This document shows, in pieces, positions 1-64,000 of a DNA stretch of 64,000 bases. This stretch comes from Spirochaetota bacterium (lineage in GTDB: Bacteria > Spirochaetota > UBA4802 > UBA5550): positions 1 through 64,000 of the forward strand of contig QKCL01000052.1 of assembly GCA_003246895.1 (NCBI GenBank), written 5' to 3'. Each line of letters starts with the position of its first letter. Within the stretch, counting starts at the first letter, position 1. The notes beneath the pieces are model-generated. The model did no database searches. It worked only from the letters and a program-made list of their open reading frames with translations, and was not told where the DNA came from. The position numbers were made by a program, and so were the translations under genes.

Positions 1-306
1 TTCAATTCAGACCTCATTCTCCAGGGAATAAACTCATGGCCTCTCGGACTGTTCATATTCTTCATGGCACTGCTGGGGTCAGCCGCATTCACATCAGTCG
101 TACAGGGATGGCTTATAACAAACAATAAAATATGGGAAGTACCCATCCTTCTCGCGGCAACTGTAATCCTGTTCCATCCCGGAGTAATTACACAACTGGC
201 AGGGATCAGCCCTGACTACAAGTACTACATGTATTCATTGGGAGTTCTGCTCCTAGCAGGTGTAATAGGCGGGCAGTTAATCAGGAAAAAAGCGGTTCCC
301 GCCTGA
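1..306 (+). CDS. C-terminal end of a TRAP-type fused permease (partial)
   Basis: The reading frame is open from base 1, so only the last 101 residues are present and the start lies outside the window. The fragment is strongly hydrophobic, with about three membrane segments. Its phrasing (a hydrophobic stretch, an Arg/Asn-poor loop, then a segment ending in HPGVITQLAGI) resembles the C-terminal region of 4TM/12TM fused TRAP transporter permeases, which import carboxylates using a periplasmic binding protein. The family call rests on this short tail only. It could be another multi-pass transporter. A perfect 18-bp hairpin follows directly after the stop. Confidence 0.5.
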   Translation, partial: FNSDLILQGINSWPLGLFIFFMALLGSAAFTSVVQGWLITNNKIWEVPILLAATVILFHPGVITQLAGISPDYKYYMYSLGVLLLAGVIGGQLIRKKAVPA

Positions 307-356
307 CATGCATAAAGCCATGGACAGAAAAAATACCATCCATGGCTTTATGCATG
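307..356 (+). terminator. Perfect 18-bp inverted repeat after the permease gene
   Basis: The arms 307-324 (CATGCATAAAGCCATGGA) and 339-356 are exact reverse complements around a 14-base A-rich loop. The hairpin begins right after the TGA of the upstream permease. No long T run follows, so it may be a terminator, an mRNA 3'-end stabiliser, or both. Confidence 0.5.
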
Positions 357-418
357 ACTTGACATCACACAGAATAACTCTTAAATGACATTATCAAATT
401 CAGGAATGGTTTATATCA

Positions 419-1297
419 ATGAACGTAAAAGAACTGCCGGAAAACATTATCGCTGAACTTGTCAGGGCACAGAAGAATGAGATAACAGAATACCATATAT
501 ACACAAGACTTTCAAAGAAGGTAAAGGACATTAAAAACAGCACCGTGCTTTCAAAAATTGCAGACGACGAAATGAGGCACTATAACACCTGGAAAAAAAT
601 AACCGGCAGGGAAGTAAAACCGAGCAGATGGAAAATATTCAAATTCTACTGGATAAGCCGCATACTTGGACTCACCTTCGGAATCAAGCTCATGGAGAGA
701 GGAGAGGAGTCTGCAAACGTTAACTACAATGAAATGACCGGAACTGTACCCGGGGCAAAACACATAGCAAAAGAGGAAGATGAACACGAAAAGATGCTCA
801 TTGACATGATCGAAGAGGAACGCCTCAACTACATGGGATCCGTAGTGCTCGGCCTAAACGATGCCCTAGTTGAACTAACAGGTGCCCTTGCCGGTATGAC
901 TCTGGCCCTTCAGAATTCAAGACTCATAGCACTGGCAGGACTGATTACGGGGATTGCCGCATCCTTCTCGATGGCAGCAAGCGAGTATCTTTCACAGAAG
1001 GCGGAGGAGTCTGAAACAGCCCTTAAATCTTCACTCTACACAGGTACTGCCTATATTTTCACAGTGGCCTTTCTCATACTGCCCTATCTCATACTGGACA
1101 ATTACTTTCTGAGCCTCGGCATAACACTTTCGATAGCTGTATTTATTATATTTATTTTCAACTACTACATATCCGTTGCAAAGGAGCTGAATTTCAGAAG
1201 GAGATTTGTGGAGATGACAATAATAAGCCTCGGGGTATCGGCAATTTCATTCGGAATCGGAATGGTGGTCAGAAAATTTCTGCCTATTGACATATAG
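419..1297 (+). CDS. Ferritin-like domain fused to VIT1/CCC1 iron/manganese transporter
   Basis: This 292-residue membrane protein probably senses or binds iron and exports Fe2+/Mn2+ from the cytoplasm. Residues 1-140 form a rubrerythrin/ferritin-like four-helix domain with di-iron style ligands: Glu21/Glu24, the DDEMRH motif near 49-54, and an EEDEHEKM motif near 118-125. Residues 141-292 form a VIT1/CCC1 transporter with the GLNDALVELTGALAGMT signature, the SMAASEYLS helix and about five membrane segments. The same fusion is known as membrane-bound ferritin (MbfA) in alphaproteobacteria, where it exports iron under excess. An AGGA motif lies 14 bases before the ATG. The gene stands alone between hairpins, and no Fur or Irr site was recognised. 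Confidence 0.85.
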   Translation: MNVKELPENIIAELVRAQKNEITEYHIYTRLSKKVKDIKNSTVLSKIADDEMRHYNTWKKITGREVKPSRWKIFKFYWISRILGLTFGIKLMERGEESANVNYNEMTGTVPGAKHIAKEEDEHEKMLIDMIEEERLNYMGSVVLGLNDALVELTGALAGMTLALQNSRLIALAGLITGIAASFSMAASEYLSQKAEESETALKSSLYTGTAYIFTVAFLILPYLILDNYFLSLGITLSIAVFIIFIFNYYISVAKELNFRRRFVEMTIISLGVSAISFGIGMVVRKFLPIDI

Positions 1298-1309
1298 GCC
1301 ATAAATCTC

Positions 1310-1327
1310 CGGCAATAGGCATTGCCG
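1310..1327. terminator. Short hairpin between convergent genes
   Basis: CGGCAAT (1310-1316) and ATTGCCG (1321-1327) pair around a four-base loop. They lie between the end of the iron exporter and the end of the converging PAS remnant. No T tract follows on either strand, so the terminator role is weak. Confidence 0.3.
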
Positions 1328-1352
1328 AAACATGAGACATCATGTAATCAAT

Positions 1353-1745
1353 TTACTTATAGTGATCAGGGAAATGCTTCTCTGCACATTCCGGGCAGAT
1401 ACTGTGAGAGAAATCCGCGTTTGAATTGCTACAGATATATTTTTCCATGACCTGCCAGTTCCCCTGATCATCCCGTATCTTTTTGCAATATGAACAGATG
1501 GGCAAAAGTCCAGTCAGTGTTTTCACCTGGGAAACTGCTTCTTTCAGTTCGCCGATAAGTTTTTCCCGTTCCAGCTCCGCCTTTTTTTGTTCAGTAATAT
1601 CCTGGTTTGTACCGTGTGCCCGTATAAAATTTCCTGAGTCATTCTTGATACCCATAATCCTCGCCAGAACATGCCGAACCTGCCCGTCTCTGCGAGTAAT
1701 CCGGTGCTCATCAAGATTTTCCGTAATCTGAATTAAAGGCGGAAT
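1353..1745 (-). pseudogene. Truncated PAS protein with C-terminal ICSYCK cysteine domain
   Basis: The frame stays open upstream to about 1745, where an in-frame stop cuts it off. The 5' part (about 1656-1745) still encodes PAS-like sequence (NLDEHRITRRDGQVRHVLAR), but no start codon or full PAS domain remains before the neighbouring HAD gene. From 1655 the product continues with a PAC-like segment ending GTNQDITEQKKAE, a coiled coil, and a terminal module with CSYCKKIRDD and HSICPECAEK. A full-length relative with the same terminal module is encoded at 48392-49570. This looks like the 3' remnant of a larger PAS sensor. An ATG at 1655 could still make a 100-residue product. Confidence 0.65.
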
Positions 1746-1755
1746 TCAAAAAGAA

Positions 1756-2337
1756 TCAAAGCCACTTCCTCACATCCGTTGCTTTCATCCCTGCTGCCCC
1801 GGCACCTTCAAGGCCCGGATCTCCGTCTTCAAAAACTTCACACTCATCCGGATTTACGCCTATAAGCTCAGCCGCCTTCAGAAATACTTCCGGGTGCGGC
1901 TTGGAGTTTTTCACGTCATCTGCAGACACAATACCCATGAAATATTTTTCGATTCCCAGTTTTTCCATTGTGTATTCAGTGATACCCCTGTTGCTGCCCG
2001 TTGCAATTGCCATTGGCAAAACATTATAATAAGATTTAATGATTTCAAAAACCGGTTTAATTAATTCTATCTGCGAAATATAATCGTAATGCAGTTTATT
2101 CTTTAGATCCGCAACAGCATTTGCATCCAGACTCATGTTGTATTCTTTATTATATGTGTCAACAACCGCCGTAAGAGAATAGCCTGCTTTTGAGTAGAAG
2201 AACTCCTCATCGAAAACAGCATTGTGCACTTCAAAGGCCTTCTGCCATGAAATAAAATGCACAGGCATGCTGTCAGTAATTGTTCCGTCAAAATCAAAAA
2301 TAAGTCCTTTAATATTTTCATCAACCCTATATGCCAT
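1756..2337 (-). CDS. HAD-family phosphatase, beta-phosphoglucomutase/YqaB-like
   Basis: This 193-residue cytoplasmic protein should dephosphorylate, or move phosphate on, a small sugar phosphate. Motif I is DFDGTITDS near residues 15-23, which supplies the nucleophile and acid/base aspartates. Motif II is ATGSN, motif III is the SKPHPEVF lysine, and motif IV is EDGDPG. A helical cap follows motif I, as in subfamily IA enzymes such as fructose-1-phosphate phosphatase YqaB and beta-phosphoglucomutase. The substrate cannot be told from sequence. AAAGGA precedes the ATG at a good distance. The stop lies a few bases from the truncated PAS gene, suggesting that the deletion of that gene ended here. 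Confidence 0.85.
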   Translation of the reverse strand: MAYRVDENIKGLIFDFDGTITDSMPVHFISWQKAFEVHNAVFDEEFFYSKAGYSLTAVVDTYNKEYNMSLDANAVADLKNKLHYDYISQIELIKPVFEIIKSYYNVLPMAIATGSNRGITEYTMEKLGIEKYFMGIVSADDVKNSKPHPEVFLKAAELIGVNPDECEVFEDGDPGLEGAGAAGMKATDVRKWL

Positions 2338-2523
2338 TTTTTAATCCTTTATAACACAGTTACATTTTAGAGGTACACGTGCATAGATAAGTTTCAGTGA
2401 AGTTTTAATTTTTTCCATGCATATTTGAAGAAAGCACCGCCCGTTTCACTGGATGAACGCAGATATTAAAGGAGATTGACCCAAATAATTGAAGAATGCG
2501 TACCATATTTAAATCTGCGGTAT

Positions 2524-2874
2524 TCATTTTTTACTCCGCCGTTCCTCAAGGATATAGACTCCGGTAATTTTACTGCGGAAACTTTTATTATCACTGACTG
2601 TTCCGATAACACTCACACGGTCTCCCCTTACCGGTTTTTCACTATTTGCATATACCCAGATGGAGTCTGTATTATCTTCAAATATCCGATAGACGACACC
2701 CCCTTTAACTGGAACTGAAATTGAATCAGTAACCAGCCCCTCAACCTTTACCCGTTTACCTGTATATAAATTAGGATTTGCCCGGATATCACGCAATGCG
2801 GTTCCTGTGCTCAAACAGCCTGTAAAAGCCGTAATGATTATTATAATATTTGTTTTTATAAGAAACCTTTTCAT
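2524..2874 (-). CDS. Small OB-fold-like lipoprotein
   Basis: The 116-residue product has a short basic N-terminus, a hydrophobic stretch and a lipobox-like AFTGC with the cysteine near residue 20, so it is probably lipid-anchored. The mature part (GKRVKVEGLVTDS, then GDRVSVIGTVSD) has the alternating strands of bacterial OB-fold or NirD/YgiW-like modules. No enzymatic residues are evident. Its ATG overlaps the stop of the upstream gene 2871-3431 by four bases, so the two are translationally coupled. The function is unknown. Confidence 0.7.
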   Translation of the reverse strand: MKRFLIKTNIIIIITAFTGCLSTGTALRDIRANPNLYTGKRVKVEGLVTDSISVPVKGGVVYRIFEDNTDSIWVYANSEKPVRGDRVSVIGTVSDNKSFRSKITGVYILEERRSKK

Positions 2875-3431
2875 TTCTTCATCCCGCTCTTCCTATTCTT
2901 TTCAGTTTTGCCTTTTGCATTAAAGCATGTTTTTTTGAAAAGTGATGCCCTGTCAAGATAGAGATGACTCATTGCCCCTGCCAGAAACGCCGCAAAATAA
3001 GGCACTCCGAAAAAAAGCAGGTCCCTGTATTGATACACCTTAAGATCTACAAGAAAACCGTTACCGAAAAAAGAGGGTGCCATTAAGGGCAATCCGACCA
3101 GAATATTTCCTTTGATGGAGTGAGTCCATCCACGGTGCTTACTCACTGCGGGCATCATGGCAAAAAGGCCAAGAACAGCTGCTTCAAAATAGTAATCCAG
3201 TACTGCTATCAGTACTATGTCAATGACCACAAAAATCATGTAGATGTAGATGCGGCTTTTACTGCCGATATCAGAGTCCGGCCACATTGAACCAAACAGG
3301 GAAAATAAAATAAAGAGCGGAAACTCGAACCATGAAAAAGAAGAAAAAAGAATCTGAAAGGGAAGCATTATTGCCAGACAGATAAATGCTGCATAAAACC
3401 CGCCTCGAATATGACCGGAAAAATCAGACAT
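2871..3431 (-). CDS. YdjM-like inner-membrane metal-dependent hydrolase (DUF457)
   Basis: The 186-residue integral membrane protein has about four to five hydrophobic segments. It carries the family's conserved polar motifs: an N-terminal HIRGGF histidine, WPDSDIGSKSR near 50-60, KHRGWTHS near 98-105, and SHLYLDRAS near 155-163. These Asp/His clusters define the LexA-regulated, putatively metal-dependent hydrolase family PF04307 (YdjM). Its biochemical role is not established; links to membrane phospholipid hydrolysis have been suggested. A strong GGAGGTGAT site precedes the ATG. It leads a two-gene operon with the small lipoprotein downstream. Confidence 0.75.
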   Translation of the reverse strand: MSDFSGHIRGGFYAAFICLAIMLPFQILFSSFSWFEFPLFILFSLFGSMWPDSDIGSKSRIYIYMIFVVIDIVLIAVLDYYFEAAVLGLFAMMPAVSKHRGWTHSIKGNILVGLPLMAPSFFGNGFLVDLKVYQYRDLLFFGVPYFAAFLAGAMSHLYLDRASLFKKTCFNAKGKTEKNRKSGMKK

Positions 3432-3944
3432 ATCACCTCCGATAAAAATAATTTTCTGTTATCATGATTTTAAATCCGTTACCTTTTTTCAAGTTCTTTC
3501 CGGTTCAAAATTTTTTTCGACAATCAATTGACTCAGCAGAATTTTTTCAGGCAGAGATATTAAAATCTGCCGCATTCCTGATGAAATTCACACAATCTCT
3601 GTTTTGCATAATTACATTTTTCTCAAAAAATATACAGACAATGGTGAAAGGCCTATTCTATTTATCCACATAAGGATATGACGATTACTCTGAAGTAAGT
3701 TAATGCCCACAGAGCACAAAAATATTCCTGATTATGCCATGAGTATACTGAAGAGCTTAATCAGCTGTGCAATTAATTGTTGGTCATTTATGATAATCGG
3801 AATACTGTGATTATTATACTGCAGATTTCTAAAAAGAGCGGCTTATTGTATTAAAACATAACAAATTGATGACATTGCGGACACAATATCCGATAGACCT
3901 GTATGTATTCTTAAACTATTATAAATACTGTTTTAGGGGCGGTT
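3432..3944. other. A+T-rich intergenic region, no gene recognised
   Basis: These 513 bases separate two divergent units. The sequence is rich in T and A runs, and short open frames inside (for example 3464-3673) have no ribosome site and composition unlike the neighbouring genes. A TATAAAT-like -10 near 3920 may serve the small gene at 3945. Nothing else is supported. Confidence 0.5.
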
Positions 3945-4190
3945 ATGGAAGAGATACTGCGATCACAATGGAACTATATGCTCTGCAGAAAAGATGGAGA
4001 ACTGGTATTTTCCGTAATCTGCGGAAGTGTGGCGATTTATGAAATCAATATTTTTCTTAACAAACAGGAGACTGAAAATTATCATGAGAAAGGTGAAGAA
4101 TACCTTAATGAACTTGCTGACCGAATAAGAAACAACCCCGGCTTGTACAAAGACAGACATATTGATCTGGAAAATGAACATTTAAACTAG
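3945..4190 (+). CDS. Small conserved-looking hypothetical protein
   Basis: This 81-residue acidic soluble protein is preceded by a strong AGGGGCGG site. The sequence (a CGSVAIYEINIFL strand region followed by EEYLNELADRIRNNP) suggests a small alpha/beta fold with an amphipathic helix. No catalytic motif, membrane segment or signal peptide is visible. Codon use matches the surrounding genes, which supports it being real. I do not recognise the family and assign no function. Confidence 0.6.
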   Translation: MEEILRSQWNYMLCRKDGELVFSVICGSVAIYEINIFLNKQETENYHEKGEEYLNELADRIRNNPGLYKDRHIDLENEHLN

Positions 4191-4258
4191 GCAGCATCTG
4201 AACTTGTTGTGGCCGAATCCGCACAGAAAAGACCTTAACAATAGGGCATTTCACCCAT

Positions 4259-4522
4259 TTATGAACTCTGTCTCATCTTTATCATTACTTCTTCGGGCCA
4301 GTCTGAAGTATCAGTGTCTGCCAGAGGCTGTCCGTCAGGCATCATGTTTACAGGAACCTTATTCTGGTCTCCAAGGACCATACCCAGCTTTCTCCTGATA
4401 CAGTCCCTCTGCATGGGGCCTTTGCAGTAGAGTTTGGCAAGCCCCACAAGAGCCAGTTTCCTTTCATCATATTTCCGGTATTCCCTGAAAAAAATGCATG
4501 TACCAATCTGTAAGCAATCCAT
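4259..4522 (-). CDS. Small four-cysteine conserved hypothetical protein
   Basis: The product is about 87 residues from the ATG at 4522; a GTG nine bases upstream is an alternative start. It carries an N-terminal CLQIGTC motif, a FFREY aromatic patch, and AKLYCKGPMQRDCIRRKLG, followed by a VPVNMMPDG tail. This pattern of four cysteines (two near the N-terminus, two about 30 residues later) matches a family of short proteins seen in diverse environmental Gram-negatives. They may bind an Fe-S cluster or zinc, though no member's function is known to me. It converges on the small gene at 3945. Confidence 0.65.
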   Translation of the reverse strand: MDCLQIGTCIFFREYRKYDERKLALVGLAKLYCKGPMQRDCIRRKLGMVLGDQNKVPVNMMPDGQPLADTDTSDWPEEVMIKMRQSS

Positions 4523-4531
4523 CGACGACAC

Positions 4532-5105
4532 CCGCTTCTTAAAAAGTTAATCTCACTGAATTATTGTTCCAGAGAAAAATATTATTCAAAACTATTATTT
4601 AAAAAAGTCAAGGTTATTAAAGAAAATGGGCTTCTAATCATTCAAACTGGACAGGTACTTTACGCGTCACCTGTCCGACCAGATCGCATTTAACATTCCA
4701 CACAGACAGCATTCACGAAATGTGTACATGTATATTTTGGCGTCCCCGTCCATGCCGCCATTAGGCGTATTGCATGCAATACGCTCCTGCGATGTGAATG
4801 ATTTTTTCAGAAATGAAAAAAATCATTCTGCACCTGCGGGCGGGCCAATCCGGGCTCCACTTCGTTTCGGTGCTGCGCACCAGCCGGAGCTGCCCTGCGT
4901 GTCCCTGACGCATGGTCATGTAAACAACTTTCACAATCTGCACTGGAATTGAAGTATCCAATGCTTCATAAGAACAGAAATACCACCCGGAAAAAATATT
5001 ATTTCTGAATAATAAATTAACTGTTTTCTAATGAGCAAAGAAAATTTTGAATCTCAAACACTAAACATTTGTTGACATAAAATTTCACCATGATACTCTT
5101 GCATC
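4532..5105. repeat. G+C-rich palindromic islet in an A+T-rich gap
   Basis: The gap before dinB contains a block (about 4740-4930) much richer in G+C than its flanks. It holds a perfect 20-bp palindrome (GCGTATTGCATGCAATACGC, 4765-4784). A 12-bp inverted repeat follows at 4796-4807/4817-4828, and then a string of short hairpins such as GGTGC/GCACC. Frames through it on both strands lack ribosome sites. It resembles the dispersed extragenic repeats of some spirochaetes, but a second copy is not present in this window. A TTGACA at 5072-5077 may belong to the dinB promoter. Confidence 0.45.
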
Positions 5106-6206
5106 ATGGACTGCAGAAAAATCATACATATAGACATGGATGCCTTTTACGCATCAGTTGAACAGCGGGACAACCCCAAACTTAAGGGCAAACCGGTAAT
5201 TGTAGGGGGCCCTCCAAACAGCCGCGGTGTTGTTTCCACATGTTCATATGAGGCCAGAAAATTCGGAGTCCATTCCGCCATGCCGTCTGCCCATGCAAAG
5301 AGGCTCTGCCCAAACGGGATTTTCATTTTCCCGAGATTCCATGCCTATTCGGAAGCATCCTCTGTTATAAGGTCTATCTTCCGGGAATACACTGACCTTG
5401 TGGAACCGCTTTCACTCGATGAAGCTTTTCTTGATGTAACATTCAACAAGAAAGAAGAGAGGTCAGCCACAATTATAGCAAGGGAAATTCAGCGGAAAAT
5501 TTTCGATGCCACAAGACTCAGCTCATCCGCAGGTGTTTCATACAACAAATTTCTGGCAAAGACAGCGTCTGACTTTAAAAAACCGGCGGGCCTTACTGTT
5601 ATCCGACCCATTGATGCCGAAAAATTCATTGAAGATCTCCCCATCGGAAAATTTTTCGGCATAGGCAAGGTAACTGAGATGAGGATGAAGGAGATGGGTA
5701 TAAACTGCGGCAGAGACCTCAAGGAAAGAAGCTATGATTTTCTCATGAACCATTTCGGAAAGGCAGGGCGTTTCTACTACAAAATAGTCAGGGGCATTGA
5801 CAACAGGCCCGTTGAATCCAGGAGAATAAGAAAATCAATCGGCAAGGAACGAACATTCTCCTCCGATATAATAGAGACGGATAAACTAAAGGGGATCATT
5901 TCCTCACTTACAGATGAAGTCACTGAATATATGCAGCACAGAGGAATAAAAGGAAAAACAGTATCAATCAAGGTTAAATACGATGACTTTGAAGTTGCCA
6001 CAAGGAGCAGAAGCCTTGACTCATATGTAAATGATGAGAGAACCATATACAGCACTGCAGTTGAACTCATGGACAGCACAGAAGCCGGCCTGCGCAGAGT
6101 CAGGCTCATGGGTGTAACCATGTCAAACCTGGACAATAGCCAATGCGATGATGAAAACCAGCTTCTCCTTCCTTTCCGTGAATTTGTACCGGAGCTTCAT
6201 CCATGA
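5106..6206 (+). CDS. dinB: DNA polymerase IV (Y-family)
   Basis: This 366-residue translesion polymerase copies past damaged bases with low fidelity. The N-terminus (IIHIDMDAFYASVE) gives the first catalytic aspartates and the steric-gate region. The palm motif PLSLDEAFLDV near 98-108 supplies the second Asp/Glu pair, followed by SAGVSYNKFLAKTASD and the thumb HhH region GIGKVTEMRMKEMGI. The C-terminal little-finger domain is complete; a canonical beta-clamp motif is possibly QLLLPF near residue 354. No Shine-Dalgarno site is seen and TTGACA lies only 34 bases upstream, so the message may be almost leaderless. The last four bases overlap the DUF763 gene. Confidence 0.95.
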   Translation: MDCRKIIHIDMDAFYASVEQRDNPKLKGKPVIVGGPPNSRGVVSTCSYEARKFGVHSAMPSAHAKRLCPNGIFIFPRFHAYSEASSVIRSIFREYTDLVEPLSLDEAFLDVTFNKKEERSATIIAREIQRKIFDATRLSSSAGVSYNKFLAKTASDFKKPAGLTVIRPIDAEKFIEDLPIGKFFGIGKVTEMRMKEMGINCGRDLKERSYDFLMNHFGKAGRFYYKIVRGIDNRPVESRRIRKSIGKERTFSSDIIETDKLKGIISSLTDEVTEYMQHRGIKGKTVSIKVKYDDFEVATRSRSLDSYVNDERTIYSTAVELMDSTEAGLRRVRLMGVTMSNLDNSQCDDENQLLLPFREFVPELHP

Positions 6207-7423
6207 TAAGATCCGGTACAGCAAACCTTCCGCTTCACTACGGACGTGTCCCTGCATGGCTATCCGAAAGAATGAGGCTTCTGGGAGGAGCAATTACCGA
6301 GGCAATAATAACCGAATCCGGAACAGGAGAGTTTCTCTCAAGAATTTCAGACCCCTTCTGGTTCCAGTCATTCGGTGCAGTCATGGGAATGGACTGGCAC
6401 TCATCGGGCATTACCACAAGTGTCATGCATGCCCTGAAAAAAGCGGTTAACCCAATACACAGAGATCTTGGAATATATATTGCAGGAGGCAGAGGCAAAC
6501 ACTCAAGAAATACTCCCGCTGAACTCACAGAATTCTCCGAAAGAACAGGGCTCGACGGAGAGGGCCTTGTACGTGCTTCGAAACTTTCAGCCAAAGTGGA
6601 CAACACATGCATTCAGGACGGATACAGCCTCTACCTTCACAACTTCATAATATCAGAAAAGGGCGAATGGGCTGTGATACAGCAGGGAATGAATGACGGC
6701 ACCTCCAGCGCCCGGAGATACCACTGGCATTCCGCAGGGCTGAGTTCCTTCACATGCGCCCCACACAGCGCAGTAATTGGAAAGAATGAAGGGAACATAC
6801 TAAACCTCACAGATTCAAGATCCATGGAAGCACAGAATTCAATCATGGACTTTATCTCCCTGCACCCGGACAGACAAATAAGAGAGCTGAACCTTGCGGT
6901 TTCCTCACTTCGCCTTAACATGCCCGTTCACCATGAAATCCGCCCGTGCGATGTAAACAGCAAAAGGCTGGCTTCAGTACTTGCACTTGCATATGAAGCT
7001 GAATTCTCTGAATTCAGCGACGCGCTTCTGGTTCCGGGTATGGGACCACGCACAGTACAGGCCCTGGCTCTTGTTTCTGAAATAATCTACGGCAAACCTT
7101 CCAGATTCAGGGACCCGGCAAGATTTGCCTTTGCACACGGAGGCAAGGACGGCCACCCCGCACCTGTACCGCTCAAAGTATATGACAGAACAATTCACAC
7201 ACTGAAAAAAGCAGTTTCCGAAGCAAAAATCGGCAATTCAGAAAGGCTGAAATCCATCAGAAAACTTGATGAAATATCCAGATACATTGAAAATAATTTA
7301 TCTCCTGAATGCAGCATAAATGAGGTAATAAAACACGAAAAAAAAATTTCATCTGAACACGGGGGCAGAACGGTATTTGACGGCAAGGGGGAAAATTATG
7401 AAAGGCAGCTTGATCTTTTCTAA
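6203..7423 (+). CDS. DUF763 family protein coupled to dinB
   Basis: The 406-residue soluble protein matches DUF763 (PF05559), known mainly from archaea and scattered bacteria and still without an assigned activity. The N-terminal half has the conserved MIRSGTANLPLHYGRVPAWL opening, SDPFWFQSFGAVMGMDWHSSG near 50-70, and a GGRGKHSR loop. The C-terminal half has LLVPGMGPRTVQALALVSE near 275-293, reading like a helix-hairpin-helix DNA-binding turn, then a basic FRDPARFAFAHGGKDGHP segment. Its ATG overlaps the dinB stop (ATGA), so the proteins are made together. That arrangement suggests a nuclease or accessory role in damage tolerance, which is inference. Confidence 0.85.
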   Translation: MIRSGTANLPLHYGRVPAWLSERMRLLGGAITEAIITESGTGEFLSRISDPFWFQSFGAVMGMDWHSSGITTSVMHALKKAVNPIHRDLGIYIAGGRGKHSRNTPAELTEFSERTGLDGEGLVRASKLSAKVDNTCIQDGYSLYLHNFIISEKGEWAVIQQGMNDGTSSARRYHWHSAGLSSFTCAPHSAVIGKNEGNILNLTDSRSMEAQNSIMDFISLHPDRQIRELNLAVSSLRLNMPVHHEIRPCDVNSKRLASVLALAYEAEFSEFSDALLVPGMGPRTVQALALVSEIIYGKPSRFRDPARFAFAHGGKDGHPAPVPLKVYDRTIHTLKKAVSEAKIGNSERLKSIRKLDEISRYIENNLSPECSINEVIKHEKKISSEHGGRTVFDGKGENYERQLDLF

Positions 7424-7431
7424 AAAATAAA

Positions 7432-7453
7432 AGCCCCCTTTCAGCAGGAGGCT
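7432..7453. terminator. Bidirectional terminator between DUF763 and HU
   Basis: AGCCCCCT (7432-7439) pairs with AGGAGGCT (7446-7453) with one mismatch and a six-base loop. An A-rich stretch precedes it (T-rich on the minus strand). It sits between the two converging genes and can serve both. Confidence 0.55.
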
Positions 7454-7462
7454 CCGGAAAAA

Positions 7463-7762
7463 TTACTTCTTGTTTTTCGCTTTGGCAGCAACGGCTTTAA
7501 GTGCAGCACCAGCCTTGAAACCGATAGATTTGGATGCCTTGATTTTGATCTCCTCACCTGTAAGAGGGTTTCTGCCCTTTCTTGCAGATCTTGTTTTAAC
7601 ACAAAATGTTCCAAAGCCGATGAGCTGAACCGAACCGTCCTTTTTTATACCCTCTTCTATACCAGCAATAACGGCCTTAAGGGCTCTTTCAGCAGCTGCC
7701 TTTGATTCAAATTTTGCGTTTTTATCTTTAAGCATTGTTTCAAGTAATTCCTGTTTATTCAT
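7463..7762 (-). CDS. HU-family histone-like DNA-binding protein
   Basis: This 99-residue basic nucleoid protein bends DNA and compacts the chromosome. It has the N-terminal dimerisation helices (MNKQELLETMLKD, then AERALKAVIAGIEEGIKK), the GSVQLIGFGTF strand, and the DNA-binding arm region RSARKGRNPLTGEEIKIKASKSIGFKAG with the invariant Arg-Asn-Pro. A lysine/alanine tail closes it. The ATG at 7760-7762 is chosen because AGAGGT precedes it. An upstream in-frame start would add 11 residues unlike the family. Bent-DNA factors of this kind could assist the sigma-54 promoters in this window, but nothing here shows that directly. Confidence 0.92.
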   Translation of the reverse strand: MNKQELLETMLKDKNAKFESKAAAERALKAVIAGIEEGIKKDGSVQLIGFGTFCVKTRSARKGRNPLTGEEIKIKASKSIGFKAGAALKAVAAKAKNKK

Positions 7763-7985
7763 CGCAACCTCTGTATTATTTATTAGACAATTCAATCTTT
7801 CCCCATTAATAGTTTAGTCAAGAAAATTTTAAAAACATTGTGATTATATACCTGCCATATAAGGATTCCCGGGCCTGTGATATCCAAATTAATCCATTTA
7901 CTTCCTTGACACAATATTTCATATGTGCAAAAAATGAAAAATTAGCAGTATTTCAATATTTCATTGAAAAAGGAGAGAAATAAAG

Positions 7986-9608
7986 ATGGCCGAATTCTAT
8001 TACCAGGACCCCTTTCCAATGGGAAAGGACACAACAGAGTACGAAAAAATTGAAGGCTCTGAAAAATATGTAAGCGTAGAGAAATTCAAGGGCAAGGACG
8101 TACTTGTTGTTGACCCGGAAGCCCTTACTGTTATTTCAAATGAATCTTTCAGAAACGGTTCATTTCTTCTGAGAAGATCACACAATGAACAGGTTGCCAA
8201 GATACTTGCAGACCCTGAATCATCTGCAAACGAAAGAGGAGTTGCAATGGCATTCCTCAGAAACGCAGAGGTATCTGCAGAGTTCATCCTTCCATTCTGT
8301 CAGGATACAGGTACAGCGATCGTTTTTGCAAAAAAAGGCGAGAATATCTTTACCGGTGCAAATGATGCGGAGTATCTCTCAAAAGGAGCATTTAAGACCT
8401 ATAAGGAGGAGAATCTCAGACACTCACAGACAGTTGCATTTGATATGTACACTGAGAAAAACAATGGAACCAACATGCCTGCACAGATAGACATCATGGC
8501 AGAGCAAGGTGATGAATACAAATTTCTCTTCGTCATTAAAGGCGGCGGAAGCGCCAACAAATCTTTCCTTTATCAGGAAACCAAGGCTCTTCTCACACCT
8601 GAAAAACTTGAAAAATTCATGATCGAAAAAATGAAATCAATAGGTACAGCTGCCTGTCCACCATACCACCTTTCATTTGTAATCGGCGGCTGCAGTGCTG
8701 AACAGGTAATGAAGACTGTAAAACTTTCAACAGCAAGATACTATGACGGACTTCCAACTGAAGGAAACGAGCATGGTGTTGCTTTCCGTGACATTGAACT
8801 GGAGAAGAAGATGCAGAAGATTGCACGTGACCTGAACATCGGTGCACAGTTCGGCGGAAAATATTTCACACACGATATCAGAATCATCAGACTTCCAAGA
8901 CACGGAGCATCCTGCCCTGTTGGTCTGGCTGTTTCATGTTCTGCAGACCGTAATATCAAGGCAAAAATAACAAAAGACGGACTCTTCGTTGAAAAACTCG
9001 ACAGAAATCCCGGAGATCTTATCCCTGAAGAATACAGAGGGAAAAAATCCGGACATGGTGTCAAGATAAACCTTAACCAGCCGATGAAAGACATTCTTGC
9101 AGAAATGACAAAACATCCGGTTGGAACAATGCTTTCACTCAACGGTACAATCATAGTGGGACGTGACATTGCACACGCAAAATTCAAGGAAATTGTTGAT
9201 TCAGGAAAAGACATCCCTGAATACCTCAAGAATCACCCAATCTACTATGCAGGACCTGCGAAGAAACCTGATAACAAACCATCAGGATCTTTCGGACCAA
9301 CAACTGCAGGAAGAATGGACCCATACGTTGACCTTCTTCAGTCAAAGGGCGGTTCAATGATCATGATTGCCAAGGGCAACAGGTCACAGCAGGTAACAGA
9401 TGCATGCAAGAAACACGGCGGATTCTACCTTGGATCTATCGGTGGACCTGCAGCTCTACTTGCTGAGGAAAACATCAAGAGCGTTGAATGCCTCGACTAT
9501 CCGGAACTTGGAATGGAAGCTGTCTGGAAAATAGAAGTTGAAGACTTCCCTGCATTCATCCTCGTCGATGACAAAGGAAACGACTTCTACGCAGATCTTC
9601 TCAAATAA
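7986..9608 (+). CDS. fumA: Fumarate hydratase class I, oxygen-sensitive [4Fe-4S] enzyme
   Basis: This 540-residue enzyme interconverts fumarate and L-malate in the TCA cycle or its reductive branch. The alpha and beta parts are fused in one chain, as in Escherichia coli FumA/FumB. The expected cluster cysteines are at positions 105 (PFCQDTGT), 224 (AACPP) and 318 (SCSADRN), matching the spacing of that family. The C-terminal beta domain contains [13 protein letters not shown] and [17 protein letters not shown] strong AAAGGAGAG site precedes the ATG, and TTGACA at 7906-7911 could be the promoter -35. A clear terminator follows. A second, unrelated fumarase is encoded nearby on the other strand, so aerobic/anaerobic switching is likely. 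Confidence 0.95.
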
Positions 9609-9632
9609 GACCTGTCATATAAGAAAAACTAC

Positions 9633-9655
9633 AGGGGCCGCAAGGCCCCTTTTTA
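9633..9655 (+). terminator. Intrinsic terminator after class I fumarase
   Basis: AGGGGCC (9633-9639) and GGCCCCT (9644-9650) pair perfectly around GCAA and are followed by TTTTT. The next gene starts at 9667, so partial read-through into the C-S lyase is possible. Confidence 0.85.
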
Positions 9656-9666
9656 ATTGGTAAAAA

Positions 9667-10845
9667 ATGAAAAGCAATTATAACTTCGACAGAATTATTG
9701 AAAGACGAAATACCAATTCAGAGAAATGGGACCGTTGTGATTTTTTATTTGAAGGAGAGAACCTCCTCCCCATGTGGGTTGCAGACATGGACTTTCAGGC
9801 TCCACCTGAAGTAATTGAGGCGCTGGAGAGAGTGACTTCACACGGAGTTTTCGGATACTCCGCATACAGTGACAGTACGTATGAATCGGTTCAAAACTGG
9901 TTTTCCAGACGGTACTCATGGGACATTGAGAGAGAATGGATCTGTTTCTCTCCGGGAGTTGTGGCAGGGATAAGTTTTATCATCCAGTCACTTACAGAGG
10001 CAGGAGATGAAATAATAATCCAGCCCCCGGTCTACTATCCCTTCTCGAAACTCATAGAGGGTACGGGACGTATTGTTTCTGAAAACTTTCTTCTGGAGGA
10101 TAACGGAAATTACAGCATAAACTTCAGTGAACTGGAAGAACTCTGCACAAGACCTGCCGCTAAAATGATTATCCTCTCCTCCCCCCATAACCCAGTGGGA
10201 AGGGTCTGGCAAAAGAATGAACTTGAGGAAATTCTGAGGATTTGCGAAGCAAATAATATAATAGTTGTGTCAGATGAGATACACTGCGACCTGACACTTG
10301 GAGATTCAATGCATATCCCAATGGGGAAAATTGCACCCCATTATGAAAGGCTCATAACATGCACATCTCCAAGCAAGACATTCAACCTGGCAGGATGCAA
10401 AACCTCAAACATAATAATCCCGGGAAAGGAAATGAGAGAAAAATTCCAGGGTACGGTACTCCGTAACGGATGCGCAGACCCTAACCCATTCGGCATTGCA
10501 GCAATGGAAGCGGCCTACTGTCATGGTGAAGAATGGCTCTGTGAACTGAAAAAGTACCTGGAAAGGAACCTTAAGATAATAAGGGACACACTTAAGCATG
10601 AACTCCCTGAGGTCAGACTCATTGAGCCGGAAGCCACATATCTTGCATGGCTCGACTTCCGCGGAACAGGAAAATCATGGCAGGAACAGGACCGGATTTT
10701 CAGGGACATAGCAAAAGTAGCACCGGACCCGGGCCACATATTCGGAGAAAACGGCAGAGGATTCCAGAGAATAAATTTTGCATGCCCGGAAACAACACTC
10801 CGTGAAGGTCTGGACAGAATAATCAGGGCATTCAGGAAGAACTGA
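9667..10845 (+). CDS. MalY/PatB-type PLP-dependent C-S lyase/aminotransferase
   Basis: This 392-residue fold-type I PLP enzyme likely cleaves cystathionine or cysteine to pyruvate, ammonia and a thiol, or transaminates. The N-terminus (LPMWVADMDFQAPPEVIEAL) is the signature of the MalY/PatB branch. The cofactor pocket includes SSPHNPVGRVW near 171-181, SDEIHCDLTL near 202-211, and the Schiff-base lysine 237 in SPSKTFNLAG. Length is normal for the family. It lies just past the fumarase terminator, with only a weak ribosome site (TTGGTAAAA). The exact substrate and any regulatory role, as with E. coli MalY, cannot be read from sequence. Confidence 0.88.
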   Translation: MKSNYNFDRIIERRNTNSEKWDRCDFLFEGENLLPMWVADMDFQAPPEVIEALERVTSHGVFGYSAYSDSTYESVQNWFSRRYSWDIEREWICFSPGVVAGISFIIQSLTEAGDEIIIQPPVYYPFSKLIEGTGRIVSENFLLEDNGNYSINFSELEELCTRPAAKMIILSSPHNPVGRVWQKNELEEILRICEANNIIVVSDEIHCDLTLGDSMHIPMGKIAPHYERLITCTSPSKTFNLAGCKTSNIIIPGKEMREKFQGTVLRNGCADPNPFGIAAMEAAYCHGEEWLCELKKYLERNLKIIRDTLKHELPEVRLIEPEATYLAWLDFRGTGKSWQEQDRIFRDIAKVAPDPGHIFGENGRGFQRINFACPETTLREGLDRIIRAFRKN

Positions 10846-10850
10846 TCATT

Positions 10851-10875
10851 AAAAAAGACCGGAACAGGTCCGGCC
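10851..10875. terminator. Bidirectional terminator between C-S lyase and fumC
   Basis: GACCGGA (10857-10863) pairs with TCCGGCC (10869-10875), with one G-U pair, around ACAGG. On the minus strand it is followed by six T residues (10856-10851), an ideal terminator for fumC. On the plus strand it ends the C-S lyase transcript less strongly. Confidence 0.75.
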
Positions 10876-10900
10876 TTCTCAAGTAAATATTTGTACGGTA

Positions 10901-12277
<1,377 letters not shown>

Positions 12278-12352
12278 AGTATTCTCCTTAATTAATCTGT
12301 TTGTGCAATAGTCCTCCATGATAATAAGCCACTGAACAAATTTGTCAATTAC

Positions 12353-12374
12353 TTTGGAATACCGGTATACCAAA
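12353..12374. promoter_or_regulatory. Likely GntR/FadR-type operator upstream of fumC
   Basis: This 22-bp imperfect palindrome (left half TTTGGAATACC, right half GGTATACCAAA, one mismatched pair) lies in the gap between the GntR gene and fumC, about 76 bp before the fumC start. TGGTATACCA-type cores are typical of FadR-subfamily GntR sites. The flanking A-tracts are also typical of such operators. Confidence 0.6.
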
Positions 12375-12395
12375 AAATATAAAAAATGACCTTCT

Positions 12396-13121
12396 TCATA
12401 TTCCCTGAGGGTGTTCTTTTTTTTCCAGAATTTCCCTGGCCGACGCAAGATGTTCCTTCATTGCTGCCGCAGCTCCTGCAGAATCCATATACTTTATGCA
12501 CTTCAGAATTTTCTCATGGTCCTCTATTACATTTCTCCGATGATCGTCTCCGGTATATGTTACTTTTCTGGAAAAATACAGGACAGTTGACATATATTCA
12601 TAAAGATCTATGAGCATCCTGTTTCCGGTTGCAGCTATAACGGCATTGTGAAAATTCAACAGAGAACCGTACCCATCCATACCATTCCTGACTGCAAGTC
12701 TTGTATCATTAATTGCCTTTTCCATCTTGACAAGATCATCTTCATTTCTTTTCTTCGCAGCAATCATGACGGCCTGCACTTCAAGCGCTTCCCTTATTTC
12801 AAATAAATCCGCCAGTGTCCTGACCGGGTCAGTCATTAAAAAGTTAAAATCCACCAGAACCTTCTCCAGGTTCATGCGTCTCACAAAGACCCCCTTCCCT
12901 TTGACATTCTGAAGAACACCCAGATACTCAAGAACCTTCATGGCCTCTCTGAGGGGAATACGGCTCACTCCGAACACTTCAGCAAGTTCCCTTTCCGGCG
13001 GAAGTTTATCTCCTTCACTGAATACGCCTTCGTGTATCATCTGCCGGAACATATCCACAACATGCATATAGAGAGAAGAAGAATTGACTAAGTTTTCCCT
13101 TTTTACCTGATACTTTTCCAT
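12396..13121 (-). CDS. GntR-family regulator, FadR subfamily (FCD domain)
   Basis: The 241-residue transcription factor has a winged helix at residues 17-80 ([31 protein letters not shown], with the wing KGKGVFVRR). A helical FCD effector domain occupies about 95-230, with the Asp/His metal-ligand pattern [11 protein letters not shown] and [13 protein letters not shown] regulators usually sense organic acids such as lactate, pyruvate or acyl-CoAs. The gene runs in the same direction as fumC, 118 bases upstream of it, with a palindromic site between. Control of fumC by a C4- or C3-acid is therefore a reasonable inference. No ribosome site stronger than TAGGGGCAAC is visible. Confidence 0.88.
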
Positions 13122-13182
13122 TGTTGCCCCTATAACATGCAGATAATTATTACTTCCTGTTCGGCAGATTCATTAGAGAACA

Positions 13183-13204
13183 TTTCAGCCGGGGATGGCT
13201 GAAA
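13183..13204 (-). terminator. Hairpin after the secreted hypothetical gene
   Basis: TTTCAGCC (13183-13190) and GGCTGAAA (13197-13204) form a perfect 8-bp stem with a six-base loop. It lies between the end of the gene at 13217 and the start of the GntR gene on the minus strand. No long T run follows. Confidence 0.45.
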
Positions 13205-13216
13205 CATTTCTTCGGG

Positions 13217-13687
13217 TCAGTCTCCCCCGAAAAAATTTCTTACACTGTTTATCCTGTCCATAAAGACAGATGAAAAATAAAGGTCTCCCAATGTATAGGA
13301 TTTTCTGGACGAGTTGTACGTATATTCTATGAAAAGATTGTAGAGCTGTCCGTCGGAATTATCCTTCATGACAATGAACATCGAGGCAGAACTCCCCCGT
13401 GACGCATAACGAATTCTCACAAGGGACAGATGATTTGACCTGCTGTCATACATGAAGAGGCCGAATTTATCTATAATCCTGACGCCGGCGTTTCCGTTTC
13501 TGATAATTCCCGACATGAAGGATCGTATGGACTGTTCCTGTCCGGGATTATCCTTAAGTATTTTTGACATAAAGATACGGGATTGGCCTGCTACTTCCGA
13601 TTCCTTTATTTCAGCTGAGGCTGATGTGAAAGCTGCTACTGCTGTAAAAACAATGGCAAAGAAAAATCTCTTTGTCAAAAAAGGCAT
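13217..13687 (-). CDS. Secreted/periplasmic hypothetical protein
   Basis: From the ATG at 13685-13687 the product is 156 residues and opens with a classic signal peptide (MPFLTKRFFFAIVFTAVAAF, then TSASA before the cleavage site). The mature domain is rich in beta strands (VRIIDKFGLFMYDSR, SLVRIRYASRG, YNLFIEYTYNSSRKSYTLGDLYF), suggesting a small periplasmic beta or alpha/beta module. A longer frame upstream lacks a ribosome site and would bury the signal peptide, whereas GGGG precedes the chosen start. The gene diverges from the PBP1A gene. I do not recognise the family. Confidence 0.7.
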   Translation of the reverse strand: MPFLTKRFFFAIVFTAVAAFTSASAEIKESEVAGQSRIFMSKILKDNPGQEQSIRSFMSGIIRNGNAGVRIIDKFGLFMYDSRSNHLSLVRIRYASRGSSASMFIVMKDNSDGQLYNLFIEYTYNSSRKSYTLGDLYFSSVFMDRINSVRNFFGGD

Positions 13688-13772
13688 ATTAACCCCACTT
13701 TTTAACAGGGGCTTTACTTCCCCCCTTTTAATGCCGATATAATAATAGAAAAAATTTTTTTGCAAGAAATTT

Positions 13773-16148
13773 ATGACTAAAAAAAGACTAATTACATACA
13801 TAATTCTGTTCACTGTGATACTTTCTCCATTTTGTTATATCATTTATGCATATAATAAAAGTTATACAATTTTCAGTGAATTTGAGAACTATACACAGCC
13901 CCTTGCCACTAAAATATATGACATTAAGGGAAGGCTCATATCTGAACTTTACCAGGAATACAGAAAATTTGCCAGTATAAAGGATATCCCACAGTGTGTA
14001 ATAGATGCATTTCTTGCGGCGGAGGACAAGGATTTCTATCTACACACAGGATTTGATCTCACAGGCATACTAAGAGCCCTGGCCATTGACATAACAAGCG
14101 GCAGCCTGAGACAGGGCGGCTCCACCATAACACAGCAGCTTGTAAAACAGATATACACAGACAGGGAAAAAAGCGTAAGGCGTAAACTCATTGAACTTTT
14201 TATAACGAAGGAATTTGAAGACAGATTCACCAAGGACCAGATTCTTGAAATGTATTTAAACCATGTCTATTTCGGCCATGGAGTCTACGGTGTACGCGCC
14301 GCATCGGAATTCTACTTCGGCAAGGATATTTCGAAGGTGAACATGGCTGAAGCCGCAGTTCTTGCCGGAATTCCGTCTGCTCCGTCAAAATACTCCCCCC
14401 TAAAGAATCCCCAGGGGGCATGCAAAAGAAGCGAATCTGTAATGTTCAATCTCATTGCCCAGGGAAAGATTTCAAAAGACACCGCGGCCTCCATGTTCAA
14501 CAGTTTCTGGCAGAATTTTCTGGAAACCATAAGAACAGATTTTCCAGACAGGGGAATCAGAAAAAGCTCCGTTAACCAGGCCCCATGGTTTACTGAATAC
14601 ATAAGGCGCCTTCTCATCGAAAAGTATGGGGAGGAGATGGTTTACAGAGGCGGACTCTCGGTCATGACAACACTTGACATCGACTACCAGAAGGCCGGAG
14701 AAAAATACCTGGAAGAGGCCCTTGAGCGCCAGAACAGCATCGCCTACGGTGCAAACGAATACAGAATTCAGAAGGCCGAATCAGACCTGTATAAAAAATC
14801 GCTGAAAAACAGCGGATTGGCTCCATCGGGCAGGGAATACAACAGGCTTTTAAAAGACTATTCAATTACCGGAAAAACATTAAGGGAAGACGTGCAGGAT
14901 TCTCTTTCAATTGTTTCACTTCTCACGGGATGCGATAAAATTGAAAGGAGTTTTAACGGATTCAACAGGCTCACAGCCCTTCACAGGAAATCATCAAAAG
15001 TCCAGGGAGCTCTTGTTGCAGTGGATCCCCGGACAGGGGGAATTCTCACCATGGTAGGCGGCAGCGGCTTCTCGGAAGAGAACCAGCTCAACAGGGCTGT
15101 TCAGTCAAGGAGACAGCCCGGTTCCGCTTTCAAGGTTTTTGTCTATGGTGCGGCAATTGAATCAAAAAAAGTAACAGCCGCTTCGGAATTTGATGATCTG
15201 CCGCTGACGTATAAAGGAAAAAATGATTCATGGAGTCCCTCAAATTACTCAAAAAAATATACAGGAAGGGTTCTTGTAAGGAAAGCCCTGGCGAAATCAC
15301 TGAATGTTGTGCCTGCAAGAATCTATGATGTCATAGGCGGAGAGATAATTGCCCGATTCGCCTCAAAAATGACCGATGTGCCGGTGAAAAGATTTGAGAT
15401 AGACCCTACTCTTTCACTTGGGTCCACAGAATTTTCCCCCATGGAGATGACAAAGGGTATAGCTGTCTATGCAAACGGCGGCATAGCCGTTGACCTGAAA
15501 TCAATAACTGAAATAAAAGACCGTAATGGAAAAACTCTTTACAAACCTGCCGATAAAAAAAACGTAAGGCTAACAGGTGCCGATACTTCATTCATAATGA
15601 CAGACCTGCTCAGGGGCGTTGTAAATTCCGGGACTGCCACATATGCAGTAAGAAAGCTCGGTGGTTTCAGGCTGGATTGCGCAGGGAAAACAGGAACAAA
15701 TACAATGTTCAGGGATGCATGGTTTACAGGATACACAGGAAACCTCGCTGCAACTGTCTGGGTAGGCTGCGATTCTCCTGAATATTCTCTGGGACACAGC
15801 CAGTCCGGTTCAGTTGTAGCAGCTCCGGTATGGGCCAAATACATGAAAGAGGTATATAATACACGCAGCAAATCCGGACTGCCGGGCAAACCATCGGGTG
15901 TTACATCAATGAATATATGTTCGGTAACAGGGAACAGGCCCGGCAAGGGGTGCGGAATAATCCGGGAGTATTTCATAAAGGGCACAGAACCTGCTGTAAT
16001 CTGTGACGGTCTCCACGGACGGCTTTCAAACATAAAGGAACTCATACGGCGTGAAAAAAACAGAATGAAAAAGAATCCTCTGAATGGTATATTTAACGAT
16101 AAGAATTCTTCTGAGAAACAATCAACAGAAGTACACTTTTTTAACTGA
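13773..16148 (+). CDS. Bifunctional class A penicillin-binding protein (PBP1A family)
   Basis: This 791-residue inner-membrane enzyme polymerises and cross-links peptidoglycan. One N-terminal membrane helix (about 7-27) is followed by the GT51 glycosyltransferase domain: the catalytic Glu84 in AAEDKDFY, RQGGSTITQQLVKQ near 113-126, and the LEMYLNHVYFG motif. The transpeptidase has SAFK (Ser451, Lys454), SLN (509-511) and KTG (639-641). Overall length is typical, with an insertion of charged helices around 320-400 between the domains. A basic tail (RREKNRMKKN) ends it. A zinc-ribbon membrane protein follows 15 bases later and may be cotranscribed. Confidence 0.93.
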   Translation: MTKKRLITYIILFTVILSPFCYIIYAYNKSYTIFSEFENYTQPLATKIYDIKGRLISELYQEYRKFASIKDIPQCVIDAFLAAEDKDFYLHTGFDLTGILRALAIDITSGSLRQGGSTITQQLVKQIYTDREKSVRRKLIELFITKEFEDRFTKDQILEMYLNHVYFGHGVYGVRAASEFYFGKDISKVNMAEAAVLAGIPSAPSKYSPLKNPQGACKRSESVMFNLIAQGKISKDTAASMFNSFWQNFLETIRTDFPDRGIRKSSVNQAPWFTEYIRRLLIEKYGEEMVYRGGLSVMTTLDIDYQKAGEKYLEEALERQNSIAYGANEYRIQKAESDLYKKSLKNSGLAPSGREYNRLLKDYSITGKTLREDVQDSLSIVSLLTGCDKIERSFNGFNRLTALHRKSSKVQGALVAVDPRTGGILTMVGGSGFSEENQLNRAVQSRRQPGSAFKVFVYGAAIESKKVTAASEFDDLPLTYKGKNDSWSPSNYSKKYTGRVLVRKALAKSLNVVPARIYDVIGGEIIARFASKMTDVPVKRFEIDPTLSLGSTEFSPMEMTKGIAVYANGGIAVDLKSITEIKDRNGKTLYKPADKKNVRLTGADTSFIMTDLLRGVVNSGTATYAVRKLGGFRLDCAGKTGTNTMFRDAWFTGYTGNLAATVWVGCDSPEYSLGHSQSGSVVAAPVWAKYMKEVYNTRSKSGLPGKPSGVTSMNICSVTGNRPGKGCGIIREYFIKGTEPAVICDGLHGRLSNIKELIRREKNRMKKNPLNGIFNDKNSSEKQSTEVHFFN

Positions 16149-16163
16149 ATTGGGATATAGAAT

Positions 16164-17567
16164 ATGAATATAGTATGCTCAAACTGCCACACAGGACACA
16201 ACATTACTCTGGATGAAATAAACAGCCTCCACGATTCAGTTCTGCACTGCAAAAACTGCAGCAAAAACATTAAAATCCAGTTCTGCCCACACTGTAATGC
16301 ATTTTACTCAATAACATTCTCAAACATAAAGTCCGGCAATTACACATACAGGTGCAAAAAATGCAATAAGCCCTTTTCCATAAATTTTGACAGCCCACAT
16401 TCAATAAAAAAGCAAGCAGAAACAGAGGTGAGTACCTCCGTGAAGCAGGCACCCCCAGCCTATGAGGAGAAAGCAGTTTACAGGGAAGAATCGCCGATAA
16501 AGGAATCTGAACATTCAGACTATATCAGCAGGGATTCAATACATAAAATCTCCATAAGTGAACTTTTTACATCGGTGCAGAAAGCGTTCTCCCCGAAAAA
16601 AATAATCTCAGGGGCAACCGGAGTAGTTATTATACTTCTCCTTTCAAGGCTTTTCTCTGCGCTTGAAAACTATATCTCACTTAACGGAGCCGGAGGGTCA
16701 TATACATTCCTGTCGTCATTCATCAACCTTTTCCCCCTTGCAATAATATTCAGCGTTTTCATTCTCACTGCATCGGTAATATCAAAAATAACACTTAATG
16801 AAATATTCATTAAATCCGGCACAGGAAATGATGAGATAATATCCTATGCCCTGAAAAGTACCCCGTCAATTTTAACCGGAAATATTGCAGTACTGCTTCT
16901 TATAAATACTGCACTCATACTGTTCGGTAAAATCCCTTTCCTGGGACCATTTCTTTTCTCCCTGATATTTCTGCCTCTCTACATTGTAAGTATTGCCATA
17001 TTCCTCATTACCTTTGTGGGGATATGGTTTTATCCGTCAATTGCAGCACACAGGGAGAACGGCATATTAAAAAATATCATGAACCTCATGGTCTTTATCA
17101 AAAAGCACAATTTCAGGCTCCTGGCCACCATGCCTGTCATGACTGCGCTTTCAATTGTTGCATTCGGAATCATTTTTATAATTCACAGCTCATCTCTTGC
17201 CCTGGCTCTCTCTGCATCCAGAGCTGTACTGAACAGCGACGCATCTGTTTTCTTCTCCTCCATTCCTGCTGCCTTTATCAAGGCATCGGAATTTTCCCTT
17301 TCAGGCATAGACAGTTCCATATTCAAGGGATTATACAGCAATATTTCATTTCTAACAGAAACCGGAGGCCTCATTCTGGGAATATCAATGCTTGCAATAA
17401 CCGTTCTCCTTCTTTCAACTCTTATTTCAATAATCGCAACCATTTCAACACACTTCTATGTAATGCTGGAAAGGGGCCTGAATATTGAAGACAGAAAAAA
17501 CCTCACTGTTCTCTCGGTTCTTGTTCTGCTGCTTACGGTTATAATTCAGCTTAAAAAAATATTTTAA
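16164..17567 (+). CDS. Zinc-ribbon multi-pass membrane protein
   Basis: The 467-residue protein begins with two or three zinc-ribbon modules: CSNCHTGHNI near 5-14, CKNCSKNI near 29-36, CPHCNAFYSI near 41-50, and CKKCNKPFSI near 63-72. A polar linker to about 140 follows, then six or so membrane helices (for example near 152-170, 180-205, 240-262, 265-295, 315-345 and 400-460). No transporter or enzyme motif is evident in the membrane part. The ribbons resemble MJ0042-type finger-like domains seen at the N-termini of regulators and membrane proteins. It sits right behind PBP1A, so an envelope role is possible. Function is unknown. Confidence 0.7.
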   Translation: MNIVCSNCHTGHNITLDEINSLHDSVLHCKNCSKNIKIQFCPHCNAFYSITFSNIKSGNYTYRCKKCNKPFSINFDSPHSIKKQAETEVSTSVKQAPPAYEEKAVYREESPIKESEHSDYISRDSIHKISISELFTSVQKAFSPKKIISGATGVVIILLLSRLFSALENYISLNGAGGSYTFLSSFINLFPLAIIFSVFILTASVISKITLNEIFIKSGTGNDEIISYALKSTPSILTGNIAVLLLINTALILFGKIPFLGPFLFSLIFLPLYIVSIAIFLITFVGIWFYPSIAAHRENGILKNIMNLMVFIKKHNFRLLATMPVMTALSIVAFGIIFIIHSSSLALALSASRAVLNSDASVFFSSIPAAFIKASEFSLSGIDSSIFKGLYSNISFLTETGGLILGISMLAITVLLLSTLISIIATISTHFYVMLERGLNIEDRKNLTVLSVLVLLLTVIIQLKKIF

Positions 17568-17638
17568 AAGTCTCCTCCATTGAAATATCTTGCCCGAAGA
17601 TATATATTAATACCAAATATGACCAGAGGGGGTATCCA

Positions 17639-18802
17639 GTGTATCCAATTCATAATTACAGTGAACCGAGAAAATTTCTTGTTCCGGAATTTATCATAGG
17701 CAACGACTGCTATGAAATGGTGGATATCTATGTGGAAACCTTTCTTGGCAGACGGGTTATGATTGTTACAGATCCGGGGGTAATTGAAGCCGGATGGGCC
17801 GATGAAGTAATAAAACGCCTGAAAATTGCCGGGGTCGAATATACAATTTTCAGTGATTTAACCCCAAACCCAAAAGACTATGAAGTAATGAAAGGTGTGG
17901 AGATATTCAACAGTGAAGGATGTGACATGATTATTGCCGTGGGCGGGGGGAGCCCAATGGACTGTGCAAAGGGAATAGGTATTTCAAGCACAAATATGAT
18001 GCATGTTCTTGAATTTGAAGGAGTAGACCAGGTTCCGCAGCCCGCACCGCCGCTTATATGCATACCCACAACAGCAGGAACCGCTGCGGATATTTCACAG
18101 TTTGCAATAATAACTGACTCAGATAGAAAAGTAAAAATAGCCATAGTAAGCAAAACGGTTATCCCCGATATTTCACTGATATCCGCAAAGACGACAACAA
18201 CGATGTCCGACGAACTAACCGCGGCAACCGGAATAGATGCCCTTGTCCACGCCTTTGAGGCCTATGTGTCAAATGCAAGCTCCCCCATAACAGATCTTAA
18301 TGCCATCAGGGCAATAGACCTGGTTTTCAAAAATTTACTGAAGGCAATTGAAAACCCACTTGATCTGACATACAGAAACAACATGATGCTTGCAAGCACT
18401 CTTGCCGGAATGGCCTTTTCAAATGCAAGCCTCGGTATTGTACACGCCATGGCCCACAGCCTGGGCGGGTTCATGGACCTGCCACATGGTGAGTGTAATG
18501 CCCTTCTCCTGGAAAATGCCGTTGAATTCAATTATGAAAGCAGCGCCGAAAAATACAACATCATAGGCAGAACAATAGGCATAAGGTCTGAAAAAAATGA
18601 TGAGATTAAACATGAACTGATTGACCGTATAAGGGATTTAAGAAAATCTGTGGGCATTACACAAAGACTCAGCGATATGGGGGTCAAAAAGGACGATATT
18701 GGGAAACTCGCAGGATTTGCAATAGAAGACCCCTGTGTAGTGACAAACCCGGTAATGCCTGAGATTTCCGACTTAGAGAAAATATATGAAAAAACACTCT
18801 GA
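17639..18802 (+). CDS. Iron-containing (class III) alcohol dehydrogenase
   Basis: This 387-residue NAD(P)-dependent dehydrogenase has a Rossmann-like N-terminal part with VGGGSPMDCAKG near 101-112 and ICIPTTAGTAAD near 139-150. The metal-binding helical C-terminal half contains the Asp/His ligands: the TGIDALVHAFEAYVS region near 197-211 and GIVHAMAHSLGGFMDLPHGECNA near 267-290. It probably oxidises or reduces a small alcohol/aldehyde. Translation appears to begin at GTG (17639) after AGAGGGGG; no in-frame ATG is nearby. Its 3' end overlaps the hybrid kinase gene by 17 bases, so the two are likely made from one transcript. Confidence 0.9.
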   Translation: MYPIHNYSEPRKFLVPEFIIGNDCYEMVDIYVETFLGRRVMIVTDPGVIEAGWADEVIKRLKIAGVEYTIFSDLTPNPKDYEVMKGVEIFNSEGCDMIIAVGGGSPMDCAKGIGISSTNMMHVLEFEGVDQVPQPAPPLICIPTTAGTAADISQFAIITDSDRKVKIAIVSKTVIPDISLISAKTTTTMSDELTAATGIDALVHAFEAYVSNASSPITDLNAIRAIDLVFKNLLKAIENPLDLTYRNNMMLASTLAGMAFSNASLGIVHAMAHSLGGFMDLPHGECNALLLENAVEFNYESSAEKYNIIGRTIGIRSEKNDEIKHELIDRIRDLRKSVGITQRLSDMGVKKDDIGKLAGFAIEDPCVVTNPVMPEISDLEKIYEKTL

Positions 18803-20456
18803 CACAAAAAGTGTTGATGAATTAAGAAACAAAATAATAGGCCTTGGAGACAAGTCAGCAAGAAAAAGCTACTATCCCCAGCTTCAGGCGCGCATTAACG
18901 AACTGGAAATTGCCAAAAAAAAAGCCGAGGAGAGTGAAAACCGTTTCAAAATTCTCCTTAACAGCACAAGTGACGGAATTTTCATATACTATTCTGAAAA
19001 CGGAAAGTTATATCTTGCCAATGAAACAGCCTGCAGAATGACCGGATACTGCCATGGAGATATTGAAAATCTTTCCATTTCAGACATACATCCCCTAACA
19101 TACAGGGAGAAGATACTAAAGGACTTTGAAATTATGAAAAACGGAGAACTCAGGCTTCTCCGGAATGTTCCTGTAAAAAAACATGACGGTACAATAATCT
19201 ACTGTGAAATTAATGCTTCCAGCCTGAAAATGGATGATCAGGATTTTATAATTCTCGCCTACAGGGACGTTACTGAGATAAGAGAATCCGAACTGAGACA
19301 AAGGGAAATAGAAAAAAAACTGAATGAAGCCCAGAAACTCGAATCAATAGGCATAATGGCAGGGGGTGTTGCACACGATTTCAATAATATCCTGTCTGTA
19401 ATAATGGGGCTCACAGAAATACTTCTCCAGCAGAATAGCCGCGATGAAAAAATATCTCCGAAACTGAAAAAAATTTTCGAAGCCAGCACCAGAGCCAGGG
19501 ATCTCATAAAACAGCTCATGACAATCAGCTATCATGGAAATGACGAAAAAAAACCGTCACATCTGATCTCGGTAATAAATGAATCTGTTGCAATGATGAG
19601 AGCGACAACGCCGTCTTCAATAAAAATAATAAATGAAAATCCCCTATGTCATGACCTGGTCATGGCCGACGAAACCCAGATTAACCAGATACTGATAAAC
19701 CTCTTCAATAATTCCGTCTATGCCATGCCGGACAGAAAGGGAGAAATAAAAATTGCATATTCCAACGAGTATATTGACGAAAGCAGTCTTAAATATTATC
19801 CTTTATTAATGAAGGGTCAGTATTTCACAATAGAATTTTCGGATAATGGAACTGGCATCAAACAGGAAATTATTGATAGGGTATTCGATCCCTTTTATAC
19901 TACAAAACCCAAGGGAGAGGGGACCGGTCTTGGCCTTTCGATTATTCACGGAATAATAAAAAAACACGATGGAAACATATCTGTTGAAAGTGAAGCAGGT
20001 AAAGGAACAAAATTCATCATTCACTTGCCAATTTATGAAGGAGAGTATATGGAAACCAAATCAGACAGCACTCAAATAAACAAGGGCCAGGGAAGGATCA
20101 TGGTGGTAGATGATGAAGAAACTCTGGCTGAAGTTAACGGTGAAATGCTGAAACTTCTCGATTATGATGTTACAGTAATAACAAGCAGCACCGATGCCCT
20201 GAATGCATTTAAGGAAAAACCTGAAAACTTTGACCTTATTATTACCGATATGACAATGCCGGAACTGAACGGACTCGATCTTGCCAGGGAGATACTGGGA
20301 ATAAGGCCTGAAATACCGGTAATTCTGTGTACCGGATTCAGTGACCAGATCACAAAGGAATCGGCAATGACTGTCGGGGTAAGGGAATTCCTGAACAAGC
20401 CGGTTACACTGAAAAATCTGGCGGCAACGGTTGAGCATATATTAAGCAGTGAGTAA
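18786..20456 (+). CDS. Soluble hybrid sensor histidine kinase (PAS-HisKA-HATPase-REC)
   Basis: The 556-residue cytoplasmic protein has a short coiled N-terminus, a PAS domain near 50-165, and a HisKA dimerisation helix with the phospho-acceptor His197 in GVAHDFNNIL. The ATPase domain follows (N box around INQILINLFNNSVYA, G1 DNGTGI, G2 GEGTGLGLSII). A C-terminal receiver domain from about 433 contains VVDDEE, the phospho-Asp in LIITDMTMPE, and NKPVTL. No membrane helix is predicted, so the ligand is probably intracellular. The AHDFNN-type kinase often feeds a separate response regulator. It overlaps the alcohol dehydrogenase gene. Confidence 0.92.
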   Translation: MKKHSDTKSVDELRNKIIGLGDKSARKSYYPQLQARINELEIAKKKAEESENRFKILLNSTSDGIFIYYSENGKLYLANETACRMTGYCHGDIENLSISDIHPLTYREKILKDFEIMKNGELRLLRNVPVKKHDGTIIYCEINASSLKMDDQDFIILAYRDVTEIRESELRQREIEKKLNEAQKLESIGIMAGGVAHDFNNILSVIMGLTEILLQQNSRDEKISPKLKKIFEASTRARDLIKQLMTISYHGNDEKKPSHLISVINESVAMMRATTPSSIKIINENPLCHDLVMADETQINQILINLFNNSVYAMPDRKGEIKIAYSNEYIDESSLKYYPLLMKGQYFTIEFSDNGTGIKQEIIDRVFDPFYTTKPKGEGTGLGLSIIHGIIKKHDGNISVESEAGKGTKFIIHLPIYEGEYMETKSDSTQINKGQGRIMVVDDEETLAEVNGEMLKLLDYDVTVITSSTDALNAFKEKPENFDLIITDMTMPELNGLDLAREILGIRPEIPVILCTGFSDQITKESAMTVGVREFLNKPVTLKNLAATVEHILSSE

Positions 20457-20484
20457 AGAGCATATCGGCCAGTAGATAACTTCC

Positions 20485-20512
20485 TTGACATTGTGTGCAG
20501 ATGGTTTATTTT
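20485..20512 (+). promoter_or_regulatory. Sigma-70-like promoter for ilvA
   Basis: TTGACA (20485-20490) and TATTTT (20507-20512) are separated by 16 bp. The start codon of ilvA is 30 bases further, behind TAAGGGA. Confidence 0.5.
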
Positions 20513-20541
20513 ATTTCTTCATTACACTGTAAGGGAATTCA

Positions 20542-21744
20542 ATGATTAAACTGGATGATATAGAAAAAGCCTCATCAAGGCTGAAGAATATAATAAGGGC
20601 CACCCCGCTCATAGAATCCGAATTCTTCTCTGATGAATACGGAAATAGTGTATACATTAAACCGGAGAATCTTCAGAAAACCGGAGCATTCAAAATCAGG
20701 GGAGCATTCAACAAAATCTCATGCCTCTCCGAAGAAACCAGAAAAAAGGGACTCATAGCCTCATCGGCCGGTAATCATGCACAGGGCGTTGCATACGCTG
20801 CGAGGCATCTCAACGCCAATGCTACAATAGTGATGCCCAGAACTACGCCTCTCATAAAGGTTGAAGCCACGAGAAAACTCGGGGCAAGAGTTGTTCTTGA
20901 AGGAGATCTCTACGATGAGGCATACAGCCACGCATTGAAAATAGCAGAATCTGAAGGCCTTGAATTTATTCACCCATTCGACGACCTGGATGTAATAGCG
21001 GGCCAGGGAACCATTGGTATTGAAATACTGAAGGAACTTCCAGACGCCGACATAATCCTCGTACCCATAGGCGGAGGAGGCCTTGCATCAGGCATAGCCG
21101 TTGCGGCAAAATCCATGAGGCCGGATATAAAAGTAATAGGAGTCGAGCCGGAAGGCGCGGCAACCCTTCTCTGTGCAATTGAAAAAGGTGCAGTGACTGA
21201 ACTTGAAAAAGTACAGACCATTGCAGATGGCGTGGCAGTAAGGCGTGCCGGAAATATTACATTCAGCATAATAAAGGAATATGTGGACAGCATTATTACA
21301 GTCTCAGACTTTGATATAATGGAATCATTTCTCATGCTTCTTGAAAGACACAAACTCGTTGCGGAAAATGCAGGAGTGCTGTCCCTGTCTGCCCTGAAAA
21401 AGATAGGCACAACGGGGAAAAAAATTGTATCTGTTGTGAGCGGCGGAAACATTGATGTTCTGACGATTTCCGGTCTCATAGACCAGGGGCTCATAAACCG
21501 GGGAAGAGTATTCTGCTTCTCAGTGGAGCTTCCCGACAAACCCGGACAGCTTCTTGCCGTGGCAAAGATACTTTCAGACTGCAACGCAAATGTAGTTAAG
21601 CTTGACCATAATCAGTTCAAAAGCCTTGACAGGCTTCACAAGGTACTTCTTGAGGTTACCATTGAAACAAACGGCAAAGACCACATCGCTGAAATTACGA
21701 ATGAACTCAATAAAGGGGGATATACAATTGAACAGATATATTAA
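20542..21744 (+). CDS. ilvA: Threonine ammonia-lyase with C-terminal ACT domain
   Basis: This 400-residue PLP enzyme deaminates threonine (and serine) to 2-oxobutanoate, the first step toward isoleucine, via a reactive enamine. PLP Lys51 lies in KTGAFKIRGA, ASSAGNHAQGVAYAA is near 73-87, and the phosphate-binding loop GGGGLASG is near 178-185. A single ACT-like regulatory domain (FSVELPDKPGQLLAVAKILS) spans about 325-400, giving the TdcB/short IlvA architecture. AAGGGA precedes the ATG. The gene's last 17 bases overlap ridA, whose product removes the enamine/imine intermediates made by this enzyme. Confidence 0.93.
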   Translation: MIKLDDIEKASSRLKNIIRATPLIESEFFSDEYGNSVYIKPENLQKTGAFKIRGAFNKISCLSEETRKKGLIASSAGNHAQGVAYAARHLNANATIVMPRTTPLIKVEATRKLGARVVLEGDLYDEAYSHALKIAESEGLEFIHPFDDLDVIAGQGTIGIEILKELPDADIILVPIGGGGLASGIAVAAKSMRPDIKVIGVEPEGAATLLCAIEKGAVTELEKVQTIADGVAVRRAGNITFSIIKEYVDSIITVSDFDIMESFLMLLERHKLVAENAGVLSLSALKKIGTTGKKIVSVVSGGNIDVLTISGLIDQGLINRGRVFCFSVELPDKPGQLLAVAKILSDCNANVVKLDHNQFKSLDRLHKVLLEVTIETNGKDHIAEITNELNKGGYTIEQIY

Positions 21745-22102
21745 TACTGAAAAGGCACCGGCCGCAATAGGCCCCTATTCACAGGCGGTAAGTGCCGGGA
21801 ACATGGTCTATACATCGGGCCAGATAGCCATTGACCCGGAAACACAGGAATTCAGAAACGGAACAGTTGAAGAGCAGACAGTAAGGGTTCTTGAAAATCT
21901 CAGGGCGGTACTTGAAGCTGCAGGAACATCCATGGACAACGCGGTGAAGGTCACTGTTTTTCTATCAGACATGGATAATTTTTCTGCTGTAAACGAAATC
22001 TACGGGAAATACTTCACGGAAAAACCTGCAAGGTCAACTGTAGCTGTTAAAACACTCCCCAAAAATGCACTGGTTGAGATAGACTGTATTGCATCGCTTT
22101 AG
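21728..22102 (+). CDS. ridA: RidA reactive enamine/imine deaminase
   Basis: The product is 124 residues (beginning NRYINTEKAPAAIGPYSQAV) and hydrolyses 2-aminoacrylate and related enamines released by PLP enzymes. It shows the YjgF/RidA signatures GPYSQAV, SGQIAIDPET, and the active-site Arg in KPARSTVAV followed by NALVEIDCIA. A TTG at 21728-21730 is chosen as start because AAGGGGGA lies just upstream and the family N-terminus begins there. The frame extends 42 codons further upstream inside ilvA, but without family similarity. The 17-base overlap with ilvA implies translational coupling of enzyme and detoxifier. Confidence 0.92.
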   Translation: MNRYINTEKAPAAIGPYSQAVSAGNMVYTSGQIAIDPETQEFRNGTVEEQTVRVLENLRAVLEAAGTSMDNAVKVTVFLSDMDNFSAVNEIYGKYFTEKPARSTVAVKTLPKNALVEIDCIASL

Positions 22103-22142
22103 GGTCAAGGAGCGGGTATATTTCATATGCCGGGGATAAAAC

Positions 22143-22889
22143 TCAGAGTTTCCCTGAAATTTTTTTCAGCTCTTTTTTTATCTCCTTCTGATCCTTTTTA
22201 TCAAGATACTTAATGGCATTTGTTATGACTTCACCTGTGAGGTATATGCTGTTTCTCCTCAAAAAATCTTTTACCCGATCCGGAGCATAGGCCGTCAGTT
22301 CACGCATTACCCACCCCACTGCGGTTTTTAAAAAACGTTCGTCTTTTTTTATGAGAATCTCTGAAGTACTGAAAATATCTTCCATATGCGATGAAATATC
22401 CGCAGCCCCGGGAAAGCCGGCCAGTGATGCCCTTGCCTTCCATATATTTTCACTGTCCCTCCATGACAGAATCTGCTTTAGTGCTTCTTCATCCCTACGG
22501 TCTATTATCTGGGTAAGAATCCTCTCTGCAATCCAGTCGTTTGTACTCCAGTCATATACATATTCATTGCCGTAAAAACCCTCTATGAAACCAAGGATTT
22601 CATTATCTGTGAAAAATTCATGAAAATAATTTTTCATAATGGTTATACCCGCATACTTGTACTCTGCAATGGGTGCCCGCATAAACATCAGCACAAGTTC
22701 TTTTAATCCGCTTCCTTCAGGTTTAACAGATTGAAATGAATCCTTCACTATTCGATTGATATCAGGGATGGAAACCCCTATATAATTTATTGTATCCTTA
22801 AGATATTTGCACCAGGTATACTTAGATTTACCCGATGCGGTCTCCTGCAGTTTGTCGCTTATGGCATCAAATACTTCAGGTACATTCAT
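22143..22889 (-). CDS. AlkD-like DNA alkylation repair protein
   Basis: The 248-residue protein consists of HEAT-like helical repeats of the AlkD/AlkC family. Known members are DNA glycosylases that excise N3- and N7-alkylpurines without base flipping. Visible features are the YTWCKYLKDTINYIGVSIPDI opening, aromatic/Asp-rich helices (YVYDWSTNDWIAERIL near 127-142), and FLKTAVGWVMRELTAYAPD near 195-213. These correspond to the Trp/Asp/Arg active-site helices. The ATG at 22887-22889 is chosen for the GGAGGT site directly upstream, rather than one five codons earlier. It faces ridA tail to tail. Confidence 0.85.
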   Translation of the reverse strand: MNVPEVFDAISDKLQETASGKSKYTWCKYLKDTINYIGVSIPDINRIVKDSFQSVKPEGSGLKELVLMFMRAPIAEYKYAGITIMKNYFHEFFTDNEILGFIEGFYGNEYVYDWSTNDWIAERILTQIIDRRDEEALKQILSWRDSENIWKARASLAGFPGAADISSHMEDIFSTSEILIKKDERFLKTAVGWVMRELTAYAPDRVKDFLRRNSIYLTGEVITNAIKYLDKKDQKEIKKELKKISGKL

Positions 22890-23062
22890 GATAACCTCCC
22901 GCAATATTTAATAATATACTAAAATATTACAGGAATATCAATCATGGCTTACTCTGTTTTGATAATGAAAATTTTGGTGTTTAAAAAAGAAGTATGTTAT
23001 TATGCCGGAAATTTATTACGGGCAGGAACCAGCCTCTCCTGCCTGAAAACCCCAACGAACCG

Positions 23063-24973
23063 CTACTGGTAAAACTTTTCGATCTCCGGTTTCAGCCTGT
23101 TAAGCAGCACGTTTCTTTTAACTTTCATGGTAGGTGTAATTTCACCGGTCTGTTCGGTGAGGCTGTAGCCAAGAATGGTATATTTTTTTATGGTTTCAAA
23201 GTCTTCCAGAGTCCGATTGGCCGCCTCAATTTTCCGTGCCACCATATTTTTAAGTTCTTTCTTTTCCAGAAAGTCCTCGCCAACGGAAACACATTTCCTC
23301 ACCGCGCCGGCCTCAGAAAACATAAGGGCGGATTTTTCATACTCAATTCCATTGGCCTCAAAATACTCAATGAATGCATCAAAATCCGGAATAACAAAAG
23401 CTGCCACAAACTTCCGGTTATCTCCCACCGGTACAACAGTATCCACAAATTTTGAAAGGGCAAAACAGCTCTCTATCTTGGCGGACGGAACATTTTTTCC
23501 TGTATCCAGAACCATGAGCCCCTTTTTTCGGTCTACTATTCTTATATATCCATCAGCCAGTTCTTCCACAATATCCCCGGTTTTGTAAAACCCGTCACAG
23601 GTGAAAGCCTCTGCAGTGGCCTCGGGATTATTCCAGTATTCAAGCATAACGTTTGGGCCCTTGACCAGCCACTCCCCGTCTGGTGCTATTCTCCCTTCCA
23701 CTCCAAATGCCAGCGGGCCGACGCTTCCCGGCAGAACCTTGTACGGAGGATTCAGGTTAACAGTATTACAGGTTTCAGTGGACCCGTACCCTTCATATAT
23801 CCTGATGCCCATGGCCATGAAGAGCCTGCATAAATCCGCAGAGAGGGCACCTGCAGCGGAAAAGGCGAAACGAAAGCGTCCGCCAAGAATATCCCTGACT
23901 TTTGAAAACAGGATTTTATCCACCAGCATGTACTGCATTTTCAAAGACAGGGAAAGACCGGAGAACAGATCAGTGCCCGACCCCATGTCCACGAATCCGT
24001 CTTTGTCGGATCTGGCTTTTATCACTTTTTTACCAACAGACAGGGCATAGTTAAAAACGGCTTTTTTGGCAGGAGATAAGAAGGCTTTGTCCTGCATGGC
24101 CATAAAGAGACGTTCATAGATCCTGGGCACCGACACAAAAATGGTAGGCCGGAACAGCTGAAGATCATCGACCATGGTTTTGGGTGTTGAATAGGCTATG
24201 GCTGCCCCGCAATGCATGGCCACACCGTGTCCGCATTCTCTCTCATATGTATGGGCCAGTGGAAGAAAAGACAGGAATATGTCTTCGGGCCCCAGGGTTC
24301 CCACAATCCTCATATCCCGCCGGCATGCCGCATTTACTGAGGCATGTGTGTGAACAACCCCCTTGGGTTTTCCCGTGGTCCCGGAAGTGTAAACAATGGT
24401 CATCCGGTCTTCAAGCGCCACGGACCTCCACCTTTGTTCATAGGATCCTGGATTTTTTTCAGCAAATATTTTACCGGCTTCTCTCAACCGGCTTGAACAG
24501 AGAACTATATCACCATCGGGGACAGCACTCTGATCCATGACCACGATTTTTTCCAGCGCCGGCATAAGATTAAGACCGTTTAAAACTTTTTCAAGGATCT
24601 CCCGGTCCTGGACAAACAGCACCCCGGCACCTGAATCATTAATTATATAAGCCACCTCTTGCACAGAAAGGGTGGGATAAATGCCTACGGTAATTCCACC
24701 GGCACATAATATGGAATAATCTGCCTGCATCCAGCCGGGGCATGTGTGGGACATGAGCGCGACCCTGTCACCCTTTTCCACACCCAGATCCATGAGGCCG
24801 CAGGAGGTTTCCTCAACAATTGTACCAAGTTGAGAAAAAGTCAGAGACTGCAGCCTGTTATGCTCATCTTTCCAGTACTGAGCTGTTTTTGAACCAAATT
24901 CATGGATATTTCTGGCAAGCAGTTCACAAAAAGTCTGGGTGCTGATATACCATTCTTCCGCAACATTACTCAT
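23063..24973 (-). CDS. Long-chain acyl-CoA synthetase (AMP-forming)
   Basis: This 636-residue enzyme activates fatty acids with ATP and CoA. It has the AMP-binding P-loop-like TIVYTSGTTGKPKG near 204-217, YEGYGSTETCN near 406-416, the hinge/adenylate motif YKTGDIVEELADGYIRIVDRKKG near 470-492, and a C-terminal lid domain. Length and layout fit FadD15-like long-chain synthetases with an insertion relative to E. coli FadD. No membrane anchor is evident. It could feed beta-oxidation together with the enoyl-CoA hydratase at 58116, though they are 33 kb apart. Its upstream region on the minus strand shows only AAAGGAAA before the ATG. Confidence 0.92.
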   Translation of the reverse strand: MSNVAEEWYISTQTFCELLARNIHEFGSKTAQYWKDEHNRLQSLTFSQLGTIVEETSCGLMDLGVEKGDRVALMSHTCPGWMQADYSILCAGGITVGIYPTLSVQEVAYIINDSGAGVLFVQDREILEKVLNGLNLMPALEKIVVMDQSAVPDGDIVLCSSRLREAGKIFAEKNPGSYEQRWRSVALEDRMTIVYTSGTTGKPKGVVHTHASVNAACRRDMRIVGTLGPEDIFLSFLPLAHTYERECGHGVAMHCGAAIAYSTPKTMVDDLQLFRPTIFVSVPRIYERLFMAMQDKAFLSPAKKAVFNYALSVGKKVIKARSDKDGFVDMGSGTDLFSGLSLSLKMQYMLVDKILFSKVRDILGGRFRFAFSAAGALSADLCRLFMAMGIRIYEGYGSTETCNTVNLNPPYKVLPGSVGPLAFGVEGRIAPDGEWLVKGPNVMLEYWNNPEATAEAFTCDGFYKTGDIVEELADGYIRIVDRKKGLMVLDTGKNVPSAKIESCFALSKFVDTVVPVGDNRKFVAAFVIPDFDAFIEYFEANGIEYEKSALMFSEAGAVRKCVSVGEDFLEKKELKNMVARKIEAANRTLEDFETIKKYTILGYSLTEQTGEITPTMKVKRNVLLNRLKPEIEKFYQ

Positions 24974-25349
24974 ATATATTTTCCTTTTTTTGAAATGAAT
25001 CTGATCAAGTCAATTGGCCACTTACACCGGCCGTGCCGCAAGTACTATTTAAATCAGACCTGGTACAGAGTGTCAACGATTATCATCTGTCCTGTTCCAA
25101 CAGCCGGCTCAGTTCCTGAAACATTGGGCCGGGAGGACAATCATGCTGTAACAGAATTGCACTGTGTAAAATATGTTCTGTCTGTTTTGGGGCAGCTACG
25201 TTAAAACTTCTATTAGCTCTACGAAATCGGTTATCAAAACCAAAGTTTCAAAACATTGAAATTCTTTTTGTTTATAAAAATTTAACTTGCTTTATTGCAC
25301 TTAAAATTTTATTTTTTTTTATAATCAAGGATCAATAAAAAGGTGTGTC
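24974..25349. other. Intergenic region, no gene; promoter at its end
   Basis: These 376 bases lie between two divergent genes. The left part is mixed composition with no credible frame: an open stretch at 24902-25204 lies mostly opposite the acyl-CoA synthetase gene and has no ribosome site. The right part is extremely A+T-rich and holds the promoter annotated at 25295-25325. Confidence 0.45.
25295..25325 (+). promoter_or_regulatory. Candidate promoter of the barrel gene
   Basis: TTGCAC (25295-25300) and a perfect TATAAT (25320-25325) are 19 bp apart, inside an A/T-rich tract. The start codon is 25 bases further, with AAAAGG before it. Confidence 0.45.
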
Positions 25350-26324
25350 ATGAAAAACAAAATAACTATTATACTCAGTTCCATTTTTGTATTTTTTCTA
25401 TTCACAGGATATTTAAGAGCAGATGATGAAGCGAATTCTAATCAAAAGATTACCCAGTTTGAGGATAAAAGTTTTACTTTCAAGGCGACATATACTTATG
25501 CCGATTTATCTTTGCTGATGTTAAGCACAGAGGATCGCAGTGATGTGCCTGATGATGGTATGGATTTAAATTATTATCCAGATGAAGATACTGAAAAACT
25601 TGGTTTTGAAGTCTCATACCAGGCATTTACATTCTCATGCTCATTTTCCCGCAAAACGTTTTCAGGCAGCCAGGACATGTTTCTTTCCTACTTTGAGAGG
25701 AAATTCGGGGCTGAAGCATTTTATCAATACTATAAGGGTGTCATGCTAGCTGATAATGACGGGAACCTGAATGAAAATTTATCTCCAAATACATTTGATG
25801 ATATGAAAATGTATAATGCAGGAATCTCCTTATATTATTTTCTATTTGATGATTTTTCGTATAAAGCTGCCTTTTACCAGAGCGAAAAACAAAACAGATT
25901 CGGCTGGTCCCCATTTTTAAAAGTTAAGCCGCAATTTTTCAGATTTAAAAATTCCGATTTTATTGTTCCTGACAGTCAAAAAGGTTATTGGGGCGACTAC
26001 GGCGAGCTGAAAGGCGGAGATTTCTATAATGGTACAATAGCAGTAGGTTTAGGCGGAACAATACCAATCTGGAATTTCTATTTATCTGCAATGTCAAGTG
26101 TCGGAATTGCCTTCAATCATCAAATAATTGATGTCGGTGATACTTCCATAACAAGTAATGAAAAGAATTTTTATTGGGATATTAAAATATCATGCGGCTT
26201 TAATTCCGACTCATTTTTCGCCGGTTTCTGGTGGATGAATGACTCACTTTACAGCAGCCTGGGGCCATATGATGTTCAGCTCATAAACCAGCAAGTAAGA
26301 TTATTCGTAGGATTCAGATATTAA
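25350..26324 (+). CDS. Outer-membrane beta-barrel-like protein, A+T-rich
   Basis: The 324-residue product starts with a signal peptide (MKNKITIILSSIFVFFLFTG, then YLRA before the mature end). The mature part alternates aromatic/hydrophobic strands with short acidic turns (for example SFTFKATYTYADLSLLML, FEVSYQAFTFSCSFSRKTF, GISLYYFLFDDFSYKAAFYQ). It finishes in QQVRLFVGFRY, a C-terminal aromatic strand typical of outer-membrane barrels inserted by BamA. No specific porin family is recognised. Codon use is more A+T-rich than most of the window, like the adjacent methyltransferase, suggesting recent acquisition or a different evolutionary history. A strong terminator follows. Confidence 0.7.
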   Translation: MKNKITIILSSIFVFFLFTGYLRADDEANSNQKITQFEDKSFTFKATYTYADLSLLMLSTEDRSDVPDDGMDLNYYPDEDTEKLGFEVSYQAFTFSCSFSRKTFSGSQDMFLSYFERKFGAEAFYQYYKGVMLADNDGNLNENLSPNTFDDMKMYNAGISLYYFLFDDFSYKAAFYQSEKQNRFGWSPFLKVKPQFFRFKNSDFIVPDSQKGYWGDYGELKGGDFYNGTIAVGLGGTIPIWNFYLSAMSSVGIAFNHQIIDVGDTSITSNEKNFYWDIKISCGFNSDSFFAGFWWMNDSLYSSLGPYDVQLINQQVRLFVGFRY

Positions 26325-26348
26325 TAAAAAGATAAATCTTTCTTATTT

Positions 26349-26375
26349 ATGCCCGGCAGAAAGCCGGGCATTTTT
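26349..26375 (+). terminator. Strong intrinsic terminator
   Basis: ATGCCCGGC (26349-26357) and GCCGGGCAT (26363-26371) form a perfect 9-bp stem around AGAAA, followed by TTTT. Confidence 0.88.
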
Positions 26376-26426
26376 AATGAGTTAAAACTGTTTTCTTATA
26401 ATGTCTTTGTAACGGGCGTGCTGATT

Positions 26427-27113
26427 TTACTTTCTTTTGCTGATTTTTAGCATTTGATTACCATTCTTTTGAAATTCATAATCTACTGAAACTATTTCGC
26501 AAATATGTTTTTCCCGACTTAAATCATTTATAATTTTTTCAAGATGAATTGAAACTCCACAATTAAAATCAATTATTGGAAAAATCCTTACTTCTTTCGC
26601 GACACGAAGCATTTCTCTGATTGAATCCAGATGAAATTCATATGAAAGATTTTCAGAATATAAGAACAAAAAATGTGATGATAGAGCCAAATCAAAAGTA
26701 TAATCAGAGAAAGGAAGGATCGGCATTTCTCCATAAATGTACCGTTTTTCCTTTTTACCAGATACATAATCTTCAAGAAATAAATTCATTGAATCCATAC
26801 GGATTTTTACCAATTCATCGATATTATTAATTTTATCCCAATTAAATTTATCTTTGTTTCTACTTGTTTGTTCAACAACAGTTTCAAATGTTTCATCAAT
26901 CCTTGTTTGTATTTCACTTTTACTCATTCTATAGACAGGATCAATTGAAACAATATTCCCATTCGCTTTTGTCAGTTCATAATTAAAAGAAGCCGGTCCA
27001 TCACCACAACCAATTATATTCCTGGATAAACATTCTGAGGTTAATGAAAACATATCTTTATATTCCTGAAAAGAACGCCCCCAGGGAACTACTTCTGGAT
27101 AATTTACAGTCAT
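26427..27113 (-). CDS. SAM-dependent methyltransferase-like protein, A+T-rich
   Basis: The 228-residue soluble protein has a class I methyltransferase shape. IIGCGDGPASFNYEL near 33-47 corresponds to motif I, NIVSIDPVY near 53-61 is the acidic residue binding the SAM ribose, and a LPFSDYTFDLALSSHFLF segment near 132-149 reads as motifs II/III. A long helical insert (about 60-120) separates motif I from motif II. No substrate can be assigned. Base composition is clearly A+T-richer than the core genes around it, so lateral gain is likely. It stands alone, with intergenic space on both sides. Confidence 0.75.
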   Translation of the reverse strand: MTVNYPEVVPWGRSFQEYKDMFSLTSECLSRNIIGCGDGPASFNYELTKANGNIVSIDPVYRMSKSEIQTRIDETFETVVEQTSRNKDKFNWDKINNIDELVKIRMDSMNLFLEDYVSGKKEKRYIYGEMPILPFSDYTFDLALSSHFLFLYSENLSYEFHLDSIREMLRVAKEVRIFPIIDFNCGVSIHLEKIINDLSREKHICEIVSVDYEFQKNGNQMLKISKRK

Positions 27114-27320
27114 ATCATATCCTTAATGATTTGCATTCATTCAGAACAAAAAGTCAGGCAACGTTCCGCCTATACCGTCTGATGCTTAATGTAAGCAACT
27201 AAATTTTAAGTATTACAGACTCTGCAAAAGCAAGAAATTTTTAATACTAAAAGTGACGAGTATGCACCCGGGCCGGCTATGGGAACACCCCCATTCAGGA
27301 TTCACGGGCAAAAAAGAAAC

Positions 27321-27402
27321 TTTTTTTGTATTTTTTGAACTTTTTTTTACCGAACAGGACTGAGCAGGACTGGCCAGGACTGGCCAGGACTGGAGAAATC
27401 CG
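27321..27402 (+). repeat. Phased T-tracts plus 10-bp direct repeats (copy A)
   Basis: T-runs start at 27321, 27331 and 27341, exactly 10 bp apart. From 27355 there are four consecutive 10-bp units CAGGACTGAG, CAGGACTGGC, CAGGACTGGC and CAGGACTGGA, then GAAATCCG. The final 18 bases (27385-27402) are identical to 57916-57933. The array ends 31 bp before the -24 element of a sigma-54 promoter. Phased T-tracts are expected to curve DNA; the repeats look like same-face activator sites. Confidence 0.8.
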
Positions 27403-27430
27403 TCCCCTCTCAGTTGGCCATTTCATAAAC

Positions 27431-27448
27431 TTGGCATAAAACATGCTT
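27431..27448 (+). promoter_or_regulatory. Sigma-54 promoter upstream of amylosucrase
   Basis: TTGGCATAAAACATGCTT carries GG (27433-27434) and GC (27445-27446) with exactly ten bases between, the invariant -24/-12 spacing of RpoN promoters. The element is preceded by the repeat array as in copy B. Confidence 0.75.
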
Positions 27449-27778
27449 TATATTTTGTACAATACAAGGAAGAGAAAAATATTATATGAACGATGAACAG
27501 GGATAAAAAAGCATATCATTAAAGGATTCTCCAATCCCAATCATTATGATTATTGACCCGATTAAAATGCACCAGGATATGAAATATAAATACAATATTC
27601 ATCCGTGCACATACGGCAAATACATGATTCATAAAGAATCTTTTATCTCCATGGATCCGACGTTTCTCAGCCCAGGTTCACAGCAGGACTTTACAATCCA
27701 AAAAGAAAATATTGGCAGATACATAATTATTGACATTATTTATCAATTAGTATTTGTTCCCAATTATTCTATTTTTAA

Positions 27779-29731
27779 ATGCAGGCAGAAAAATTGAATC
27801 CGGAAAATGAGAGAAGACAGATTGCTACGATTTTCAACAGGCTTTCGGACCTGGCTGAGAATTACTCAATTCATGCCGGCTCCAGAGACATTCTTGATTT
27901 CAAGGTGAGACTGATAAATCACTGGGAGGATCTCTACAACGACCTCAGGTCATTATACGGAGAAAGTGAGTGCTTTCAGGATAATCTCATTGATCTCATG
28001 GACCTCATGCTCCGGTCATGGAGCAAAAGGCCCGATGACCTTAAAATACACGACAAGTTGAGGGAGAAAAATCCAAAATGGCACCAGTCCCGGGACACCG
28101 TGGGCGGGGTACTTTATGTTGACCTCTTCAGCAGAAATCTCCGGGGGCTCCATGAACAGATAGATTACTTCAAGGAGATAGGCCTTACCTATCTTCATCT
28201 CATGCCTCTCTTTGCCGTACCACATGAGGAGAATGACGGAGGATACGCCGTAAGCAATTACAGGGCAGTGAACCCCGATCTGGGTTCATTTGATGAACTG
28301 TCTGAACTTGCAGTGCTTCTGAGACAGGAGGGAATAAGCCTTGTCCTCGATTTTGTATTCAACCACACTTCAAACGAACACAGATGGGCCATGGCTGCAA
28401 GAAACGGAGACCCGGAACATCAAAAATTTTACCACATATTCGACACACGGGAAATCCCGGACAGGTATGAAGAGACACTGAGGGAAATTTTTCCCACTGT
28501 AAGGAAGGGAAGTTTCACTTACTGCCAGGACTGCTCAAAATGGGTCTGGACGACCTTCAACAGCTACCAGTGGGACCTGAATTATTCCAATCAGAAAGTT
28601 TTCAACGCCATGACAGAAGAGATGCTTTATCTGGCAAATTCCGGAGTTGAAATATTAAGGCTTGATGCGGTTGCATTTATCTGGAAAAAGATGGGCACAA
28701 CATGTGAGAACCTCCCGGAAGCCCATACAATAATAAGGGCCTTCAATTCAATTGCAAGAATTGCAGCTCCGTCACTGCTCTTTAAATCCGAAGCTATTGT
28801 TCATCCAGATGATGTAATAAAGTACATAGGCACTGACCAGTGCCAGCTCTCATACAATCCAATGTATATGGCGCTGCTCTGGGAAGCAGCTGCGACAAGG
28901 AGCGTTTCGCTTTTACAGCATGCAATGTCAAAGAGGGTGACCATACCTGACGGATGTTCCTGGGTAAACTATCTGCGCTGCCACGATGATATCGGATGGA
29001 CATTTGATGACAACGATGCATGGGAAACCGGAATAAACCCCCATGACCACAGAAAATTTCTCAACAGCTTCTATACCGGAAGATTTGAGGGTACTTTCTC
29101 CAAGGGACTCCCCTTTCAGTTTAATCCTGAAACTGAGGATATGCGGGTTTCTGGAACACTGGCATCTCTTGCCGGGCTTGAACAGGCACTGGAACGCAAA
29201 GACCATCTCCTCATTGAAATGTCAGTTCTGAGAATCGCTATGCTCAGGAGCATCATAATAAGTTCAGCGGGAATCCCCCTTCTCTATCTGGGAGATGAAT
29301 GGGGCATGATGAATGACTATACATATCTCCACGACACCTCAAAGGCATCGGACAGCAGATGGGTTCACCGCTGCAGAAACAGATGGAGCAAAGGCGATTT
29401 CGAAAATTCCGATACAATTGAATGGCGGCTTTTCCACAATCTACAGAGGCTCATAAAACTCCGCAAAAAACTTCCCGCCATGAACAACGGGAAGATGACC
29501 ATTTTAAATTCAGGCAATGACCATGTCTATTCTTTCACAAGAAGCAACGGGTCACAGAAAATTCTTGTACTGGCAAATTTTACTGAAGCAGAACAGAGAA
29601 TCAATTTAAAACATATTCACGGCCTGGAACGGATCAGCGAAGCCCATGACCACACATCTGAAAATAATCCGGTCAATAGGGAGAATATTTTATTGACTCC
29701 ATACCAGTTCCTGTGGCTTGAAATAAAGTAG
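27779..29731 (+). CDS. Amylosucrase-type glycoside hydrolase family 13 enzyme
   Basis: This 650-residue (beta/alpha)8-barrel enzyme probably uses sucrose to extend alpha-1,4-glucan, releasing fructose. It has an N-terminal helical domain (1-90). The GH13 motifs are LVLDFVFNHTSNEH near 191-204, the nucleophile in EILRLDAVAFIWKKMGTTCENLP near 293-315, the acid/base Glu in LLFKSEAIVHPDDV near 337-350, and NYLRCHDDIGWTF near 396-408. These match amylosucrases closely rather than generic amylases. A start at ATG 27779 or TTG 27794 is possible, since neither has a clear ribosome site. Expression likely depends on the sigma-54 promoter 330 bp upstream. Confidence 0.87.
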   Translation: MQAEKLNPENERRQIATIFNRLSDLAENYSIHAGSRDILDFKVRLINHWEDLYNDLRSLYGESECFQDNLIDLMDLMLRSWSKRPDDLKIHDKLREKNPKWHQSRDTVGGVLYVDLFSRNLRGLHEQIDYFKEIGLTYLHLMPLFAVPHEENDGGYAVSNYRAVNPDLGSFDELSELAVLLRQEGISLVLDFVFNHTSNEHRWAMAARNGDPEHQKFYHIFDTREIPDRYEETLREIFPTVRKGSFTYCQDCSKWVWTTFNSYQWDLNYSNQKVFNAMTEEMLYLANSGVEILRLDAVAFIWKKMGTTCENLPEAHTIIRAFNSIARIAAPSLLFKSEAIVHPDDVIKYIGTDQCQLSYNPMYMALLWEAAATRSVSLLQHAMSKRVTIPDGCSWVNYLRCHDDIGWTFDDNDAWETGINPHDHRKFLNSFYTGRFEGTFSKGLPFQFNPETEDMRVSGTLASLAGLEQALERKDHLLIEMSVLRIAMLRSIIISSAGIPLLYLGDEWGMMNDYTYLHDTSKASDSRWVHRCRNRWSKGDFENSDTIEWRLFHNLQRLIKLRKKLPAMNNGKMTILNSGNDHVYSFTRSNGSQKILVLANFTEAEQRINLKHIHGLERISEAHDHTSENNPVNRENILLTPYQFLWLEIK

Positions 29732-29789
29732 TGTCCGCTGTACACTGAAATATATTTGCAGTAACCTAATGAATTCAGGAGCTTGAAGA

Positions 29790-30836
29790 TTGACAATAAA
29801 CATATTATCACCTGCAGAATTTCTCTATAAATCTCCAGAACTTGTAATATTCGACACAAGGTCTCCCGGTGAATTTTCAAAGGGACACATCCCGGGAGCT
29901 GTTAACCTGCCGCTATTCAATGACGATGAAAGGGCCGAAATCGGCACCCTCTACAAAGAGAAAGGCAGAGAAGCTGCTGTTCTCAGGGGACTTGAAATAA
30001 CCGGGCCGAAACTTGCCGGTTTTGTCAGATCTGTAAAATCCTTCACTGAAAAAAAACAGATTCTCATGCATTGCTGGAGAGGGGGAATGCGGAGCAGTTC
30101 CATGGCCTGGCTCCTTGAAACTGCGGGCTTCCATGTATTCCTGCTGGAAGGCGGATACAAATCATACCGCAAATACATAAGGGAGCAGTTCTCGATAAAG
30201 GCAGAGAAACTCGTCGTCCTTGGAGGAATGACAGGCACTGGAAAGACAGATATACTTGCTGAACTGAAGAAATCAGGAGAACAGGTCATTGACCTTGAAA
30301 TGATTGCAAATCACAAGGGCTCTGCATTCGGGACAATCGGAATGAATGAGCAGCCCTCCAATGAACAGTTTGAAAATGACCTCTACCGTGACTGGTCGAA
30401 GCTGGACCTCGGCAGACAGATATGGCTTGAAGACGAAAGCAAAAAAATCGGAAAGGTGGAAATAAACGATCCCCTTTTCCTACAGATGAGGGAGGCTAAA
30501 CTTGTAAAGATCTCCCTTCCCAGAGAGATGAGAATACAACGCCTCATAAATGACTACTGCAGAGTATCCCCCGAAGAGCTCATAATGCCTGTAAAAAAGA
30601 TAAGCAGAAAACTCGGAGGCCTGCGGGAAATGGAAATAATAGATCATATCAGCAACGGAGAATTCCATGACGCCATATCAAAGGTACTGGATTACTATGA
30701 CAGGGGATACGGATACGGCAACTCAAAAAGGGACCAGAACAGGGTATTTGACATTGAACTGACAGAAAACTCTCCTTTAAAAGCAGCGCTTATTCTCAAA
30801 GAGTTCACAGAGACCAGCGGATTTACTGAAGCCTGA
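29790..30836 (+). CDS. mnmH: tRNA 2-selenouridine synthase
   Basis: This 348-residue enzyme replaces sulfur by selenium in 2-thiouridine at wobble position 34 of tRNAs, using selenophosphate and a geranylated intermediate. The N-terminal rhodanese domain carries the catalytic Cys95 in LMHCWRGGMRSSS. The C-terminal half has a P-loop GGMTGTGKTD near 145-154. Translation starts at TTG (29790) after AGGAG. It converges on aroK, and the two stop regions overlap by 14 bases. Selenophosphate synthetase is not in this window, so its presence elsewhere is implied. Together with the MnmC-like domain at 54422-56407 it points to fully modified wobble uridines. Confidence 0.92.
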   Translation: MTINILSPAEFLYKSPELVIFDTRSPGEFSKGHIPGAVNLPLFNDDERAEIGTLYKEKGREAAVLRGLEITGPKLAGFVRSVKSFTEKKQILMHCWRGGMRSSSMAWLLETAGFHVFLLEGGYKSYRKYIREQFSIKAEKLVVLGGMTGTGKTDILAELKKSGEQVIDLEMIANHKGSAFGTIGMNEQPSNEQFENDLYRDWSKLDLGRQIWLEDESKKIGKVEINDPLFLQMREAKLVKISLPREMRIQRLINDYCRVSPEELIMPVKKISRKLGGLREMEIIDHISNGEFHDAISKVLDYYDRGYGYGNSKRDQNRVFDIELTENSPLKAALILKEFTETSGFTEA

Positions 30837-31332
30837 TATTCTTGATTATCACATCCACTATCTGCTCAACTGAAAGCGAATCTGTTCTCAACTGAAAGTC
30901 ACAGTATTTATCATATAACGGAGTTCTTCTTTCAAGAACTTCCCGGACCTCTGCGGTGAATGACTTCTCTCCTGTCAGAGAGGGCCTCTGTGTATCTGAA
31001 GAAATTCTCTCCACTATTGTATCTACTTCAGCCCTGAGCCATATGACAAAAGCATTGTTTCTGAGAAAATTCATGTTCTCTTCACGCTCTATCACCCCTC
31101 CCCCTGTATCTATCAAAAGATTATCCCGGCAGGAGAGACTCCCGGCAACAGATGATTCAATGTCCCTGAAATAAGTCCAGCCGTGCTTCTCAACTATTTC
31201 CGGTATTGACATTTTACTCTGCTTAACAATCTCCTCATCCATGGAAACATAATCCATGTGAAGCATCTCAGCAAGAACGTTACCCACCATGCTCTTGCCT
31301 GTACCGCGGTATCCGATAAGTACTATGTTCAT
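30823..31332 (-). CDS. aroK: Shikimate kinase
   Basis: This 169-residue P-loop kinase phosphorylates shikimate at the 3-OH in chorismate synthesis. Walker A is GYRGTGKS (residues 7-14), the substrate/metal region is DYVSMDEEIVKQS near 27-39, GWTYFRDIES carries the shikimate-binding Arg, and DTGGGV near 75-80 is the glycine-rich loop. RPSLTGE and ERRTPLYDKYCD are the lid and adenine-binding segments. Its ATG overlaps the aroE stop by four bases (ATGA), so the two shikimate genes form an operon. Confidence 0.94.
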   Translation of the reverse strand: MNIVLIGYRGTGKSMVGNVLAEMLHMDYVSMDEEIVKQSKMSIPEIVEKHGWTYFRDIESSVAGSLSCRDNLLIDTGGGVIEREENMNFLRNNAFVIWLRAEVDTIVERISSDTQRPSLTGEKSFTAEVREVLERRTPLYDKYCDFQLRTDSLSVEQIVDVIIKNIRLQ

Positions 31333-32198
31333 TTAACAAGATTCTCCATTACAACTTTTCTCATTACCTCAACGGGAGCGTCAATCCCTGTAAATGCTTT
31401 GAACTGAAGAACAGCCTGATTGATAAACATATCCGCCCCTGAAATAATATTCAGTCCGTTTTTCTGCGCATCCTTCAAAAGCCTGGTCATGAGGGGATTG
31501 TAGACTATATCAAAAACTGTCTGCCCCTTCCTGAGTAGACCCCCGGGTACAGGTGTATTTTCAATATTGGGATGCATGCCCACCGGCGTGCAATTAATCA
31601 CCAGGTCCGCGTCCTCCATGCTCTGTGCAAGACCTGTACTGTTCATGTGTCTGCCCTGTGGCACAAATGAACAGTGTCTTGCAATATCATTTGCAAGATT
31701 TTTCGCTGTAATTTCATTGAGGTCAAGGAGTGTAAGAGTCCCCGGAAAATAATTCGATGCAATGGTAAAGGCAATGGCCCGCGCCGCTCCTCCAGCACCA
31801 AGCATGAGAATATTTTTTCCCTTCATGTCAAAACCCGCATCAGTCACTGCCCTGCATGCCCCGGGGCCGTCTGTACCGAATCCTTTAAGAATTCCGCCCT
31901 CTTTTATTACGGTATTTATGGACCCTATGGAACTGTCAACCGGGTCCACTTCATCAACATATTTCATTGCATCAATCTTGTGCGGAATGGTTATGCTCAA
32001 ACCGGTAAAATTGCCCAGTGCCTTCATTCCCTGCAGAGCCCCCTTCAGGTCTTCCACTCTGCAGGCCAGGTAAACATAGTCAAGGCCCAGTTCCCTGAAC
32101 GCGGCGTTATGTATTGCAGGCGACAGACTGTGCTCTATGGGGTCACCGATTACTGCGCAGAAACGCGTGTTTGTTGAAAAAGATAATCCTATATTCAT
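31329..32198 (-). CDS. aroE: Shikimate dehydrogenase
   Basis: This 289-residue NADP-dependent enzyme reduces 3-dehydroshikimate to shikimate. The substrate domain has GDPIEHSLSPAIHNAAF near 18-34 and the catalytic lysine in SITIPHKIDAMKYVDE near 68-83. The cofactor domain has GAGGAARAIAF near 132-142 and NCTPVGMHP near 203-211. A TSGAD-like end motif is present as ISGADMFINQAVLQF. It precedes aroK with a four-base overlap. No ribosome site stronger than an AGAGGTT stretch is seen upstream of the ATG. Confidence 0.95.
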   Translation of the reverse strand: MNIGLSFSTNTRFCAVIGDPIEHSLSPAIHNAAFRELGLDYVYLACRVEDLKGALQGMKALGNFTGLSITIPHKIDAMKYVDEVDPVDSSIGSINTVIKEGGILKGFGTDGPGACRAVTDAGFDMKGKNILMLGAGGAARAIAFTIASNYFPGTLTLLDLNEITAKNLANDIARHCSFVPQGRHMNSTGLAQSMEDADLVINCTPVGMHPNIENTPVPGGLLRKGQTVFDIVYNPLMTRLLKDAQKNGLNIISGADMFINQAVLQFKAFTGIDAPVEVMRKVVMENLVK

Positions 32199-32307
32199 GA
32201 CATAACCTCTGATTATTTATTCAAGATATATTCCCAGCTGAAAAAGGCTGTCAAGCAAGCTATACCGCAAATATTAAATATTTAATCATTTATTATGGCC
32301 AATTGTC

Positions 32308-32337
32308 TTGACTTAAATAATGCAATGACGCTAAATA
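32308..32337 (+). promoter_or_regulatory. Candidate promoter for the diguanylate cyclase
   Basis: TTGACT (32308-32313) and TAAATA (32332-32337) are 18 bp apart, with the start codon 24 bases later. An A+T palindrome (AAATATT/AATATTT, around 32270-32285) lies upstream. Confidence 0.35.
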
Positions 32338-32360
32338 ATTAAAAAAGATCAGAGAAATCA

Positions 32361-33827
32361 ATGCAGTTATCCAGGCTACCATCAATTCGTGCAAAAATGA
32401 CAGCGGCTCTCATTCTAATTCTTGTGCCCTACTTTATATATATTTCATACATAAACTACTCCGATTCAAAAAAAATCATCACAGATGAAATAACCGGAAG
32501 CATACTCCCCCTTGCAAGCGACAACATCTACTCAGACGTGCAGGCGGACCTCATAAGGCCCATATTTGTCTCCTCACTCATGGCGAACGATACCTTTTTA
32601 AAGGACTGGGTTCTGGGGGGAGAAAAAAACGTCGGCGAAATAAGAAAATACCTCAATACAATAAAAAACAAGTACGGATTTTTCTCATCATTCTTTGTCT
32701 CAAACATAACAAAAAAATATTACTACTACAGCGGTGTTCTGAAAACAGTTTCCAGAAAAGATTCCCATGATATCTGGTTCTACAGGTTTCTGGAAAAAAA
32801 TGTTCCCTATGTCATAGATATAGACACAGACCAGGCAGCAGACAACACCCTTACAATTTTTCTGAACCACAGGCTAAGTGACTACAGAGACAGGACAATA
32901 GGTGTAACAGGTGTGGGTCTCAAAATGGAGGCCATAACAGAGAAGCTTCTTGACTACAGGGAGAAATACGGCTGCGAGGTCTACTTCATAGACAGCCATG
33001 GAGTCATACAGGCCCATTCCGATGTAAAGATGATTCTTAAATCAAACATAAAGATCACGCCCGGCATTGAAACTGTTGCAGACAGGATTCTTGAAAGAAA
33101 TACAAAACAGGAGCTCTTCAGGTTCACCAGAAACGGAAGCGACGTTCACATAATTTCAAGATACATACAGGAATTCGGATGGCATCTCATTGTTGAAATT
33201 GATGAAGGGGCAAGACTTTCCGGACTCAAAAAGAAAACCGCTTTCAACCTTGTAATGAGCATGGTCATATCGTTCATTGTTATTTTAATTGCAATACTGA
33301 CCGTAAACTATTTTCAGAAGAAGATGGCAGTAATAGCCACAACAGATGAACTAACAGGAACATTCAACAGGCGTGAACTTGACAGAAAATTCGGCATCTG
33401 CAGATACCGGCTTCAAAGGTCAGGAACCGACTTTTCCCTCATCATAATTGACATAGACCTGTTCAAGACAATAAATGACAAACGAGGCCACGCTGCAGGG
33501 GACTCTGTCCTGAAAAAAGTATCTTTAATTGCCAGAAGTCACATAAGGGAAACAGATACACTGTTCCGGTACGGAGGAGATGAATTCATTATTCTCTTTG
33601 AAGGAGACTCAGCCGCAGCCGCAGATGCGGCGAAACGCATAGGCAGTGAGATATCGTCATCCGATATATTAAATGACACACCGGGCTCCGCCTTTGACAG
33701 AATAACAGTCAGCTGCGGAGTATCTCAGTACTGCAGCGGTGAATCCATAGATGATCTTTTAGAAAAGGCCGACAGGGCCCTATACAGAGCAAAGGATAAC
33801 GGCAGGGACCGCACTGAAACTGTCTGA
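32361..33827 (+). CDS. Membrane diguanylate cyclase with periplasmic sensor domain
   Basis: The 488-residue protein has a membrane helix near 13-30, a long extracytoplasmic region (about 35-285) of dCACHE/PDC type, a second helix near 293-315, and a GGDEF domain to the end. The active loop is RYGGDEF, and RETD lies five residues before it, forming an inhibitory I-site for c-di-GMP feedback. LIIIDIDLFKTIND supplies the metal-binding Asp. It should synthesise cyclic di-GMP from GTP in response to an external small molecule. The amidohydrolase gene follows 20 bases later. Confidence 0.92.
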   Translation: MQLSRLPSIRAKMTAALILILVPYFIYISYINYSDSKKIITDEITGSILPLASDNIYSDVQADLIRPIFVSSLMANDTFLKDWVLGGEKNVGEIRKYLNTIKNKYGFFSSFFVSNITKKYYYYSGVLKTVSRKDSHDIWFYRFLEKNVPYVIDIDTDQAADNTLTIFLNHRLSDYRDRTIGVTGVGLKMEAITEKLLDYREKYGCEVYFIDSHGVIQAHSDVKMILKSNIKITPGIETVADRILERNTKQELFRFTRNGSDVHIISRYIQEFGWHLIVEIDEGARLSGLKKKTAFNLVMSMVISFIVILIAILTVNYFQKKMAVIATTDELTGTFNRRELDRKFGICRYRLQRSGTDFSLIIIDIDLFKTINDKRGHAAGDSVLKKVSLIARSHIRETDTLFRYGGDEFIILFEGDSAAAADAAKRIGSEISSSDILNDTPGSAFDRITVSCGVSQYCSGESIDDLLEKADRALYRAKDNGRDRTETV

Positions 33828-33847
33828 AAACTCCGGGGGAGGTTCAA

Positions 33848-34984
33848 ATGATACTTATAAAAAACATAACAGTGGAAACTGCAGTTTCTGAAAAATTTAC
33901 CGGACATGTACTGGTACGTGACGGAAAAATAGCGAAGGTTTCCGCAGCGCCAATAGAAGGAGGAAACGCCTCTGTCATAGACGGCACAGGAAAAACACTC
34001 ACTCCGGGTTTTATCGATATACACACGCATCAGGGCCTTCTGCAGGGGGAGATCGGGCCTGACGGCTTTGACCTCAACGAGAAGAGCGACCCCGTCACTC
34101 CCCATCTCAGGGCAATTGACGGGTTCTACCCCTTTGACAGCGGGCTCATGGAAGCCCCGTCTGGCGGTGTAACCGCAATAAACACCTGTCCCGGGAGCAT
34201 GAACGTATTTCCCGGCATGCCTGCCCTTGTGAAGACATACGGAACTGTGGCGGATGAAATGGCTGTTCTTCCCGTTTCATGCCTCAAAATTTCTCTGGGT
34301 GACAACCCAAAAAACATGTACGGCAAAAAAGGCAAGGCCCCTTCAACCAGAATGACAACAGCGGCCATTCTCAGAGAATGGTTTACAAAGGCTTCACTTT
34401 ACAGCAGCAATATGAAGGAGACGGACAGGCCAACTGACCTGAAACTCCATGCAATCGCCAGGGCCCTGAATGGAGAGCTCACGGTCCATGCACACTGCCA
34501 CCGGGCCGATGACATTGCCACAGCAGTAAGAATCGGAGAGGAATTCGGACTGAAACTGCTCATAGTGCATGCAACAGAGGGTCACCTCATAAAGGACTTT
34601 CTCGTCAGAAAAAACCTGCCCCTTGCCGTGGGCCCGTCTTTTGTATACAGAAACAAACCCGAACTGAAGGAGATGTCATTCAGAACACCGGGAATTCTCA
34701 GCAGTGCCGGACTGAAGGTATGCCTCATCTCCGACACATACCCTTCACTCAGATATTTTCAGTCCATTCTCTGCACTGCCGTAAAGGAGGGGATGGACCC
34801 GGGCGAAGCCCTTAAGGCGGTGACAGCATACCCTGCAGAAATAATGGGGGTTCAGAACCGCATGGGTTCAGTGGCAGAAGGGTACGATGCGGATCTTCTC
34901 ATCTGGAGCGGAGACCCCAGAGACTACAGCTCAAATCTTGAAATGACTATCATAAACGGTAATATTGTATATACCGGAAAATAA
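33848..34984 (+). CDS. Amidohydrolase-superfamily enzyme
   Basis: The 378-residue metal-dependent hydrolase has the composite N/C-terminal beta sandwich and TIM-barrel of imidazolonepropionase/dihydroorotase-like enzymes. Metal ligands are in FIDIHTHQG near 55-63, HAHCHRADD near 213-221, IVHATEGH near 238-245, and the terminal Asp region CLISDTYPSLRY near 292-303. The C-terminal strand NRMGSVAEGYDADLLIW is also typical. The substrate is unknown; imidazolones, hydantoins or N-acyl amines are candidates. GGGGGAGG precedes the ATG. It is likely in an operon with the ferredoxin-nitroreductase downstream. Confidence 0.85.
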   Translation: MILIKNITVETAVSEKFTGHVLVRDGKIAKVSAAPIEGGNASVIDGTGKTLTPGFIDIHTHQGLLQGEIGPDGFDLNEKSDPVTPHLRAIDGFYPFDSGLMEAPSGGVTAINTCPGSMNVFPGMPALVKTYGTVADEMAVLPVSCLKISLGDNPKNMYGKKGKAPSTRMTTAAILREWFTKASLYSSNMKETDRPTDLKLHAIARALNGELTVHAHCHRADDIATAVRIGEEFGLKLLIVHATEGHLIKDFLVRKNLPLAVGPSFVYRNKPELKEMSFRTPGILSSAGLKVCLISDTYPSLRYFQSILCTAVKEGMDPGEALKAVTAYPAEIMGVQNRMGSVAEGYDADLLIWSGDPRDYSSNLEMTIINGNIVYTGK

Positions 34985-35004
34985 ATACATAACAGGAAAG
35001 AAAC

Positions 35005-35859
35005 ATGACAAAAGAATATTCAGTAAAGAAAAAGATATGCATAGCATGCGGGAAATGCGCCCAGGACTGCCCTGCAAATGCAATCGGACCCGATGAAGAC
35101 GGGAAATATATTATTAACCAGAAGAGGTGTATCGGATGCGGCCACTGCGGCGCAGTGTGCCCTTCAAATGCAGTGAAGTTTGACGGAAAGGATCTGCCTG
35201 AGTGGAAGGACCCGAAAATTTCACCTGAAAAGCTGCTTCAGTTCATAGCCGGGAAGAGATCCATGAGAAGCTACCTTGACAAAAAGATTCCGGCAGAGGC
35301 CATGAAAAATATACTCTATGCAGGTTCCATGACCGCTACTGCCACAAACAGCCAGGACTGGGAGGCCATTGTATACACAGGAAAGGATAAGGACCATCTC
35401 GTCAGGACAGCTTCAAAATCCATGTGCGCCAGACTGAAAAGAATAAATACTCCCATTGGCAGGCAGCTTGCAAAAATTGCAGGCTTCGGAAAATATGCGA
35501 ACAGGGATTTCCTCCAGAAGGCTCTCAATTCCTATTCAAGGGGTATTGACGGGGAAAAGGACCCCTTTTTCTTTGATGCACCATGCGTTGTGGTTGTGAC
35601 ATCTCCTGCAAGAAAAAAAAATATGGCCAGGACAAACGGAGTAATGGCGGCCACACACATGATGCTCTATGCCAACTCCCTGGACATAGGCTCGTGCTTC
35701 ATAGGTTTTCTGGAAGTTGCAATTTCAAAAAACAAACAGGCAAAGCGCGAGGTGGGCATTACAGATGACCGGACAATCGCGGCTGTCTTCACGCTCGGAT
35801 ACAGCAACCGGAAATACCTGAGGCTCCCGGTGAGAAAAGAAATACTGGCAAAAAAATAA
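35005..35859 (+). CDS. Nitroreductase with N-terminal 2x[4Fe-4S] ferredoxin domain
   Basis: The 284-residue protein joins a bacterial ferredoxin (CIACGKCAQDCP near 12-23 and CIGCGHCGAVCP near 46-57) to a flavin nitroreductase domain (about 80-284). RSMRSYLDKKIPAEAMKNIL is the FMN-binding opening. The ferredoxin half probably delivers electrons to FMN, replacing NAD(P)H. The second half includes HMMLYANSLDIGSCFIGFL and TLGYSNRKYLRLPVRK. Its TAA is followed at once by the HIT gene, so they are cotranscribed. The physiological substrate is unknown. Confidence 0.9.
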   Translation: MTKEYSVKKKICIACGKCAQDCPANAIGPDEDGKYIINQKRCIGCGHCGAVCPSNAVKFDGKDLPEWKDPKISPEKLLQFIAGKRSMRSYLDKKIPAEAMKNILYAGSMTATATNSQDWEAIVYTGKDKDHLVRTASKSMCARLKRINTPIGRQLAKIAGFGKYANRDFLQKALNSYSRGIDGEKDPFFFDAPCVVVVTSPARKKNMARTNGVMAATHMMLYANSLDIGSCFIGFLEVAISKNKQAKREVGITDDRTIAAVFTLGYSNRKYLRLPVRKEILAKK

Positions 35860-36237
35860 ATGAAAGACTGCCCCTTCTGCAATATTCCGGAAAGGGATAT
35901 AATTCATGAGAACGGTCTGGCCCTCTGTTTTTTGGACAGATATCCTGTCACAGAGGGGCACAGTCTCATAATACCGAAAAGGCATGTTTCCGGGCACTTT
36001 CAGGCAACACCGAATGAAGTCTCCGCGATAATGGAACTTGCAGAATTACGAAAAAGATCTCTTCTTGAAGAATTCTCCGATATTACAGGTTTCAATATCG
36101 GCACAAACTGCGGAAGGTCTGCTGGGCAGACAGTTTTTCACCTTCACTGGCATCTCATACCCAGGAGAGACGGGGACATCGAAGACCCCAGAGGCGGCGT
36201 GAGGGGGGTGATTCCTGTGAAAAGGATCTACCCCTGA
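35860..36237 (+). CDS. HIT-family nucleotide hydrolase
   Basis: This 125-residue histidine triad protein starts directly after the nitroreductase stop. CPFCNIPERD at 4-13 resembles the zinc-binding start of bacterial HIT proteins, and HLHWHLIPRR near 99-108 is the HxHxH catalytic triad, with the middle His as nucleophile. Members hydrolyse nucleoside phosphoramidates or dinucleoside polyphosphates. The 3' end overlaps the converging lgt gene by ten bases. Length is on the short side but complete. Confidence 0.9.
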   Translation: MKDCPFCNIPERDIIHENGLALCFLDRYPVTEGHSLIIPKRHVSGHFQATPNEVSAIMELAELRKRSLLEEFSDITGFNIGTNCGRSAGQTVFHLHWHLIPRRDGDIEDPRGGVRGVIPVKRIYP

Positions 36238-37076
36238 ACCTTTCTCCTGCCATAATATCTTCTCACAAGGAACAGGCACACTGCAAAGAGCATCATTGAG
36301 AAGCAGAGAAACTGGCCCCTTGAAAAACCGAGAGAACTAAGTCCTATGTGGGCATCGGGCTCCCTGAAAAACTCGATAAAAAACCTGAAGAACCCGTAAC
36401 CGAAAATATAAATTGAAACTACATGGTCCCGGAATACCTCTTTCTTCCTCAGAACCAATATGATAATAAAAAGCACAATTCCCTCAAAGAATCCTTCATA
36501 GAGCTGGGAAGGATGGCGCAGTTTTCCGGAGGCATCACCCTGAAAGAACATTCCTATGGGAGAATCCGTAGCCCTGCCGTAGAGTTCACCGTTGAGAAAA
36601 TTTCCAAGACGCCCCCATGTATATGCAAGAGGCGCCGCAGAAAACCCGAGGTTTATTACAGGCCAGAATGGGAGTTTATGCCTTTTTAGGAAAATCACTG
36701 CCGAAGTGAATGCACCAATGAGTCCGCCGTGATAGGACATTCCGGAAATTCCTTTTATTTTAAAACCGTTTTCAAAACTCACCGGCGAGAATATTTCAAC
36801 AGGATGCTGTGAATAATAGGAAAAATCGTAGAAAAAAACATAACCAAGCCTTGCGCCGAGAATAACTCCTGCCATGACCCATACAAGAAGCCCTTCGAGG
36901 TTCTCCCTTGTGAGGCCCATTTTGTCGTCTTTGTTGAACTTTCTGATCAGAAGATACCCGGTTGCGAAGGCAAAAATATACATGAGGCTGTAATACCTGA
37001 TACTGAAAAATCCAAAATCAACTAGTACTCCGTCAAAAGAGAGCGGAAGGGTGTTCCACCATGTGTATTTATCCAT
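36228..37076 (-). CDS. lgt: Prolipoprotein diacylglyceryl transferase
   Basis: The 282-residue inner-membrane enzyme transfers diacylglycerol from phosphatidylglycerol to the lipobox cysteine of prolipoproteins. It has about seven membrane helices. Signature elements are GISYHGGL-like ISGMSYHGGLIGA, the RLGNFLNGELYGR motif near 150-162, and RHPSQLYEGFFEG near 185-197. ATG 37076 is preferred to an upstream in-frame TTG because GAGG lies just before it. Several predicted lipoproteins in this window would depend on this enzyme. Confidence 0.94.
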   Translation of the reverse strand: MDKYTWWNTLPLSFDGVLVDFGFFSIRYYSLMYIFAFATGYLLIRKFNKDDKMGLTRENLEGLLVWVMAGVILGARLGYVFFYDFSYYSQHPVEIFSPVSFENGFKIKGISGMSYHGGLIGAFTSAVIFLKRHKLPFWPVINLGFSAAPLAYTWGRLGNFLNGELYGRATDSPIGMFFQGDASGKLRHPSQLYEGFFEGIVLFIIILVLRKKEVFRDHVVSIYIFGYGFFRFFIEFFREPDAHIGLSSLGFSRGQFLCFSMMLFAVCLFLVRRYYGRRKVQG

Positions 37077-37199
37077 AATAGCAAATTTCCTCAACAATTA
37101 TTAAATCAAATTATTCTTTAATACATGAAATTGTCCATAAAATTTTTTAACAGCATAATATTGGGATATGAAGAAAATCTAAGGAAAATAAAATTATTA

Positions 37200-37227
37200 T
37201 TGACATATGAATATATGTTCATATATT
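37200..37227 (+). promoter_or_regulatory. Promoter with ArsR/SmtB operator, copy 1
   Basis: TTGACA (37200-37205) and TATATT (37222-37227) flank a 16-bp spacer. The near-palindrome ATATGAATATATGTTCATAT (37205-37224) fills the spacer, so bound repressor would block the promoter. Its outer halves match perfectly as an inverted repeat. The sequence recurs at 37599-37618. Confidence 0.7.
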
Positions 37228-37233
37228 TATACC

Positions 37234-37584
37234 ATGAAAGATGAAATTTGCCAGATAGAATGCATACATACGGAGTCTGTAGAAAAAGTAAACAGATCCC
37301 TGGGTAAAAGCAGTGACCTTCAGTCGCTTTCGGATCTTTTCAAAATGCTTGGAGACCATACGAGAATACGTATAATAAACGCGCTCTCAATATCGGAACT
37401 CTGTGTCTGTGACCTTGCCTGTATATTGAAGATGAGCCAGTCAGCCGTCTCACACCAGCTCAGGATTCTCCGTACAGGAAAACTGATCAGGTTCAGGAAG
37501 GAGGGGAAAAATGTTTTCTACAGCCTCGATGATGAACATATTTCAAATATTGTAGACCAGGGCATGGCACATATCATGGAATAA
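37234..37584 (+). CDS. ArsR/SmtB-family metal-responsive repressor
   Basis: The product is 116 residues from the ATG at 37234; an upstream ATG at 37207 lies inside the operator. The winged helix spans about 30-100, with ELCVCDLA (the alpha-3 type ELCVCDL metal site known in ArsR/CadC) and SQSAVSHQLRILRTGKLIRFRKEGKNVFYSL as recognition helix and wing. Extra cysteines/histidines in IECIH may contribute ligands. The start is only about seven bases from the -10, so the message may be leaderless. It should repress itself and the downstream permease until Zn, Cd, Cu or As(III) binds. Confidence 0.88.
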   Translation: MKDEICQIECIHTESVEKVNRSLGKSSDLQSLSDLFKMLGDHTRIRIINALSISELCVCDLACILKMSQSAVSHQLRILRTGKLIRFRKEGKNVFYSLDDEHISNIVDQGMAHIME

Positions 37585-37593
37585 TTTTTTTCA

Positions 37594-37623
37594 TAGACAT
37601 ATGAATATATGTTCAAATATAAA
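37594..37623 (+). promoter_or_regulatory. Promoter with ArsR/SmtB operator, copy 2
   Basis: ATATGAATATATGTTCAAAT (37599-37618) repeats the first operator with one end degenerate. TAGACA (37594-37599) and TATAAA (37618-37623) give a promoter with an 18-bp spacer covered by the site. It lies just before the permease gene. Confidence 0.6.
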
Positions 37624-37636
37624 CATGGAGAAAATC

Positions 37637-38734
37637 ATGGATGTAAATATAATAAAATCAATAATTGCATCATCCTGGGATGTACTTGTAAACTCGTCGG
37701 CCTTCATCATATTCGGGTTCACAATAGCTGGCCTCCTGAAGGCATTTCTGCCGCAGGATTTTGTAAGCAGGCATCTCGGAAAGGGTAAATACCTCAGTGT
37801 AATAAAAGCATCTGCAATCGGAGTGCCCCTGCCCCTGTGCAGCTGCGGTGTTCTGCCTGCCGCAGCAGGCCTTAAACAGAACGGGGCAAACAGCGGTGCC
37901 ACCGCGGCCTTTCTTATCTCCACTCCAGAAACCGGTATTGACTCAGTTGCGGTTTCATGGGCGCTCCTTGACCCCATAATGACAGTTTTCAGGCCCATCG
38001 CCGCCTTCATCACTGCAATCGCAACGGGCTTTGCAATAAACATTCTGGGAATAAAGAATGACCAAAATCAGATAACAGAGACATCCACAGGCGAATCATG
38101 TTCATCATCATGCTGCTGCTCACACAGCAATGACCATGATCACGGCACTTCCCATAGTCACGGAATGAGTATTTTTTCCAGGTTAAGGTCGGGCATAAGT
38201 TTTGCCTTTGGTGAACTCTTTGAGGACATTTCCAAATGGTTCATGTTCGGGGTACTGCTGGCGGGGATCATAGATGTCTTTCTCTCTCCGAACATGATTT
38301 CAGATTATCTTGGAGGAGGCATACTCTCCATGATCCTGGTCCTTGCAATCTCTGCGCCTCTATACATATGCGCAACGGCTTCCACTCCCATTGCCGCAGC
38401 ACTTGCACTGAAAGGTCTGAGCCCCGGCGCAGCACTTGTTCTGCTCCTTGCCGGCCCGGCAACAAATGCAGCCGCAATTGCAGTAATCACAAAACTTCTG
38501 GGGAAAAAGGCAACTGCACTCTATGTCTTCACAATTGCCTTTATTTCAGTACTCCTTGGGATGCTTGCAAATTACATATACACAGCCTGGGGCCTTGACA
38601 CGTCAAACTGGATCGCATCGGAGCACAGTGACGATCACGGAATTGCCTACACCATATCTGCGGTGATTCTCCTTCTGCTCTTTGCAAGGGTCATGATACT
38701 TGATATTAAAAAATACATTATAAAAAAGATGTAA
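37637..38734 (+). CDS. SO_0444/YraQ-type Cu/Zn efflux permease
   Basis: The 365-residue membrane protein has two homologous permease halves. The signatures GVPLPLCSCGVLPAAAGLKQNGA and TPETGIDSVAVSWALLDPIMTVFRP in the first half, and APLYICATASTPIAAALALKGLSPGA in the second, define the permease family that includes SO_0444 Cu/Zn exporters and ArsP. A Cys/His-rich cytoplasmic loop (CSSSCCCSHSNDHDHGTSHSHG) between the halves probably collects metal. ATG 37637 is preferred because GGAG lies just before it; an upstream ATG at 37625 overlaps that site. It is under the second copy of the ArsR operator. Confidence 0.88.
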   Translation: MDVNIIKSIIASSWDVLVNSSAFIIFGFTIAGLLKAFLPQDFVSRHLGKGKYLSVIKASAIGVPLPLCSCGVLPAAAGLKQNGANSGATAAFLISTPETGIDSVAVSWALLDPIMTVFRPIAAFITAIATGFAINILGIKNDQNQITETSTGESCSSSCCCSHSNDHDHGTSHSHGMSIFSRLRSGISFAFGELFEDISKWFMFGVLLAGIIDVFLSPNMISDYLGGGILSMILVLAISAPLYICATASTPIAAALALKGLSPGAALVLLLAGPATNAAAIAVITKLLGKKATALYVFTIAFISVLLGMLANYIYTAWGLDTSNWIASEHSDDHGIAYTISAVILLLLFARVMILDIKKYIIKKM

Positions 38735-38747
38735 CCATACTATCAAA

Positions 38748-39122
38748 TCAGGCCTTGACAAAACCGAGGCCTGTGAAATAGGCAATGAGCGTTCCATCCT
38801 CATCCTTTATTTCCACTGAATAACCGCTGACCTTTCTTCCTGAAGAGATCTGCCTTGCCTCTGCCCGGATTACCCTGCCCTTGGGGCTTTTAAAATATGA
38901 GATACTCACATTGAGCCCCACAGTAACAAAACCTCCGGAATTTGATGCAGCTGCAAATGCATAGTCGGCCAGTGTGAAAATCGCTCCGCCATGCGCAATC
39001 CCCACACCGTTCAGATGCTTCTCTTCGATTTCAAGCTCTGTCACAGCATGACCGTCTCCGACCTCAACAAGCCTGATCCCTGCATATGCTGCAAACCTGT
39101 CATTTTTAATGTTCTCAATCAT
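38748..39122 (-). CDS. PaaI-type hotdog thioesterase
   Basis: The 124-residue single-hotdog protein has the PaaI/YdiI signature HLNGVGIAHGGAIFTLADYAF near 37-57, with the His/Gly/Asp catalytic region, and FKSPKGRVIRAEA as the following strand. Members hydrolyse aryl- or acyl-CoA thioesters. The start codon overlaps the end of the DUF523 gene by eight bases, so translation is coupled. It is encoded on the strand opposite to, and convergent with, the Cu/Zn permease. Confidence 0.88.
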   Translation of the reverse strand: MIENIKNDRFAAYAGIRLVEVGDGHAVTELEIEEKHLNGVGIAHGGAIFTLADYAFAAASNSGGFVTVGLNVSISYFKSPKGRVIRAEARQISSGRKVSGYSVEIKDEDGTLIAYFTGLGFVKA

Positions 39123-39558
39123 TCAAAAGTTCCTTCCAGTTATCTTCATTGTAAATTTTTATTCCATTTTCATAAAGAAGCCCTGCGGTGAATCCGCTGC
39201 CTTCAGCTACTGTTCCGGAAAAGGTTCCATCATATATGAGCCCGAAACCGCATGAGGGGCTTCTCTTTTTCAATACAGCCTTTGTAACGCCATTGAGCCT
39301 GCATAGTTCAAGGGTTCTTCGGGCTCCTTCAGTAAAATTTTCTGTACAGTCAGAACCGTCACGGGCCAGAACCCGTTTATCTCCTTCCGCATTTACAATT
39401 TCACATGGAACCCTGGGTGTATCAAGGCCCCCGAGTACTTCAGGACATGCCGTGATGCAGGGCCTCTCCTTCATAAACTCAACAATCTCTTCAACCCTGT
39501 TATGGGAACCGTCATATCTGCACCTGACTCCGGCAAGGCATGAACTTATGAGATACAT
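39115..39558 (-). CDS. DUF523 family protein (TudS-like thiouracil desulfurase)
   Basis: The product is 147 residues from the ATG at 39556-39558, which follows GGAGGAG. An upstream frame extension (to 39729) has no ribosome site. It contains SSCLAGVRCRYDG near 4-16, CITACPEVLGGLDTPRVPCE near 33-52, and KKRSPSCGFG near 97-106. These are the cysteine pattern of DUF523. Characterised TudS proteins bind a [4Fe-4S] cluster with three cysteines and desulfurate 2-thiouracil, recycling modified tRNA bases. Assigning that activity here rests on family membership. Confidence 0.85.
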   Translation of the reverse strand: MYLISSCLAGVRCRYDGSHNRVEEIVEFMKERPCITACPEVLGGLDTPRVPCEIVNAEGDKRVLARDGSDCTENFTEGARRTLELCRLNGVTKAVLKKRSPSCGFGLIYDGTFSGTVAEGSGFTAGLLYENGIKIYNEDNWKELLND

Positions 39559-39667
39559 ATCTCCTCCATTTTCAGAGCCCCAGCCCAATGAAAAAAACAG
39601 CAAAAGGCTGTTGACTTTTAAAAAATTAAAGAATAGATATAGCTGATAAAAAATCAAGGACAGAATT

Positions 39668-40486
39668 ATGAAAACCTTAAAAATTGCATTTAACATTTTT
39701 ATTGTCATGTTCATTCTCATGTGCGACAATAAGAGTACAGGAATAAAAACATACTACCATGACCTTCCCGTGCATCTTGAGAAGGAGATGAAGGGGATTC
39801 TCAAAACATCGGACCTTTCAGTTCTTTCAAAGGGCGGTGCAGAAACAATCGCAAATTTCATGAAAGAGAAGATAGCTAAGGAGAAAACACAATTCGGATC
39901 ACTGGTGTCAAGCTCATACTTCTGGCACATCTACAATGCCCTGCCCGATTTCGTAAGCGCAGCAGAACGTCACCACGGCTATTACAGGGATGATAAAAAA
40001 CCCGAAGAGAGAGACAGGCTCATGGCATACGCTTTTTACAGACTCAACAGAAGCCCTGAAAACATCAGGGCAGCATACACACTTGCCAAGCCGATGCTTA
40101 AAAATTTCATCACCCGGGACGACCTGCACAGAATAAAGGCCGATGAGTATATCAACACCCTCCTCTACTGCCGGAAATTTCTCACGACCCTGAAGGATTT
40201 TGACATAAAGTTAAATGAAATATATGACCAGCTCTATGAAAAAAACGGGCAGATGAAAATTGTAAAGAACAGCGCAGTAAAAGAGGTCTATGACGGAGCA
40301 TACGGGTTCTCGGCATATGATCAGTCTGAGTATATTTCAAAAAAACTCGGACTCAAGGAGATGTCACCCTTTTACGGATCCACTGCCCTCTCATTCTGGA
40401 TGAGAAGGGTTCACGAAGGGAACTCCGAAGAGATATTCAGAATACTTGAGGACCTCAGGGGAATATATAATATTCAGCATATATAA
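39668..40486 (+). CDS. Probable lipoprotein, hypothetical
   Basis: The 272-residue protein begins with a hydrophobic signal (MKTLKIAFNIFIVMFILMC). The last cysteine is in an atypical lipobox (ILMC) of the relaxed kind used by spirochaetes. The mature part is helical and charged (KGGAETIANFMKEKIAKEKTQ, YFWHIYNALPDFVSAAERHH), without a recognised domain. An AAGGACAG site lies before the ATG. A convergent hairpin separates it from the efflux operon. Function is unknown. Confidence 0.7.
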   Translation: MKTLKIAFNIFIVMFILMCDNKSTGIKTYYHDLPVHLEKEMKGILKTSDLSVLSKGGAETIANFMKEKIAKEKTQFGSLVSSSYFWHIYNALPDFVSAAERHHGYYRDDKKPEERDRLMAYAFYRLNRSPENIRAAYTLAKPMLKNFITRDDLHRIKADEYINTLLYCRKFLTTLKDFDIKLNEIYDQLYEKNGQMKIVKNSAVKEVYDGAYGFSAYDQSEYISKKLGLKEMSPFYGSTALSFWMRRVHEGNSEEIFRILEDLRGIYNIQHI

Positions 40487-40493
40487 TGAATCC

Positions 40494-40526
40494 ATATCCA
40501 TGCTCCCCTCACCGGGGCATGGATAT
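40494..40526. terminator. Hairpin between convergent genes
   Basis: ATATCCATGC (40494-40503) and GCATGGATAT (40517-40526) form a perfect 10-bp stem. The loop also contains pairing C and G runs. It lies between the lipoprotein gene and the end of the efflux operon. Confidence 0.6.
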
Positions 40527-40560
40527 TCTCCGCCGCCTGTTTACCCCTTACAGTACAGTA

Positions 40561-41751
40561 TCAGTTTTTATTCTTCATCATGTGTCTCATGGAAATCCAG
40601 GCCGTTATGAAATACAGCACAGACAAAACCCAGAGCACCGCAAGATTATGGGAAACATGCTTCACACCGGCACCCATCTGGTTCAGTTTCAGAAACCCGT
40701 CAATACCTGCTGTGGACGGCAGAAGAAACGATAGATAATGGAGCCACTCAGGCATTGCCTCCACAGGCCATGAAAAACCGCTGAGGAAAAGCGCCGGGAT
40801 GGACATGCAGAGCAGTATCATAATTGATGTCTCCCTGTGTTTGAAAAATACACAGATCGTGATACCTAGAAATATGCATGACAGAAGAAAGGGAACAGCG
40901 AAAAAGAGAAGTTCCGGCACCGAAGACCTTCGTGGAAAGTCGAAGACCCTGTAAACTATGACATAAAAATATATTACATGAATAATGTATATGGAAAAAT
41001 ACGCAGCGGCCTTACCCACTATCAGCACAGGAGTACTACTTCTGCCGCATGCTGATTTTCCGGAAACGAGTTCTCCTTTTTCCCTTGCCGTACCCAGAAG
41101 AAGACCTATGCCTATGAGGAGAGTCTGCTGGAGAATAAGTATAAGCACTCCCGGCACAACAAAACTCGCATAGCCTCCTCCGGGGTTAAAGAGAGGGAAT
41201 GATATAAGGGGAACTGGGTCATTAAAGGCCATTGCTGCATTCTGTGTCATGCCGCCTGACATAAGTTTTTTGACATGAACCCCTGCGGACATTGTCATGG
41301 CCACAGTTTTAGCCCCTGTAAGAACCTGCCTGTAAATCATAAAATAACTTGCGTCGCAGTATACTATGATATTCGCCAGCTCCCCGCGGTATATCTTTCT
41401 GCTGAAGTCCTTCGGTATCAGTATTACACCGTATACAGTACCCTCAAAAAAATCCTTTTTTACAGAATCCATGTCTCCGTACTTTTTATACACATGCATC
41501 TGTTCACTGGCGTCCATCATCCTTGCAAGCTGCCGGCTCATCTGGGTATTGTCCCTGTCAATGACCGCCACAGGTATTTCACGAATATTTTCTTTTACAT
41601 ATGGAAGAGAGTAAAAGAAAGGGTATATGAGAAGCGCCCCGAAAAAAAGCAGAAGAACACCTTTGTCACGGAAAATGATTCCATACTCATTTTTACATAC
41701 ACATGAGGCACGGTTTATGAAGGAGATTATTCTTTCTCTGATCATGGTCAC
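40561..41751 (-). CDS. ABC-2 type transporter permease, second copy
   Basis: The 396-residue membrane protein has the ABC-2 type architecture (PF12698). One N-terminal helix (GVLLLFFGALLIYPFFYSLPY near 30-50) is followed by an extracytoplasmic domain with IPVAVIDRDNTQMSRQLARM and GVILIPKDFSRKIYRGE, and then about five C-terminal helices. It closely parallels the upstream permease at 41748-42929 and overlaps it by four bases (ATGA). No ABC ATPase is encoded in the operon. It probably heterodimerises with its partner as the inner-membrane part of a tripartite exporter. Confidence 0.88.
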   Translation of the reverse strand: MTMIRERIISFINRASCVCKNEYGIIFRDKGVLLLFFGALLIYPFFYSLPYVKENIREIPVAVIDRDNTQMSRQLARMMDASEQMHVYKKYGDMDSVKKDFFEGTVYGVILIPKDFSRKIYRGELANIIVYCDASYFMIYRQVLTGAKTVAMTMSAGVHVKKLMSGGMTQNAAMAFNDPVPLISFPLFNPGGGYASFVVPGVLILILQQTLLIGIGLLLGTAREKGELVSGKSACGRSSTPVLIVGKAAAYFSIYIIHVIYFYVIVYRVFDFPRRSSVPELLFFAVPFLLSCIFLGITICVFFKHRETSIMILLCMSIPALFLSGFSWPVEAMPEWLHYLSFLLPSTAGIDGFLKLNQMGAGVKHVSHNLAVLWVLSVLYFITAWISMRHMMKNKN

Positions 41752-42929
41752 ACCCTTCCCCAGTATCTGTTGTGTCCAAGTATTCTTCCAAGGCGCGGGA
41801 AGAACAGTATGGGAGGAATGAAGGTAAAGAGAAGCAGCGCAACCAGTGAATAAAATGATACATACACAGGAGCTCCGCGCATGGCCTGATCAATGTATAT
41901 CTTCATATAATAGTTCAGGGGGAGAATTCCGGCCCAGATTCTTGCAGCAAGGGGCATTCCTATCAAGGGATATGTCACCCCCACAAAGGCGAAGGCCGTG
42001 CTTGAATAGAATGCCACATTGCTCAGTGTGAGCCTCAGGTTTGCCAGAACCGCAATCATCATGGCCGCAACGGACATGTATGCTGTGATAAAAAATACAG
42101 CCGCCGCATTAATAAACAGTACATTGCCCCTGACGGGACTTCCCATAAATTCAATGAGCATGAGATTTACAAAGAGAGCCAGAACAATAAAGTTCACGGC
42201 GTACGGAAAGAGTTTCCCCAGAATGGCCCTTCTGTAGCTTCCGCCTGCACACTCCATGAGCTCTGCGCCTGTACCGTCCTTGAGCTCGCTTCCAAGAGCA
42301 AAGACTGTACAGACCATTACAAAAATCTGAAGTATTGCGGGGATAAGCCCCGACACCATGAAGTAAAGATAATTTACATATGGATTAAAAAGCAGATTTG
42401 TATCTACCCTGATTACCTGAGTCTGGGCCAGAGCCTTTTCAAATGACATGCCCCTCTTCTGGTATGTCTGCACGCAGAGCCCGGCAGAAACAGTTTTAAT
42501 AACCCCCACAATGTCCCGGTATACGAGACTGCCGTTGAGCATAAATTCATTGTTGTAGTAATTAATTATTTCAGGAGCCCTGCCCATCATGATGTTCTTT
42601 TCCATGTCCCTTGGAAAAACAATCAGTGCAAGGCATTTGCCGCTGAGAATAAGATCCTTCCCGTCACCCATATTGGTAACTCTGTGTGAAACCATCACTG
42701 AGGGTGCAGAATCGAGATGCCTTATTATTTTCCTTGAAGTTACTGAATTATCCTGATCAAAAACAGCCACAGGAAGGTCACGGGGAACCCCCTGGGCAAA
42801 CATGACCCAGAGCAGAAAAAAAACCGCAAGGGGCATCACAAGCATGAGTACTGCATATATGGGCCTTGAGGAGATTCTGCATATTTCCCTGGATACTACT
42901 TTTAAAAAACCGTTACTCTTAATGTTCAT
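41748..42929 (-). CDS. ABC-2 type transporter permease, first copy
   Basis: The 393-residue protein has an N-terminal membrane helix near 22-43, then an extracytoplasmic domain with DLPVAVFDQDNSVTSRKIIRH near 50-70 and LALIVFPRDMEKNIM. Five membrane helices from about 185 include ILQIFVMVCTVFALGSELKDGT and VGVTYPLIGMPLAARI. This is the YhhJ/YbhR-like half of drug/organic-compound exporters. It lies 28 bases after the HlyD-like gene and is coupled to the second permease. The expected nucleotide-binding protein is absent here. Confidence 0.88.
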   Translation of the reverse strand: MNIKSNGFLKVVSREICRISSRPIYAVLMLVMPLAVFFLLWVMFAQGVPRDLPVAVFDQDNSVTSRKIIRHLDSAPSVMVSHRVTNMGDGKDLILSGKCLALIVFPRDMEKNIMMGRAPEIINYYNNEFMLNGSLVYRDIVGVIKTVSAGLCVQTYQKRGMSFEKALAQTQVIRVDTNLLFNPYVNYLYFMVSGLIPAILQIFVMVCTVFALGSELKDGTGAELMECAGGSYRRAILGKLFPYAVNFIVLALFVNLMLIEFMGSPVRGNVLFINAAAVFFITAYMSVAAMMIAVLANLRLTLSNVAFYSSTAFAFVGVTYPLIGMPLAARIWAGILPLNYYMKIYIDQAMRGAPVYVSFYSLVALLLFTFIPPILFFPRLGRILGHNRYWGRV

Positions 42930-42957
42930 TTTTATGTATATTATATCTGCTTTCAGA

Positions 42958-43947
42958 TCACTTTGATGATTTCCATCTCACAAGACAGCTCATGCCCGGC
43001 CGTAGTCCCTGTACAGGTGTCTCAGGCACAGCCCTTACCTCGAATGTTTTCATATCGAAGTCGCCCGATGTCTTTGTGGCGCTCCACACAGCATAGAGAC
43101 CGAGTTCCTTAATGTAATTAACCCTGAACCTTACCCCTTTTTTACCTATGGCAGGAATGTCACCTGTAATGACGCTGCCCATGCGAATGTCCTTCAGCAG
43201 GTCCTCTCTCAGGTTAAATGTGACCCATACATCCTTAAGGTCAACCAGTGAAACAACAGGGTATCCGGAACCGACAAGCTCCCCTGTTTCACCCATGAGC
43301 TCCGCCACTTCGCCGTTTCTCGGCGCAATGATCTTTGTCTCCTGAAGATAGGAACTGACCTCCTCTTCGGTGCCGAGCGCTCTTTCGAGAAGAGCAGCAG
43401 CTGCCAGTTTATCCTCGTCCCGGGCCCCGGAAGCAGCCATACGGTATGCTTCGTAGGCATTCTTTTCCCTTTCTGCGGCAACCTTCATGTTTGCTTCTGC
43501 TTCATCAAGTTTCTGCTGCGGAAGTACTCCATCCTTGTAAAGGTTGGCGACCCTTCTGTAGCTTTTTTTTGCAAGTTCATTGGCGGCCTTTGCCTGCTGC
43601 AGCGCATTATAGGCCTGCCTCACCTGCTCTTTTCTCAGGCCGGTGTAGGCCTTGAGTTTCTGGGCCTTTGCAGCCTTCTTTGCAGCCTTTGCCTGCCTCA
43701 TCCTGGCTTCAATTTCGGGACTGTCCAGTGTAACCAGAAGCTGCCCCTGCTTAACAGAATCGCCTTCTTTCACATGAAGGGTTTTAATTCTCCCCACCAG
43801 CTTTGAAGCAACCTTTACCTGCGCAGCTTCCACCTCTCCCTGAATGAGAAGCTCAGCCGGTTTAAACATCATCCATCCGGCAGCTACAACAAGGGTCAGC
43901 CCGGACAGAATAAATAATATAATTACAAGACGCCTGTTTATTTTCAT
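42958..43947 (-). CDS. HlyD/EmrA-type periplasmic adaptor
   Basis: The 329-residue membrane-fusion protein has one N-terminal anchor helix (about 8-27). A biotinyl-lipoyl half (VKVASKLVGRIKTLHVKEGDSVKQGQLLVTLD) is followed by a long coiled-coil hairpin (about 75-195) and the second lipoyl/beta-barrel part (IIAPRNGEVAELMGETGELVGSGYPVVSL). It bridges the inner-membrane permeases to TolC. Its ATG follows the TolC-like stop directly (TAAATG), so the two are translated in tandem. Confidence 0.9.
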   Translation of the reverse strand: MKINRRLVIILFILSGLTLVVAAGWMMFKPAELLIQGEVEAAQVKVASKLVGRIKTLHVKEGDSVKQGQLLVTLDSPEIEARMRQAKAAKKAAKAQKLKAYTGLRKEQVRQAYNALQQAKAANELAKKSYRRVANLYKDGVLPQQKLDEAEANMKVAAEREKNAYEAYRMAASGARDEDKLAAAALLERALGTEEEVSSYLQETKIIAPRNGEVAELMGETGELVGSGYPVVSLVDLKDVWVTFNLREDLLKDIRMGSVITGDIPAIGKKGVRFRVNYIKELGLYAVWSATKTSGDFDMKTFEVRAVPETPVQGLRPGMSCLVRWKSSK

Positions 43948-45468
43948 TTAAAAATCAACCTCCATATCTGCTCTGGTTCTGTAACTACCGAACCTGCTGC
44001 TGAGGCCGCTGACCTCCAGGCATTTTGCCAGTGCAACATCAAAATCGTATACAGCCTTGAGCCTCTCAATCTTCACTGCGGAGAACGCGAGCTTTGCGTC
44101 AACAACACTGAGTGAAGTTGCCATGCCCTCTTCAAAGGCCCTCTCACTCACTCTCAGGTACTCCTCTGCTAGTTTATAGGATGCTTCAGTGGAATTATAC
44201 TGCTCAAGCTGTTTCATGAGTTCATCATAATTTTTCTGTACCAGTGTTATTATATCATTCTTTGCCTTTCTCACAAGGTGGTCAACCTTTTCCAGAACCT
44301 TTCTCGCTGCAAGGGCCTTCCTTGTTCCGGCAAGGCCTTCACTTATGGTCCAGGTGGCCCCGGCCCCCACAACCCATTCAGGCTGAAGTATGGTCAGGTC
44401 CTGCGTATAGAGTTCCCTCTTGCCGAAGAGGTAAACCATTGGGCTGTTGTCTCCTATCTCCTTCATATAATTCTGCTTTGCAAGTTCTCTGTTGGCGGCG
44501 ATCTGAGTCAGGAGAGGATTGTTTTTAAGCGCCTGCTGTTTGAAGAATTCAACAGGTTCAATTTTATTGACGATGAAAAGTTTCGAAACAGGAACCACAT
44601 CTTTCTGAATGGACAGGGTGTTTTTTAAGGCAACCTGCGCTATTTCAATATCACGCCTTGACGCCTTGAGTTCCCTTTCGGCCTTTGCCTTTGCAACCTC
44701 GGCATGAAGCCTCTCTGACCTGGCTATGATTCCGTTCTCTTCAAGTTTCTTTGCCTGAAACAGATGCTTCTCCATGCCGTCGTATACATCCTGGCGGACC
44801 TTCTCAATGACCATGCGCAGGCCGAGTCCGTAGTACCTTTCAACAAGTTCAGTGAGCAGAACCGATTCGGTTCTCGAGAGCTTCCCGTATGCCTCTGAAA
44901 TCCTTGCCTTTGCAGCCCTGTTTGCGGCAACTATCTTTCCGCCCATAAAAACAGGCTGCTGAACTGTCACGTCGAGGTTGAAGTATTTCTTCTTCTGGAT
45001 CTCCGATTCAAATGACGGGAGCCTGCTGTCAAGTGACTGGGCAACTCCCTGCTGAACGGCAGTGCTTCCGGTTATGGCATATGCAGTTCCGGCATTTGAC
45101 TGAATCATTGCAGTTCTGATTTCATTGAGATCCATGACCAGGGGATCATTCATTATTGTGTATCTTGAATTCACTGTGACCTTTGGAAAATAAAGCCCGA
45201 AAGCAGCCCACCTTTCATGGACACGCTGTTCAATTTCGTTTTTACCCGCAAGGAGTGCGCTGTTTTTTTTCAAATATACAAGTGACTGTTCAAAGGAGAG
45301 TGTAACTCCATGAACTTCAGTTTTTAAAACAGGCAATTCCTTTTCATTATTGTTATTGGTCTGTCCGCTTTTTTTTATACTTCCCTTTTCCGCGTATAAA
45401 AATGAACTTAAAAAGACAGCGGTCAGTACAGCTGATATCAATACTGTGGTCCGGTTTTTAATATTCAT
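43948..45468 (-). CDS. TolC-family outer-membrane efflux protein
   Basis: The 506-residue protein starts with a signal peptide (MNIKNRTTVLISAVLTAVFL, then SSFLYA). It shows two homologous TolC helical repeats (about 60-275 and 300-490), rich in Ala/Glu/Lys heptads with short beta strands between (YFNLDVTVQQPVFMGGKI near 165-182; EWVVGAGATWTISEGLAG near 363-380). A trimer would form the outer-membrane channel and periplasmic tunnel. It is the first gene of the four-gene efflux operon. A long non-coding region separates it from the divergent hybrid kinase. Confidence 0.9.
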   Translation of the reverse strand: MNIKNRTTVLISAVLTAVFLSSFLYAEKGSIKKSGQTNNNNEKELPVLKTEVHGVTLSFEQSLVYLKKNSALLAGKNEIEQRVHERWAAFGLYFPKVTVNSRYTIMNDPLVMDLNEIRTAMIQSNAGTAYAITGSTAVQQGVAQSLDSRLPSFESEIQKKKYFNLDVTVQQPVFMGGKIVAANRAAKARISEAYGKLSRTESVLLTELVERYYGLGLRMVIEKVRQDVYDGMEKHLFQAKKLEENGIIARSERLHAEVAKAKAERELKASRRDIEIAQVALKNTLSIQKDVVPVSKLFIVNKIEPVEFFKQQALKNNPLLTQIAANRELAKQNYMKEIGDNSPMVYLFGKRELYTQDLTILQPEWVVGAGATWTISEGLAGTRKALAARKVLEKVDHLVRKAKNDIITLVQKNYDELMKQLEQYNSTEASYKLAEEYLRVSERAFEEGMATSLSVVDAKLAFSAVKIERLKAVYDFDVALAKCLEVSGLSSRFGSYRTRADMEVDF

Positions 45469-45854
45469 ATAACTCCAGTTTAATTTTTGTTAATCATTAA
45501 GGAGAGTTTTACTGATAAACAGCTCCTGCTGTAAATAAGGGTTTTTTGAACCCATATTATTACAGAGTGAATAACTAAACATTTGATACATATTTTGTCT
45601 ATAAAAAAAAATACGACACTTCTCCTGTTTTTTCATATATCCGGCACAGTCGGGACTTTATTTTCCCTCTTTCCATGAATTTTCCTAGACCAGACAGTAC
45701 AATTAATTCAAACTGATCAGGTAGGATAGTATATTTTCCATATTAAGGGAATCAGATAGTGTTTAATTTTATAATACAAATACCCCAATGATTCAGGTAA
45801 TTAATCTTATGGGACCAAACAGAAAAACACTGACAGAATACAGGCACGGCATAC
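45469..45854. other. Divergent promoter region, no gene
   Basis: This 386-bp A+T-rich gap lies between the efflux operon and a hybrid sensor kinase and should carry both promoters. No strong -35/-10 pair, palindrome or RNA motif stands out. The kinase may regulate its divergent neighbour, but this is inference from position only. Confidence 0.45.
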
Positions 45855-48299
45855 ATGAATAAACCGGACAAACAGAAATATAAAAAAATCGATAACAGAT
45901 ATATCATCACTGCAATTGCCTTTACAACCGCACTTGCAGTGGGCTCTGAAATTATCTGTCTTTCAATTGGTCATGTAATAATATTCCAGAACCTCTATTA
46001 TCTCCCCATAATTATCAGCTGCATCTTTTACAGGAAAAAAGGCTTCTTCTATTCAGTTTTTCTCACATGCCTCTATTTTTTCCTGATCACAGTCCTAAAC
46101 AGCCAGGAGAATATTCTGGTTCAGGCCCTGATAAGGGTTTGCCTCTTTATTTCAATTTCAGGACTGATCTCATTCCTCTCCTCGAAACTTAATGAAGCGG
46201 AAAAAAAGCTGCGTCAAAAGAACAGTGAAATAAAAAAAGCAAACAGAAAGCTTCAGAGCACTCTTGAAGAACTTGCAGCTACAAATGAAGAACTCACTGC
46301 TACGATGGAGGAATTTGAGACTACCAATCAGGAACTCTGTGAAACAAACGAAATGCTGATTGCAGGGGAACACAGATACAGATCCATTGTAGAAAACATA
46401 CATGACGGCATAGTAATAGTTGATAACGATTTTAATATTGTTTTCGTTAACCGCGGATTTGAAGAAATTACAGGCTTCAGTTTCAACATGATGGAGAAGG
46501 AAAGCCTTCTGACCATAATAGAGGAATCCCGGAGACAGATAATAAGCGACAAATATTTAAAATTTTTAAGGGACGATAAAAACAAGGGCATACACGAAAT
46601 ACCTTTACTGTGCAGAGACGGAAGTACCAGGGAATGTGAAGCCCGCATAGCCATGTTCAGGGATCATGTTGATATAACCTACTGTGCAATTCTATTCAAC
46701 GATATAAGCGGTAAAAAATCCGCAGAAAAAGCCCTGATCAGGAGCGAGGCAAACTTCAGGAATCTGGCGGAATCCTGCCACTTCGGAATAATGATATATC
46801 ATGACAGCAGGTGGGTCTATGCCAATCCCGCTGCTGAAAACATGACAGGATACAATTGTGAAGAACTCAAAGAAATATCCTATCAGGAACTGATCTGTCC
46901 GGAACACAGGGATCTTCTCATGGAAGAACTTAAACATACAGAATACCCCATGTCCTATGAGTTAAAAATTCTTGGGAAGGACAATGCCGAAAAATGGGTT
47001 TCGTTCAAGGCAGGGTCAATTCTCTATAATAATCATTACTCTTTAATCGTATCCGGCATTGATATCACAGACCGGAAACTGGCTGAGGAAAAACTTCAGG
47101 CAGCAAACAGAAACCTGCAGAATACCGTGGACATGGCAAACGAAATGGCAAAGGATGCACAGGCAGCCAATATTGCCAAAAGCCAGTTCCTGGCAAACAT
47201 GAGCCATGAAATCAGAACGCCCATGAACGGCATTCTGGGAATGATAAATCTTGTTCTCGCCACAAAACTCAACCCGGAACAGAGAAAGTATGCTGAAAGC
47301 ATCAGTTCAAACGGCCTTAACCTTCTATCTGTTCTCCAGAACATACTTGATATCTCCAGCATAGAAACCAGAAAATTTACACTTACAGAAAATAAATTCA
47401 GCTTAATAAAAACAGTTTCACAGGTCACATCCGTAATACGCAATAAAGCAGAATCAAAGGGGCTTGGTTTTACTGAATCAATCGATTCAGCAATCCCGGC
47501 ACAGCTTATTGGTGACAGCAGAAGAATTGAACATATATTATCAAACATTGCAGACAATGCGGTAAAATTCACGGAGCAAGGAGAAGTTTCCATTAGGGTG
47601 GAGAAAGGTGATATATCCCATAACAGAATCAGCCTGATATTTTCAGTAAGCGATACGGGTCCCGGTATTGCGGAAAAAAATATTCCTCTCATTTTTAAAC
47701 CCTTCACACAGATAGATGGCTCAAGCACGAGAAAATGCGGAGGTACAGGCCTGGGCCTTACGATTTCACAAAGATTAATTGAACTCATGGGAGGACAACT
47801 CAAGGTGGAAAGCACAGAAGGCCGTGGCTCAACTTTCATGTTTGAACTGTCACTCGACATCGCCGATTCAGATGTGAACAGCAGGAATAAAAGCAAAAAC
47901 AACAGGGCCATTCAGATAATGGAGAGAGAGGATCTCTCCGTACTTCTGGTGGAGGACAATGCTACAAACAGGGCCGTTGCAGGTTCCATGCTGAAAAAAA
48001 TAGGATGCAATCCGGACTATGCAGTGAACGGACTCGAATGTATTGAGAAAATGAAGAACAAACCCTATCATATGGTATTCATGGACTGCCAGATGCCTGA
48101 AATGGACGGTTTCCAGGCAACTGGAGAAATAAGATCAGGCATACACGATGATATACACCCCAATACTGTAATAATAGCACTTACAGCCCACTCTCTTGAG
48201 GAAGACAAAAGAAAATGCTTCGATTCCGGCATGGACGACTACATATCAAAGCCGGTAAACAGGGAAAAATTTGAAGAGATGTTCAAAAGATGGTTATAA
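45855..48299 (+). CDS. Membrane hybrid sensor kinase with two PAS domains and receiver
   Basis: The 814-residue protein has about four membrane helices within residues 15-112, then a coiled coil with repeated ELAATNEELTATMEEFETTN (about 115-170). PAS domains follow near 175-290 and 297-415, with a second coiled coil. The HisKA domain carries the His in ANMSHEIRTPMNGILG near 450-460, the HATPase has SDTGPGI and GGTGLGLTI, and a receiver near 690-814 has LLVEDNATN, MVFMDCQMPEMDG and SKPVN. The EIRTP type is the classic kinase of multi-step phosphorelays. No phosphotransfer domain is attached, so one must be elsewhere. Confidence 0.93.
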   Translation: MNKPDKQKYKKIDNRYIITAIAFTTALAVGSEIICLSIGHVIIFQNLYYLPIIISCIFYRKKGFFYSVFLTCLYFFLITVLNSQENILVQALIRVCLFISISGLISFLSSKLNEAEKKLRQKNSEIKKANRKLQSTLEELAATNEELTATMEEFETTNQELCETNEMLIAGEHRYRSIVENIHDGIVIVDNDFNIVFVNRGFEEITGFSFNMMEKESLLTIIEESRRQIISDKYLKFLRDDKNKGIHEIPLLCRDGSTRECEARIAMFRDHVDITYCAILFNDISGKKSAEKALIRSEANFRNLAESCHFGIMIYHDSRWVYANPAAENMTGYNCEELKEISYQELICPEHRDLLMEELKHTEYPMSYELKILGKDNAEKWVSFKAGSILYNNHYSLIVSGIDITDRKLAEEKLQAANRNLQNTVDMANEMAKDAQAANIAKSQFLANMSHEIRTPMNGILGMINLVLATKLNPEQRKYAESISSNGLNLLSVLQNILDISSIETRKFTLTENKFSLIKTVSQVTSVIRNKAESKGLGFTESIDSAIPAQLIGDSRRIEHILSNIADNAVKFTEQGEVSIRVEKGDISHNRISLIFSVSDTGPGIAEKNIPLIFKPFTQIDGSSTRKCGGTGLGLTISQRLIELMGGQLKVESTEGRGSTFMFELSLDIADSDVNSRNKSKNNRAIQIMEREDLSVLLVEDNATNRAVAGSMLKKIGCNPDYAVNGLECIEKMKNKPYHMVFMDCQMPEMDGFQATGEIRSGIHDDIHPNTVIIALTAHSLEEDKRKCFDSGMDDYISKPVNREKFEEMFKRWL

Positions 48300-48331
48300 C
48301 AGCCTCATAGAGTGGTCTGCATCTTTTTAAC

Positions 48332-48381
48332 AAAGATATTGAAAGATATCTTTTTCCATGCTAAAATAGAAGCATGGAAAA
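48332..48381 (+). promoter_or_regulatory. Tandem hairpins overlapping the ribosome site of the PAS-cysteine gene
   Basis: A first hairpin pairs AAAGATAT (48332-48339) with ATATCTTT (48346-48353). A second, 11 bp and perfect, pairs TTTTCCATGCT (48352-48362) with AGCATGGAAAA (48371-48381). The right arm of the second takes in the first two bases of the AAGGA site at 48380-48384 for the gene at 48392. The pair could terminate the upstream transcript or hide the ribosome site. Confidence 0.45.
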
Positions 48382-48391
48382 GGAATAATTT

Positions 48392-49570
48392 ATGTTTGAT
48401 ATAAAGAAAAGAGGGTCCTTCCTTGTAATACTGTTTCTCCTTGCAGTGGGCCTGCCTATCCTGTGGTGGATTGCAGATTCAAAGGACAACAGCATGAGAT
48501 CTCAGCTGCTCCAGCAGGCAAAACTTGCGGCAAAGGGGATTCCCTATGAATTTTTAAAAAAACTTTCAGGTTCTGAAAAGGATCTGAAATCTCCGGCTTA
48601 CTGGAAAATCAAAGGCCAGCTGGCACAGATGAGGAATGTAAAACCGGACTGCCGGTTTTTGTATATCATGGGGAGACGCGCCGACAGGAAAATCTTTTTT
48701 TTCGTTGATTCACTGCCTCCCAATGCAAAGGACTATGCACCTCCAGGACTGATATATAATGAAGTACCTGATTCATATATTCCCTCCTTTGACACAAACA
48801 GGGAAGCAGTTGTGGGCCCCGTAACTGACCGCTGGGGAACACTTATTACAGCATTAATTCCCATCGTATCCGAGGACAACCACAGTCTTCTGGCAGTTAT
48901 GGGGATGGACATAGAAGCAGGCAACTGGTACAGGAAGATAATCCATTATTGTATCGGCCCGTCGCTGGTCATTGTTTTGCTGATAATACTTTTCTCAATC
49001 ATGGTTTCACGTGAAAAAATACTGGCCAGGCTTCATAATAGTGAAGAGAGGTTCCGTACTCTATCTGATGCGGCATTTGAAGGGATTATTATTTCAGACA
49101 GGGGTAAAATTCTCGATGCCAATTCTTCCATTGTGAATATGACCGGCTATTCTGTAGAAGAATTGCTGCAAATGACCACCATTGATCTTTTCCGTCCTGA
49201 AGACCAGGAAAAGGCTAAAAGAAATGTTTTCTCGGGATATGAAAAGCCCTATGAAATTACAGGTTTAACAAAGGATGGAGTTGAGGTTCCAATGGAAGTT
49301 TCCGGTAAAATGCATTCTTTCAACGGGAAAGAGGTCAGGATAACGGCTTTCCGTGACCTCACAGAGAAAAAGAAAGCCGAGGAGGAGATCAGAACTCTTC
49401 AGGGCATTCTGCCAATATGCAGTTACTGCAAACAGATCAGAAATGATAAAGGATACTGGAGCAGGATTGAATCCTATATTTCAGAACATTCAGCCGCCGA
49501 ATTCAGTCACAGTATCTGCCCGGAATGCATGAATAAATATTTCCCCGATATAAAAACCGGAGATGAATAA
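48392..49570 (+). CDS. Membrane PAS sensor with C-terminal ICSYCK cysteine domain
   Basis: The 392-residue protein has a membrane helix near 11-29, an extracytoplasmic sensor (about 30-190, ending VMGMDIEAGNWYRKI, of double-PDC type), a second helix near 191-212, and a PAS/PAC unit (about 218-340). A final module of 45 residues (LPICSYCKQIRNDKGYW, then HSICPECMNKYFPD) follows. It has no kinase, cyclase or methyl-accepting part, so the cysteine module is the only candidate output; the CxxC...CxxC pattern suggests a metal-binding finger. The same module ends the truncated protein at 1353-1745. The ribosome site lies in a hairpin. Confidence 0.85.
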   Translation: MFDIKKRGSFLVILFLLAVGLPILWWIADSKDNSMRSQLLQQAKLAAKGIPYEFLKKLSGSEKDLKSPAYWKIKGQLAQMRNVKPDCRFLYIMGRRADRKIFFFVDSLPPNAKDYAPPGLIYNEVPDSYIPSFDTNREAVVGPVTDRWGTLITALIPIVSEDNHSLLAVMGMDIEAGNWYRKIIHYCIGPSLVIVLLIILFSIMVSREKILARLHNSEERFRTLSDAAFEGIIISDRGKILDANSSIVNMTGYSVEELLQMTTIDLFRPEDQEKAKRNVFSGYEKPYEITGLTKDGVEVPMEVSGKMHSFNGKEVRITAFRDLTEKKKAEEEIRTLQGILPICSYCKQIRNDKGYWSRIESYISEHSAAEFSHSICPECMNKYFPDIKTGDE

Positions 49571-49715
49571 TATTATAGTCCTATTATGCCGTGAGACAAT
49601 CGCCGGAGCTTTCCCGGATGAAGATCCATGTATATTGATTTTAAATTTTTTGATTTACAGATGGAAAACCCGGGGGTAGAGCCTTATCTTGTGAGAGAAT
49701 TATAAGGTGGAATAT

Positions 49716-50327
49716 ATGTCATTTGATATCTGGATTAATGCCTTTCTGGCCTTTTTTGCCATTCTTAACCCCATAGGAAACATCCCGGTTTTTGCCGAAT
49801 TTACCGATGACCTTGACAGACTCACACGCTTCAAGGTTTTTAATGTTGCAGTTGCCACAGGATTCATTACCCTCTTTATCATGACCCTGACGGGCCGGTG
49901 GATCATGAGCACGGTCTTTCAGATCGATATTACTGAATTCCGGATTGCCGGAGGTATTCTTCTCACTGTCCTTGCCGTGAAATACATCGTCTTTCCGAAA
50001 CCCAAGGAACAGCATAACACTGACATATCCGTTGAGAACGCAATGGAAACAGCCATAGTACCCATGGCAATTCCCCTGCTTGTGGGCCCGGGGTCCATTG
50101 TAACAGGTATCCTGATCCTTGACCGGGACGGATACACTGTCACCATAACTGCCCTGCTGGCTGTATTTGCGGTATGCTGGGTCCTGTTTCAGCTGTCGCC
50201 GATCATTAATCAGCTTATGGGAAGAGTGGGAAAACTTGTTCTTTCAAGGATTCTGTGGGTTTTCATTGCCGCAATCGGAGTTCACTTTCTCATTTCAGGA
50301 ATCAAGCTCAGTTTCGGAATTCAGTAA
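49716..50327 (+). CDS. MarC-family membrane protein (NAAT family)
   Basis: The 203-residue inner-membrane protein has six helices. Characteristic parts are the FFAILNPIGNIPVFAEFT opening, FRIAGGILLTVLAVKYI, and PMAIPLLVGPGSIVTGILI. MarC homologues are annotated as possible neutral amino-acid transporters, although the E. coli protein's role is unresolved. ATG 49716 is preferred over GTG 49707 because AAGGTGG lies before it. It stands alone ahead of a long terminator-like hairpin. Confidence 0.88.
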   Translation: MSFDIWINAFLAFFAILNPIGNIPVFAEFTDDLDRLTRFKVFNVAVATGFITLFIMTLTGRWIMSTVFQIDITEFRIAGGILLTVLAVKYIVFPKPKEQHNTDISVENAMETAIVPMAIPLLVGPGSIVTGILILDRDGYTVTITALLAVFAVCWVLFQLSPIINQLMGRVGKLVLSRILWVFIAAIGVHFLISGIKLSFGIQ

Positions 50328-50539
50328 TTGATTTCCCTGAAAAGTATCAGTCCTGACAGTAGAGCCAGAACATTGTTCGGTTAAACAAAACACTTCTCCT
50401 ACCAGTCAGAGCCGCTGACTGATAATATAACTGCTGCAGTGAAAAAAAGATTTAGAAAACCACGCCTGCTCTGCTGATTCAACGGCAGAGCAGGCGTGGT
50501 TTAAGTTATCCAAAATTTAATATAAGAACTTTTTATAAA
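50328..50539. other. Gap between MarC and barrel gene
   Basis: This stretch holds the hairpin at 50457-50502 and nothing else recognised. The promoter for the next operon begins at 50540, and an untranslated leader runs to 50665. Confidence 0.4.
50457..50502. terminator. Perfect 18-bp inverted repeat between operons
   Basis: Arms 50457-50474 (containing CCACGCCTGCTCTGC) and 50485-50502 are exact reverse complements around a 10-base loop. T residues at its end are few. It separates MarC from the next promoter. Confidence 0.6.
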
Positions 50540-50568
50540 TTGACATATTATTGTTTTCACATTATATG
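50540..50568 (+). promoter_or_regulatory. Strong sigma-70 promoter for the barrel/SBBP operon
   Basis: TTGACA (50540-50545), a 17-bp spacer, and TATATG (50563-50568). It lies about 100 bases before the GTG start chosen for the barrel gene, so longer upstream starts for that gene are excluded. Confidence 0.65.
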
Positions 50569-50665
50569 GGAGCACATCATCAAAAGAACAGCATGCAGCA
50601 GAAACACTGAATATCTGTTCTGCTGTCGGACGAATTCAGAAAATCCCTTAACAGAGAGAAAGCGT

Positions 50666-51268
50666 GTGAGCAGGATCATTCTAGTAGCAATAACCCTCTT
50701 TTCCGTGCTTTCTTTCATGCTCCAGACAGCAGGGTATGCTGAATATACCTCTAAAAGTGACAATAAACCTCATGAACTGTCGGCGCAGACTGTTTACTTC
50801 ATGCCCCATGGAGATTTCGCCTCCATCGCAGATAACGGTACAGGCGGGCTCGTTAAGACAGATATTACAGATCTCTTTGCGGAAAACTTCCGGCTATGGA
50901 TCGAGTCAGGATATGTTCGCAGCGGAAGCTCAGTAAATGAGGTAAACTATTTTTACATGATACCGGTAATGGCCTCATTTGATTACTCCATGCGCCTATC
51001 CCGGCGTGTGACGCTTAGTCCGGTACTCTCGGTCGGATATACATACGTGAATCTTTCCTACAGAAAAAACGGCAGCTCCATCTATGAGACAAAATCAGCC
51101 TGGGAACCTGCTACTTCAGCAGGCATTGACCTTGATTTCAGTATTAGCAGAAATTCTTCCATTACACTTGGAAGCCGATACGGAGCAGTCTTTGAAAAAG
51201 AAAAAAACATGTACTTTTCCATGTTTACAGCAGGCTTTAAATGCCGCTTCAACATTTATCATAAATAA
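50666..51268 (+). CDS. Outer-membrane beta-barrel-like protein
   Basis: From GTG 50666 the product is 200 residues with a signal peptide (SRIILVAITLFSVLSFMLQT, then AGYA). The mature part alternates strands and turns (FRLWIESGYVRS, YFYMIPVMASFDYSMRLS, RVTLSPVLSVGYTYVNLSY, SITLGSRYGAVF) and ends near FTAGFKCRFNIYHK, like a small eight-stranded barrel. The frame is open further upstream but overlaps the promoter. The SBBP lipoprotein starts 12 bases after its stop, so the pair forms an operon and may work together at the cell surface. Confidence 0.7.
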   Translation: MSRIILVAITLFSVLSFMLQTAGYAEYTSKSDNKPHELSAQTVYFMPHGDFASIADNGTGGLVKTDITDLFAENFRLWIESGYVRSGSSVNEVNYFYMIPVMASFDYSMRLSRRVTLSPVLSVGYTYVNLSYRKNGSSIYETKSAWEPATSAGIDLDFSISRNSSITLGSRYGAVFEKEKNMYFSMFTAGFKCRFNIYHK

Positions 51269-51280
51269 GGAGTGAGCACC

Positions 51281-52699
51281 ATGAAACCAGGATTCTTTTT
51301 ACTCATAATGACCATAATAATCTGCTCACTCTGCGGTTGCGGAAATCTGGTCGGAGACTGCATAAATGACATATCCACCGATCCATGGTTAAAACCTTTT
51401 GGAGGCACAGGCACCGATGTAGGCCGCTCCGTTGCAGTGGATGAACACGGCAATGTCTATATGTCAGGATACTTTAAGGGAACCGTCGATTTCGGAGGCG
51501 GAGATATAACTTCAAATGGAGGCTCAGACATCTTTTTGGCCAAGTATTCATCGGACGGAACATTTTTATGGGTGAAAACTTTCGGAGATACCTCTGATGA
51601 TGTCGGCTATTCCGTAGCGGTAGACTCAAATGATAATGCCTATGTGGCAGGATACTTTGCAGGAACCGTCGACTTCGGAGGCGGAACTGTCACATCAAGC
51701 GGACCCGCTGATATATTTCTGGCAAAGTATTCACCGGACGGCACCTGCCTGTGGGTAAAATTTTTCGGAGGCACAAGCGATGATATTGGATTTTCCGTTG
51801 CAGTCGACAGAAATGGAAATGCCTATGTTACAGGATACTTTCAGGGGACCGCTGATTTCGGAGGCGGAAGTGTCACATCAAGTGGAAGCTATGATGTAGT
51901 TATTGCAAAATATTCATCAACCGGGACATTCCTATGGGCTAAAACCTTCGGAAGCACAGGTGCTGATCTTGGTTTTTCCCTTGCAATAGACAGAAACGGA
52001 AATGCCTATGTTACAGGGTACTTTCAGGGAACCGCCGATTTCGGAGGCGGGAGTGTCACGTCAAACGGAGCCGCTGATATATTTGTGGCAAAATATTCAT
52101 CAACCGGGACATTCCTATGGGCTAAAACTTTTGGGGATACAACGGCTTCAAATACCAGTGATGATTACGGCTATTCCCTGGCAGTAGATGCAAACGAAAA
52201 TGTCTATGTCTCAGGATTCTTTAACGGAACCGCTGATTTCGGAGGTGGGAGTATCACATCAAATGGAGCCGCTGATATATTTCTGGCAAAATATTCATCA
52301 ACCGGGACATTCCTATGGGCTAAAACCTTCGGGGATACCACAGCTTCAAATGCCAACGATGATTATGGCTCTTCCCTGACAGTAGATGCAAACGAAAATG
52401 TTTATATCACAGGATTCTTTAACGGAACCGCTGATTTCGGAGGCGGAGATGTCTCTTCAAACGGAAGCTCAGATATCTTTGTGGCGAAATATTCATCTGG
52501 CGGGACATTCCTATGGGCTAAAACTTTCGGAGATACAACGGCTTCAAACACAAGCACTGATCAGGGAATGTCCGTTGCAGTGGACGCAAGCCATAACATC
52601 TATGTTACAGGGTTCTTTAACGGAACGATCAGCACTGATTCAGGGACTGCCGTTTCAAGCGGGGCCGAGGATGTCTTTCTGATTAAGTATATTCAGTGA
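51281..52699 (+). CDS. Lipoprotein with seven SBBP beta-propeller repeats
   Basis: The 472-residue protein has a signal peptide (MKPGFFLLIMTIIICSLCGC) with an LCGC-type lipobox, cysteine near residue 20. It then has seven repeats of about 60-64 residues, each with a WxKxFG start, xGxSxAVDxNGNxYVTGYFxGTxDFGGG and SxGxxDIFxAKYSxxGTFLW. Seven units suggest a complete seven-bladed propeller. Repeats 3-6 are very similar even at the DNA level, showing recent duplication; repeats 5-7 carry a TTASN insertion. ATG 51281 is chosen for the AAGGAG upstream. Such proteins are exposed surface binders; the ligand is unknown. Confidence 0.88.
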   Translation: MKPGFFLLIMTIIICSLCGCGNLVGDCINDISTDPWLKPFGGTGTDVGRSVAVDEHGNVYMSGYFKGTVDFGGGDITSNGGSDIFLAKYSSDGTFLWVKTFGDTSDDVGYSVAVDSNDNAYVAGYFAGTVDFGGGTVTSSGPADIFLAKYSPDGTCLWVKFFGGTSDDIGFSVAVDRNGNAYVTGYFQGTADFGGGSVTSSGSYDVVIAKYSSTGTFLWAKTFGSTGADLGFSLAIDRNGNAYVTGYFQGTADFGGGSVTSNGAADIFVAKYSSTGTFLWAKTFGDTTASNTSDDYGYSLAVDANENVYVSGFFNGTADFGGGSITSNGAADIFLAKYSSTGTFLWAKTFGDTTASNANDDYGSSLTVDANENVYITGFFNGTADFGGGDVSSNGSSDIFVAKYSSGGTFLWAKTFGDTTASNTSTDQGMSVAVDASHNIYVTGFFNGTISTDSGTAVSSGAEDVFLIKYIQ

Positions 52700-52855
52700 G
52701 CAACAGGACATAGATTTCAACAGAACCTGTTTAACCGGATCCAAAACTATTTATATACGTTGATCATATATGTTATAGAATATTCAATACATAAGTAATT
52801 ACGCTTAATCCATTCTTTAAAGAAATACAACGGGCATTCTTAACGGGTCAATAAT

Positions 52856-54070
52856 CTATAAAGGTGAAGGGTCCTTTTCCACCCGGTTTCTGCCGTTCTC
52901 CTTTGCCCGGTATAAAGCATCATCGGCTTTTTTTACCAGCATTTCCTGTGTACAGTTTTCAGAATCAAAACTGCATTCCGCAAGTCCAAGGCTTAAAGTG
53001 ATAAGGCGGTTTTCTGAACCGTTTATTATTCTGAGTTCCTCAATGCTTTTCCTGACCCTTTCAGCAATATGACAGGCACCTTCCAGATCCGTATTTGGAA
53101 GAAGAATAACAAACTCCTCCCCGCCGTAACGGGCGCAGAAATCCGCAGGCCTCTTGATTTCATCATTTATCTGTTTTGCTACCCGCTGAAGGCACTTATC
53201 TCCCTCCTGGTGTCCATAGGTATCATTATACTTTTTAAATAAATCTATATCACAGATAATTAATGAAAGGGACAACCTGGATCGTTGTCCTCTTTTAAAC
53301 TCCTTTGTAAAATATTCATCAAAGGATCTTCTGTTCGGCACCTGTGTTAAACCGTCTATAATAGCCTGTGTATGAATTATTTCGTAGGCCTCCTCCAGTT
53401 TTTTACTGAATACACGAATTCCCGTAAATCCTGCAAGCCCGAGAACTGAATAGAGCAGGAACAGCTGCAGGAACTGCCCCTTGTCTGAAAGTGGAACAGT
53501 AATGCTGATACCTCCACGGATATCTCCTTCAACATAGCCCTGCCCTGCATGGCATTGCAGACAGGCTTTCGTCGTAGTAAGCGGAGCCATATAGAAAAAA
53601 ACCGGTTTTTCCCCTTTTCCGTATATTATCTCGGAGAACTCCTTTTCCCCCTTTTCAAATAACCGGAGCGCACGGCCCTCAAGCTCATCCGGTTTATTAA
53701 GGGGACGAATAGGCTTAAGACTGGTAATATGAAATTTGACACCATCATGTTTTGAAACAATTTCAGATATCTGCCTTGTCATAAATGCAGGGTTTATCTT
53801 TGTCAGGGTCAGGTCCTTTGAAATTCTGATATCCCGCCTGGGATCTTCGAGATAGGGGTTGGGTTCTGTTTTTCCCTTAACAACAGGAACATATACTCCT
53901 CCATGCCCGGCATTCCATGCCCTGGCGTAGACGATATGTTCAAAAAAACTCCTCCCCCCCTTGAGGAGCAGATTTTCCCGATTTTTAAGAGAGGTGATGT
54001 AGTTCCATGAAAAGGAGATTATCACAAGCAGAAGCCATACTGCTGATACAGACCATAAAAAACGTTTCAA
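52856..54070 (-). CDS. Heme-binding (DUF3365) sensor diguanylate cyclase
   Basis: The 404-residue protein has an N-terminal membrane helix (about 5-27) and a periplasmic DUF3365/Tll0287-like domain. This carries ARAWNAGHGGVYV near 50-62 and a single c-type heme motif CLQCH near 170-174. A second helix near 203-222 follows, then a GGDEF domain with LIICDIDLFKKYND and RYGGEEF. RPAD five residues before GGEEF gives an inhibitory I-site. Heme in the sensor suggests control of c-di-GMP synthesis by redox state or a gas such as NO or O2. This requires a cytochrome c maturation system elsewhere. Confidence 0.9.
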   Translation of the reverse strand: MKRFLWSVSAVWLLLVIISFSWNYITSLKNRENLLLKGGRSFFEHIVYARAWNAGHGGVYVPVVKGKTEPNPYLEDPRRDIRISKDLTLTKINPAFMTRQISEIVSKHDGVKFHITSLKPIRPLNKPDELEGRALRLFEKGEKEFSEIIYGKGEKPVFFYMAPLTTTKACLQCHAGQGYVEGDIRGGISITVPLSDKGQFLQLFLLYSVLGLAGFTGIRVFSKKLEEAYEIIHTQAIIDGLTQVPNRRSFDEYFTKEFKRGQRSRLSLSLIICDIDLFKKYNDTYGHQEGDKCLQRVAKQINDEIKRPADFCARYGGEEFVILLPNTDLEGACHIAERVRKSIEELRIINGSENRLITLSLGLAECSFDSENCTQEMLVKKADDALYRAKENGRNRVEKDPSPL

Positions 54071-54421
54071 ATGTATATTCCTTGTATAACGGCAATCCGG
54101 ATTTTCAAGTCACAGGTAATAAATATTATACTAATAATAATGCCCGGAAGCAACCCTAAAATTACACAGATCATTTTCAACACGGGTACAGCCATAAAAA
54201 TTTTTATCTTTTACGGGTTGCAGCAACTGGCCCCTGCCGGCCAATGTGCATCCTTATTTTTTTCAACGGGATTTCCCCGGTTACTTTCTCTCTCCCAAAT
54301 TATTAGTAAACTTCTTTCAACATTCATCTTTCGGCCTTAGACTATCCTTACCCTTTTTAAAACTTGACCTGCCCCGCCATATTTTCCATTCTGCTGAAAT
54401 ACCAGTTTCAAGGAAGTTAAC
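54071..54421. other. Divergent intergenic region, no gene
   Basis: These 351 bases separate the heme-sensor cyclase and the tgt gene. Open frames here are short, without ribosome sites. AAGGA at about 54411 serves tgt. No repeat or RNA motif was recognised. Confidence 0.4.
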
Positions 54422-56407
54422 ATGAGCCGTCTCTCTTTTTCAGTCCAGACAACAACACCTGACAGCGCCGCAAGGGCCTGTACATTTACCACACTCCACA
54501 ACAAAGTGGAGACACCTGTATTCATGCCCGTAGCAACAATGGCGGCACTGAGGTCACAGCATACAGACAGTGTGGAGAGCATGGGTTTCCCTGTGCTGCT
54601 TGCAAACACATACCACCTTCTGCTTCGACCTGGCATCGAGGTATTCAGGGACTTCGGCGGCATACACGGCTTCATGCAGTGGCCCAGATCTGTACTGACA
54701 GACTCGGGCGGATTCCAGATCTTTTCTCTCTCAAAAAATGTGAAGATCACAGATAAAGGCGCATCCTTCAGAAGCTATGTTGACGGAAGAGAAATACTCC
54801 TCACTCCTTCAAAAAGCATTGAAACACAGCGGCACATAAACAGCGATATAATGATGGCACTGGACCAGTGCATAAACTCAACCTCATCAAAAGAGGAGTG
54901 CATGGCAGCACTCGACATCACGGCGAGGTGGGCGCAGGAGAGCCTCGCCGCAAGGGGCGACTCACCGCAGTCCATCTTCGGAATTGTACAGGGGGGATGT
55001 TTTGAAGAGCTTAGAAGACTGAGCGCAAGCCAGATAACATCTCTCCCCTTTGACGGCTTTGCCATCGGAGGACTTGCCGTGGGGGAAACAGACGATGAAC
55101 GCAAGGATATGACAGAGCTCACGGCAGCACTTCTTCCCGCAAACTACCCGCGGTACCTCATGGGAGTGGGAACCCCCATAGACCTGCTGGAGGCTGTTCA
55201 CAGAGGGGTGGACATGTTCGACTGCATTCTGCCAACAGCCATGGGCCAGCAGGGTGTCGCATGGACAACACACGGCCGCATAGAACTGCGCCGCACTGTC
55301 CATAAATTTGTCCACCGCCCCCTTGACGAGGAATGCACCTGCCCCACATGCAGAAAATATTCCAGGGCATACCTCCACCACCTGATAAAGTCAGATGAGT
55401 ATCTGGGAGCCCAGCTTGTGGGCATACACAACCTCCACTTCTACAAGACGCTCATGGACACAATGCGCGCGAAAATACTGGAAGGCACATTCTTTGAATA
55501 CTATAAATTCATGAAGGAGGAGCTGGTGCGCCCGGACATGGACCACCCGGTCACTCCTCCGAAAAAGAAAAAAAGAAAAAACCATGACTGCCTGGAAAAC
55601 TGGTCTGTCATTCAGTCCCCCGAAGGGTGGTACACCATCATGGACAGCGAGTCGGGAGAAAAGTTCCACTCCGTCAATGACCCATACGAAGAGGCGCGGT
55701 CACTCTATATAGAACCTCTCTTTGAAAAGCTGAAGAACAGTGACATGACAGTGTGGGATGTGGGCCTTGGAGGGGGAACCAACTCCATGCTTGCTCTTAT
55801 GGAATATGAAAAACGCATCACCCATGGGGAGAATCTTAAAAAGTTCAGGGTCCTCAGTTTTGAAAAGGACCTTAACCCCTTCATACTGGCCAACCGTCAG
55901 AACAGGCGATTTCCCCATATGCATCACAGGGCTCCTTCAAAATTCATAAGTGAGGGAGAGTGGATTTCAGATGATGCAATGGTTCAGTGGAAGCTCATTG
56001 AAGGAGATTTCACTGAGACAATGACACAAGCAGAAAAGCCTGACATGATCTGGTACGATATGTTCTCAATAAAAAGCGTACCCCGGCTTTGGGGATACTC
56101 TGTATTCTCAAAACTTGGCGCATACATTCAGAACAGGGAGTGTTCCCTTCACACCTACTCTGACTCAACTGCACTGAGGGCTGCACTCCTTGCATCGGGC
56201 TTCAGTGTTGCAGAGGGCCCTGCAGCAGGTCCCAAAGCAGCAACCACAAAGGCCTTTCTTAACAGTATGCCAGAGGGCGAAACATTTCTTGATCAGTCAT
56301 GGCTGGCGAGGTTCAAAAGAAGCAGCGCACAGTTTGTGGAGGGCACCAGTGAGGAAGATCAGAAGGTCATCCTTGAAAGAGTGGTGAACCACAAACAGTT
56401 CAAATAA
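54422..56407 (+). CDS. tgt: Fused queuine tRNA-ribosyltransferase and MnmC-like methyltransferase
   Basis: The 661-residue protein joins two tRNA wobble-base enzymes. Residues 1-372 are bacterial TGT, which exchanges guanine-34 for a queuosine precursor. They include Asp94 in DSGGFQ, LDQC at 147-150, GGLAVGE near 216-222, the nucleophile Asp267 in MFDCILPT, and zinc ligands CTCPTC (305-310) with His336. The usual RNARNG after PT is replaced by AMGQQG, a variant subfamily. A lysine-rich linker (about 378-388) leads to a MnmC/DUF752-like methyltransferase with VWDVGLGGGTNS (444-455), LSFEKD, and IWYDMFS. The MnmC oxidase half is absent. Confidence 0.88.
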   Translation: MSRLSFSVQTTTPDSAARACTFTTLHNKVETPVFMPVATMAALRSQHTDSVESMGFPVLLANTYHLLLRPGIEVFRDFGGIHGFMQWPRSVLTDSGGFQIFSLSKNVKITDKGASFRSYVDGREILLTPSKSIETQRHINSDIMMALDQCINSTSSKEECMAALDITARWAQESLAARGDSPQSIFGIVQGGCFEELRRLSASQITSLPFDGFAIGGLAVGETDDERKDMTELTAALLPANYPRYLMGVGTPIDLLEAVHRGVDMFDCILPTAMGQQGVAWTTHGRIELRRTVHKFVHRPLDEECTCPTCRKYSRAYLHHLIKSDEYLGAQLVGIHNLHFYKTLMDTMRAKILEGTFFEYYKFMKEELVRPDMDHPVTPPKKKKRKNHDCLENWSVIQSPEGWYTIMDSESGEKFHSVNDPYEEARSLYIEPLFEKLKNSDMTVWDVGLGGGTNSMLALMEYEKRITHGENLKKFRVLSFEKDLNPFILANRQNRRFPHMHHRAPSKFISEGEWISDDAMVQWKLIEGDFTETMTQAEKPDMIWYDMFSIKSVPRLWGYSVFSKLGAYIQNRECSLHTYSDSTALRAALLASGFSVAEGPAAGPKAATTKAFLNSMPEGETFLDQSWLARFKRSSAQFVEGTSEEDQKVILERVVNHKQFK

Positions 56408-56594
56408 GACCTCACCAGAAATTGATGCCGCTTTGACAGGTTTTCTTAAAAACCAATAATTTTGGCTTTCCATTACACAGCTAATACCGAAACATACAGC
56501 AGCGATCCCGGTTCGAGTCTATCACCTATTGGAGTTAACATTCCTGCTTTAAGCAAATAGACACGATCCATTTACATCTTCTTCTATATGACAG
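56408..56594. other. Short gap with a T-arm-like sequence, no tRNA
   Basis: The string GGTTCGAGTC near 56510 resembles a tRNA T-arm, but the stems do not pair and no acceptor or anticodon arms can be folded. It may be a degraded tRNA end left by an integration event, or chance. Confidence 0.3.
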
Positions 56595-57182
56595 TCACTC
56601 GATTTCCCCATAAACGCCGTCCCATTTTTCCGGGTCGACCAGCTTTATTCCCGGGACGGGGTTTTCTGTAAAAAATGAAATCAATTTATCCTCAATCATT
56701 ATCATTCTGCGCAAAAGATGAACACGATAGATGTCCCCGTGAAACACATCCGAGTCTTTGATAACCAGTTTTTCCACCAAACTAATACCTTTCACGACAC
56801 CATCAATAACGGTGGCATTACATTCTGTTTTATCGGTATCCACACAATCCACTATCCCCAATATATTTGCCGCATAAAACCCTGATTTCGGTGAACCGCC
56901 TTTACGCTCTATCACTGTTGCAGGGTAATAATCGATATTGTCAACATGAAGACTGGTTAAAGATTGCCTGAGCCTCTCTGACACCACGGGGCATGCATCA
57001 TCACTCACCATAAAGTCTGCAATCCCCTTCGATGAATCTTCACATATAAACTCCAGCCGCGATAAATCGTATCTGTTTTTAATTGGTACAGCCTTGTTCC
57101 AGACAGATTTAAAACAGGAGGCATTATCAGACAGCGTTAAAGTTGATACTGATACATAATCCGGACACAAAAACCTTTTCAT
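56595..57182 (-). CDS. Immunity protein of the Imm11/DUF1629 type
   Basis: The 195-residue acidic soluble protein has the pattern of DUF1629/Imm11 family members: a mixed N-terminal domain, then FMVSDDACPVVSERLRQSLTSL, VDCVDTDKTECNAT, LVIKDSDVFHGDIYRVHLLRRMIMIEDKLISFF and a PGIKLVDP end. Such proteins neutralise the C-terminal toxins of contact-dependent or polymorphic toxin systems. Its ATG starts immediately after a stop codon closing a 46-codon stub that reads as a toxin tail (57183-57320). That gap of zero bases is typical of toxin-immunity pairs. The rest of the toxin is absent, so this is an orphan immunity gene. Confidence 0.65.
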   Translation of the reverse strand: MKRFLCPDYVSVSTLTLSDNASCFKSVWNKAVPIKNRYDLSRLEFICEDSSKGIADFMVSDDACPVVSERLRQSLTSLHVDNIDYYPATVIERKGGSPKSGFYAANILGIVDCVDTDKTECNATVIDGVVKGISLVEKLVIKDSDVFHGDIYRVHLLRRMIMIEDKLISFFTENPVPGIKLVDPEKWDGVYGEIE

Positions 57183-57320
57183 TTATACACCACCTAAATC
57201 GGAATACTGAATATCATCAATATTGGGATTACGACTTTTCACAAAACGCTCAGCATTTTTCATAGGGTCTGAATGAGCACCCCATGGAGACTTCCAAACA
57301 AATTTTAATTGATCACCGTA
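57183..57320 (-). pseudogene. C-terminal stub of a polymorphic toxin
   Basis: An open stretch on the minus strand ends with TAA at 57185-57183. It encodes about 45 residues with FVWKSPWGAHSDPMKNAERF and KSRNPNIDDIQYSDLG near the end; an in-frame stop (57323-57321) truncates it upstream. The composition, the charged C-terminus and the exact junction with an Imm11-like gene suggest the last part of a secreted toxin whose body has been deleted. No start codon with a ribosome site precedes it. The family assignment of the stub is inference. Confidence 0.55.
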
Positions 57321-57323
57321 TTA

Positions 57324-57860
57324 CTCAGGTTTTTACTGCACACAACAACTGTAAACTACTTCCGATATGAGGTCCAATGTCTTTTACAAAGCATTTTGCC
57401 CTTAATACACGGTATACTATTCAACACAGTTTCCTAAAAAAAAGAATCTCTTCTCTGAAATGGTGCACACCAGGTGCACCCTCGTTAGTTTTCATGGCTC
57501 ACCACTTTCTTATAACGTGATGCTCATAACCGCAATGCGGATATGGGTGCAAATACGCATTGCGGTTATGGGACTCTCTGAGAATAGAGCATAATGACTG
57601 AAAGTCAAGTGGACTTTTTATTCTTTACTATGGAATTTCCTGAAACCTTTGCATAAATCATAGCGGCTTTTCTACTCCGGTGCACTGTAAATTCCTGAAT
57701 ATATACCGTATAAATTCCATGTTCACAGAGGTGTGCCGCAGCACTTTTTCAGTGAAAAACCCGGTAAAATTCACCTATAATTCACCAAATCTGACTGAAT
57801 CTCCTCTCCTCAAATTGCTCTTTAATGGTCTTCAGGTACGGGAAATGAAAAAAAATGAAC
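57324..57860. other. Non-coding region with hairpins
   Basis: This region contains a small GGTGCAC/GTGCACC hairpin (57462-57468/57474-57480) and the 15-bp perfect inverted repeat at 57525-57570. A 97-codon frame at 57680-57973 runs through the repeat element and is not credible. Confidence 0.4.
57525..57570. repeat. Perfect 15-bp inverted repeat
   Basis: CATAACCGCAATGCG (57525-57539) and its exact complement (57556-57570) flank a 16-base spacer. No flanking gene ends here, so it may be an end-repeat relic or a strong RNA hairpin. Confidence 0.5.
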
Positions 57861-57933
57861 TTTTTTTGCCTTTTTTTGCACTTTTTTTTATTGGAGAAGA
57901 CTGGACAAGACTGGGCAGGACTGGAGAAATCCG
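57861..57933 (+). repeat. Phased T-tracts plus 10-bp direct repeats (copy B)
   Basis: T-runs start at 57861, 57871 and 57882, close to 10 bp apart. Then come three 10-bp units GAAGACTGGA, CAAGACTGGG and CAGGACTGGA (57896-57925), followed by GAAATCCG. The last 18 bases equal those of copy A at 27385-27402. The array ends 32 bp before a sigma-54 -24 element. Confidence 0.8.
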
Positions 57934-57962
57934 AAGCACCCCAAGAGACCTCTTTTGGCAAT

Positions 57963-57980
57963 TTGGCACATAATGTGCTT
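57963..57980 (+). promoter_or_regulatory. Sigma-54 promoter upstream of enoyl-CoA hydratase
   Basis: TTGGCACATAATGTGCTT has GG (57965-57966) and GC (57977-57978) ten bases apart, with the favoured TGGCAC form of the -24 box. A leader of about 125 bases runs to the start at 58116, containing a CGGTCTCGACCG palindrome. Confidence 0.8.
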
Positions 57981-58115
57981 GTAGACATATAGGAAAATCG
58001 GTCTCGACCGTTCCCTACACACCTCGACATGACATTATGTTTTTTAATTGATAAATAGATTCATTTCACCTAATCTGAAAGAGGCATCCATAAAATTACA
58101 TGTAAGGAGAAGTCT

Positions 58116-58862
58116 ATGCTGCAGTTTACAAATGAAGACAGTTACAATATTATCCGCCTTGATAACGGTATTCCCAATGCCCTGAGCTCTTCTCTCATAG
58201 ACCGGTTTGACAATCTTCTTGATGAGGCGGCAGAGCAGAGACTCCCCCTGGTCATTGCAGGCAATACCAAGTTCTTTTCCATGGGCCTGAACCTGCCCGA
58301 GGTTATTGAATTTTCCCGGGACAAGTTCACAGATTACATTAAAAAATTTGATATGCTTGTTCATAAACTATATACACTGCCTGTTCCCGTTGTCTGCGCC
58401 CTGGAAGGACATGCTGTTGCCGGCGGAGCCATTCTTGCCCTGGCATGCGACATGAGGATCGGATCAGACGAATCAAAAAAGTTCGGCTGCAACGAGGCCC
58501 AGCTCGGGGTCCCTGTACCATACCTCCCGTCAATGATTTTCCGCAATATTGCCGGCCATCAGGCAGCAGATAAACTTATGTATCAGGGAACCCTCCTCTC
58601 CTTTCAGGATGCATTGAAATACGGGCTCATCGACAGGCTTGTACCTGCAGCGGATATTGTTTCATCTGCAATTGAAAGTGCAAAACTCATGGTACAGGGG
58701 TCAGTTGAAGCTTTCTCAATAATGAAGGCCATGAAGACAGAACCTGTCAGTGAAAAATTTCAGAAGCATAATGACAGCTATACAGAGAGGTTCATTCAAT
58801 GCTGGTATGATCCGTCGAGCCAGAACCTGATCCATCTGGCAGCCCGGCACTTTCAGAATTAG
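58116..58862 (+). CDS. Enoyl-CoA hydratase/isomerase family protein
   Basis: The 248-residue crotonase-fold protein probably hydrates, isomerises or hydrolyses an acyl-CoA. The oxyanion-hole segments are AGNTKFFSMGLNLPEV near 49-64 and ALEGHAVAGGAILALACDMRIG near 92-113. The catalytic Glu region reads CNEAQLGVPVPYLP near 122-135. The substitution pattern leaves hydratase against isomerase open. AAGGAGA precedes the ATG. It is alone under a sigma-54 promoter of the same special type as amylosucrase. Confidence 0.85.
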   Translation: MLQFTNEDSYNIIRLDNGIPNALSSSLIDRFDNLLDEAAEQRLPLVIAGNTKFFSMGLNLPEVIEFSRDKFTDYIKKFDMLVHKLYTLPVPVVCALEGHAVAGGAILALACDMRIGSDESKKFGCNEAQLGVPVPYLPSMIFRNIAGHQAADKLMYQGTLLSFQDALKYGLIDRLVPAADIVSSAIESAKLMVQGSVEAFSIMKAMKTEPVSEKFQKHNDSYTERFIQCWYDPSSQNLIHLAARHFQN

Positions 58863-58910
58863 AAAACCATGAATCTGTAAACTCATACTGTCACTGTTAA
58901 CTTCATATAA

Positions 58911-59675
58911 ATGAAACTACTGATAACCAGCGACACCCATATTGGAATCACAAAGCCTGAAACGCTCAGGCGCATGCTCATTGATTCGGCAGAGACCGGG
59001 CCCGACATTTTTATTCATGGAGGAGATTATTCCGGCGGATATAACGGACATAAACCTCTGTCCCTTACATGCGCCATGATACGCGACGTTTTTCCTGAGA
59101 TCCCGGTTGTGACAGTCATGGGGAACCATGACTACTGGACTTCATGTTCATCCGGTTCAGGGATTCCCAAAAACAGTTCTGCTTCCTTTAAAAAATTTTT
59201 TGATAATTATGAGTGCATAAAAGAAACCTTCAGAAAACATAAGTTCCATTTTCTGGACTGCGACGGAGTATACAGAAATCCGCTGTTCCCCGGTACTGCC
59301 TTTGTGGGCCATACAGGATGGTATGTGGACCCCAACGATAAGACCTCAAACGACTGGTACTTCATCCCCTCCGGCATTAAGGAGAATACCCAGAACTTTC
59401 TCCTGACACAGGCTTTTATAAACCTTAAAAAAAATCTTTCCTCTCTGGATGACAGTGACACTGTCAGGATTTTCATAAGCCATTTTCCCGTTAAGAAAAA
59501 CATCTCCTTCGGCCTGGTCAGGGGATGGGATACCCGTCTTTACCCTCTCCTGCACGATAAATATAAAATAAGTTATTTCATACAGGGGCATTTTCATGAA
59601 CGCCATGAAGGGCCCGGTCTATGGGAAGCCGGGTCGGATTATGAGAAACCCCGATATTTACTGCTGGAAATATAG
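58911..59675 (+). CDS. Calcineurin-like metallophosphoesterase
   Basis: The 254-residue enzyme has the five blocks of the family: SDTHIG near 7-12, HGGDYSGG near 36-43, VMGNHDYW near 69-76, ISHFP near 188-192, and GHFHERH near 223-229. These residues bind two metal ions and attack phosphoesters. It has no signal peptide and may be a cytoplasmic phosphodiesterase or phosphatase. It begins 48 bases after the enoyl-CoA hydratase, with no clear ribosome site, and may share its transcript. Confidence 0.88.
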   Translation: MKLLITSDTHIGITKPETLRRMLIDSAETGPDIFIHGGDYSGGYNGHKPLSLTCAMIRDVFPEIPVVTVMGNHDYWTSCSSGSGIPKNSSASFKKFFDNYECIKETFRKHKFHFLDCDGVYRNPLFPGTAFVGHTGWYVDPNDKTSNDWYFIPSGIKENTQNFLLTQAFINLKKNLSSLDDSDTVRIFISHFPVKKNISFGLVRGWDTRLYPLLHDKYKISYFIQGHFHERHEGPGLWEAGSDYEKPRYLLLEI

Positions 59676-59746
59676 TCAGGATCACACAATTTTATATTGA
59701 ATAAATTCAGATCCATTATAAGCTTATGAGGTAAAAGGAGATTCCT

Positions 59747-60400
59747 ATGAGATTTATCTGTATTTTATCGTTCCTGCTCTTCAGCTCACAGCTTGTATCG
59801 GCACAGACCAATTCTACCGGGGCCGATTACCGCAGCTTTTATGAAAAGCTCGGACGTCAATACTTTTCAGTAACTCCCCTGATGGGCGTCTCCACTCCAA
59901 ACTGGGGGAAGGAGTTTGAACTGGACATCAGCCTCGCAGGCCCTGTCTTATCCCTTCATCTCTGCAAACAGGAAATGAAGGATTCCTTCACCGGCCCCGA
60001 TTATGAATCGATTTCTCACGGCACCTCCGACAGATGGACACTGGATAATGCAAACTGGGCCTGGGGTGTGGGTCTGGGTTATGAGTTTCTTGCTGGCCCC
60101 CCATGGATCATAAACATATCCTTTGCTCCGGCAATTGAGTATCTTCAGAGTGTACATAAAGCCCGTTTCGAAACGTATTATGACACTGCTGCAACTGATG
60201 ATATTGTAGTGGGTTCCCGGAAGGATATACGCCTAATGGCACGTATCCAGGCCGAAGTCTTAGGGCTTGACGTGCGGCTTGGACTGGGCATGGGCTACAA
60301 CATTGAGGGGTGGCATGAGAAATATTCAGACAGCAGAACATATTTCTGTGCCGGTTTCATGATTGGATACCGGATATACTGGGGCCCGACAAGGTTTTAA
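59747..60400 (+). CDS. Outer-membrane beta-barrel-like protein
   Basis: The 217-residue product has a signal peptide (MRFICILSFLLFSSQLVSAQ). The mature domain is rich in strands with alternating hydrophobics (FELDISLAGPVLSLHLCKQ, WAWGVGLGYEFLAGPPWIINISFAPAIEYL, IRLMARIQAEVLGLDVRLGLGMGYNI). It ends with FMIGYRIYWGPTRF, an aromatic terminal strand. It resembles small OmpA/OmpX-like barrels, without a specific match. AAAAGGAG precedes the ATG. Function is unknown. Confidence 0.7.
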   Translation: MRFICILSFLLFSSQLVSAQTNSTGADYRSFYEKLGRQYFSVTPLMGVSTPNWGKEFELDISLAGPVLSLHLCKQEMKDSFTGPDYESISHGTSDRWTLDNANWAWGVGLGYEFLAGPPWIINISFAPAIEYLQSVHKARFETYYDTAATDDIVVGSRKDIRLMARIQAEVLGLDVRLGLGMGYNIEGWHEKYSDSRTYFCAGFMIGYRIYWGPTRF

Positions 60401-60673
60401 CATGGTGCTGACATAACCTGTCATGAAACCAGTACAGCAGGATACCGGTATTGGTTGAAACCGCATTTCTGCCATTCAGGCATCCCTATTTCTGTTAATT
60501 ATATTTTCTTGCCCCTCAGAATTATATAATATAGAGGTAAGCGGTTTAATCAAAAACACAGAAATGACAAACTTTCTGAAGTTTATATGAAATAATTGAT
60601 TGAAATTTGCAGGCATAGAACGATTTGATAACCGGAACAGTACAACCCATGGCAGATCCGTCAGGGCATTCAG
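60401..60673. other. Intergenic region before the third hybrid kinase
   Basis: Mixed sequence with no gene or clear motif. The kinase start is a GTG at 60674. Confidence 0.35.
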
Positions 60674-62887
60674 GTGAAAGATTTGAGAAAAATATCAGAA
60701 AATAAAAACACTCCAACACTGAATCTCCTTCCCCTTCGGTTCTTCGTGGCCGTATTATGTGTTACTTCATTTTTTCTGATCATCATAGGATGGTTCTCCT
60801 GGGAAACCTACAGAAACCAGCGCACCACTACTCCGAAGATTGTACGTCTCCAGGAACTGATCGGAGTAATCAAAACCACAGATGAAATACTGACAATGTC
60901 AGCAAGAATGGCGGCAGCCACAGAGGATTTAAAATGGGAAAGACGGTACCTCACATACGAACCTGTACTGGACAGGGCCATAAAAGAGGCCATGGATATA
61001 CTGCCCGACAGGGAACTAAGTGATTCAATCTCAAAAACTGATGCTGCAAACACTGCCCTGGTAAAGATGGAGAAAGCATCATTTGAACTTGTTAGAAAAC
61101 ACAGGAAGGACAAGGCAGCGGAACTGCTCTTCAGCGATCAGTATGAAAGACAGAAAAAAACATACAGTGAAGGCACAAAAGAAGCTCTTAAATATATCAG
61201 TACACATATTGAAGAGACAATTGCAGTAAAGCAGAAACAGGCACTGTTATCCTTTATATTTGTCAGTGCTGTGCTTATTATCTACATAGCGGCGTGGATA
61301 TTCGTATTGAAACTGACAGGTTCATATCTGTCAGAACAGATAAGAGTAAAGGAGAAGCTGCGTCAGAGCCGGGGGTTTCTTGACAGTATTATAGAAAATC
61401 TCCCCTCCACTGTATTTATAAAGGATTCAGGGGAGCTGCGCTATATACTCATCAATAAAGCCGGCGAAGAACTGATGGAATGTACAAGGGAGAATATTAT
61501 AGGCAAAAATGCCTCTGAATTCCTGCCTGAAGCAACAGCAAAGACCTTTAATCTCAACGACAGAGAGGTGCTTGACAAGGGCAGACTTATGGATATTCCC
61601 GAACAATCCTTTCAGACCTTCAGACACGGGGAACGTATTCTCCATACAAAGAAAATTCCTCTTTTCAACGAGTCCGGAGAACCTGAGTACCTGCTCGGTA
61701 TTTCCGAAGACATTACCGAACGCAAAAGAGTGGAGGCTGAACTTAAAGATCTGGAAGAGGAACGGATAAAGGCGCAGAAACTTGAATCAGTGGGCATACT
61801 TGCCGGCGGAATTGCCCACGACTTTAACAATCTGCTCCATCGTATATTCGGCTATATCACCCTTGCCAAAAAACTTAAAGATAACCCGGATGAATTCACG
61901 GCCATGCTTGATGAAGTGGAGGAGGCGCTCAATGCCGCAACCAATCTGACAAACCAGCTGCTGACCTTCTCAAAAGGGGGAAAACCTCTAAAGGAGACAA
62001 TCAGCCTCTATCCCCTGCTGGAGAGGGCTGCCAGGTTTACCCTGAGCGGGCTGCAGACAGATTACCGGATAAAAACTGATCCGGACCTATGGAACATAAA
62101 CGCGGACAGCGAGCAGATCAATCAGGTTCTTCAGAACATAATTATAAACGCCCAGCAGGCCATGAACAATAAAGGCACCGTGGACATAGAAGCACGGAAC
62201 ATTCAGTATCCATCTTCAGGTTTACCCGTTGAACTGAAGGAAGGTAAATACGTAGAAATATCAGTCACAGACACCGGGGTGGGCATTCCGGAAATAGACA
62301 TGGAAATGATATTTGACCCCTACTTTACCACAAAAGACAACGGCAGCGGTCTGGGGCTGGCGTCATCATACTCAATAATCAAAAACCATGACGGTATAAT
62401 CGACGTAACTTCAAAACCCGGAAAGGGCTCAGCTTTCCGCATTTATCTTCCTGCCACGAAGGAAATCTCTGTTGTGAAACAGACGGAAGCCGTCTCCATT
62501 GAAAAAACAGACAGAGGAAGAATACTGGTAATGGACGATGAAGAGAGCATCCTCAATCTGGCGACAAAATCAATCAGGGCCATAGGCCACGATGCAGAGA
62601 CTGCCAGAAACGGGACAGAGGCAATAGAAAAGTATAAAAAGGCCATGGATGAAAAAAGGCCTTTCGATATAGTCATCCTTGACCTTACCATACGCGGCGG
62701 ACTCGGGGGCCTTGAAACTGTCAAAAAACTCATTGAGATAGATAAAGATGTAAAAGCCGTAATTTCAAGCGGATATTCGGACAATACGGCAATATCCTCC
62801 TACAAAGAAAACGGATTCACAGCTGTTCTGAAAAAACCCTATACAATTATCGAACTCAGAGACACATTGAATAAGCTCATGGGATAG
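60674..62887 (+). CDS. Membrane hybrid sensor histidine kinase (PAS-HisKA-HATPase-REC)
   Basis: The 737-residue protein has helices near 24-46 and 193-215, enclosing a helical extracytoplasmic sensor of four-helix-bundle type. A PAS domain lies near 235-360. The HisKA segment with IAHDFNNLLHRIFGY carries the phospho-accepting His; the HATPase has TDTGVGI and GSGLGLASS. A receiver from about 615 has RILVMDDEE, the Asp in IVILDLTIRGG, and LKKPYT. Start is GTG (60674) after CAGG. It resembles the soluble kinase at 18786 in its AHDFNN type and C-terminal receiver, so the two may feed one pathway. Confidence 0.92.
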   Translation: MKDLRKISENKNTPTLNLLPLRFFVAVLCVTSFFLIIIGWFSWETYRNQRTTTPKIVRLQELIGVIKTTDEILTMSARMAAATEDLKWERRYLTYEPVLDRAIKEAMDILPDRELSDSISKTDAANTALVKMEKASFELVRKHRKDKAAELLFSDQYERQKKTYSEGTKEALKYISTHIEETIAVKQKQALLSFIFVSAVLIIYIAAWIFVLKLTGSYLSEQIRVKEKLRQSRGFLDSIIENLPSTVFIKDSGELRYILINKAGEELMECTRENIIGKNASEFLPEATAKTFNLNDREVLDKGRLMDIPEQSFQTFRHGERILHTKKIPLFNESGEPEYLLGISEDITERKRVEAELKDLEEERIKAQKLESVGILAGGIAHDFNNLLHRIFGYITLAKKLKDNPDEFTAMLDEVEEALNAATNLTNQLLTFSKGGKPLKETISLYPLLERAARFTLSGLQTDYRIKTDPDLWNINADSEQINQVLQNIIINAQQAMNNKGTVDIEARNIQYPSSGLPVELKEGKYVEISVTDTGVGIPEIDMEMIFDPYFTTKDNGSGLGLASSYSIIKNHDGIIDVTSKPGKGSAFRIYLPATKEISVVKQTEAVSIEKTDRGRILVMDDEESILNLATKSIRAIGHDAETARNGTEAIEKYKKAMDEKRPFDIVILDLTIRGGLGGLETVKKLIEIDKDVKAVISSGYSDNTAISSYKENGFTAVLKKPYTIIELRDTLNKLMG

Positions 62888-63421
62888 TTTTTAAAACCGG
62901 GGAATTACAAAACCATTCTCACCGTCCCGATGGATAAACATCATGCCCTGTGGTTACACAGATTGATTCAGATCACTGTCATTTCGAAGGAGCCATAGTG
63001 ACAGAGAAATCTTTTAAAAATAAAGATTAACACTAAATACACGAAATGAAGAAATAAATCCACGAATATTAAATATTTATTCAGATCTTTACATCCCTAA
63101 AAACCTTTCGTGACTGTTGGTTCACAAGAAACAGGTTCTGTTAATTCTTTTAAAAAACTTCAGAATTACTCCGTGGCCATCTGCGGTATCCGTGTTTCAA
63201 AAAAATACTTTCAAAAAAAACCGGACCATCCCTGGCCACCGGCTTTTACATACTCCCTGCTTAAAAATTTTGAACTTACCCTGAATTATCATTATAATGA
63301 GATTCAGGGATATTGCTTTATTTCATATCAATGCTTTACAAAACATCAGTAACACAGCCGGTTTTAAAAGCTATAACTGTATTGAACAGAACAATTAAAT
63401 CAGAAAGAAGGATTAAGGGAC
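62888..63421. other. Non-coding region with dispersed-repeat-like fragments
   Basis: In this 534-base gap, CACTGTCATTTCGAAGGAGC followed by CATAGTGACAGAGAAATC (about 62975-63012) resembles a short intergenic repeat seen in many environmental genomes. Later CACGAA/TCGTG and ATCCGTGTTT fragments (about 63040-63200) look like another such family. A frame at 63110-63352 has no ribosome site and is not credible. AAGGATTAAGGGA before 63422 is the next gene's ribosome site. Confidence 0.35.
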
Positions 63422-64000
63422 ATGCCGGAGAAAGGAAAAATAATTCAAAAGAAAGATTACGCAGAAATTATTAATACCTATTTTTCAGAAAATCAGGCAT
63501 ATCTGAAGGATAAACTTTTTAACTACAAAATAAAATTCCTTTCATATGAAAAGGAAACAGCAAAGTTTGAGATCGACCTTGAAAAACTGAAACTCCAGGA
63601 TGAGGATCAGTTTCTGATTTTTTCAAGGGACAAGGATTCAAATGCCTTAATTGTAAACTTTGAAAAAATTTCCTCAGAGGGATTAACAGTCTCCTTTAAA
63701 GCCCTGGAAGTAAAAAACATCGCAATAAAAAGAAAGGAGGAGCGGGTAAATCTCCTTCAATTAAAGAACAGAATATATATATCAAATCTGGTAGCTGATT
63801 TTGTCCTGAAGGAATTCATTGAAAATGAGCAGAAGATCATAGAAAAAATAAAAATTGTCATACATGCAAAACTTGAAAAAGTTTTTAAAAGACTGAGAAT
63901 TTTCTTTTTGAATGAAAAGAGAGACCCACGCTACGATTATTTCCAGAAAAACATTTCAACAATCTTTATGGATAATATCAAAAAACCTGAAGCCAGTGAC
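63422..64000 (+). CDS. Hypothetical protein cut by the window end
   Basis: An ATG at 63422 behind AAGGATTAAGGGAC opens a frame that runs without a stop to the end of the window, giving at least 193 residues. The sequence is charged and strand-rich (FLSYEKETAKFEIDLEKLKL, NALIVNFEKISSEGLTVSFK), with IKRKEERVNLL near 101-111. This recalls the Arg-rich entrance of PilZ-like c-di-GMP proteins but lacks the full motif. It is lysine-rich and soluble. No family is assigned. Confidence 0.75.
   Translation, partial: MPEKGKIIQKKDYAEIINTYFSENQAYLKDKLFNYKIKFLSYEKETAKFEIDLEKLKLQDEDQFLIFSRDKDSNALIVNFEKISSEGLTVSFKALEVKNIAIKRKEERVNLLQLKNRIYISNLVADFVLKEFIENEQKIIEKIKIVIHAKLEKVFKRLRIFFLNEKRDPRYDYFQKNISTIFMDNIKKPEASD

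Follow-up and report, generated by a model that had tools for sequence, protein, structure and literature searches.

The sigma-54 form of RNA polymerase requires an AAA+ activator, and sigma-54 activators are the textbook enhancer binders, with dyad sites and DNA looping. Short promoter-bearing sequences dispersed in one genome before unrelated genes are known as putative mobile promoters. PilR of P. aeruginosa belongs to the enhancer-binding proteins (EBPs) whose motifs are direct repeats or multiple half-sites. EBP motifs are mostly dyads or inverted repeats (PMC6615313, PMC3333781); a direct-repeat site is on record for DVU2394, an NtrC-family regulator of D. vulgaris (PMC3333781), and DVU2956 has a three-half-site motif (PMC4641369). 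Most D. vulgaris sigma-54 promoters with a known EBP site have that site within 100 nt (PMC4641369). IHF-independent sigma-54 promoters carry A/T-rich bends, which are located between the site and the promoter (PMC3897727).

The DNA analysed here (the window, 64 kb in total) is a portion of contig C62 of a 3.57 Mb genome in 95 contigs. Two copies of a composite element were read directly in its sequence, copy A at 27321-27448 and copy B at 57861-57980. Their parts and putative target genes are as follows.

27321-27348, + strand: T-tracts of copy A (T7 at 27321-27327, T6 at 27331-27336, T8 at 27341-27348; ~10-12 bp spacing)
27350-27402, + strand: array of copy A in the genome-wide register, five units CCGAACAGGA CTGAGCAGGA CTGGCCAGGA CTGGCCAGGA CTGGAGAAAT, then CCG; lag-10 identity 0.77
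27355-27402, + strand: array of copy A in the register of the original prediction, CAGGACTGAG CAGGACTGGC CAGGACTGGC CAGGACTGGA GAAATCCG
27403-27430, + strand: spacer of copy A, nearly fixed in length and poorly conserved in sequence
27431-27448, + strand: sigma-54 promoter of copy A, TTGGCATAAAACATGCTT (exact GG-N10-GC), predicted start near 27458
27779-29731, + strand: putative target of copy A, amylosucrase (GH13), ~320 nt past the predicted start; Pfam Alpha-amylase
57861-57889, + strand: three T-tracts of copy B (57861-57867, 57871-57877, 57882-57889)
57891-57940, + strand: array of copy B, TTGGAGAAGA CTGGACAAGA CTGGGCAGGA CTGGAGAAAT CCGAAGCACC
57941-57962, + strand: spacer of copy B, read directly
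57963-57980, + strand: sigma-54 promoter of copy B, TTGGCACATAATGTGCTT, read directly; predicted start near 57990
58116-58862, + strand: putative target of copy B, enoyl-CoA hydratase/isomerase family; Pfam ECH_1 6.5e-36

The direct reading bore out the original prediction of a composite sigma-54 element with an exact GG-N10-GC promoter. Within copy A, the tandem CAGGACTGRN repeats span 27355-27394 and GAAATCCG runs to 27402; in the register first proposed, unit 1 (CAGGACTGAG) has one mismatch relative to CAGGACTGG. In that register copy B reads GAAGACTGGA CAAGACTGGG CAGGACTGGA GAAATCCG, with its last base at 57933. The 18-base end CAGGACTGGAGAAATCCG is identical in the two copies, which lie 30 kb apart, and a third exact copy of this 18-mer was found on contig C61. 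The tandem units ending in GAAATCCG in copy A and the same 18-base end in copy B had been described correctly, while the distances from GAAATCCG to GG, given as 31 and 32 bp, were counted as 30 and 31 bp. The earlier description was right within one base, and it missed six further copies as well as the T-tracts, which lie inside the interval that it had delimited and are a conserved part of the element. GAAATCCG was rejected as a separate end motif, as it consists of a portion of the last unit (CTGGAGAAAT) followed by CCG. The palindrome CCAG-GA-CTGG in copy A was also rejected, as the other copies do not keep it.

Further features were observed on the 5' side of copy B. A near-perfect 21-bp inverted repeat with a 4-nt loop (CATAACCGCAATGCGGATATG / CAAATACGCATTGCGGTTATG) is located at 57525-57570, ~290 bp 5' of the T-tracts. 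The minus-strand gene at 56595-57182 encodes an Imm11-family immunity-like protein, with no recognised toxin in the part examined. A single plus-strand frame of 661 aa (54422-56407) combines Tgt (tRNA-guanine transglycosylase, TIGR00430) with an MnmC2-like Methyltransf_30 domain, i.e., two wobble-base enzymes in one chain.

A sequence-only model was built from three copies (A, B and the C61 copy) and run against the genome. The search gave eight full-length matches with E-values from 6e-36 to 2e-11, while the next match had an E-value of 0.012. The eight copies are distributed over contigs C61, C62 (two copies), C42, C65, C28, C13 and C66, each in a different gene context. The proposal that one layout is kept in unrelated gaps is thus upheld, for eight gaps and not two. 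All eight copies presented the same plan, in which three T-tracts are followed by an array of 10-bp direct repeats, a spacer and a -24/-12 promoter with exact GG-N10-GC spacing in a YTGGCAY...TGCWT-like context. In the aligned copies, the T-tracts are followed by an A and the 10-bp units, the spacer and TTGGCAYN6TGC. Three runs of 5-9 T, with starts ~9-12 bp apart, were present in every copy, and the C42 copy has a fourth T run farther upstream. The lag-10 self-identity of the arrays was 0.67-0.77 in all eight copies (shuffle p <= 0.0002). A chance repeat beside a chance -24/-12 sequence has nothing in its favour except the low complexity of the T-tracts, and it is already refuted by the number of copies, the gap in E-values behind them and control patterns that gave 0 matches. 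The eight copies form a coherent and strongly non-random promoter family.

The arrays comprise 37 repeat units over the eight copies, with 4-5 units per array. The unit consensus is C-Y-G-R-A-C-A-R-G-W, repeated in steps of 10 and occasionally 11 bp, and the unit is better written as CYGRNCARGW than in the form first proposed. A dyad test showed that the unit CCGAACAAGA is not self-complementary, and the arrays are direct rather than inverted repeats. With the first G of GG taken as -24, the units start at ~-58, -68, -78, -88, -98 and -107, within ~1 bp in all copies, and the array extends from ~-107 to -48. This fixed register with the promoter in all eight copies agrees with the earlier claim that the units lie on one DNA face. 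Array lengths vary among the copies in ~10-bp steps, and the distance from the last T-tract to GG (64, 66, 75, 75, 75, 75, 76 and 84) changes by approximately one helical turn. The 10-bp steps suggest selection on phase, without proof, because the copies share ancestry and units could slip by 10 bp. The better argument for phasing is the spacer, whose length is constant and whose sequence has diverged.

The mean pairwise identity between copies was highest in the promoter (0.85) and the T-tracts (0.79). It fell to 0.45 for the spacer and 0.44 for the array (ungapped, in register), and to the random level of 0.26-0.28 in both flanks; the T-tracts are better conserved than the array. BLAST alignments between copies begin at most ~50 bp before the T8 end (94 for C61/C65) and finish at most ~10 bp past -12, i.e., at the predicted start site. 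What the copies have kept thus coincides exactly with the control region as far as the start site. Such sharp limits at both ends, with unrelated flanks, would also be left by a dispersed repeat, namely a mobile or propagating promoter cassette whose sites reflect copying and not a shared regulon, some of them being orphans. This reading is an improbable one. Neither target-site duplications nor terminal inverted repeats were seen by eye at the homology limits, and conservation is concentrated in the T-tracts, the units and -24/-12, with the spacer keeping its length and not its sequence. Propagation and function are not mutually exclusive.

The association with sigma-54 was examined throughout the genome. 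The pattern TTGGCAYN6TGCTT had six genome matches (control 0), all of which carry the element; the remaining two copies deviate from it in the last bases. The pattern T7-N55-85-TTGGYAYN6TGC matched all eight copies and nif in this genome (control 0), and it was near background in relatives. The array start TTTTTACCGAACARNNCYGR is exact at six of the eight copies and differs in the other two, and other genome matches to it start at two mismatches, which equals the control level. Arrays without a -24/-12 promoter, whose wide occurrence was to count against the original prediction, were searched for genome-wide with the model and the patterns, and none was found. A conserved site upstream of -24 co-occurs with the promoter in every copy.

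The genome encodes RpoN (TIGR02395, 374 bits; cut-off 277) and five true EBPs (strong PF00158 matches), on contigs C1, C13, C21, C42 and C67. Canonical sigma-54 promoters without the element were identified ahead of amtB (TTGGCACGTATTTTGCAT at L055:8645), nifH (C31) and an orp-like operon behind a PAS-type EBP (L049:4725). Given that these three lack it, the element is not general to sigma-54 promoters here, and it appears to mark one sigma-54 regulon. The nifH locus (G000:C31, L131:2839-4500) holds nifH, two PII-like genes and a nifD-like start behind its canonical promoter, from which the organism looks diazotrophic. At L049:3252-8001, the PAS-EBP is located beside two MinD/Mrp-type ATPases with ferredoxin domains and a Nitro_FeMo-Co protein; this locus, with its own sigma-54 site, resembles the orp system of Desulfovibrio.

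Taken from these comparisons, the element is probably the complete control region of a one-regulon sigma-54 promoter family, with the array as the upstream activating site of one EBP. The array is read as the activator site because, besides the T-tracts, it is the sole sequence-specific conserved upstream feature in the homologous block, and sigma-54 depends on an AAA+ activator. Direct-repeat units spaced by one helical turn imply that DNA-binding domains line up head to tail along one face. The EBP would bind through a Fis-type helix-turn-helix, with one subunit per helical turn from ~-107 to -48. The upstream T-tracts would curve the DNA intrinsically or offer a surface for contact with the RNA polymerase alpha-CTD or a nucleoid protein, so that no IHF-bent loop would be needed for the AAA+ ring to reach the neighbouring sigma-54 polymerase. 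There is little room for a bent loop, since the last unit starts 33-43 bp above GG; a check for a bend site found ~24-34 bp of poorly conserved sequence between the last unit and GG, and the T-tracts upstream of the array. The T-tracts, located behind the array, may bring the activator into position for the polymerase through bends or contacts. A wedge model placed T-tract curvature between the 49th and the 99.8th window percentile, with mostly moderate values, and strong intrinsic curvature is not regarded as shown.

The array could instead bind a regulator that is not an EBP, for instance an OmpR/PhoB-type response regulator or a repressor, with the AAA+ activator acting from elsewhere or from solution. 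The PhoB/OmpR family classically binds head-to-tail direct repeats of 10-11 bp, and PhoB boxes are direct repeats (PMC3333781); the units are non-palindromic in most copies, while the EBP sites known so far are mostly inverted repeats (PMC6615313, PMC3333781). We nevertheless consider it unlikely. Homology ends ~48 bp above the T8 end, and the element thus contains no second conserved site at which the obligatory activator could bind. In addition, PhoB/OmpR boxes serve sigma-70-type promoters, whereas every copy of the element is tied to a -24/-12 promoter, at which PhoB-type activators are not known to open complexes.

If the array is the site of one EBP, the likeliest activator would be the DctD-like EBP of the C13 operon, which has its own copy ahead and would then be autoregulated. 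Genomic context makes this protein the first candidate, tentatively so, because a copy precedes it, its matches are distant and the EBPs on C1, C42 and C67 fit less well. Comparison with 19 genomes of the same family gave distant matches only (<= 42% identity, domain-level), and the best full-length match anywhere was 42%, in G026; the protein thus appears lineage-specific, like the element. The C1 EBP, in contrast, has 48-53% matches in family members without the element. The C42 PAS-EBP adjoins the orp-like operon and the C67 GAF-EBP adjoins amtB, and both are less likely partners because these neighbouring operons carry canonical promoters.

The original prediction placed copy A upstream of amylosucrase, and the closest PDB match of the encoded protein is indeed an amylosucrase (E 3e-199). 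The putative target of copy B is the first gene of a co-directional run, with AAGGAG ahead of its ATG, ~125 nt past the predicted start. The other six copies face the following genes.

C61 copy: PAS-bearing hybrid histidine kinase
C28 copy: Fe-only hydrogenase-type protein
C65 copy: CxxCxxCC protein, then a TauE/SafE family transporter
C13 copy: operon of sensor kinase, DctD-like EBP and TRAP transporter
C42 copy: convergent ahcY
C66 copy: convergent hxlR, with a nitroreductase gene beyond

Two copies, on C42 and C66, are without an obvious protein-coding target, as they point at convergent genes. These two copies without a same-strand gene ahead, and an IS3-type transposase adjoining the C13 copy, lean toward the dispersed repeat, while the six copies that head a same-direction gene speak against it. 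The transposase pair (L052:8742-9817) lies directly 5' of the C13 copy and is divergent from it. At the C66 locus (L053:5049-6197), the minus-strand element reads antisense through hxlR toward the nitroreductase gene, a possible antisense (excludon-like) arrangement. Two further similar patches of 34 and 42 bp were observed between the C61 (~700-830 bp upstream) and C65 (~260-740 bp upstream) loci (L019/L050).

The promoters might also drive small RNAs and not the downstream genes, as sigma-54 does for the Qrr RNAs of Vibrio. The leaders of ~100-330 nt, a strong intrinsic-terminator-like hairpin ~190 nt after the predicted start in the C28 leader, and the two copies that face convergent genes are consistent with such transcripts. 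The sequence past the start is not common to the copies (identity 0.28, i.e., random), the other leaders have no comparable terminator, and no Rfam match was found within the window, and this explanation is quite improbable.

The distribution of the element was then assessed in other genomes. With an eight-copy model and the T-tract/promoter pattern, the element was not found in 97 relatives, of which 19 belong to the same family and 0 to the same genus; the filters of this large search were stricter, and weak matches may be lost. The exact junction pattern gave one chance match only in 84,980 species genomes, in an Anaerolineaceae genome where no promoter accompanies it, and no match in viral contigs and plasmids. 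Two-mismatch matches in G048 and G056 were also attributed to chance, with neither T-tract nor promoter adjoining. Weak model matches in 12 relatives were read individually. The match in G001 consists of T-tracts only, and G077 has a 10-bp tandem array of a similar unit in a locus full of tandem repeats, without T-tract or -24/-12; both were rejected. In G049 (L062, L070, L072), three similar intergenic blocks have T-tracts ~100 bp before TTGGTATAAAACATGC. The sequence between them differs from the element and homology is not claimed; the blocks may represent another family of repeated sigma-54 promoters, separate from this one, in a distant relative. The absence of the element from every relative searched, and likewise of the copy A amylosucrase from 58 relatives, is a further point for the dispersed repeat. 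Under the control-region reading, duplication would have carried the cassette to unrelated genes, of which some were probably acquired.

The element can now be set against the described systems. Like EBP promoters with upstream activating sites (NifA, NtrC, FhlA; TGT-N10-12-ACA), it has an exact GG-N10-GC, a site within ~110 bp, and RpoN and EBPs encoded in the genome. Unlike these, its site is a phase-locked tandem direct repeat and not an inverted repeat, its T-tracts lie upstream of the site and not between site and promoter, and there is little room for IHF. DVU2394, DVU2956 and PilR indicate that direct or multiple half-sites can serve as the target of an NtrC-family activator; the element differs in its 4-5 contiguous 10-bp units, the attached T-tracts and eight copies per genome. 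With PhoB/OmpR boxes it shares head-to-tail direct repeats of 10-11 bp. Like putative mobile promoters, it is dispersed through one genome before unrelated genes, except that here the dispersed unit comprises the entire enhancer plus promoter, and sigma-54 is the sigma factor. The array does lie near the promoter, as had been claimed, but the contrast with a distant enhancer was overstated; nearness as such is not novel, because sites within 100 nt are common (PMC4641369). The claim that no such element is described may hold for the full architecture, which was not found in the literature searched; a direct-repeat site is on record for at least one NtrC-family regulator (PMC3333781).

In its boldest and so far doubtful form, the proposal is that the activator polymerises head to tail on the phased repeats behind the polymerase, with the T-tracts replacing the IHF loop, and that this self-contained cassette spread in one lineage, bringing unrelated and new genes under one EBP. 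If true, a polymerising-activator cassette would represent a new geometry of sigma-54 activation together with regulon growth by promoter copying. Eight promoters with a phased direct-repeat activator site next to the polymerase would test how obligatory the dyad-plus-loop geometry is, and the genome offers its own contrast, with promoters that have or lack the element served by the same RpoN. The element owes its value to this clean, testable deviation from the dyad-plus-loop scheme and to the spread of an entire promoter cassette, a regulon having seemingly grown as the complete cassette was copied in front of new genes.

Follow-up and report, generated by a model that had tools for sequence, protein, structure and literature searches.

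A stereotyped bend, repeat-array and promoter cassette, likely sigma-54-dependent, present in eight copies in a Spirochaetota genome

The stretch of DNA that precedes an enoyl-CoA hydratase gene in this Spirochaetota genome is likely to be a sigma-54 (RpoN) promoter core together with its upstream control region, and belongs to a stereotyped eight-copy cassette that would wire scattered genes into a single regulon. As a set, the copies probably form a sigma-54 regulon that is dispersed over the genome, shares an enhancer of stereotyped design and has been spread by copying. An earlier note, drawn up from the window (the whole 64,000-nt stretch of DNA that was analysed), had described two copies, an observation that was right but understated: the genome holds eight.

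Anatomy of the element

Read 5' to 3', the copies present an A-run, phased T-tracts, 10-bp units, a linker and a TTGGCA-N7-TGC core. Each copy has three T-tracts (four in copy D) spaced ~10-12 bp apart, and the units, which fall into two related types (ACTGGNCAGG and ACCGAACAAG/TCCGACCAGG), begin directly after the last T-tract, with four to six ~10-bp units standing in tandem before a linker of ~23 bp. In copy B, located before the hydratase gene, the sequence reads as an A-run at 57848-57855 preceding T-runs at 57861-57867, 57871-57877 and 57882-57889, and this combination of A-run and three helically phased T-tracts (57848-57889, plus strand) is assigned as an intrinsic bend on sequence, T-block identity and predicted curvature. 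It is followed on the same strand by an array of five 10-bp units (ATTGGAGAAG, ACTGGACAAG, ACTGGGCAGG, ACTGGAGAAA and TCCGAAGCAC; 57890-57939), evident in the sequence and in its lag-10 autocorrelation, by a linker of fixed length (57940-57962), and by the promoter core TTGGCACATAATGTGCTT (57963-57980), in which N10 separates GG (57965-57966) from GC (57977-57978). The enoyl-CoA hydratase/isomerase gene behind it (58116-58862, plus strand; ECH_1, E 6.5e-36) has GGAG before its ATG and a predicted leader of ~126 nt from copy B, and its transcription would depend on the cassette. On the other side of copy B, an Imm11-family immunity-like protein is encoded on the minus strand (window 56595-57182), and the ~660 nt between this gene and the element hold no ORF of at least 100 aa.

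Copy A shows the same anatomy on the plus strand, with an A-run and three phased T-tracts (27310-27348), an array of five to six 10-bp units ending in GAAATCCG (27349-27402) and the promoter core TTGGCATAAAACATGCTT (27431-27448). The gene behind it encodes a protein of the alpha-amylase family (GH13; 27779-29731, plus strand; Alpha-amylase, E 5.2e-38) that reaches the cut-off of none of the listed NCBIfam families, and the link between copy A and this gene is weaker because the predicted leader measures ~321 nt. Next after the amylase gene comes that of the tRNA 2-selenouridine synthase MnmH (window 29790-30836), which scores over its cut-off. The order of parts given for copy B in the earlier note (T-runs, 10-bp units, GAAATCCG, TTGGCAC-type promoter) is confirmed in the sequence, and the starting position proposed there, 57861, falls within the element, but the true start lies ~15 bp earlier. 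The proposed 32-bp spacer was mistaken, as GAAATCCG (57926-57933 in copy B, within the array) is separated from TTGGCA by 29 bp in copy B and by 28 bp in copy A (27403-27430). As a shared array end, GAAATCCG holds for copies A and B, and also for C, but it is not a family feature, the other five copies ending differently.

The periodicity and geometry of the cassette are maintained across its copies. Mean lag-10 identity of the eight arrays is 0.69, versus 0.30 for shuffled sequences (sd 0.027, maximum 0.39, 1000 shuffles). Between the last T-tract and the GG of the promoter the distance is 64, 66, 75, 75, 75, 75, 76 or 84 bp, and the last unit is fixed relative to that GG, position -33 being a C in every one of the eight copies; the differences in distance therefore correspond to whole units. 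They are also whole helical turns, and the data fit either reading equally. Mean pairwise identity among the copies rises from 26% upstream of the T-block to 83% within it, and amounts to 62% over the initial 30 bp of the array and a moderate 44% in the linker (26% when shuffled). The promoter core reaches 85%, and past the -12 box the value is 29% (27% when shuffled). Conservation thus stops at the -12 box, which fits a promoter with its upstream control region better than it fits a gene or an RNA, and does not fit an element whose ends lie past the promoter. Rfam searches of five sequence sources returned only a 5S rRNA, outside the element, and a search of four loci found no tRNA.

Curvature was predicted with dinucleotide wedge parameters. 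Under this wedge model, the 60 bp around the T-block bend by 56-76 degrees in all eight copies, which ranks them at the 99.75-100th percentile for the 64-kb window (99.95th for the T-block of copy B), and the 60 bp past the last T-tract are straight in the eight copies (1st-59th percentile). The predicted bend is hence confined to the T-block and lies outside the array, whereas in the classical sigma-54 loop the bend lies between array and promoter, a discrepancy that counts against the favoured reading.

Copy number and distribution

In the window, the joint pattern ACTTTTTT-N60-90-TTGGCA-N7-TGC occurs twice, and in 100 dinucleotide shuffles it does not occur at all. A profile search of the window likewise yields exactly two matches, at 57843-57983 (E 1.4e-34) and 27308-27453 (E 3.9e-29), both belonging to the training set of the profile. 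The earlier claim that copies A and B are the same element is supported. Pattern searches of the genome gave four copies (the window's two plus single copies on contigs C61 and C42), and a scan of the phylum by pattern gave two further copies from this same genome (contigs C28 and C66). A sequence-only profile built from these six finds eight copies in the 3.57-Mb genome, with E-values from 2.4e-33 to 6.9e-17, two of them (contigs C65 and C13) lying outside the training alignment and being new by profile. A gap separates the eight copies from weak matches with E of at least 0.02, and 18 matches in the genome pass E 1. Among other repeated sequences in the window, the ORF at 51272-52699 contains direct repeats spaced 183 and 198 nt (51386-52626) and encodes a repetitive protein. 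Apart from repeats, a single ORF at 54422-56407 carries a tRNA-guanine transglycosylase domain fused to a SAM-methyltransferase-like domain (Methyltransf_30) at the C-terminus.

Beyond this genome, the profile search found the element in none of 44 relatives, the nearest of which belongs to another genus (best E 1.2e-4), the filters used over more than 40 genomes being stricter, such that weak copies could be missed. Plasmids, phages and viral contigs gave no match in collections that may omit this genome and very near ones. Two matches in a named genome collection look by eye like chance matches in coding sequence, although one of them, the pattern-chosen L119, scores 21.5 bits (E 1.1e-5) against the profile. 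Among the decamer matches in three other genomes (L034-L036) and the profile matches in relatives, the eleven loci judged by eye look like chance, coding sequence or low-complexity T-runs. The phylum scan returned 20 other genomes with one match each, versus five control matches; these 20 loci, at one of which (L069) the search expression began at an earlier T-tract, were rejected with profile E-values no better than 0.069, and their lag-10 values range from 0.13 to 0.48, versus 0.55 to 0.79 in the six matches from this genome. Word searches of the open-access full-text literature recognized no such bend-array-sigma-54 cassette.

Machinery, adjoining genes and rival readings

All eight copies carry GG-N10-GC in a TTGGCA/TGC context. 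The genome encodes a single rpoN (PF04552, E 5.1e-57) and five strong sigma-54 activator AAA+ matches (PF00158, E 1.7e-73 to 9.9e-55), a count from which the four weaker of nine PF00158 matches were left out. The sigma-54 assignment made in the earlier note is supported by a well-formed -24/-12 core and by the encoded rpoN and activators. Exact genome matches to TTGGCA-N7-TGCTW number eight, of which seven are the element and one sits, by eye, in a chemoreceptor-like coding stretch; copy H, which carries TGCC, falls outside this pattern. Since the strict pattern, like the profile, was derived from the element, its matches do not count all sigma-54 promoters, and the site count is biased towards the element.

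The well-formed promoter, rpoN, the activators and the six further copies make a shared regulon likely, as had been suggested for copies A and B, but the theme of carbon storage or starvation attached to it is unsupported by the other neighbours and was rejected. Beyond the two copies in the window, copy C adjoins a hybrid histidine kinase gene (predicted leader of 316 nt), copy E the gene of a group B1 [FeFe] hydrogenase that scores above its NCBIfam cut-off (269 nt), copy G the gene of a metal-binding CxxCxxCC protein followed by a TauE exporter (104 nt, from a gene start chosen by eye), and copy H the genes for a periplasmic-sensor kinase with a solute-binding domain and for an NtrC-type regulator (225 nt), with a DctP protein encoded next. 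Within a few hundred bases of copy H, before the kinase-activator genes, is an IS3-type transposase gene (rve, HTH_21; L105:5475-6317, contig C13). Copies D and F lie between convergent genes and face, respectively, the 3' end of ahcY at 133 nt and that of an HxlR-type gene at 55 nt, which speaks against the favoured reading. Overall, six of the eight copies face start codons, a weak and non-significant indication of orientation towards genes (one-sided binomial P ~0.14 at p = 0.5, calculated by hand). Behind copy D, 131 nt fold with a z-score of -3.67 (2/200 shuffles as good); a ~105-nt stretch there (L071:4475-4610, contig C42) is a candidate small RNA, and the strong GC-rich hairpin at its end may also terminate ahcY.

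In the working proposed for the cassette, RNA polymerase-sigma-54 would sit closed on TTGGCA-N7-TGC, and an activator or partner protein would bind the 10-bp units side by side on one helix face, roughly between -58 and -100. A bend imposed by the phased T-tracts would wrap the upstream complex towards the polymerase, and ATP hydrolysis by the sigma-54 activator would then open the promoter. The units would provide the activator with its sites, and the best candidate activator system is the NtrC-type regulator and kinase behind copy H, because they are encoded behind the same element, an arrangement that suggests autoregulation. This regulator has a visible GAYTGA and a Fis-type HTH; its nearest match among the relatives searched (G026, 42% identity) stands in another context and, by eye, has no element in its flank, and a conserved activator operon in relatives was accordingly rejected. 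Regulators with a Fis-type HTH usually bind dyads, and the linker, proposed as a dyad site for the activator, was discarded as such when 161 of 500 shuffles reached its score, a mismatch that weighs against the favoured reading. The dyad score of the array is above shuffles (1/300 reaches the same), but repeats inflate the dyad test.

The position of copies D and F also bears on a different reading, which we consider unlikely: a dispersed intergenic repeat, resembling mobile-promoter DNA, copies itself and carries the sigma-54 site along, so that only some copies regulate. The two convergent settings among eight, the transposase gene near copy H, the absence from 44 relatives, the nearly alike arrays of G and H and, by eye, the extra upstream letters shared by C and G are in line with such a repeat. 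Against it, no conserved ends lie beyond the promoter; the flanks are at background identity, and no terminal inverted repeats are evident by eye, the conserved ends being A/T-tracts and TGCTT, which are not complementary. Part of the flanking ORFs of the other copies were scanned, and no transposase appeared among their proteins. The contrast between core and linker identity, moreover, suggests that selection acts on the promoter in every copy, including D and F.

Alternatively, a protein that is not an activator could read the 10-bp repeats as a ring or filament, gating or repressing the promoter while the activator acts elsewhere, an arrangement that appears improbable. Its model is MraZ, which binds (AAAGTGKN3)3 in Mollicutes and whose operator, as described, shares with the cassette direct repeats of 10-bp period, bound there by one oligomer (PMC5282649). 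The fixed phase of the units and their adjacency to the bend favour this possibility; the unit sequence nevertheless differs from that of MraZ, the likeness residing in the 10-bp direct-repeat period only (PMC5282649), and nothing else in the cassette is conserved to serve as the activator's own site. Lastly, the notion that short peptides of one family are encoded here, in place of a promoter, can be dismissed as extremely unlikely: an open frame runs across T-tracts and units in copies B, D, F and G (by eye in B, D and F), and the ORF through copy G joins the downstream protein, but DNA without TA steps leaves most frames open by composition, and a coding reading is rejected on uncompensated single-base indels between copies, on 10-bp units that are not a multiple of 3 and on a stop after four codons in the equivalent frame of copy C (by eye).

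Significance and comparison with known systems

As a probable sigma-54 control region, the cassette offers a compact and testable case of regulon assembly, with eight natural variants of four, five or six units on one promoter geometry. With these variants one can test whether output is set by the number of units and by helical phase, look for the protein that reads direct repeats of 10 bp at sigma-54 promoters, and ask if a promoter is able to spread as a cassette. It is conceivable, though doubtful, that the cassette is self-spreading, a bend-enhancer-promoter module multiplied eight times in one genome, covering nearly all strict-consensus sigma-54 sites and acting under one signal. In that case the kinase-activator operon of the cassette would share one signal with unrelated enzymes and with two sites that lack a gene, one of them having the candidate ~105-nt RNA, and output would be tuned via gain or loss of whole 10-bp units.

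Individual features of the cassette have counterparts in the systems described for other bacteria. In the Desulfovibrio vulgaris regulome, sigma-54 activators share operons with their targets or adjoin them, and can drive non-coding RNAs (PMC4641369). The likeness extends to GAFTGA-type activators, to activators encoded within or next to the loci they control, to some non-coding RNA targets and to the largest fraction of promoters lying within 100 nt of the activator site, but the sites reported in that account are inverted repeats or a palindrome, and no bend-plus-array cassette was found there, in contrast to the direct-repeat array and bend found here (PMC4641369). T/A tracts upstream of a promoter also set curvature and output in the T-tract rheostat of Helicobacter pylori sabA, which, as reported, acts on a sigma-70-type promoter through one variable tract, whereas the cassette combines a sigma-54 promoter with three or four tracts that hardly vary in length (PMC4081817). 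Sigma-54 activator sites are typically described as tandem repeats upstream of the -24/-12 elements, where curved DNA is likely, and the Nla28 promoters of Myxococcus xanthus resemble the cassette in their GG/GC core, their upstream tandem repeats and the curved DNA expected there (PMC7910581). The Nla28 promoters, in that description, carry two 8-bp half sites; in the cassette, four to six units of 10 bp share one helical phase and directly abut the phased T-tracts, and the whole is repeated as eight copies of a single design (PMC7910581).
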